A DNA stretch of 30,566 bases from a virus. The number at the start of each line of letters is the position of its first letter. Positions within the stretch are counted from its first letter, which is position 1. A model generated the notes under the pieces. It worked only from the letters and a program-made list of their open reading frames with translations, had not been told where the DNA came from and ran no database searches. Below, in pieces: positions 1-30,566 of the stretch. The position numbers and the translations under genes were made by a program. The stretch is taken from IMG/VR virus record IMGVR_UViG_3300010148_000068, positions 1 to 30,566 of that record, one strand, 5' to 3'.

Positions 1-3000
1 ATCTCTATGTGAAACATATCCATAATCACTATAAGTTGCATAGCCAACTCTTGTTCTACCAATATTTGCATATGCATTTGAATCATCACTAACTAATAAA
101 TTAGTACCATCAAATGTCATGTTTGCTTCGGCATTCATTCCGTCTGCTCCGGTAGCAGTGACTACTCTATTATTAGAACCATTAGTCATAAAATCAGATA
201 CATCGACTGATATATCATCTGCTCCAACATCGATGCCGGTACCAGCTCCTATATTTAAAGTAACTGTTCCAGATGTACCACCACCAGTTAATCCAGAACC
301 TGCAGTAACGCCTTCAATATCTCCAGATCCACCGCCACCGGAGTTAGTTATCCAATTTGTTCCTGTTCCGGTAGAAGATAATATTTGACCAGAAGATCCT
401 AAATCTCCTGATGAATCTCTAAATCCTCCATCTACTTTAATATTTCCATGAAAATATGCATCATCAGTTGTAGTTCCATTTCTATCAACAATATTGTCGA
501 CTTCTAAAGCATAACCTGCAGTGACTTTTGAAGTAGCTCCAATTCCTATTCCTATAGGTCCATTAGTAGTTTTTAATCCAGAATGAAAACACACTAACCC
601 TTGAGAGTTAAACGTACCAGCGGCAGTTGTATCATAACTTGATACTCCTAACAATCTAAAATCATATGCCGATCTAACAAATCTAAAACGCTGGCCTGAG
701 TTTTGTACCATTACTCTTCCAGATGCTGCTCCTATATCTCCAACACTTCCGCCTCCATATGTAACACTTCCTCCTGCTGGATAAACTCTTGTTTGAAATA
801 ATTGATAAAACCAATCATCAGCATCTCCATAAAATCCATATGCATATGCACTACTACCACTAACTGCGACAAGAGCTGCATATCCTACAGCACTAGTAGC
901 ACATTCTATAGTAACTTCATGTCCTTGACTATTTGATTTAATTGGTGGTTGTATCATACCAATTGGATTATTAGGAACACATTCAATTCTAACAGACTGT
1001 GCTATGCCTCCACCTAAAGATCCATCTAATACTAATTTAGTATAATTTTTTCCTCCCGTTGTATATTGTTCAAAGAATGAACCAGAATTAGCAACATTTA
1101 TTTTTAATAATTTAAATACAAAATAATCAGCTTTAGCATAATCTGTTAATTCTATTTGTTTAGCTGATACTTCTCCTGCAGGAGTAACATTGAAATTTGA
1201 AGATGAAATTGATATTATGTTACTATCATATTTAAAATGACTACCAGTATCTGTTCCTACAAAAAATCTTGGATTACCATTATTGTATTGTAATTGTATT
1301 CCAGTATCTGTATAACTACCTGTTGCTATTGATAATGATTTATTTGCTGAATCTAATAATATTGATTGTTTTTCTGAATTAAATGTTGTAGTTTGATTTG
1401 CTCCAGATACAAAAATAAGACTATTTGCGTCACTATATTCTGAATCATTTATAAAATAAAGATCTCCATCAAAACTAGAAGATGCAACCATAAAACCATC
1501 TAATGAAAAGAACTTGGCAGACGGAGTTCCAAAGTTTCCAACTTTTGCGACTGATACAGCTGCAAATGGAGTACCTTCTCCATCAACTTCTGCAAATAAA
1601 GCTTTTTGAGTTTCAAATTCTCCTTGTTCTGTTGCTAATACATATAAGTTACCAGCTTGAGCTAATCCATTCCAAAAATTAACATCTACTAGTCCAGAAT
1701 TTTTATTTCCTGTTGCATCGTTAGTTAATTGTGATGTTGAAAAATAATCTATTGAAACATTTAGTTGACCTGATGATGGTGCATTATTCATAGCTATAAA
1801 TGAACAACTAACATTTGTATTTGTTACAGATTGACTTACAACTGAAATTATTTCTGGAGTACCTTCAAATTTATTAGCAGATAATTCAAATCCTCCAATT
1901 AAACCTGCACTTGCAGTAATTCTACCAGATCCTGATAAAACAAGATTACCATTAGAACTTGCTATAGCATCGCTAGAAAGATTAAATCCTCCAATATCAC
2001 CTGCTGTTGCAGTAATAGTACCTGTCATTGATACATTACCATTATTATCTAAATGGAAATTAGATGATGAAATTTCTATATTTCCGTTGGCTCCTGATAT
2101 AAATTGATTTGCTGCTCCTAAGAAATATGTAGATGAACTTATAAATAATTTGGGAGATCCTCCGGTATCAAATTTAATAAATTGATTTGCATCGCCTGCC
2201 CTAAATATTGTTCTAGATCCATCGTCTTTTGTTGCAGCAAAAAATGGCAATGATGTATTATCAATTAATTCGCCAGGATTACTTCCAAGAATTATTCCAA
2301 ATGAATCTTCTCCATCAACGGTATACTCGCCTGATTTGACATCTAATCGAATTCGTTCTCCACCCGAGTCATTACCAGTTAATGTATTTGTACTAATATC
2401 AAATCCACCAATTTCTCCGCCAGTAAGTAAAGCTTTAGAGCCAGTTATTTGACCTAATGCTCCTTTTAATTTTAGTGTGCCAGAAGTTGAGTCTAGATCA
2501 GTTCCAATATTAAATCCACCTATAGTTCCAGACTCTGCTACAATTTTTCCTGTAATTTGAGCATTTGACGCAGTCATATTACCAGATGCTGATAATATTA
2601 GATTGCTATTGGAACTTTTTATTCCTACTGAATTAATATTAAACCCTGCAATAGTTCCTGCAGTATTTGCTGTAATTGTATTTGCTATTATATCACCGGT
2701 AATATTTGCATTAGATGCAGTTATGTTACCAGATGCTGACAGAATTAAATTACTATTCGAACTTTTTATTCCTACTGAATTAATATCAAAGCCTGCAATT
2801 TCACCACCATCTAATAAAACTTTAGATCCTGTTATTTGGCCTGTATCTCCTCTTAATATTAAAGTGTCATTAGACGATGATATAGCTGTAGACGTAATAG
2901 CAAATCCACCTATTTGTCCAAATGTTGCTGTTATGCCTCCTTGCAAATATACATTGTCAGTTGCTAAACCAAATCCTGGTGCTTGATTTCCAAATACTAT

Positions 3001-6000
3001 ACTAGATCCAGCTAATCCAGATAAATCTCCAAGTCTAGCTTTTAATGCTATATCATAAATTGCAGATCCTGTTCTTTCAACAATATCAATAAACGGAGTT
3101 GCTTGATTATTAGGGTTTGCATTTAATCTTATAAACCCACTTCCAACTTTACCAGTTGATACTAATACTTGAGAACCAGAATATGATTGTGCTGCTCCTG
3201 GAGAGTCTCCTAAGGAAGCACTACTAAAACCAGAATCAGCTGGTAATGAACCTGAATAACCTCTTTGTACAAATATATTTCCAGAAAAGTCATCATCGCT
3301 ACTTGAATCATTTCTAGATGAAGATTCAACAAATATATATTCAGTACCAAAACCAGTACTACTAACTTTTTTAGCAGATAATATTTCTCCTATAGAAAAT
3401 CCAGTAACGTTAACTACAGACATTGTTGTATCGGTTGGTAGATAATCTGGACTAGTATGTAGTGCAGATGAAGTTAATGTTGTAGAATTTGCTACATATA
3501 ATTGTCCTCCAACCGCATTAACTGTTTCTTTTTCAAATACTGCAGTTGATAATGTACCTCTAATTTTTGCATTTTCAAATTCTGCAAAGCCATTGTCTTG
3601 TGCTGATATTTTCCAACCTTTTAAATCAGATGCATAATCTGCAGTTTGAATACTTCCCGCAGAATCAATAACAATATTACTACCAGTAATAGTATCAGAT
3701 GTTAATGTAAATCCTCCAATAGTACCACCATCAAATAAAACATCACTACCAGTTATTTGTCCTGACGATTTCATTCTAAGATTATTATTTGAAGACTTGA
3801 TCTCATTTGTAGATAATTCGAATCCACCAACTACTCCTCCTTCAAGTAATACTCTAGAACCAGTAATTATACCACCTGCAGACACTTTGAATAGAGACGA
3901 TGATATAAACGATGCAGGATCGTTAGTATCTGTAGATGATGAAATTGTATATGACGTTGTAGATAATTTTGTATCAGATATAGTTAATCCGCCGATGACA
4001 TTTCGTGTTGGCGATAATTCAAATAGTCTATTTCCTGCAACGTCGAAACCTTTGATACCAAATACATCATCAGTAAGTTGTCCAATCGCAAGCATTACAT
4101 TATCTGCATCGTTATCACCTATATTATTCTTACCTTCGCCGGAATCTCCATGAAATGTCATTAATTGATAATCAGCATCTATCCTAATACCAAATTTATC
4201 TTGAGTAGAAGTTTTAAAAGATGATAATTTTTTATCATCAAATGCCCATGATGAAATTTTATTTCCATTTCCGCCAGGATCTCCTAATAGGAACACATTA
4301 TTACCTCCTTGTGTTCCTATTATACCAAAATCAGTTGCAGTAGTATGGAATATTCGTATACGATTATTATCATCTTCTCTAACTTCAATAGTTGGAGATG
4401 ATGTATCTGCGTCTAATATTATACCTTTATTAGAGGCATTAACACTTGAAAGTGTGTCGCCTATTATATCCCAATTTCCAATTGTTCCTTCGGTTGCTGT
4501 AATTTTTCCGCTTATTTGTGCGTTAGATGCTGTTATTTGACCTGATGCTGATAATATTAAGTTACTATTTGAAGATTTAATACCAACTGAATTAATATTA
4601 AACCCTGCAATAGTTCCTGCTGTGTTTGCAGTAATTGTATTTGCTACTATATCTCCAGTTATATTAGCATCAGATGCTGTTATTTGTCCTGATGCAGATA
4701 ATATTAAGTTGCTATTTGAAGATTTAATACCGATTGTATTAATATTAAATCCTGCAATATCTCCTCCATCAAATAAAACTTTAGATCCTGTTATCTGTCC
4801 AGAATCTTTCATTTTTAACACACTTCCAACTGCAATTTCATCATTACTTACTGGCATACCTGCTACACTTCCTCCATTTAATAATAATGTAGAAGCAGTA
4901 ACTTGTCCAGATGCTTTCAATCTTAAATTAGAATTTGCAGATCTTATTTCTTCCTCACTTACAGTAAAGCCGGCTATTGAGGCTGATCTAAATATAGCCA
5001 ATCCTTGATCGGATATAGAAGCTGAAGCTTCAGAAACAGATAATCCTGCAGGTACTAATATACTATTTGCAGAAACAGATCCTTCTATTGTTACGTCGCT
5101 AGTTATACGACCTCCTCTTAATAAAAATTTAGATGCAGTAATATCTCCAGTTGGTTGTATATGATATCCAGATGATGATATTTCTAATTCTCCGTTTGCT
5201 CCAGAAATAAATTGAACATCATCTTTTCCTAAAAAGAATTTAGGAGTTTGTATATCAACATTAGATCCACTTATTAATAATTGTGCAGATGCAGAAGAAA
5301 ATGCAAAATGAGCTGCTGTATTTTTTCCTATAAAGAAATTACCTGTATTATCTAAAAATGATGTAAAATCATTTATAGTTGCATTAGTTCCATCGCCTTC
5401 AGCAATTGCTTCATGGAATCCTAAAACGGTTGAGGTCATTAACAAACCTTTTGACAAACCTCCAGTTGTATCTACTTCAGATAATGATCCTGTTAAGAAA
5501 TCAAAATTAGGACCCGTTGGCCCTGTGGCTCCTGCATCTCCTTGTGCTCCTTGTGTTCCTTGTCTTGATTTAGCAAGTGTCATTGTTTTAGTAATACTAA
5601 CACTAGCACTGTTTGCAGTAAAATTAATTGATCCAGAATCATGAGCCATACCAGTAACTGTTATTGCGTTGCTAGAACTAGTAGCAGTAACTCCAATTGT
5701 ATTAGATCCAGTATAAGTAAAACTAGAAGTTGAATTAGTTAATCCAACAAAAACAATCATTTCAGAAGTTCCATCGGCAAAGCTAGATACAGTACCACTA
5801 CTATCAGCAGGAAAAGTATGAGATTCATTTGTTAAGAATCCGGTAACTGCAGGTGCTCCGTCAGCTCCAGCTGCACCAGCTGCGCCATCTGATCCAGAAG
5901 ATCCTCCATCTAACTTAAAAATCCTTGTTGTATCTGATAATCCGTCTTTTGTAACTTCTATAGTTAATGGTAATTTTGATTTAGTACTACTTACTGTTGA

Positions 6001-9000
6001 ACTAAAAGTAATACTACCAGATACTTGGCCAGATCCATTTGTTACATCTGCAACTAATGTAGGATCTGATAATGTAGTTCCAGATGAATCTTTAATAGTT
6101 AAATCACCAGTACCAATAGTATCTGACAAATTTTGTTGATTAATTATAATTAATATATCATCATCTAAAGCTGTAGTTGAAGAGGCACTAGGAAATGAAA
6201 ATACTTGAGAGTCGGTTGTTAAAACTAATGTTTTAGCTGTGCTTCCAGATTCACCTGTTTTTGATTTAGCTAAATTCATTGTTTTGGTTAAACTAACACT
6301 AGCACTAACTGCGGTAAAATTGATAGATCCTGAATCGTGACTCATTCCTGTAACAGTTAATGAATTACTTGAGCTTGTAGCAGTAACTCCATTAGAATTA
6401 GATCCGGTAAATGTAAAGCTAGATGTAACATTATCTAAACCTAAAAATACTATCATTTCGGTAGTGCCAGTAGAAAAGTCTGGTACTGTACCGTCTGCAG
6501 AAGCTGGAAATGTATGAGACTCATTAGTTAAAAATGCAGTTATCGATGCTTGTCCGTCTGCTCCTGTTGCTCCATCAGACCCGTCTGAGCCAGATGATCC
6601 TCCTTCTAATTTAAAGATTCTAGTTGTATCACTAACACTATCACGAGCTACTTCAATTGTTAAAGGAAGTTTAGTTTTATTCCCTCCAACTGTACCGCTA
6701 AATGTAATACTACCCGAAACTTGACCTGTTCCTGATGTAACGTCTGTTATTAAACTAGGATTAGTTAATGTATTACCGCCAGAATCTTTTATGGTAATAT
6801 TACTAGAAACTACGGCTGAATCTAAATTTTGTTGATTAATAATAAATAATATGTCGTCATCAATTGCATCGCTACTAGACGCAGATGGAAATGAAAATAC
6901 TTGAGAATCAGTTGTTAATGTAATTAATTTTGCACTACTGCCAGGATCTCCGTCAGATCCAGCTTTTGACTTAGCTAACGACATGATTTTAGTTAATGAT
7001 GTACTTCCGCTCGTTGCTGTTATGTTAATTGATCCAGTATCACTTGTTAATCCTGTTACTGTAATAGTATTATTTGTTATATTAGAACTAACTCCTGTTC
7101 CATTTGTTCTGGAAAATGAATAACTGCTTGTTACATTAGTAATACCTTCAAAGACAATCATATCAGTTGAGCCACCATCGAATGATGATATAGTTCCTGA
7201 TTCATCTGCAGAGAATGTATGTGATTCATTTGTTAAGAATGCTGTTACTGCATCTATACCGTCTGCTCCAGCTGCACCTGCTGCTCCGTCAGAACCAGAC
7301 GCTCCTGCTGATCCACCTTCAACTTTAAATAACGACGTAGTGTCTGTTAATGAGTCTCCAGAAACTTCAATTGATACTGGAAAATTATCTTTATCTGAAT
7401 TTAATCCTCCTCCAGATAATGCTCCTGCAAATGTTATACTACCACTTACAATTCCACTAACTAAACCTGCAGAGTTAAATGATATACTATTTGTGTCAAA
7501 ATCAAATCCAGTAACATTTCCTCCTTGTGCAGTTGTGATAGTAACGTTACTTGCTGATATGCTGGCAGTTAAATTTTGTTGAGCTATACTAAATATTATA
7601 TTTGATGGTGTTGCTAAATTTGATGAAGCTGATGCAAATGCCATTACTTGTGAATCAGTTGTTAATATTAATGATTTTGCTGTATTTGATGCAGTTGCTT
7701 CATTTATAGCATCATCAACTGTTTGTCCTGATTCTAATCGTAATTGTCCTCTAACTGTTAAAGCTGATCCATCCCATGTTAATTTGTCACCTAATGAAAA
7801 ATTAGATCCTGAATCTACATAAAACCCAGTATCTGAATTTGCGTGATTACCAGCTCCAATATATAATTTACTAGATTCCATTTCTATACCAGCAATAGAT
7901 CCAGTATTAGCTATAATACCACCTTGTAAAAATACATTATCTGTTGCTAAACCAAATCCAGGTGTAGGATTTCCAAATACATAATCAGAATTTGCTAATC
8001 CACTTAAATCTCCTAAACGAACTTTTAAATCAACATCATATAATCCACTTCCTGTTCTTTCTACAATATCTATAAAAGGAGTATTAGAATCTCTTGGATT
8101 TGCGTTCATTTTAATATAACCGCTACCACTTAATCCTGTTGAAACTATAACTTGTCCTTCGTCATATGATTGTGATGTTGATGCTAAATCTCCTACAAAT
8201 GATCCAGCTGATCCAGAACCATATCCACGTTGAATATAAATTCTACCATGCACTTCATCTGCGTTTGAATTATCACCATCTACTGATGCAGATTCTACTA
8301 AAAGATATTCTGTCTGAAATCCAGTTCCATCAACTTTTTTTGCTAATAATATTTCTCCAACAGTGAATCCGGATGCGTTTGCAACTGACATTGTTGTATC
8401 ATTTGCAGTAACATTTGATCCAGATATTGTTGTTGCGTTAGTAACCCATAATTGACCGCCAACTGCGTTTACTGATTCTTTTTCGAATGTAGTTGTTCTT
8501 AATGTACCTCTAATTCTTACATTTTCAAATTCTGCAGTACCATTTCCTTCAGATGAAATTTTCCATCCTTTAAAGCCACTAGCAAAATCTCTTGTTTGCA
8601 AAATACCTTGTGGCTTCATTATAAGATTACCACCTTGTATTGATGCAGTAGTAATATCCCATCCGCCAATGGATGCAGATCTAAATATAGCTAATCCTTG
8701 ATCGGATATTGATGATGATGCATTAGTTGGTGTTGACGGAGATCCTCCAATTGTAGCTGGTGTCTGAATACTGTTTGCTGTAACGGAACCTAATATAGTT
8801 ACTCCGTCTGTAATTGTACCACCCTCTAATAATACTCTAGAAGCTGTAATATTACCATCTGCTTTTAGTCGTAATTCAGAGTCTGCAGATCTTATTTCGT
8901 TAGGATTAATAACAAATCCTGCTATTGAGGCTGATCTAAATATAGCTAATCCTTTATCAGATATAGAAGCTGACGCATTAGCTGCGGTAGATGGTGATCC

Positions 9001-11217
9001 ACCAATTGTTGCTGGAGTTAATATGCTATTTGCAGAAACAGATCCTAATATGGTAACGTCATCAGTAATAGTTCCGCCTTCAATTAATATTTTTGATGCA
9101 GTAATATCTCCAGTTGATTGTATATGATATCCGGATGAGGATATTTCTAATTGACCATTAGCTCCAGAAATAAATTGAGTTGCAGGATTTCCTAGGAAAA
9201 ATGTTTCAGTGTGTACATCTAAAATACTAGGATTTGTTCGATATCTAAAGAAATTATTTGCATCAGAAACAAGTTCTAGTCCAACTCCTTCATATGATGT
9301 TGTTGCTTGTTGAGGTAAAGCAGATCCAGAAAATAATAAAAATCCTCCTCTTCCGCCTGTTATTGCTTGATTAAATCCTTCATATCCTAATGATCTAATA
9401 TAGCCAGTATTTTGAAGTCCTACTATTTCTACACCTGAATTTAAAGAATCTGCAACAGTTAATGATCCAGTTAACATTGAAAAATCGCCGTCAATGTATC
9501 TATTGCCTCCTTCAAAAGGTTTGTTTCCTATAAAGCTAACTGTTTTACTTTTATTACCAGCAATATTATAATATTCTAATTTAAATGATAATTGATTATT
9601 ACTTTTATGATGATTTGGAATTAATGTACGTAATCTAGTATAATTTTCAGTAAACCCAAATTCTGAGTCTGATAATGTTTGAATTTCTGATAATTGCCAT
9701 TGGCCGTTTTCTACTACAAAAAATATTGATGCTAATCCATCTTGATCAGCATTAAATATAAAACTAACATCATCATATCGTTGATTTGTAGCAGTTGTAG
9801 TAATTTCACCAATTTTTTTTCCTATCTTTATAGGTAATTCTAAATTTAATGGATCTGTTCCATCAAAATTAAAAGATGATCCAGATAAATAAATAGAAAG
9901 TTTTGAATCTTGTCCTGGAATAATTTGTGTTGCAATTGCATCAAATTGTATTTTATATTGAGAGTCTTCAACAAAAACTCCAGAAATTGCATCTATAGAT
10001 TTTACAACATGAACACTATTTGGTGCTGATATGTCAGTAGAGCTACTAATTATCATAGCATTATTTAATGAACTTGTTGACCAAACTAATGTTGGGCCAG
10101 TTACTTCAGTATTTCCTAAAAATGTTTTTCCTTCCCAATATTCATTAATTAAACTTTGAGATGTAAAAAATCCTATAGAAACATCAGGTAAATCAGAACC
10201 AGTTGCATCTACAAATATTTCTGTTGCTGTTAAGTCTATATCATTAATTAATTCAAAATCTCCTATAGTTCCATCATTACTAGCATATAATTTTAATCTA
10301 GATACATCTCCAGATTGTGGATCTAAGTTCTTAACTTGCATTAATGCAAATGATTGCGAATTTTGAGTTGTTGCAAAATTTGGAGATACATTATATTCAA
10401 TTGAATATGAAGAATTATCAAATTCATTATATCTTTGTATAGATAAGCTTTGGCTAGTTGTAAATGTAAATGGTTTTTCTAATGATAGTGTTGTATCATT
10501 TAATACTTTTAATATTTTAGAAGTATAAATAGGAGTTGAATTTAAAGAAAAATTTGGTACTGGTTTAGGATTAATAGGATTTGTTACAGTTAATGTTCCA
10601 CCCTTCATATCAGAATTAAATTTTCCTCCAGTTAAAATAACTTTTGGATCATTATTTCGTTCAATGTATTGTATAGTACCTATATCATATGTTGTTGTTT
10701 GTAAACTTCCAGAAAATGATCGATCTAATTGTACAGCTATTTGTTCTTCTATAGTTATAGTAGGTTCGTTTGTAAATATAATTTCACTACTATTCTGTAT
10801 AGTTGGAGTTACAGGTATTATTTTTGACCATTTTGCATTAACACGATTTTGAAAATTAAATGGTACTAATTGTCCGTTGAGTTGAAATATTTCAGTACCT
10901 AATATTATTGTTGCATCGCCTTCCGGCGTATCTGGATAAATATAAACTACAATAACTCTTGATCCGTCGTCTTCTAAATAATCAAGAATTTCATTGTATA
11001 TTGGATCTCCATTAGCATCTATAACTTCTATTTCAATAAATGCACCAGTTACTAATGTATTTTGATTTCCTTGTAACTTTATTACATTTTTTCCTGCAGT
11101 TAATGTTGTAGGAAATTCAGTTATTCGAAATATATCTGGAGAAGTATCTGATGTGTCAGTAAAGAATACTTGTCTGTCAGATAATTTGGGATTATTTAAT
11201 CGTCGTTTTCTTGGCAT
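1..11217 (-). CDS. Giant repetitive tail fibre / adhesin protein, C-terminus beyond the window (3739 codons visible)
   Basis: Reading the minus strand from ATG at 11217 (protein starts MPRKRRLNNPKLSD) gives an open frame with no stop to base 1, so 3739 codons are visible and the end is missing. The first ~490 residues are non-repetitive beta-rich sequence and probably hold the attachment part (inference). Then come repeated phage-fibre modules: at least 15 short units of the type (G/A)GF-x-I...SSNxNLxLxxSGxITxS; two copies of a ~220-residue module starting KGWKIS (residues ~883 and ~2533); three tandem ~240-residue units (residues ~1181-1902) with Gly-rich links, the last being collagen-like (GTQGAQGDAGATGPTGP). 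The visible end has a Gly-rich stretch (GDIEGVTAGSGLTGGGTSG, ~residue 3630) of a kind seen just before fibre C-terminal domains. AAGAAG lies 12 bases before the ATG. The role, host binding, is inferred from repeat style and from position after the baseplate genes. A C-terminal peptidase S74 chaperone would be expected but is not visible. Confidence 0.92.
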   Translation of the reverse strand, partial: MPRKRRLNNPKLSDRQVFFTDTSDTSPDIFRITEFPTTLTAGKNVIKLQGNQNTLVTGAFIEIEVIDANGDPIYNEILDYLEDDGSRVIVVYIYPDTPEGDATIILGTEIFQLNGQLVPFNFQNRVNAKWSKIIPVTPTIQNSSEIIFTNEPTITIEEQIAVQLDRSFSGSLQTTTYDIGTIQYIERNNDPKVILTGGKFNSDMKGGTLTVTNPINPKPVPNFSLNSTPIYTSKILKVLNDTTLSLEKPFTFTTSQSLSIQRYNEFDNSSYSIEYNVSPNFATTQNSQSFALMQVKNLDPQSGDVSRLKLYASNDGTIGDFELINDIDLTATEIFVDATGSDLPDVSIGFFTSQSLINEYWEGKTFLGNTEVTGPTLVWSTSSLNNAMIISSSTDISAPNSVHVVKSIDAISGVFVEDSQYKIQFDAIATQIIPGQDSKLSIYLSGSSFNFDGTDPLNLELPIKIGKKIGEITTTATNQRYDDVSFIFNADQDGLASIFFVVENGQWQLSEIQTLSDSEFGFTENYTRLRTLIPNHHKSNNQLSFKLEYYNIAGNKSKTVSFIGNKPFEGGNRYIDGDFSMLTGSLTVADSLNSGVEIVGLQNTGYIRSLGYEGFNQAITGGRGGFLLFSGSALPQQATTSYEGVGLELVSDANNFFRYRTNPSILDVHTETFFLGNPATQFISGANGQLEISSSGYHIQSTGDITASKILIEGGTITDDVTILGSVSANSILTPATIGGSPSTAANASASISDKGLAIFRSASIAGFVINPNEIRSADSELRLKADGNITASRVLLEGGTITDGVTILGSVTANSIQTPATIGGSPSTPTNASSSISDQGLAIFRSASIGGWDITTASIQGGNLIMKPQGILQTRDFASGFKGWKISSEGNGTAEFENVRIRGTLRTTTFEKESVNAVGGQLWVTNATTISGSNVTANDTTMSVANASGFTVGEILLAKKVDGTGFQTEYLLVESASVDGDNSNADEVHGRIYIQRGYGSGSAGSFVGDLASTSQSYDEGQVIVSTGLSGSGYIKMNANPRDSNTPFIDIVERTGSGLYDVDLKVRLGDLSGLANSDYVFGNPTPGFGLATDNVFLQGGIIANTGSIAGIEMESSKLYIGAGNHANSDTGFYVDSGSNFSLGDKLTWDGSALTVRGQLRLESGQTVDDAINEATASNTAKSLILTTDSQVMAFASASSNLATPSNIIFSIAQQNLTASISASNVTITTAQGGNVTGFDFDTNSISFNSAGLVSGIVSGSITFAGALSGGGLNSDKDNFPVSIEVSGDSLTDTTSLFKVEGGSAGASGSDGAAGAAGADGIDAVTAFLTNESHTFSADESGTISSFDGGSTDMIVFEGITNVTSSYSFSRTNGTGVSSNITNNTITVTGLTSDTGSINITATSGSTSLTKIMSLAKSKAGSDGDPGSSAKLITLTTDSQVFSFPSASSSDAIDDDILFIINQQNLDSAVVSSNITIKDSGGNTLTNPSLITDVTSGTGQVSGSITFSGTVGGNKTKLPLTIEVARDSVSDTTRIFKLEGGSSGSDGSDGATGADGQASITAFLTNESHTFPASADGTVPDFSTGTTEMIVFLGLDNVTSSFTFTGSNSNGVTATSSSNSLTVTGMSHDSGSINFTAVSASVSLTKTMNLAKSKTGESGSTAKTLVLTTDSQVFSFPSASSTTALDDDILIIINQQNLSDTIGTGDLTIKDSSGTTLSDPTLVADVTNGSGQVSGSITFSSTVSSTKSKLPLTIEVTKDGLSDTTRIFKLDGGSSGSDGAAGAAGADGAPAVTGFLTNESHTFPADSSGTVSSFADGTSEMIVFVGLTNSTSSFTYTGSNTIGVTATSSSNAITVTGMAHDSGSINFTANSASVSITKTMTLAKSRQGTQGAQGDAGATGPTGPNFDFLTGSLSEVDTTGGLSKGLLMTSTVLGFHEAIAEGDGTNATINDFTSFLDNTGNFFIGKNTAAHFAFSSASAQLLISGSNVDIQTPKFFLGKDDVQFISGANGELEISSSGYHIQPTGDITASKFLLRGGRITSDVTIEGSVSANSILVPAGLSVSEASASISDQGLAIFRSASIAGFTVSEEEIRSANSNLRLKASGQVTASTLLLNGGSVAGMPVSNDEIAVGSVLKMKDSGQITGSKVLFDGGDIAGFNINTIGIKSSNSNLILSASGQITASDANITGDIVANTITANTAGTIAGFNINSVGIKSSNSNLILSASGQITASNAQISGKITATEGTIGNWDIIGDTLSSVNASNKGIILDADTSSPTIEVREDDNNRIRIFHTTATDFGIIGTQGGNNVFLLGDPGGNGNKISSWAFDDKKLSSFKTSTQDKFGIRIDADYQLMTFHGDSGEGKNNIGDNDADNVMLAIGQLTDDVFGIKGFDVAGNRLFELSPTRNVIGGLTISDTKLSTTSYTISSSTDTNDPASFISSSLFKVSAGGIITGSRVLLEGGVVGGFELSTNEIKSSNNNLRMKSSGQITGSDVLFDGGTIGGFTLTSDTITGSNIVIDSAGSIQTADYASDLKGWKISAQDNGFAEFENAKIRGTLSTAVFEKETVNAVGGQLYVANSTTLTSSALHTSPDYLPTDTTMSVVNVTGFSIGEILSAKKVSSTGFGTEYIFVESSSRNDSSSDDDFSGNIFVQRGYSGSLPADSGFSSASLGDSPGAAQSYSGSQVLVSTGKVGSGFIRLNANPNNQATPFIDIVERTGSAIYDIALKARLGDLSGLAGSSIVFGNQAPGFGLATDNVYLQGGITATFGQIGGFAITSTAISSSNDTLILRGDTGQITGSKVLLDGGEIAGFDINSVGIKSSNSNLILSASGNITASNANITGDIIANTITANTAGTIAGFNINSVGIKSSNSNLILSASGNMTASNAQITGKIVAESGTIGGFNIGTDLDSTSGTLKLKGALGQITGSKALLTGGEIGGFDISTNTLTGNDSGGERIRLDVKSGEYTVDGEDSFGIILGSNPGELIDNTSLPFFAATKDDGSRTIFRAGDANQFIKFDTGGSPKLFISSSTYFLGAANQFISGANGNIEISSSNFHLDNNGNVSMTGTITATAGDIGGFNLSSDAIASSNGNLVLSGSGRITASAGLIGGFELSANKFEGTPEIISVVSQSVTNTNVSCSFIAMNNAPSSGQLNVSIDYFSTSQLTNDATGNKNSGLVDVNFWNGLAQAGNLYVLATEQGEFETQKALFAEVDGEGTPFAAVSVAKVGNFGTPSAKFFSLDGFMVASSSFDGDLYFINDSEYSDANSLIFVSGANQTTTFNSEKQSILLDSANKSLSIATGSYTDTGIQLQYNNGNPRFFVGTDTGSHFKYDSNIISISSSNFNVTPAGEVSAKQIELTDYAKADYFVFKLLKINVANSGSFFEQYTTGGKNYTKLVLDGSLGGGIAQSVRIECVPNNPIGMIQPPIKSNSQGHEVTIECATSAVGYAALVAVSGSSAYAYGFYGDADDWFYQLFQTRVYPAGGSVTYGGGSVGDIGAASGRVMVQNSGQRFRFVRSAYDFRLLGVSSYDTTAAGTFNSQGLVCFHSGLKTTNGPIGIGIGATSKVTAGYALEVDNIVDRNGTTTDDAYFHGNIKVDGGFRDSSGDLGSSGQILSSTGTGTNWITNSGGGGSGDIEGVTAGSGLTGGGTSGTVTLNIGAGTGIDVGADDISVDVSDFMTNGSNNRVVTATGADGMNAEANMTFDGTNLLVSDDSNAYANIGRTRVGYATYSDYGYVSHRD
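2582..2806 (-). repeat. DNA-level repeat in the fibre gene, copy B
   Basis: About 225 bases closely resembling 4541-4765, offset by exactly 1959 bases (653 codons). Both encode two successive units containing NINSVGIKSSNSNLILSASG or close variants. Similarity is visible in the DNA (shared stretches such as gaattaatattaaaccctgc), so this is a recent duplication or a conversion product. Confidence 0.75.
2935..3621 (-). repeat. Duplicated ~229-residue fibre module, copy 2
   Basis: Protein-level repeat from KGWKIS through AEFENAKIRGTLSTAVFEKE, VNAVGGQLYV, DTTMSVVNVTGFSIGEIL, NIFVQRGYSGS, TPFIDIVERTGS and RLGDLSGLAG to GFGLATDNVYLQGG. It matches the copy at 7918-8571 along its whole length. This copy carries about 11 extra residues, spread over the region after QLYV and around the QRGYSGS segment. 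Confidence 0.85.
4541..4765 (-). repeat. DNA-level repeat in the fibre gene, copy A
   Basis: Partner of 2582-2806, encoding NINTIGIKSSNSNLILSASG and NINSVGIKSSNSNLILSASG back to back with an ANTITANTAGTIAGF linker that is also found in the other copy. Confidence 0.75.
5512..6234 (-). repeat. Tandem fibre repeat, unit 3 of 3 (with collagen-like tail)
   Basis: Third of three protein-level repeats inside the giant fibre. It begins KTLVLTTDSQVFSFPSASS, passes GQVSGSITFSS, a link DGAAGAAGADGAP and FLTNESHTFPA, and closes with LAKSRQ followed by Gly-X-Y triplets. The two halves look like beta-sandwich (Ig-like) domains separated by Gly-rich linkers; the fold is inferred. Confidence 0.8.
6235..6930 (-). 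repeat. Tandem fibre repeat, unit 2 of 3
   Basis: Second unit. It starts KLITLTTDSQVFSFPSASS, has GQVSGSITFSG, the link GSDGSDGATGADGQ, FLTNESHTFPA and TVTGMSHDSGSINFTA, and ends LAKSKTGESGSTA. It is 232 residues long and very close to unit 3 in protein sequence. Confidence 0.82.
6931..7677 (-). repeat. Tandem fibre repeat, unit 1 of 3 (most diverged)
   Basis: First unit, 249 residues. It starts KSLILTTDSQVMAFASASS, contains GIVSGSITFAG, the link GSDGAAGAAGADGI, FLTNESHTFSA and TVTGLTSDTGSINITA, and ends LAKSKAGSDGDPGSSA. It keeps the landmarks of units 2 and 3 but is visibly more diverged. Confidence 0.78.
7918..8571 (-). repeat. Duplicated ~218-residue fibre module, copy 1
   Basis: First copy of the KGWKIS module: KGWKISSEGNG, AEFENVRIRGTL, FEKESVNAVGGQLWV, DTTMSVANASGFTVGEILL, RIYIQRGYGSG, TPFIDIVERTGS, RLGDLSGLAN and GFGLATDNVFLQGG. 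The 'GEIL..KKV' and 'IVERTGS' segments are the most conserved between the copies. Confidence 0.85.
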
Positions 11218-11222
11218 TTTCG

Positions 11223-11258
11223 TACATACTTCTTTTTTTAATAAATATTAAGTATGTA
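11223..11258 (-). promoter_or_regulatory. Perfect 9-bp inverted repeat between the Mre11/Rad50 gene and the fibre gene
   Basis: TACATACTT (11223-11231) and AAGTATGTA (11250-11258) are exact reverse complements with an 18-base loop. The structure spans the stop codon of the nuclease gene, contains the AATATTTAT motif in its loop, and its 3' arm on the mRNA overlaps the end of the AAGAAG ribosome-binding sequence of the fibre gene. It could be a translation control hairpin or a weak terminator. Stability is low because only 2 of 9 pairs are G-C. Confidence 0.4.
11240..11251 (-). promoter_or_regulatory. Recurrent gap motif, copy 5 (TTAATATTTATT)
   Basis: Minus-strand TTAATATTTATT followed by a run of A and AAGAAG, upstream of the giant fibre gene. 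One mismatch to the perfect copies at 29469-29480 and 25474-25485. Confidence 0.45.
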
Positions 11259-14200
11259 GAATCTGGCTAAAATTTTCTATTTTATTTACTTCAATTAAGT
11301 TGTCTACCATATCTCTCATAGATTCAACATGAGATATTATAATAGAAAAATCAAATTTTGTTCTAAAATATTCAAATAAATTTGTAACTGCAGAAATATG
11401 TTCTCTATCTAAACTACCCCATCCTTCATCTATTGCTATAAAATTTGGTCTTGGTAGTGCTGAAACATTAATTAATGCTACACGAATTGCTAATGATGAA
11501 ATAAATCGTTCCATTCCAGATGTTAATTCTAATGGCCAAAAATTATCTTCATCGTATATAATATATCCATTGATATTTTTACCATCTGTATTTAACACCA
11601 TATTGAAATCAACAACTTGATTTAAGACATTGTTTATTTCTGTTTCAATTTTTGGTAATGCTTTTTTAATTAATTCATAAGGAACACCATCACGCTTTAC
11701 AGAATGTAAATAATATTCATATGCTTTATATTCAGTTTCTAATTGTTTATAAGTATCCAATTGTTCTAACGCTGTTTTCTTCTTTGTTTTAGCAACTTCA
11801 ATTTCGCCATGATTAGATTTAATCTTATCAGTAATTGATTTCAATGTAGATACAATATCTGTTATTAATTTCTTTTTGTTAGATATTTTTTCATCAATTG
11901 ATTTGTTATGAATAATTGCAGATTCGTTCTTTTTAAATAGATCTTGTCTTTCTAAACAAGTTTCCAATTCTGATTCTTTTGTTTGCATATCACTTTCTAA
12001 TACTTGTAATTGCAATTCTTGTTTATCCAATTTATTTCTAATATCTTGTTTTTCTTGAATTTTGTCTATTTTGTCTTGTAAAATATTTAGTTTCATTTTA
12101 GAAGATCGTTGAATTTGTTCTTGTTTTAATAAAACTTTTTCTTTTATTGGAATTTGTTTTTCTGCTTCTTTAGCTTCCTTTACAAATATATTTTCAACAC
12201 AATATTTACATGTATGATCATATTCATGATCTTTTAAATGATCAATTTTTTCTTGTAAATATATGAGTTCTGATTGATGTGTATGTATCCATTTAGTGGA
12301 TTCTTTTAAAGATTTATTAACGTTGTCTTTTTTTATATTAAGAACATTTAAATCTGCTTGAAAGTCATATTCAGATCCTACTTTACATTGACTATTTAAT
12401 ATTTTAATTGTATCTTCTAATTCTGAAATATTATTTTGTAATTTTTCAATATCTTCTTCTAAATATGTTTGTGTATCTTGTAACTCTTTAATATCTGGGC
12501 CTTCGTATGACATTGGTTGTTTGGATTCAATTAATTCTACAATTTCATTTTGTAAATTATTTCTTGAATCTTGTAATTCATTATCTGTTTTTTCTAAATC
12601 AATAATTGTATCTTGATTTTCAATAATGATATCGTCAGATTCTTTAATAATAGATCCAAAGTCTGTTTTTTTATATTCTTTTAACTTACCAGACGTTTCT
12701 TTTATTTCTTCTGATGCTAAATGATATAATTGCTCAAATACAGTAGTATCTAAAAATTGCGATAATAAATCTTTTCGTTCTCTTTGTGATTTTTCTATAA
12801 AATTATTATTATCAGCTTGCAAAGAAAATGCAGTTAAAATAAAATCATCATATGTTCCTAAGTATCGCCTAATACTTTTATTTGTATCACTTCTTTCTTC
12901 TCCATTTAAATTTTGATCTTGATTATAAAAATTAACATTTACTTTTACATGTCCATGTTTTAATGTTATTCCTTCTCTTTCAATAGTATATAATTTATCA
13001 TTTAACATAAATTTAAATACACCTTTAAATCCGGACTTTTTGTTATTTAAAACTTCTTTTGATTTACTTGTTTTACTACATTTATCGAATATAGTATATG
13101 TTATTGCATCAAGCAAAGATGATTTACCAGATGCGTTAGCAGCAAATAATCCTATAACATCTGACAGTTTTGAGAAATCTACTTTATTATTTTCTCCATA
13201 AGAAAACATATTATTAAATTCAAATGATACTGGATGCCAAGTTACATTTCTTACTGATTCTAAAACTGGTAGTTTTGAGTTAATTGTTCTATTAATATGT
13301 CGTATAGCATCAAGTTCTTTTTTATCTGCATCTGGATGATTATCTTCTATAAATTGTGTTATTAGATTATTTTGATGTTCTACATCTCTAACATTTCCAA
13401 TAGTTATTGATCCATTTTGATTATTTTCAATATGATTTGCACTACGTTGTATAGATATATCTTGAACTTTATATTTTTTTCTAATAGTTGCAATTAATTT
13501 TTTGATATCAGATGCATCAGTATCATTAAATTTAATTCGTACTCTAGGTTTATTAGGAACACGTTTAGGAGAGTTAATAATTTTGCCATTATCTACTTCA
13601 AATGTCACATATCCATATTCATTTTCAATTTCAATAAATTCTGATGTACGATCTGGAAGATCCCATACTAATATACCATGATTAAGTGCTTCTCCGTGGT
13701 TTTGTTGAATTAATGATCCAGGATATCCAATAGTTTTTTGAGTGTTTAAGAACTGTGCAGGTTTGTGTATATCGCCTAGTAATGTTAAATCATGTCCTTC
13801 GAATAATTCAGTAGTTACATGTTCATTTGATATTTGAAATCCAATATCTGTTTTAGCACTATGTACAGCTCCATGATGTAATGCTATTTTATAATGAGCT
13901 TCAAAATCTTTTGCTTTAATATAATTTTTTGGAGCCACATCAACAGCCATATGATTAAATACAACGTTAGCAAATTTAAATAATCCATTATCTTTTATAA
14001 AATGTATATTATTATTATTAATAACATTTAGTATTGGAGATAATGCGTCCAATCGATATAAATTATTTAAATTCATATCATGATTTCCTAATATAACAAT
14101 TGTAGGTAAATGAAATCCATTAAAGAACTTAGTTAACATATTAATTAATTCTGGTGACATATCTAATTTTGAATGTACAATATCTCCAGTTAATACACAA

Positions 14201-14358
14201 ATACTTTGATCAGTTGCATGTTGTGCTATATGTAAAAATAAATTTTCAAATACTTGTTCATATTCTTTATGTCGTTTTAATGTACGAATATGAACGTCAG
14301 ATATATGAAATATTTTATCAATTGAAGTTATATTTGTTTTTAATGTTTTTATTTCCAT
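11248..14358 (-). CDS. Mre11-like nuclease fused to Rad50-like ATPase (T4 gp47-gp46 / SbcD-SbcC in one chain)
   Basis: Single 1036-residue protein. Residues ~14-235 carry all calcineurin-like nuclease motifs of Mre11/SbcD/gp47: D21xH23, GD(58-59)xxH62, GNHD (91-94), HHGAVH (161-166) and GDIH (195-198). From ~375 a Rad50/SbcC/gp46 ATPase begins: Walker A GLFAANASGKSS (403-414), Q-loop Gln514, two long Glu/Lys/Gln-rich coiled-coil arms, a zinc-hook CKYC (717-720) between them, then the signature LTSGMERF (945-952), Walker B FIAIDE (973-978) and the switch His in ISHVE (H1010). In T4 these are two genes forming the complex that resects DNA ends for recombination-dependent replication. Here no stop separates them. 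It overlaps the primase gene by 10 bases (ATGGAAATAA), so the two are probably translationally coupled. All catalytic residues are present, so it should be active. Confidence 0.95.
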   Translation of the reverse strand: MEIKTLKTNITSIDKIFHISDVHIRTLKRHKEYEQVFENLFLHIAQHATDQSICVLTGDIVHSKLDMSPELINMLTKFFNGFHLPTIVILGNHDMNLNNLYRLDALSPILNVINNNNIHFIKDNGLFKFANVVFNHMAVDVAPKNYIKAKDFEAHYKIALHHGAVHSAKTDIGFQISNEHVTTELFEGHDLTLLGDIHKPAQFLNTQKTIGYPGSLIQQNHGEALNHGILVWDLPDRTSEFIEIENEYGYVTFEVDNGKIINSPKRVPNKPRVRIKFNDTDASDIKKLIATIRKKYKVQDISIQRSANHIENNQNGSITIGNVRDVEHQNNLITQFIEDNHPDADKKELDAIRHINRTINSKLPVLESVRNVTWHPVSFEFNNMFSYGENNKVDFSKLSDVIGLFAANASGKSSLLDAITYTIFDKCSKTSKSKEVLNNKKSGFKGVFKFMLNDKLYTIEREGITLKHGHVKVNVNFYNQDQNLNGEERSDTNKSIRRYLGTYDDFILTAFSLQADNNNFIEKSQRERKDLLSQFLDTTVFEQLYHLASEEIKETSGKLKEYKKTDFGSIIKESDDIIIENQDTIIDLEKTDNELQDSRNNLQNEIVELIESKQPMSYEGPDIKELQDTQTYLEEDIEKLQNNISELEDTIKILNSQCKVGSEYDFQADLNVLNIKKDNVNKSLKESTKWIHTHQSELIYLQEKIDHLKDHEYDHTCKYCVENIFVKEAKEAEKQIPIKEKVLLKQEQIQRSSKMKLNILQDKIDKIQEKQDIRNKLDKQELQLQVLESDMQTKESELETCLERQDLFKKNESAIIHNKSIDEKISNKKKLITDIVSTLKSITDKIKSNHGEIEVAKTKKKTALEQLDTYKQLETEYKAYEYYLHSVKRDGVPYELIKKALPKIETEINNVLNQVVDFNMVLNTDGKNINGYIIYDEDNFWPLELTSGMERFISSLAIRVALINVSALPRPNFIAIDEGWGSLDREHISAVTNLFEYFRTKFDFSIIISHVESMRDMVDNLIEVNKIENFSQILHT

Positions 14359-15296
14359 AGTGAATTTATTTCCATGTGCATCATTTCTTCAAAAGAAAAT
14401 TGATACGTGTCTTGAATTTTTTCAGTAATTTTTTTATATCCCAATTCATTCGGATCTTGTTTGTCTAATTTAACCAAATGTACAGTTATTCCTTCTCCCA
14501 TAAATGTTTTTGCTATATTTTTTGCATTAATAATTGCATCATTATCTAAACATATATTAATTTCTTTAACTCCTTCTTCTATAATTTTCATTCGTAATTT
14601 TGGGTTAATTTGTTTTCCAAATAATGGTATTGCATTTCTTTTAATTGTAATTGCGTCAAAGGCTCCTTCACATAATGTAATTGGTTCATTCCAGTTAATT
14701 AACATACCAAATCCTATTATATCTTTTGAAACTTTTGGATTTTTATGTTTATATGGATCATTTTCATAAAATGCTCTAGATACAAAATAATTTAATTGAC
14801 CGTTTTCGTCATAACTAGGGATAATAATTTTACCAGAATATAAACCATCTTCAGCATACCCAATTCTATATCTAATTATATCAAATATTGTTATTCCACG
14901 TTTTTGTAAATAATATATTGCGTTACGATAGTCTGGCGTATTATTTTTTAACCAAAGTGGTTTAAATTCTTCTGGTAATTGTATTTGTTCTTCATTTTTT
15001 GTTATTTCTGTAGAAAGATTTCTATACTTTGATCTTTCAATTATTTTACCTAATTTTTCAAATTTGTCTTTTGATAAATTTAATTGTTTAAATAAAGAAT
15101 GTATTGATCTACCTTTTTTATCAGATATCCAACAATGCCATGGATTTTGTCCGTTACTATCAGTATTAATATCAATTTCTAATTTAGGTTTATAATGTGA
15201 TGTAAATGGAGAGAAAAACGCAATATTATTACCAGATGTTTGCTTACCTTTACCTAAAACAGACTCTAAGAGTTGAAGTAGTTTTAAATTCTTCAT
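14349..15296 (-). CDS. DNA primase, T4 gp61-like with TOPRIM domain, zinc ligands missing
   Basis: 315 residues, close to T4 gp61 (~340). The TOPRIM motifs are clear: CEGAFDAI with catalytic Glu210, CLDNDAI with Asp251/Asp253, then KLDKQDPNELG (277-287). Upstream lies the basic-core segment IIIPSYDENGQLNYFVSRAF (157-176), typical of primases. The N-terminus aligns in layout with a CHC2-type zinc finger (SPFTSHYKPKLEIDI...PWHCWISDKKGRSIHSLF), but only one Cys (C55) and neighbouring His54 remain, so this part has probably lost zinc. Role: RNA primer synthesis with the phage helicase (inferred). The ATG at 15296 has no Shine-Dalgarno sequence, and a TATAAT box ends only 7 bases before it. It heads a two-gene unit with the Mre11/Rad50 fusion. 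Another TOPRIM protein such as a small topoisomerase-like enzyme is less likely. Confidence 0.88.
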   Translation of the reverse strand: MKNLKLLQLLESVLGKGKQTSGNNIAFFSPFTSHYKPKLEIDINTDSNGQNPWHCWISDKKGRSIHSLFKQLNLSKDKFEKLGKIIERSKYRNLSTEITKNEEQIQLPEEFKPLWLKNNTPDYRNAIYYLQKRGITIFDIIRYRIGYAEDGLYSGKIIIPSYDENGQLNYFVSRAFYENDPYKHKNPKVSKDIIGFGMLINWNEPITLCEGAFDAITIKRNAIPLFGKQINPKLRMKIIEEGVKEINICLDNDAIINAKNIAKTFMGEGITVHLVKLDKQDPNELGYKKITEKIQDTYQFSFEEMMHMEINSLWK

Positions 15297-15303
15297 ATAA
15301 TTT

Positions 15304-15331
15304 ATTATAAGAAAATTTACTGAAAGATCAA
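15304..15331 (-). promoter_or_regulatory. Sigma70-like promoter directly before the primase gene
   Basis: Minus-strand TTGATC (15326-15331), a 16-base spacer, and TATAAT (15304-15309), which matches the -10 consensus perfectly. The expected transcription start falls at or next to the A of the primase ATG (15296), implying a leaderless or nearly leaderless mRNA. TATAAT also occurs at 15344-15349, without a convincing -35. In such A+T-rich DNA a chance match is possible. Confidence 0.5.
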
Positions 15332-15355
15332 AATAATTGGCTTATTATAATATAT

Positions 15356-15380
15356 GTTAGACACAATTAATCGGTCTAAC
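15356..15380 (-). other. Hairpin in the 165-base gap (GTTAGAC/GTCTAAC)
   Basis: Seven-bp perfect stem, 15356-15362 with 15374-15380, and an 11-base loop. No T-run follows on either strand, so it is not a standard terminator. It lies just upstream of the TATAAT box at 15344-15349 and could be an operator or an RNA processing site. Confidence 0.4.
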
Positions 15381-15386
15381 GATTCA

Positions 15387-15417
15387 TCATTTAATAATAT
15401 ACATTATATTAAACGAT
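15387..15417 (-). other. A+T-rich imperfect hairpin in the 165-base gap
   Basis: TTTAATA (15390-15396) pairs with TATTAAA (15407-15413). The stem extends outward past one mismatch by TC/GA to about 15387 and 15416. The pairing is almost entirely A-T, so it is weak and may be due to base composition. Confidence 0.25.
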
Positions 15418-15443
15418 TTCATCTTTTTATTAACTTACATTAA

Positions 15444-15462
15444 AAAAATAATGATTATTTTT
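15444..15462 (-). terminator. Possible weak terminator after endonuclease I
   Basis: AAAAATAAT (15444-15452) and ATTATTTTT (15454-15462) are exact reverse complements around one base and begin at the endonuclease stop codon. On the minus strand the second arm runs into seven T residues. A stem made only of A-T pairs is unlikely to stop transcription efficiently, so this is tentative. Confidence 0.3.
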
Positions 15463-15950
15463 CAATTATCCAACCAATCATTTAAAAATTTAACTTTTTT
15501 TGGTTCTTCATTTATTTTACAACATTCATTTAACCAATCTTCTGGCATATCCTTTTTTGCAACATGTTTTATTCCAATTTTAGTTGCATACATTTCATAT
15601 GTTGTTTTTGATCCTTTTGATATTTTTTGATTTGGATTTTGAAATATAATCCTTAAATCAATATTTGGATTAGATGCTAAAATATGTTTCATTTTTTGTC
15701 TATCAGTACTGGTCCATCTTCCTTTTGTTTCAATATACATTGTGTTACCATTCTTTTTTGTAAAAACAAAATCAGGTGTGTACTTTGAATTTTTTTGAGG
15801 AACAATATATTGTAATGTTTCTGTTTCATATTTTACTGGATATTTTGCTTCTTTTATTTGATCTGCAACTTTTAATTCTAATCCAGATCTATATCCATAT
15901 TTATACGCTGCTTGGCGTTGTTTATTATTTGAATGCCAATGATTTTTCAT
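15462..15950 (-). CDS. T7 endonuclease I-like Holliday junction resolvase
   Basis: A 162-residue protein that reads colinearly with T7 gp3: YRSGLELKVADQ, YTPDFVF, YIETKGRWTSTDRQK, IDLRIIFQNPNQKISKGSKT, then MPEDWL. The catalytic residues of the family are all present (Glu25, Asp60, Glu74 and Lys76 in this numbering, equivalent to T7 E20, D55, E65, K67). It should cut branched and four-way DNA during recombination and before packaging. I chose ATG 15950 over the in-frame ATG at 15971 because AAAGGA sits 9 bases before 15950, right after the stop of the preceding gene, whereas 15971 would overlap that gene. Its neighbours (kinase-like gene, primase, Mre11/Rad50) place it in a recombination cassette. 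The T4 resolvase is the unrelated endonuclease VII, so this is a mosaic trait. Confidence 0.95.
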   Translation of the reverse strand: MKNHWHSNNKQRQAAYKYGYRSGLELKVADQIKEAKYPVKYETETLQYIVPQKNSKYTPDFVFTKKNGNTMYIETKGRWTSTDRQKMKHILASNPNIDLRIIFQNPNQKISKGSKTTYEMYATKIGIKHVAKKDMPEDWLNECCKINEEPKKVKFLNDWLDN

Positions 15951-15964
15951 AACTTTTTTTCCTT

Positions 15965-16513
15965 TTACCAATCGATCATTACTAAATTACCATTCCAATC
16001 CATAATATTATCTGGTTTAAAATCTAATGATAATTCTAAATCGCCGATTCCTGTGTCTTTAACTTGTTGTTCTAACGCACTTATAAAACTAGCTAGTTTT
16101 TGATTAATATTTCTAGCTCCATTATTATTAAAATAATCAAAAATACTTGTTTCAATACCTTGTTGTCTTGCATAGTTTTTATAATTTTCATAAAATGTTT
16201 CTATTTCTGTAAACATAGATGCTGATAATTTATTTGCTCGCTTCATAATATACATTTTATTATTATCTGTATAGATTACTGGAATAAATGCGTTATATTT
16301 ATCATATTGTCCAACAATAACATCTGCAACTGCAACTTCATCTGGTTCTGATGTTATTTTCATTAATAAATCTTCTCCATCTATAGTATAAACTTTTCCA
16401 TTATCACCACTATCAAAAAATTGAAAATTTTTATTTCGTATTTTTGATAATATTCTTTCTGATTCTATTTCAGAAATTTCTTTTAATATATTTGATAATT
16501 TAATCAAGTTCAT
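15965..16513 (-). CDS. Very short protein-kinase-like protein
   Basis: 182 residues from the chosen start. Visible kinase-fold landmarks in order: a Gly-containing loop DSGDNGKVY (34-42), LLMKIT with a candidate ATP-binding Lys52, an acidic residue after it (E56 or E59), a hinge-like MYIMKRA (87-93), a helical middle region, a catalytic-loop-like LDFKPDN (Asp164, Lys166, Asn169; compare RDLKPEN) and VMID with Asp181 in the position of the DFG Asp. The chain ends one residue later (W182), so the activation segment and the rest of the C-lobe are absent, and the HRD His/Arg are replaced. This suggests a minimal kinase or phosphotransferase, or a pseudokinase. The start at 16513 has AAAGAA upstream and overlaps the 567-aa gene by 14 bases; a longer frame from 16555 is less likely. 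The target is unknown. Family assignment is by motif reading only. Confidence 0.7.
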   Translation of the reverse strand: MNLIKLSNILKEISEIESERILSKIRNKNFQFFDSGDNGKVYTIDGEDLLMKITSEPDEVAVADVIVGQYDKYNAFIPVIYTDNNKMYIMKRANKLSASMFTEIETFYENYKNYARQQGIETSIFDYFNNNGARNINQKLASFISALEQQVKDTGIGDLELSLDFKPDNIMDWNGNLVMIDW

Positions 16514-18203
16514 TTGTTTCTTTAATATTTGCAAATCGATCTTGATCAAGATCAACTCTAACTAAAATATTTGTATCAATATCATTTCTATTTTTTATTG
16601 GATTAGCTAATTTTCCAATAGCTAATAATTCTGCATGTTTATTATATAAACCTATAGTTGTAACATATGGTTGAAAATTACTAGAAGTAACATGACTTAA
16701 ATATGTTTCATTATCATCTTTTAAAGCTGAATGATTCGTCGTTAAATTAAAATCTCCTGCATCTATTTTACATAATGTACTAAATTCAAAAATATTTATT
16801 GTACTTTTATATTTTACTGTATATTCAGATTCTAATAAATTATTATATCTATAATCAGCACTTGATATAACAAAAATTCCATTATTATGAAATGCATTAC
16901 CAACACGATTTGTTTGTAATAAAGAACCTCCTTCTGTACGATCAGATAATGAAGCAATATCTGATGCATTTAATCCTTTATTATATATTCTAACTTCATC
17001 TAATACGCCATTTAAATTTCTATTATTTGCAGCAAATCCTCCTATTTTTATAGGATGTATATTACTTATATTACCAGAAGCAGTATGAAAAGTCTGTATT
17101 TCATCTGTTGGTAGTAATGAATCTGATGATAATGATTTATGTAAAACATTGTTAATATACATTTGCATTGTACTACCAGTCTTTTGACAAACTACATGTG
17201 TCCAACTACTAGTAACATGTGCATCAGATAAAAGTTCAAATTGTAACTGCGAACTTGCAGCAATTGAATATTTAATTTTTCCATTACTTAAATATATTCT
17301 AAATGGATATTGTCGAAATTGATGATTTGATGTTTTTGATATAATATTATCATCAAAGCTATTTTTATTAGATCCGCTACATATATAAAATGATATAGCA
17401 TAATCATGATCACGATCATATATTCCATCAATATTAGTTTTTAAAAACGAAGAACCTGTAAAAAATGCAGCATATCCAATATTACTTTCTGATCCATTTG
17501 TTGTTAATACTCCCGGAACAAATGATAAAGATTGGGTTACAGATGTTTTTTCATATATTGGCTTTAATGGAAATGATTGTCCACGATCTAGATTTTCTGA
17601 TGTTAAATTTAATCTAGTAATATCAAAATATTCATTAAATCCTTCATAAAATGTTTCATTTGTTACATATGAACTAGTATCAATAGCAGAATCAATAATA
17701 TTTTCATACTTATCAGAATGTAAATTTACTGATCCACTATATATAAAAGATCCTGGTTTTACTTTTAATCCCATCTTTTTTTGAGGAATACTAAAAACAG
17801 ATGCTGATTGATATAATATTTTTGTAGATTTATCTAACGGCGTTATTATTCCGTGAGTTTTAAATGCGTCATTTTTATATTTGTAAAATAAATGATTTAA
17901 CGAATGATATACAGAAAACGAATATGAACCATTTAAATTTTTTCTAAAATTTTGTTGTTCTGGATGATTAAATAAATAAGCTACGCCATCAGATCCAATT
18001 TCTGGTGTTCCTGTAACATAATTTGCAAACATAGCCATATAATCATTGTTGTCATCAAATGGATCACCTGAATTTATTTCACTTCCAGAAGTTAATGTAA
18101 ATTGTTTGTTAATTTGTATAGGAGTAATTTTAGTGTCGGCTTGATCAACACGTTTAAAAACTTGTGGATGAACTCCGTTTTTATCTTTAATTAAATTTGG
18201 CAT
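16500..18203 (-). CDS. Tail structural protein with LamG-like domain and shared C-terminal module (567 aa)
   Basis: Residues ~1-230 are an unrecognised beta-rich region. Residues ~240-418 look like a LamG/concanavalin-type jelly roll: YAAFFTGSSFLKTN, DYAISFYIC, SSWTHVVCQKTGSTMQMYIN and LDEVRIYNKGLNASDIASL at the end. Residues ~430-560 contain GIFVISS, GDFNLTTNHS and YVTTIGLYNKHAELLAIGKL, a module also found at the end of the 466-aa protein encoded just upstream. LamG domains bind sugars or proteins, so a role on the tail surface or in host recognition is likely but inferred. The start codon lies 10 bases after the GGGG of a strong hairpin (18214-18246), with no other Shine-Dalgarno sequence. 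The end overlaps the kinase-like gene. Confidence 0.8.
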   Translation of the reverse strand: MPNLIKDKNGVHPQVFKRVDQADTKITPIQINKQFTLTSGSEINSGDPFDDNNDYMAMFANYVTGTPEIGSDGVAYLFNHPEQQNFRKNLNGSYSFSVYHSLNHLFYKYKNDAFKTHGIITPLDKSTKILYQSASVFSIPQKKMGLKVKPGSFIYSGSVNLHSDKYENIIDSAIDTSSYVTNETFYEGFNEYFDITRLNLTSENLDRGQSFPLKPIYEKTSVTQSLSFVPGVLTTNGSESNIGYAAFFTGSSFLKTNIDGIYDRDHDYAISFYICSGSNKNSFDDNIISKTSNHQFRQYPFRIYLSNGKIKYSIAASSQLQFELLSDAHVTSSWTHVVCQKTGSTMQMYINNVLHKSLSSDSLLPTDEIQTFHTASGNISNIHPIKIGGFAANNRNLNGVLDEVRIYNKGLNASDIASLSDRTEGGSLLQTNRVGNAFHNNGIFVISSADYRYNNLLESEYTVKYKSTINIFEFSTLCKIDAGDFNLTTNHSALKDDNETYLSHVTSSNFQPYVTTIGLYNKHAELLAIGKLANPIKNRNDIDTNILVRVDLDQDRFANIKETNELD

Positions 18204-18209
18204 ACTAGT

Positions 18210-18246
18210 AAAACCCCGCTATACTTTTATTATAAATATAACGGGG
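18210..18246 (-). terminator. GC-rich hairpin with T-run between two tail genes
   Basis: Minus strand CCCCGTTATA (18246-18237) pairs with TATAGCGGGG (18223-18214): ten pairs including one G-U, a 13-base loop, then TTTT. This is the only clear rho-independent-type structure in the window. It lies after the 466-aa gene and 10 bases before the 567-aa gene. Its 3' arm holds the only G-rich sequence that could act as ribosome-binding site for the 567-aa gene, so it may act as attenuator or translational switch instead. Confidence 0.6.
18231..18242 (-). promoter_or_regulatory. Recurrent gap motif, copy 4 (GTTATATTTATA)
   Basis: Minus-strand GTTATATTTATA inside the loop and left arm of the hairpin, the most diverged of the five copies. 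The plus strand reads TATAAATATAAC. Confidence 0.35.
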
Positions 18247-18259
18247 ATAGAATCAGTTA

Positions 18260-19660
18260 TTAATATTCTAGTTTTACTCGAATATTTAATTCACGTTTTT
18301 TAGATTTTAATAATGGTTTACTTAATTTTGCAATTGCTAACAATTCTCTAGATTCATTATATAAACCTACAGTTGTAATATACGCTTTAGGATCTCCTAT
18401 AAATTCATCTTGTTTAATATCTCCTTGATCTCCGGTTGTATATGTTGGATTATTTGAATAATTAAAGTCTCCATTTTTAACTCTTACAAAATAAAATGTA
18501 CTAGAAACTGTTTCTTTATTTCTTGCTTTAAATCCATTTGTTAATGATCCAGAATATGATCCAGAAATTGAAGCATGTAATGCATAATGATTACTTCCTT
18601 GTGAATTTGAACCAGTATTTGTTCCAAATCTTAATCTTTGATCTAATAAATTTCCGTCTAATATAATAGTACTATGATCTGGATATACAACACCATAATA
18701 ATCTGGAGCTGATGAATTATGTACTCCATTTGCTATACTTCCAGAAACAACAAAATATACATTTCCTGAATCTTCATTTGAAGCAGATGCGATTGTAGAA
18801 TCATCAATTAATGTAATAGATCCTGAAACTTCTCCTACACTTACACTACCAGTAGCATCAGTAGATCTAGCAGTAATTCCTAATAATGGTAATTCAAAAT
18901 TTCCTGGATCTAATTTATCTTTTGTTCTATTTCTTTGGAAGTTAATAATATATATTGAATCAGTACTTCCAGATTGTGGAGTTGAAAATCTTGTAATGTC
19001 TTTATTTAATAATAATTGTCTATATTGACTATAAATTGCTTTTGATGGAGCATCATCAATACTACCATTAGTTGAAGAACCACTTCCTAATGCATTACCA
19101 TATGCAATTGCATATTGTATTGCTGAGCCTGTATCGTTTTGTTTCTTTTGTAAAACATTAACATAATATTGTGATTGTGCTTGACTCATTGATTGAGTAA
19201 AATAACTTTGTAATTCAGTTAAATTATCACTCCATAATCCTGCAGTTACAGTTTCTTTTGAAGCTTCGATAATATCACCATTTTGTCCTGATATGTCAAA
19301 TACTTGAAATGTTTTTCCACCATTTAAAATAGTGTTTTGATTTTGTACTTGAGCTATATAATCGTCAATAGCTTCTCTTCTAATTTCATCAATCGTAGTA
19401 GGATCAATTTCGCCTCCTGTTATTGGATCTTCAATTACAACAGTTGGTTCTAAAGCTTCTGGAATTGGAGCTGGTCTTTCAATAGGAGGCTCAGGTCTTA
19501 CCGGTTGTCTTACTGGCACTCTTTCAACAGGAAGTTCTCTTGGTACTTCTCTGTCTCTAGATCTTTCTCTTCTTACTTCTTCTCTTCTTCTTTCTCTTGT
19601 TCTTCTACCTCGTTGACTTTGATTTGGTAATTTTTTTAAATTATCTATTATTGTATTCAT
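18260..19660 (-). CDS. Tail structural protein with Arg/Glu-Pro-rich N-terminus (466 aa)
   Basis: Begins MNTIIDNLKKLPNQSQ, followed by an Arg/Glu-rich stretch (residues ~17-48) and a Pro-rich stretch (~49-72) that should be disordered. Residues ~90-180 are helical and Gln-rich. The rest is beta-rich with many SGS motifs. The last ~140 residues (YGVVYPDHSTIILDG, RVKNGDFNYSNNPT, YITTVGLYNESRELLAIAKL) match the end of the 567-aa protein, a module I associate with tail structural proteins of marine myoviruses. A strong ribosome-binding site AGGAG lies 5 bases before the ATG, in the 11-base gap after the 220-aa gene, so the two are co-transcribed. The exact place in the virion is unknown. Confidence 0.75.
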   Translation of the reverse strand: MNTIIDNLKKLPNQSQRGRRTRERRREEVRRERSRDREVPRELPVERVPVRQPVRPEPPIERPAPIPEALEPTVVIEDPITGGEIDPTTIDEIRREAIDDYIAQVQNQNTILNGGKTFQVFDISGQNGDIIEASKETVTAGLWSDNLTELQSYFTQSMSQAQSQYYVNVLQKKQNDTGSAIQYAIAYGNALGSGSSTNGSIDDAPSKAIYSQYRQLLLNKDITRFSTPQSGSTDSIYIINFQRNRTKDKLDPGNFELPLLGITARSTDATGSVSVGEVSGSITLIDDSTIASASNEDSGNVYFVVSGSIANGVHNSSAPDYYGVVYPDHSTIILDGNLLDQRLRFGTNTGSNSQGSNHYALHASISGSYSGSLTNGFKARNKETVSSTFYFVRVKNGDFNYSNNPTYTTGDQGDIKQDEFIGDPKAYITTVGLYNESRELLAIAKLSKPLLKSKKRELNIRVKLEY

Positions 19661-19671
19661 TTTAACTCCTA

Positions 19672-20334
19672 TTAACCTCTTTGGGTTGTTGCTAAATTAG
19701 CAGCTTTGACAGTTACACTAACAGTTGTACTTCCGCCTGTTTCATTACCAATAATAGTAATTGTAGCAGTTTTATCTTTTGATAATTGTTTTCCTACTAT
19801 TCTAAATGCTCCTTGACTTAACGAAGCAATACTTGTTGCTTCTGCATTTGCTGATATACTAGGTACTGTTGGTAAAATATTACTTGTAATTTCATTATTT
19901 GGTGCAGGATTAATTATAGCAACAGATGAATCAGAAAGAATTGCAGAATAACCAAATGTAGAATTTGCATTATTCAATCCAAATGTAGAAGCTTGTATTA
20001 TAGCTGATTGACCAGTATTTAATGTTAAAGATGCTTTGTCTACTTGTACAGTTGGTATTCTTGTTGTAGTATTATTATCTAATGTTAATAATCTACTTTT
20101 CATAGCTTGAGTTTCGTCAGGTATTGCTTCTGTTAACGGCATATTTTCAATAACTATGCCATAAAAGTCAGATCCTAATGAATGATTAGGATTCCATAAA
20201 TCATAATCTATTTCATCATCTGCCAATGCAAACTGAGTTATATTAAAAGATCCGTCTCCTTTAGCTAACAATTCTCTACCTTTATTAGTAAGAATTGCGT
20301 CTACAGTAACAGAAGTGTTATCTAAGTATCCCAT
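19672..20334 (-). CDS. Virion structural protein with C-terminal Ig-like domain (220 aa)
   Basis: Starts MGYLDNTSVTVDAILTNKGR and continues ELLAKGDGSFNITQFALADD, a conserved N-terminus I recognise from structural proteins of marine T4-like phages, where the function is not established. From residue ~100 the sequence turns into an Ig/BIG2-like beta domain (LTLNTGQSAIIQASTFG, then FRIVGKQLSKDKTATITI and GGSTTVSVTVKA). AAAGGA stands 6 bases before the ATG, and an AATATTTATA motif and A-run precede it. It is followed after 11 bases by the 466-aa gene. A minor tail or decoration protein is likely. Confidence 0.75.
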   Translation of the reverse strand: MGYLDNTSVTVDAILTNKGRELLAKGDGSFNITQFALADDEIDYDLWNPNHSLGSDFYGIVIENMPLTEAIPDETQAMKSRLLTLDNNTTTRIPTVQVDKASLTLNTGQSAIIQASTFGLNNANSTFGYSAILSDSSVAIINPAPNNEITSNILPTVPSISANAEATSIASLSQGAFRIVGKQLSKDKTATITIIGNETGGSTTVSVTVKAANLATTQRG

Positions 20335-20350
20335 TGATTTCCTTTTTTTA

Positions 20351-20362
20351 TATAAATATTAC
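20351..20362 (-). promoter_or_regulatory. Recurrent gap motif, copy 3 (GTAATATTTATA)
   Basis: Minus-strand GTAATATTTATA, then TAAAAAAAGGAAATCA and the ATG of the 220-aa gene. One mismatch to the perfect copies. Confidence 0.45.
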
Positions 20363-20381
20363 GTTGTTAAAAAAGTTAATT

Positions 20382-23300
20382 TTATTCACGTATGTCAAAA
20401 TTCCCTTCTATACCAGGTTGTTTTGTTATAATACGATTACCACTTGACTCAACAAATTCAACAACAGGTTTGCCATCTGGCGTATCTTTTGAATTAACAT
20501 TAAAATCAGGACTAGTAATTTTACATCCATTAAATCTATGATTTGCTATTCCGCGCGGAAGATAGTCTTGAAATTGCGCTCTTCTTAATGTTGTTCCAAT
20601 TGATGAAGAATATGAAGTTTTTGCAAATTCAGAAAATCTACTAGCAGTAATAAATGGTAATACTGCTTCACTTTCCCAATAAGGTGTTGATCCAGTAATA
20701 TATGTATTACCTGAGTATATTAAATATTGATGTACATATGTTGTTCCTTCGAATCGATTTGTTTTTCCAATTATTATAGCATCATACTCTCTATAACTAG
20801 CAGAAATATTTGTTGGACTACTTAAATCTAACGTTGTAACAAAATCTTCAAAGCTACTAGTAGTTTTTAATACACTATTTTTTGAAATATCAAGACTACC
20901 ACTATAATCTGTAATTTCAGGTTGTAAAAAGTCATCTGGTATTATGTTAATAGATTGCGAATAATCATTAATACTACTAGTAATATTTATTATATCCATA
21001 ATATTAATACTACTAGTATGATGTTGTTCTAATTTTGATATTCTTGTTAAAACAGTATCTTTGCTACGTTCAATAATTGCAGGTTGTATTAAGACTCCTA
21101 ATGTTTTATCAACTCTAGCTGGTAATAATTGTTCTAGTTGTTTAAAAAATGATAAATCAAATAAAGAAAAAATTCTTAAAAATGCATTCATATCATTTTT
21201 GTCAGCATATTTTCTCCAATAATTTCTTGATACATTAACTAAATCAGGATATGAATATTTATCTTTATTGCTAGGATCTCCTATAAGATCATCTAACAGT
21301 GTAAATCCTAATTGAGAAATAATATCTTCATTTATCATTGTTTGTGGAGAATAAAATACTCCTAATCTATTAGAATCTAATGGAGCAGTATCAAATTGAT
21401 TTAATGATGCACGATTTTCTGTATTTAATGTTCCTGTTAATGTTGTAGATTCTAATCGAATTTTATTATCATCAAATGTACCAGCACCTAATGATATTCC
21501 ATCAAAATAATATGTTTCTTCTATAGAATCATATGGTTTGTCATTAGTCCAATTAGCAAATGACGCAGAAATAGTCGATGTTACCGGTTGTACTCCAGTT
21601 AAACTTGATGTTACTGAATGATCAATATTTTGTGTTAATGGCGTTCTAAATACTAATTCTTCATATGCATCTATATTTCCATCATATGCAGATGGAGCTT
21701 TAGTGTGATTAGTAAATGGAGATTCTAATAAACTTCCAGACCATATACGTAATTCTTGTACTTGTCCTTGTAATCTACTACCGCCAGTAGTTCCGCCAAT
21801 TAATATACTTCCTGGATTCGAAAAACTTCCAGTTGCTGAAGCTGAAACGGTTGCAACAATTTTTCCATATTTTGATTTTTTTGCAAGTATCTCTAAACTA
21901 CCATTAGATCCTGTTCGTAATAATGTATTAACATAACTTCCATCAAATAATTCTATATCTGCGGAAGAAGTTCCGTTAATTTGTATTTTACCTAATGTTC
22001 CTCTACTAAATTCAATAGTAACATCATTTCCTCCTGCTGAATATAAATTCATTGTTCCAGGCACTGATGGATTTGTTAAAACGTTATCTGTTTTAAATCT
22101 TAATTCTACACTTCCAATTGGTTGATTATAATCAACTTGTACTGTTCCAGCAGTATTTTGAATTAAATCTAATGCATAGTCAAAATTTAGTTTTTCATAT
22201 ACCGGTGGTCTTGCTAATCTAGGACCTCCATATTCTTGTATTGTTATTAACGATTGTGGAACCCCATAACATGCTAGTAAAGCTTGAATACTACGTTTTG
22301 TTCCTTTTGATTTTAACAATCCAGGTATATTATTAACAATTCTTCTCCATGTATGAAATGCAATATCTCTACTAGGCAATGAAGGATCTCCAACAGAATT
22401 AGATCCAGTTAATGGAATACCATTTATATCAGTTCCTAATGTATATTTCCATAAATCATCAGATTGACTTCCATTAGTTAATTTCCAACCAAATTGTTTT
22501 GCTACACTATATAATAACTCATTTGGCATTCCAATTTTTGGATGCTCTTCTCTAGTATTAATTTTAGTCATTTCATTGATATACGTATATAATATATCAT
22601 AATGTTGACCTAACATATTTACAAAACTAGATAAATGTTCATTGTTTTCATCTAATAACATGAACTCTGGAACATTTCTTATAATTCTATTATTATTTCT
22701 TAAATCATATATTGAAGCACTTTCGAAGATTCCATTATACCAATTTACAAAATTACTACTTGTTACTGAATATAATTCATATGGGTATGTTGAATTACTT
22801 TTTGGAACAGGTGATATATAACTACCAGTTACAAATTCAACCGTTGGATTTTCTAATGGAATATCATGAGTAAATAATCCTGACGAAGATTGATAATATA
22901 AAAACTGTTCAAATTGATCAAATCCTCCAATTAAATTATTATATAAAGTTTTATTTTCAATTGCATTTAATTTTGCATCAGATCCAGAAACACTAGCTAT
23001 TGATGCAGATTGTGCTGTATAATATTCTAATAGTTCTACTTTATACTTAAAATTAGCTAATCGTTCTGCAGCTGAGCTATAAAATATAAAATTATTAAAG
23101 TCAGTAAAATCAATATTTAAGCTAACACCAGATAAACTTCCAGAAAAATATGAATCAATAATTTGTTGTGATGTTTGTAATGAAGATCCTAATAAATCAT
23201 TCCAACTTTTTAATGTTGTTGCATTTGATGTATTTTGTTCTGCAGAAGCATACCAATTTACACCTGAAATAACATTGAATGTTATATCTTGTATTATTTC

Positions 23301-23996
23301 TGTTACAGATATATTATCAATATATGGTAATTTATTTTCACGTACTATCCAACATTTAAAATTTTTTTCTATATCTGCAGAAATTGGTTCATATAATTTT
23401 ACAAATAGATATTTTCCAACAACAACACTATTAACAAATAATGCAGTTTTATTTCTAGAAAAATTTAATAGATATCTTTCATGAGCATCATCATCTAATG
23501 AAGTTTGTTGTACATTATTAATATATTGATTAATTGCAACTAAAAAATGTGGATTTGTTTCGTCTATAGCTCGTAAACGTATTTCTGTTCTATCTGGAGA
23601 TATTTCATCAATTGCTAATAATTGTCTATTATAACTTCCTATAATATTTTCAAAAAAGTTTAAAACTATTTTATATTTTCCGCTAGTTAACTGTAAATCT
23701 TTTAATGTTTCTGATATATTAAATTTAGCTGGTTGATTTAATTGTATTTCATTACCAGTTTTATCAAATACTTGTTTATTATAATCTGTTAGTGTTATAT
23801 TTTGTTTTGCAGTAATCCATGATTCTCCAGAATATACATGAAATTCATTAGAACTATTTACTGATGCTAATGTAACTGGAACGTATGGAAATAATGTATC
23901 TTTAAATAAAGCTTTATCTGTTGAACTATAACGTTCTCCTGCTATTGCATTAGTTGCATTATTAATATTTTCTATATTTGAATATTGTTTTAACAT
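20382..23996 (-). CDS. Baseplate protein, tail protein I / gp7-like, with internal LamG domain (1204 aa)
   Basis: Residues ~545-590 hold WRRIVNNIPGLLKS and KGTKRSIQALLACYGVP, resembling the signature of the P2 tail protein I family, whose T4 counterpart is baseplate wedge protein gp7 (T4 gp7 is 1032 residues). Preceding it, LLDENNEHLSSFVNMLGQHY and the following helices fit the same region. Residues ~605-775 look like an inserted LamG/concanavalin domain (SVELRFKTDN, GQVQELRIWSGSLLESP). The N- and C-terminal parts are beta-rich with SGS motifs. Gene order gp25, gp6, ..., this gene agrees with W-J-I order in contractile tails. It starts 1 base after the stop of the 332-aa gene, so translational coupling is likely. 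The gp7 assignment is inferred from one motif plus synteny. Confidence 0.72.
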   Translation of the reverse strand: MLKQYSNIENINNATNAIAGERYSSTDKALFKDTLFPYVPVTLASVNSSNEFHVYSGESWITAKQNITLTDYNKQVFDKTGNEIQLNQPAKFNISETLKDLQLTSGKYKIVLNFFENIIGSYNRQLLAIDEISPDRTEIRLRAIDETNPHFLVAINQYINNVQQTSLDDDAHERYLLNFSRNKTALFVNSVVVGKYLFVKLYEPISADIEKNFKCWIVRENKLPYIDNISVTEIIQDITFNVISGVNWYASAEQNTSNATTLKSWNDLLGSSLQTSQQIIDSYFSGSLSGVSLNIDFTDFNNFIFYSSAAERLANFKYKVELLEYYTAQSASIASVSGSDAKLNAIENKTLYNNLIGGFDQFEQFLYYQSSSGLFTHDIPLENPTVEFVTGSYISPVPKSNSTYPYELYSVTSSNFVNWYNGIFESASIYDLRNNNRIIRNVPEFMLLDENNEHLSSFVNMLGQHYDILYTYINEMTKINTREEHPKIGMPNELLYSVAKQFGWKLTNGSQSDDLWKYTLGTDINGIPLTGSNSVGDPSLPSRDIAFHTWRRIVNNIPGLLKSKGTKRSIQALLACYGVPQSLITIQEYGGPRLARPPVYEKLNFDYALDLIQNTAGTVQVDYNQPIGSVELRFKTDNVLTNPSVPGTMNLYSAGGNDVTIEFSRGTLGKIQINGTSSADIELFDGSYVNTLLRTGSNGSLEILAKKSKYGKIVATVSASATGSFSNPGSILIGGTTGGSRLQGQVQELRIWSGSLLESPFTNHTKAPSAYDGNIDAYEELVFRTPLTQNIDHSVTSSLTGVQPVTSTISASFANWTNDKPYDSIEETYYFDGISLGAGTFDDNKIRLESTTLTGTLNTENRASLNQFDTAPLDSNRLGVFYSPQTMINEDIISQLGFTLLDDLIGDPSNKDKYSYPDLVNVSRNYWRKYADKNDMNAFLRIFSLFDLSFFKQLEQLLPARVDKTLGVLIQPAIIERSKDTVLTRISKLEQHHTSSINIMDIINITSSINDYSQSINIIPDDFLQPEITDYSGSLDISKNSVLKTTSSFEDFVTTLDLSSPTNISASYREYDAIIIGKTNRFEGTTYVHQYLIYSGNTYITGSTPYWESEAVLPFITASRFSEFAKTSYSSSIGTTLRRAQFQDYLPRGIANHRFNGCKITSPDFNVNSKDTPDGKPVVEFVESSGNRIITKQPGIEGNFDIRE

Positions 23997-23997
23997 A

Positions 23998-24996
23998 TTA
24001 TGTTTTTGGAGATTCTATATCCATTCTATAATTTGTTGGTATTTTTCCATATTCTCGAGATCTCCTTGTTCCTAATAATCCTTTACCAGGATCATCAATT
24101 AATTCAACATTCCAGAACATTGAACTTCGTAAATACCAAGCAGGCCCTCCTGTTTCTAATGTTAGAAAATAAGTATCATAATCAAACATATCAGTTGGAT
24201 CTATTATATATACAAATTTAATATATGGCCACATATTGGAATAACTACTACCAGAAAATCCAGTATAATTTGCATGATCTTGGGATCTTTGATATGATCT
24301 TGGGTTTGTGGATCCAAATATTGGTTTTCCATCTGCTCCTATTTTATTATTACGTCTCCATTTAGTTGGCATATCCCGTTCTAGTTGTAAAAGATATCCA
24401 GTATTACGTTTAGGATCTCCTGTGTCTTTTTGATTAACACTAAATCCTACCGTAAACCTTATAACTTTGTTTGTATCGTTAAGTAAAGAAATAATTTCTG
24501 GTGTTAAAACAAATCCAAAACGTTCTCCTAAAGGAGTTCCAGATAATGTTTGTTCAAATGGTATTCTTCTAGGACCTTTATATCCTTGAGGATTTTCTGG
24601 AGTTATATTCCAACTATTTCCATTTCCATATGATAAATTAATTTTTCTATATTCATTATTTCCTCTATCCAAATTTGGATCTAATGGTACACGATGAAAT
24701 CCGCTTACTGGATCTATTCCAAACTCTGATAAATCTAAATCAGGTAATGTAACATCAAAATTATCTGCAGAAATAGTTGTACTTGGAGGAAATGAAAAAT
24801 ATCTAAATTGGGTGTCAATTGTTTTTACAACAGATCTATTAGTATAATTTCGTTTAATTTGTTCAAATATTATTAATTCTTCTTGATTAGCTGGCCGGCC
24901 GGCTTTTTCAAATGATTGTAATTCTTTTTCAGCTTGTTTTTGAACTGCAACTTCTTTTATTTCTTCTGGTTTATTTGTATCTACTGCTCTAGCCAT
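23998..24996 (-). CDS. Unrecognised tail/baseplate-region protein (332 aa)
   Basis: I do not recognise the family. The first ~60 residues are charged and helical (EEIKEVAVQKQAEKELQSF). The rest is rich in aromatic residues, Pro and Gly (RYFSFPPSTT, YIKFVYIIDPTDMFDYDTYF, GGPAWYLRSSMFWNVELIDD), with no signal peptide or membrane segment, which suits a folded virion protein. AAAGGA sits 6 bases before the ATG. It overlaps the 159-aa gene by 8 bases and is followed after 1 base by the gp7-like gene, so it is presumably made together with the baseplate. A wedge accessory protein is a guess from position only. Confidence 0.7.
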   Translation of the reverse strand: MARAVDTNKPEEIKEVAVQKQAEKELQSFEKAGRPANQEELIIFEQIKRNYTNRSVVKTIDTQFRYFSFPPSTTISADNFDVTLPDLDLSEFGIDPVSGFHRVPLDPNLDRGNNEYRKINLSYGNGNSWNITPENPQGYKGPRRIPFEQTLSGTPLGERFGFVLTPEIISLLNDTNKVIRFTVGFSVNQKDTGDPKRNTGYLLQLERDMPTKWRRNNKIGADGKPIFGSTNPRSYQRSQDHANYTGFSGSSYSNMWPYIKFVYIIDPTDMFDYDTYFLTLETGGPAWYLRSSMFWNVELIDDPGKGLLGTRRSREYGKIPTNYRMDIESPKT

Positions 24997-25468
24997 TCGT
25001 ATCCTTTATTATTAATGTAATATTTCCAGAATCATCTCTTTTATTAATTGCATTTAAATTAGATTTAAAATAAATTCCTTTTGAATTATATTCTCTAATT
25101 ATTTTCTGATCAACTGGAGATGGAGTTGGTTCTATTATACTAGGCGGAATATTTTCTTGTTTTGAAGTGTTTATTTTTTTATTTTGATCTTTAATTTGTG
25201 TATTTTTTATTTCTTTGGTATAATTTTTAACACTAATTGCATTTAAATTTTTTGAATCTATAGGAACTTGAGTATTTGGAATTCTTGAGTCGCCAGTATC
25301 TCCAGTAATTGTGTCTGATGGAGTTCCTGCAGCAGGAAACGGAGCTGTATTTACAGAACCATCGTCAGGTTCTTGATCAATTACATTATATTTAGGATCA
25401 TCTACTCCGCCTGGAAATGATTGTTTAGGATATTTTTTTAATTTTGATATTAGATTATAGCAATTCAT
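24989..25468 (-). CDS. Unrecognised small Pro/Asn/Asp-rich protein (159 aa)
   Basis: No family recognised. Residues 1-20 (MNCYNLISKLKKYPKQSF) resemble the start of the 466-aa protein (LKKxPxQS). The middle (~20-115) is low in hydrophobic residues and rich in Asp, Asn, Pro, Thr and Lys, so probably disordered. The last ~40 residues (IIREYNSKGIYFKSNLNAIN, GNITLIIKD) look structured. The ATG has no purine-rich ribosome-binding site; the AATATTTATA motif ends only 5 bases before it. It overlaps the next gene by 8 bases. No other Met lies near the N-terminus, so this start is the only good choice. Confidence 0.65.
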   Translation of the reverse strand: MNCYNLISKLKKYPKQSFPGGVDDPKYNVIDQEPDDGSVNTAPFPAAGTPSDTITGDTGDSRIPNTQVPIDSKNLNAISVKNYTKEIKNTQIKDQNKKINTSKQENIPPSIIEPTPSPVDQKIIREYNSKGIYFKSNLNAINKRDDSGNITLIIKDTNG

Positions 25469-25473
25469 ATATG

Positions 25474-25485
25474 TATAAATATTAA
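25474..25485 (-). promoter_or_regulatory. Recurrent gap motif, copy 2 (TTAATATTTATA)
   Basis: Perfect minus-strand copy, identical to 29469-29480. It lies 5 bases before the ATG of the 159-aa gene, closer than in the other gaps and without an A-run or ribosome-binding site after it. Confidence 0.45.
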
Positions 25486-25509
25486 ACTAGAAAAATATAG
25501 ATAATAATT

Positions 25510-26673
25510 TTATCTTGTAACTTTAAAATAAAATTTATCACTTATAAATTCTTCTAAATATCCATCAACAACTTTAAATTCTAATCTATAATATCGTTCA
25601 GGCATAAGTCCAGACATATCCATTTGTATAAAACTACTTGTGCTATCACAACTAATATTTGTATAAGATGGATCATATGGAACAATTGTTTCATCAGTAG
25701 CAGCATCAATTACGGTATATACTGAACTACTAGGAAGATATTTAACAGTTCTCATTGGAAACTCATTACTTGGAGATCTTTGTGGATATTTATCTCTTCC
25801 AAATATTCTTAATTTGACAACTTCTTGATCTTTATATGATTTTTTAAGTCTAGTATATACTGCATATGAATCTAAATCAATTGAAGATAAACTACCTGTA
25901 GAAAATGAAGATTTATCAAAATACATTAATATTCTAGGAACATATACAGTATTCGAATCTCTACTAAAAAATCTAACAAATCCTGAAACTGCAGAATCTT
26001 CTTCATCGTCGTCAGAAAACTTTAATATAAATCCATAATTAGGTACTGTATAACCTCCACTTCCAGACACCCATAATTTAACAGCTTCTGTTATATCTAT
26101 ATTAATATCGGTAGGACGTACAGAAGTATCCATTAATGACGTTGTAGTAAATGATTGTGAATATAACGTAGTACTTCCACTTATTTGAGCAGATCCTGAT
26201 TCATAAAGCCAACTACCACCTGTTCCTGATCCTGATATATATAATGTACTACCCGTTGGCATATTTACTTCTTGACTACTAGATATCCAAAAATATGATC
26301 CAGATTTAGGATTATCCCATGTACATCCATTAATTTCTGGAGTACTTTGAAAATTTAAATATCCAGTACCATTAGTCCAATCTTGTCCAACTACATTTGC
26401 GTTAATAGTATATGATGATGGTAAATTTTTTGCATGAGTAGTATACAATTGTAACATAAATTTACAATCGTTGATTCCTACACTATATTTTGATAATGTA
26501 TTAGATACGTCATTCATATCAAATTTTATTAACGATCTAGATAATGAATAACTAGAAGTTACACCAGTTGTTAATCGTTTTCCTACTTCTAGTATTTCAT
26601 CTAATCCAGTATTAACTTTAGGTTTTCCTTGATATAATGTAGCGTCGTTTGATGGATATATTATTTTAAACAT
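25510..26673 (-). CDS. Tail structural protein with DNRLRE-like domain (387 aa)
   Basis: Residues ~1-250 resemble the DNRLRE beta-sandwich family: an N-terminal YPSNDATLY followed by LEVG, SRSLIKFDMNDV, CKFMLQLY, CTWDNPKSGSYFW, then DINIDITEAVKLWVSG and NYGFILKFSDDDEEDS, the last two being the best-conserved parts of that fold. The final ~120 residues (VVKLRIFGRDKYPQR, LMPERYYRLEFKVVDGY) form a second beta domain. DNRLRE domains are known mainly from secreted bacterial and archaeal proteins, so here it probably serves on the virion surface, perhaps in host contact. AAAGAAAA lies before the ATG in a 17-base gap after gp6, indicating co-expression with the baseplate. Family assignment is by motif reading. 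Confidence 0.72.
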   Translation of the reverse strand: MFKIIYPSNDATLYQGKPKVNTGLDEILEVGKRLTTGVTSSYSLSRSLIKFDMNDVSNTLSKYSVGINDCKFMLQLYTTHAKNLPSSYTINANVVGQDWTNGTGYLNFQSTPEINGCTWDNPKSGSYFWISSSQEVNMPTGSTLYISGSGTGGSWLYESGSAQISGSTTLYSQSFTTTSLMDTSVRPTDINIDITEAVKLWVSGSGGYTVPNYGFILKFSDDDEEDSAVSGFVRFFSRDSNTVYVPRILMYFDKSSFSTGSLSSIDLDSYAVYTRLKKSYKDQEVVKLRIFGRDKYPQRSPSNEFPMRTVKYLPSSSVYTVIDAATDETIVPYDPSYTNISCDSTSSFIQMDMSGLMPERYYRLEFKVVDGYLEEFISDKFYFKVTR

Positions 26674-26690
26674 AATGTTTTAATTTTCTT

Positions 26691-28571
26691 TTAATAATTT
26701 ACTACTCGTCCTTTAATATCTTTATTTAAAAACTTAACTTCAAATATTGCAGGATCTAACGGAGGATATATTATTCCTTGTTTAGTTGCAGTTTCTAAAT
26801 CATATACATTTCCAGAATAATTACTAGCAGTATCATATAAATTTTTAAATTCTACATCTACTACTGAATTTACTCCTCTAACTTTTCCTAATATATTCAT
26901 GATATCAGACATTACAATAGGTTGATTAATTTGCCAATTATCAACATCAAAATATGTTCTTAATTCACCTATACATTCTAATAATACTTCATTACTATTA
27001 TAATTAGTTGCAACAGTAATTTCAAATTCAATACCAATATTAATAATAAATGCATCAATTATATTTACTGCATCAGTTAATATTCTATAATAATTTAAAT
27101 AATTTTTTAAATTTGTTTTTATAGCTTCATTTAACGAAGTTAAATTTCTATTTCGATCAAATCCTAATACATATAAATTCATTGCTAATGGATTTGGAAT
27201 TCTTGTTTCTTCAAATTGATTTTGTGATAATTGATCATCCGGAACAATATAGGCTTTAGAAACACTTCCAAATTGAGATGGCATTGAATAACATCTTATT
27301 ATATAATCATCTCTTGTAACTAATCGATTCTGAGTAGCAAAATTAGCCATTGCATTATTTTTAATATCTTGTATAGAATCACTTGACTTTCCACCAGTAG
27401 CTGGTTGTTCATTTGTAACAGTAACGCTAGATTTTACAAAATTTTTCATTGCAGCTGATATAATAGCATTTGGGTCATCATCAAATTCAATTAATTGTAT
27501 CTTTGTTAATACTCCAGAAGCAACATTATCAGAAACTCCTCCGCCTACTGAGTATGTTATAGTTAATGTAGTATTTGATGGAGCTTGTCCATATGCTCTC
27601 GTATATAAAAAATTAGATGGATCTATATCAACATCAATTGGCCTTCTAAATGCAGCTAATCCATTTCCAACGTTGTCTGGATTAGGTATAATTTCTTCAT
27701 CATTATTATCTGAAATTCCAGCTCCAAATTGTACTTCTAATTTATTATCACTTCTTAATCTAGTAATAAATCTTTTTGATGTTTTTAATAATTTTAATAA
27801 ACTAGGACTAGTTGATCTATATTGAGCAAATTCTGGATCATTTTCTATTAAATTAGGAACTTCTTGAAATATAGTATCTTGTGCTAAATATTCTACTTGA
27901 TACCATCCATCTCCATCTGATTCTTTACATGATATAATATCTATAATATTAGTATCGTCAATTATAACTTTATCATATTGTTTTGGAGTAGTAAAAGTAA
28001 ATTGCGCAGTTTTAATTTTTCCAGAAACTACTTGAGTTTGTTTTTTCAATAAATAATATACAGGTTGATTTGTTGATTCATCGCTTTCATATATTGTTAT
28101 TTCTGTTGGGTTAATTGATGAACTAAAAGAAAAGTCTACTGTATTTAAAGTTCTAAATTCTGAACTTCCATCTGTTTGTTTTATTTGCATTCCAGGTTTA
28201 ATTGTTAATGCATAATTAAAATCTGGAGAAACATTATCACCAGACCCAATAGCAGGAACTAATTGAAATATATCAACAGTAGTATATGCTGGAATAGCAT
28301 TTTTTGACTTATATCCTAGTGACTTAGCTAAATCATAAATATTTTTACGTTCTGAAGCTTGTTCTAATAATGATTCTTTTAAATTATTATCTGCATAATA
28401 ACTTAAAACATCACCAACATATGATGCCATTTCCATAAATAACATTCCTGGTGATGATTCGTTAAAATCATTGTAATCATTTGGAAAATATTGTTTTGTA
28501 AAATCAATTAAATTTTTTCTAAATTGACCAAAATCTTTTCCTAAGTATGATATATCTTTTGTTACCTCCAT
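26691..28571 (-). CDS. 6: Baseplate wedge subunit, gp6 / baseplate J family
   Basis: 626 residues, near T4 gp6 (660). The N-terminus has the characteristic gp6/J pattern: FTKQYFPNDYNDFNESSPGM (24-43), MEMASYVGDVLSYYADN (46-62), LEQASERKNIYDLAKSLGY (69-87). Later landmarks are a basic AFRRPIDVD segment, RLVTRDDYIIRCYSMPSQFG (the conserved 'vT.eDye' region of J proteins) and a C-terminal LGKVRGVNSVVDVEF. gp6 dimers form the inter-wedge ring that holds the baseplate together and triggers contraction. It follows gp25 after 8 bases, with AGGA 8 bases before the ATG, as in other contractile tails. Confidence 0.95.
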   Translation of the reverse strand: MEVTKDISYLGKDFGQFRKNLIDFTKQYFPNDYNDFNESSPGMLFMEMASYVGDVLSYYADNNLKESLLEQASERKNIYDLAKSLGYKSKNAIPAYTTVDIFQLVPAIGSGDNVSPDFNYALTIKPGMQIKQTDGSSEFRTLNTVDFSFSSSINPTEITIYESDESTNQPVYYLLKKQTQVVSGKIKTAQFTFTTPKQYDKVIIDDTNIIDIISCKESDGDGWYQVEYLAQDTIFQEVPNLIENDPEFAQYRSTSPSLLKLLKTSKRFITRLRSDNKLEVQFGAGISDNNDEEIIPNPDNVGNGLAAFRRPIDVDIDPSNFLYTRAYGQAPSNTTLTITYSVGGGVSDNVASGVLTKIQLIEFDDDPNAIISAAMKNFVKSSVTVTNEQPATGGKSSDSIQDIKNNAMANFATQNRLVTRDDYIIRCYSMPSQFGSVSKAYIVPDDQLSQNQFEETRIPNPLAMNLYVLGFDRNRNLTSLNEAIKTNLKNYLNYYRILTDAVNIIDAFIINIGIEFEITVATNYNSNEVLLECIGELRTYFDVDNWQINQPIVMSDIMNILGKVRGVNSVVDVEFKNLYDTASNYSGNVYDLETATKQGIIYPPLDPAIFEVKFLNKDIKGRVVNY

Positions 28572-28579
28572 TTTATTTC

Positions 28580-29023
28580 CTATTCAATTTTAAGTATTCC
28601 GTCTTGTCCTGCAAAAAGTGTTATTGTTTTTTCTGATTCTGTTCCTGTAACAGTAAATGAAACAGATATCTTTATATTATGTATCATATTAGGATCGTCG
28701 TCGGATGTGATAATTGTTAAATCTGTAATTACAATATAAGGTAACCAAAAACTTATTGCATCTGTTATAGTAGTTGATATAAAGTCTTTTAATTCAAAAA
28801 CATTTGGTTCAAATATAACATTTAAAAGATCTGTACCAAAATTAGGTTGTATATATCTTTCTCCTTTTCTTGTTAATAGTAATGTTTTAATATTTGTAGA
28901 CGCTTGATCAAAAGTAGTAAATGTTTTTTTAAAAACACCAGGCGCGTTGAATGGAAATTTAACTCCAATTGCTCTATTAGGAGTTAATGTATTTGTATCT
29001 ATTTCAACTATTTTATATGCCAT
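28580..29023 (-). CDS. 25: Baseplate wedge subunit gp25 (GPW/gp25 family)
   Basis: 147 residues versus 132 in T4. The family core is clear: FPFNAPGVFKKTF (24-36), LLLTRKGERYIQPNFGTDL (48-66) and LNVIFEPN. The protein joins the sheath-proximal ring and the gp6/gp7 bundle, where sheath assembly begins. Despite its old 'lysozyme-like' label, the family is structural. The ATG overlaps the stop of the upstream 142-aa gene (TAATG), indicating translational coupling, and gp6 follows after 8 bases. Confidence 0.95.
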   Translation of the reverse strand: MAYKIVEIDTNTLTPNRAIGVKFPFNAPGVFKKTFTTFDQASTNIKTLLLTRKGERYIQPNFGTDLLNVIFEPNVFELKDFISTTITDAISFWLPYIVITDLTIITSDDDPNMIHNIKISVSFTVTGTESEKTITLFAGQDGILKIE

Positions 29024-29451
29024 TATCTATGTTTCTTTTTATCAATTGCTTTCATTAAAGCACTATAATCTTTAGTCATTGCTTTAGCTATAACAGGATC
29101 AACTTTCATAGACTTACCAGTTTCTGGATCTTGCATTATAGTAGGAGAAGCAGTCGACATTGTTCGCTGTACTCCAAAATTACGAGCATCTGCAGACGTC
29201 ATATGAATATTTTCATTCATTATATCAGCATAACTAGTTTGTTCTTTTAAAGCTCCTGTTTCATTTAATACAGCAGCAAATTTATTTTCTTTGAATTTAC
29301 TATGTTTTTTTACTGGTACTGGTTCTTTTATTTCATTAACAGTACGTTGTAACCCTTCTTGTAATATTTCAGTTAGCTCTTCTTTAATTACTGATCTAAC
29401 TTCTTCTTTAACAATTTTTCTTAAAACTTGTATAAACTTTTTTTGTTCCAT
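29023..29451 (-). CDS. Unrecognised small charged helical protein upstream of gp25 (142 aa)
   Basis: The N-terminus FIQVLRKIVKEEVRSVIKEE continues as an amphipathic, probably coiled-coil helix to about residue 40. The remainder is Lys/Thr/Met-rich and low in hydrophobic residues (ADARNFGVQRTMSTASPT, DPVIAKAMTKDYSALM). Small proteins with this type of N-terminus occur beside gp25 in marine T4-like phages as I recall, but I know no function. AAGAAG precedes the ATG together with the AATATTTATA motif. The TAATG overlap with gp25 suggests coupled synthesis. It could be a baseplate accessory or assembly factor (inference). Confidence 0.72.
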   Translation of the reverse strand: MEQKKFIQVLRKIVKEEVRSVIKEELTEILQEGLQRTVNEIKEPVPVKKHSKFKENKFAAVLNETGALKEQTSYADIMNENIHMTSADARNFGVQRTMSTASPTIMQDPETGKSMKVDPVIAKAMTKDYSALMKAIDKKKHR

Positions 29452-29468
29452 AATTATTCTTCTTTTTT

Positions 29469-29480
29469 TATAAATATTAA
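29469..29480 (-). promoter_or_regulatory. Recurrent gap motif, copy 1 (TTAATATTTATA)
   Basis: Perfect minus-strand copy in the 31-base gap before the 142-aa gene, followed by an A-run and AAGAAG. The plus strand reads TATAAATATTAA, which contains a T4 late-promoter-like TATAAATA pointing away from the genes. Confidence 0.45.
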
Positions 29481-29482
29481 CA

Positions 29483-30502
29483 TTAGAAATTTACGGGCGA
29501 CGGCCAGCCAGAACTTGTTTTAGGCCCATATATATTTTTATTTTTAGTATCTACATAATAGTCTCCTGGTTTTCCTAATGATGTTTCTGGAGCTCCTTCC
29601 CCATTATATGATTGAGCTGGAGCTTCTTGTAAAGATTTTAATAAATCTTGTTGTGTATCTACTAATGATTCAATTAATCCAATTCTAGATTTAATATCTT
29701 CAATTCCTGTATTTATTTCTGTATAAAATTCACTTCCCATTGTTTCGTCATCCTTTCTACTTTGTTCGCTTCCCCATGCTATTCCTGTGCCTGGATCTAT
29801 TTCTCCATCCCATATCCATATACTTCCATCGGTATCATTATATGGACTTTTAGGATTAGGTGGAGGATTTAATGGAGCTCCATTTCCACCAGATCCTTGG
29901 ACTAACAACCAAGATCCAGCTGGTTGTTTTTCTGGAATACTATCTGAAAAATCTAAATTATCAATTGCATTACGTAAAGAATTAGTTGCATTAATTGAAA
30001 CTTCATCACTACAAACGCCTCCGATTTGTACTGCTACATCGCCTAATCCTCCTAGAGCAGATTCTAATGATATACGTATTTGCGGAGGTATAGTACCTAA
30101 TTGTTTAACTGCAATCCCAGCATTTGCTAAAATCATATTTTGTACAATTACTAACTCAGCTGCTAATACTGGTAATGCTGTAATAGGATTAAGTAATTGT
30201 AATGCTTTTATTGCATTTGCAATACCTACTAATGTTTTTAATAGATTAACAATTTTTTCTATTAAAGGAACCAATTGTAAAATCTTTTCAACTAATTCTT
30301 GAATTTGTCGTATTCTTTCTAATAAATCTTGAATATCTGGAGAATCACAATCGCAATCATCAGGTAACTTAGCACAGTCAGAAATAACCTTTTCAATTTC
30401 TACTTGTATTTTATTTATAAATTTTACTATTTGATCTACTATCAAAGCTACTGCTTGATTTGGCAGAGCTGGTATTTTATCTAATGGAAATGAAACTGGC
30501 AT
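29483..30502 (-). CDS. Structural protein with helical N-half and fibre-type 'YGPK' C-terminus (339 aa)
   Basis: Residues ~1-150 are long helices with hydrophobic spacing (ELVEKILQLVPLIEKIVNLL, ITALPVLAAELVIVQNMILA); these look amphipathic or buried rather than like a classical membrane anchor. A Cys/Asp patch DDCDCDSPD is near residue 48. Residues ~195-250 are Gly/Pro-rich (GSWLLVQGSGGNGAPLNPPP), ~265-290 form a short helix, and the end reads GAPETSLGKPGDYYVDTKN then NIYGPKTSSGW, a motif common in phage fibre and collagen-domain proteins. This suggests a virion protein in the baseplate region. The start has only a weak AAAGACAAG ribosome-binding sequence. It may begin a transcription unit or follow closely on an upstream gene. 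Confidence 0.72.
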   Translation of the reverse strand: MPVSFPLDKIPALPNQAVALIVDQIVKFINKIQVEIEKVISDCAKLPDDCDCDSPDIQDLLERIRQIQELVEKILQLVPLIEKIVNLLKTLVGIANAIKALQLLNPITALPVLAAELVIVQNMILANAGIAVKQLGTIPPQIRISLESALGGLGDVAVQIGGVCSDEVSINATNSLRNAIDNLDFSDSIPEKQPAGSWLLVQGSGGNGAPLNPPPNPKSPYNDTDGSIWIWDGEIDPGTGIAWGSEQSRKDDETMGSEFYTEINTGIEDIKSRIGLIESLVDTQQDLLKSLQEAPAQSYNGEGAPETSLGKPGDYYVDTKNKNIYGPKTSSGWPSPVNF

Positions 30503-30513
30503 AACTTGTCTTT

Positions 30514-30566
30514 CTATTTATCAAAATAATGTTTATTACTATTTAAATTACCTATATCTTTCAATA
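30514..30566 (-). CDS. Possible C-terminal end of an upstream gene (partial)
   Basis: The minus-strand frame ending at TAG (30514-30516) encodes LKDIGNLNSNKHYFDK and runs out of the window. A stop 11 bases before the next ATG fits the tight spacing of the other genes. With 16 codons this is only a suggestion. Confidence 0.3.
   Translation of the reverse strand, partial: LKDIGNLNSNKHYFDK

What the first reader, a model, noticed from the sequence alone, without database searches (positions are those of the whole stretch)
15965..16513. Minimal kinase-like protein that ends right after the second metal-binding Asp
Gly-loop, Lys, catalytic-loop LDFKPDN and VMID are in kinase order, but the HRD His/Arg are lost and the protein stops at residue 182, one residue after the DFG-equivalent Asp, with no activation segment. 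It is encoded between a tail-surface protein and a resolvase. It may be a new phage kinase or pseudokinase family acting on host or virion proteins.
Basis: partly seen in the sequence, partly recalled or inferred. Interest (0 to 1): 0.7.

Follow-up and report, generated by a model that had tools for sequence, protein, structure and literature searches.

The report
Phage half-kinase ending at metal-binding Asp
A gene in an aquatic T4-like phage makes what looks like half a protein kinase, keeping the ATP-handling half and ending one residue after the last metal-binding residue, and its first ten residues match a pattern shared by many proteins of these phages that resembles T4's signal for packing proteins into the head, so it may be injected into the host.

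Summary
In detail: complement(15965..16513) is a real 182-aa gene whose kinase-order motifs end in D181-W182-stop. About 68 distinct proteins (window copy included; homologues down to 41% identity) keep K52, E56, E59, D164, N169 and D181 strictly, and every complete copy stops at exactly "DW". Two AlphaFold models (pLDDT 82.7 and 88.2) show a kinase N-lobe plus a stub of the C-lobe ending at the DFG Asp. All 50 listed PDB fold matches for each model are protein-kinase-like folds (best E 4e-4); sequence searches (Pfam, PDB) do not reach significance. A remote sister clade in Flavobacterium phage Immuto (146 aa) also stops one residue after the Asp, but has lost the HRD-equivalent Asp. The truncation is not a first of its kind: Shigella OspG and the phage Kinase-PolyVal family (PF18762) are also C-lobe-less, but the window family fails the PF18762 test. 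New here: the N-terminus fits M-I-[KR]-L-x-x-[LI]-L-x-E, found at the start of 13 and 8 mostly unrelated ORFs in two related contigs and laid out like T4's capsid-targeting sequence (MKTYQEFIAE); one of these contigs encodes a gp21-type protease. Best reading: an ATP-binding half-kinase, probably head-packaged and injected. Activity, packaging and target are inferred.

The parts
15965..16513 (-). kinase-like half-kinase gene, 182 aa, ATG at 16513, TAA at 15965-15967
   Evidence: ORF and translation; ~68 distinct proteins, all complete ones with the same end; AlphaFold pLDDT 88.2; Foldseek
16478..16513 (-). N-terminal tag MNLIKLSNILKE (residues 1-12), candidate capsid-targeting / prohead-protease sequence
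   Evidence: I4, L6, L10, E12 conserved although residues 1-10 have pLDDT <50; same motif at the start of 13 ORFs in G002 and 8 in G001; T4 IPII/IPIII start MKTYQEFIAE
16394..16423 (-). Gly-rich loop region (QFFDSGDNGK, residues 31-40) between strands 1 and 2
   Evidence: G36, D37, N38 invariant, G39 67/68; strands 30-36 and 39-44
16358..16360 (-). codon of Lys52 (beta-3 ATP-binding Lys)
   Evidence: invariant 68/68
16337..16348 (-). codons of E56-E59, candidate alpha-C Glu (helix 57-66)
   Evidence: E56 and E59 invariant; helix in model; which Glu pairs with Lys52 is not resolved
16007..16024 (-). catalytic-loop equivalent D164-F-K-P-D-N169
   Evidence: D164 and N169 invariant; D-to-N spacing 5 as in Kinase-PolyVal members
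15968..15973 (-). D181 (DFG-Asp equivalent) and terminal W182
   Evidence: both invariant, always the last two residues in the window clade
15462..15950 (-). downstream T7 endonuclease I-like gene (context)
   Evidence: PF05367 E 7e-34
16500..18203 (-). upstream LamG-like tail surface gene overlapping the kinase-like gene by 14 nt (context)
   Evidence: PF13385 E 4e-12; overlap from ORF coordinates

Best explanation
It is a phage half-kinase: a kinase N-lobe plus the catalytic loop and the DFG Asp, with nothing beyond, which binds ATP-Mg. The N-terminal ten-residue tag (M-I-K/R-L-x-x-I/L-L-x-E) probably targets it into the prohead, where a gp21-type protease would cut after the Glu; it would then be injected with the DNA, as T4 internal proteins and Alt are. 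In the host it would act, as proposed for OspG, only once a partner supplies the missing substrate-side surface, phosphorylating or otherwise modifying a host protein. Shown here: gene, family, invariant catalytic residues, fixed end point, predicted kinase-like fold, recurrence of the tag, and gp21/gp23/gp20 genes in one related contig. Inferred: ATP binding, packaging, cleavage, injection, activity, partner and target.
For:: K52/E56/E59/D164/N169/D181/W182 invariant and a fixed end in ~68 distinct proteins; pLDDT 88.2, pTM 0.84, strands and helices in kinase order; all 50 listed PDB matches are kinase-like folds (CK2, CDK2, choline kinase, APH, RIO1, PRPK, AceK, SAICAR synthetase); 57 viral matches at E<=1e-3, the listed named ones being kinases, the rest uncharacterised or unnamed; homology to the Immuto clade (hhalign E 6.6e-10, single pairwise comparison); tag at ORF starts against internal Met (Fisher p 1e-8 for the two contigs together). 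and PMC9026906: T4 CTS layout, residues 4, 7, 8 and 10. Peptidase_S77 3.8e-33, Gp23 4e-74, Portal_T4 7e-68 in G002; precedents for kinases without the C-lobe.
Against: No significant sequence match to Pfam kinases or PDB kinases; hhalign against YrbL, T7 gp0.7 and Kinase-PolyVal is at background level, though in the right register where it aligns. TM-scores to PDB chains are about 0.28-0.46 by query length in the listed hits. The tag regex was written after seeing the sequences, and tagged proteins include lysozyme-like enzymes that could be lysins rather than head cargo. No virion proteomics. The capsid genes of the window's own phage lie outside the fragment. The Immuto clade lost the HRD-equivalent Asp.
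Confidence: 0.5

Rival explanations
1. Nucleotide-binding pseudokinase: it binds ATP-Mg as a structural or regulatory ligand and scaffolds a virion or host complex without phosphotransfer.
For: No activation segment and no C-lobe for substrate docking; the Immuto sister clade replaced the HRD-equivalent Asp by Ser/Arg/Leu while keeping Lys, Asn and the DFG-equivalent Asp.
Against: D164 is invariant in ~68 distinct window-clade proteins down to 41% identity, and a C-lobe-less kinase (OspG) is reported active.
Confidence: 0.27
2. Ordinary intracellular late gene (tail or virion morphogenesis kinase) that is not packaged in the head; the N-terminal motif has another role.
For: Encoded next to LamG-like tail surface genes in nearly all loci examined; tagged proteins include lysozyme-like enzymes.
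Against: Motif layout equals the T4 CTS at residues 4, 7, 8 and 10 and recurs on unrelated proteins in a phage with a gp21-type protease.
Confidence: 0.2
3. Not a kinase: an unrelated fold that happens to carry the motif order.
For: No significant sequence match.
Against: Fold search is consistent across two models; the four residues named beforehand are invariant.
Confidence: 0.03

Closest known systems
Kinase-PolyVal (Pfam PF18762), polyvalent-protein and stand-alone kinases of Bacteroidetes/Verrucomicrobia-Chlamydia (pro)phages (PMC5512222)
   Same: whole C-lobe lost, active-site residues kept; D-to-N and D-to-D spacing identical (5 and 17); fetched stand-alone members end about 7-14 residues after the Asp
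   Different: no PF18762 match, no Glu before strand 2, no Gln in the last N-lobe strand; ends at residue D+1; carries the N-terminal tag
OspG / NleH effector kinases
   Same: half kinase (subdomains I-VII), small, no activation loop (PMC3585378); OspG is a structural match
   Different: OspG has a C-terminal ubiquitin-binding stretch after the kinase half; bacterial effectors, no sequence similarity found
T7 gp0.7 protein kinase
   Same: phage kinase; catalytic loop FDMHSGNIM..NG....ITD resembles LDFKPDNIM..NG...MID
   Different: 359 aa, continues past the Asp with a further C-terminal region; intracellular gene expressed from the infecting DNA (own knowledge)
T4 IPII/IPIII and Alt (delivery only)
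   Same: IPII/IPIII: N-terminal ten residues with hydrophobic 4, 7, 8 and Glu10; Alt is a packaged, injected protein modifier (PMC5512222)
   Different: unrelated domains; packaging of this protein is not shown
Flavobacterium phage Immuto gp177 (146 aa)
   Same: homologous N-lobe and tag; stops one residue after the Asp
   Different: shorter, HRD-equivalent Asp replaced

Membership tests
protein-kinase-like superfamily (fold) | N-lobe sheet with Gly loop, beta-3 Lys, alpha-C, hinge, catalytic loop D..N, DFG-type Asp in order | tested here: met
   Foldseek (predicted structure only)
canonical protein kinase (PF00069) | profile match above cut-off | tested here: not met
   no kinase among Pfam hits for the window protein or the A2 family
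canonical protein kinase (PF00069) | HRD motif, activation segment and alpha-F to alpha-I | tested here: not met
   SLD/LDF in place of HRD; protein ends at residue 182
Kinase-PolyVal (PF18762) | profile match | tested here: not met
   no PF18762 hit; none in eight related phage records even at E<=10; hhalign at background level
Kinase-PolyVal (PF18762) | Glu before strand 2 and Gln in last N-lobe strand | tested here: not met
   GDNGKVY and MYIMKRA in place of AEQKVY and VVEQ (features)
Kinase-PolyVal (PF18762) | loss of C-lobe with intact active site | tested here: met
T4-type capsid-targeted internal protein | N-terminal CTS with hydrophobic 4, 7, 8 and Glu10 | tested here: met
   criteria from PMC9026906. 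In the window copy the motif is shifted by two residues (Glu12)
T4-type capsid-targeted internal protein | gp21-family protease in the same genome | tested here: inconclusive
   present in G002 and annotated in Immuto; not in the 30.6-kb window fragment
T4-type capsid-targeted internal protein | present in virion and cleaved | not testable with these tools
   no proteomics
active kinase | phosphotransfer | not testable with these tools
   needs biochemistry

The most novel reading that the evidence does not exclude
A head-packaged, injected half-kinase that becomes complete only on a host protein, one of a large set of tagged cargo proteins in uncultured T4-like phages (related to a phage of Flavobacterium), with a sister clade that has turned pseudokinase.
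Probability: 0.3. Interest if true: 0.75.

Novelty: new variant of a known kind. Interest (0 to 1): 0.55.

Why it matters
It would show how little of the kinase fold natural selection can keep, and give a simple sequence tag that predicts the injected protein set of a group of aquatic phages known mostly from metagenomes. Immuto was isolated on a Flavobacterium host, so both points can be tested in the laboratory.

Tried and rejected
Pfam, PHROG (phrog_4301, best E 1.3e-4, function unknown) and PDB sequence searches: no kinase family reached significance. Stop-codon readthrough rejected: three different stops are used, and in about half of the copies the in-frame continuation is only 1-27 codons; where it is long its length (159 to 716 codons) follows the neighbouring gene. 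Split kinase with the C-lobe in the next gene considered unlikely: the neighbouring gene changes between clades. Bacterial genomes: no homologue found with A3. hhalign to YrbL, SrkA, T7 gp0.7 at background level. Attempts to fetch the Ralstonia phage RSB1 and Xylella phage Paz records, to see whether their short kinase-like proteins end at the same point, failed.

Full report
Gene and conservation. The finding is a 182-aa ORF on the minus strand (16513-15965) in a 30.6-kb IMG/VR fragment. Scans of viral contigs gave about 68 distinct full-length proteins. K52, E56, E59, D164, N169, D181 and W182 are invariant, and every complete copy ends at DW, whichever stop codon is used. The gene is under purifying selection (dN/dS 0.11-0.20 in three comparisons). 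No homologue was found in bacterial genomes with A3 or, at significant E-values, in cultured phage records.

Fold. AlphaFold with 29 and with 50 aligned sequences gave pLDDT 82.7 and 88.2 with elements in kinase order: strands 30-36, 39-44, 49-54, helix 57-66, strands 79-83, 87-91, helices 98-118 and 138-154, strands 170-173 and 176-179, end at 182. Foldseek lists kinase-like folds for all top 50 PDB chains with both models. Among viral models, a 47%-identical uncharacterised protein comes first, followed by many short uncharacterised phage proteins and named kinases. Sequence-only comparison does not reach significance, so kinship to a particular kinase family is open.

Sister clade. A tblastn hit at E = 8 led to Immuto gp177 (146 aa). 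The A2 profile finds it at E 1.6e-6 among the ORFs of the fetched loci (that small database flatters the E-value), and hhalign gives 6.6e-10 for the two profiles. It keeps the Lys, Asn and DFG-equivalent Asp, stops one residue after the latter, and has Ser, Arg or Leu where the HRD Asp would be. It also lies near tail and primase genes.

Tag. The family begins M-I-[KR]-L-x-x-[LI]-L-x-E (in the window copy shifted by two residues). The same motif starts 13 ORFs of G002 (159.6 kb) and 8 of G001 (173 kb), most of them unrelated (lysozyme-LysM, M23 plus tail lysozyme, DUF5872, a weak OmpA match). A stricter count of ATG-proximal cases, 12 and 6, against 3 of 858 and 3 of 801 internal Met gives Fisher p 7e-7 and 4e-3; the regex was written after seeing examples, so these values are optimistic. 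T4 IPII and IPIII start MKTYQEFIAE; in T4, residues 4 and 7 matter for targeting, and 8 and 10 for cleavage (PMC9026906). G002 encodes the gp21 protease, gp23 and gp20.

Known relatives in kind. OspG is a half kinase with subdomains I-VII that is activated by host ubiquitin (PMC3585378). Kinase-PolyVal is a phage kinase family that lost the C-lobe (PMC5512222); stand-alone members fetched from Bacteroidota genomes end about 7-14 residues after the Asp and share the D/N/D spacing, but the window family lacks the signature residues and the profile match.

Verdict. A real, conserved, C-lobe-less kinase-like family, new as a family but of a known kind; its candidate head-targeting tag is the most useful new lead. 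Activity, packaging and target remain to be tested.

Noticed in passing
G002 (L194-L201) and G001 (L203-L211); window 16478-16513: N-terminal motif MI[KR]Lxx[LI]LxE shared by many mostly unrelated proteins, like a T4 capsid-targeting sequence.
   Followed up: yes
L141:6001-6441 and L161-L192: Immuto-type sister clade lost the HRD-equivalent Asp: candidate pseudokinases.
   Followed up: partly
between kinase-like and endonuclease I genes in L040, L118, L128, L143, L160 and others: Variable accessory-gene hotspot (0-2 different genes).
   Followed up: no
Immuto MW353176.1: proteins starting at 1803, at L141 6441, and a third at 118588 or nearby: Second shared N-terminal tag MEN(x)FDLKKFLVENKLT on at least three Immuto proteins.
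   Followed up: no
G002, start codons of three tagged genes: TATTTATTAxTATG immediately upstream of three tagged genes, possibly a late-promoter-like element.
   Followed up: no
window 1-11217 (-): Open-ended ORF of at least 3739 aa with many internal repeats, tail-fibre-like.
   Followed up: no
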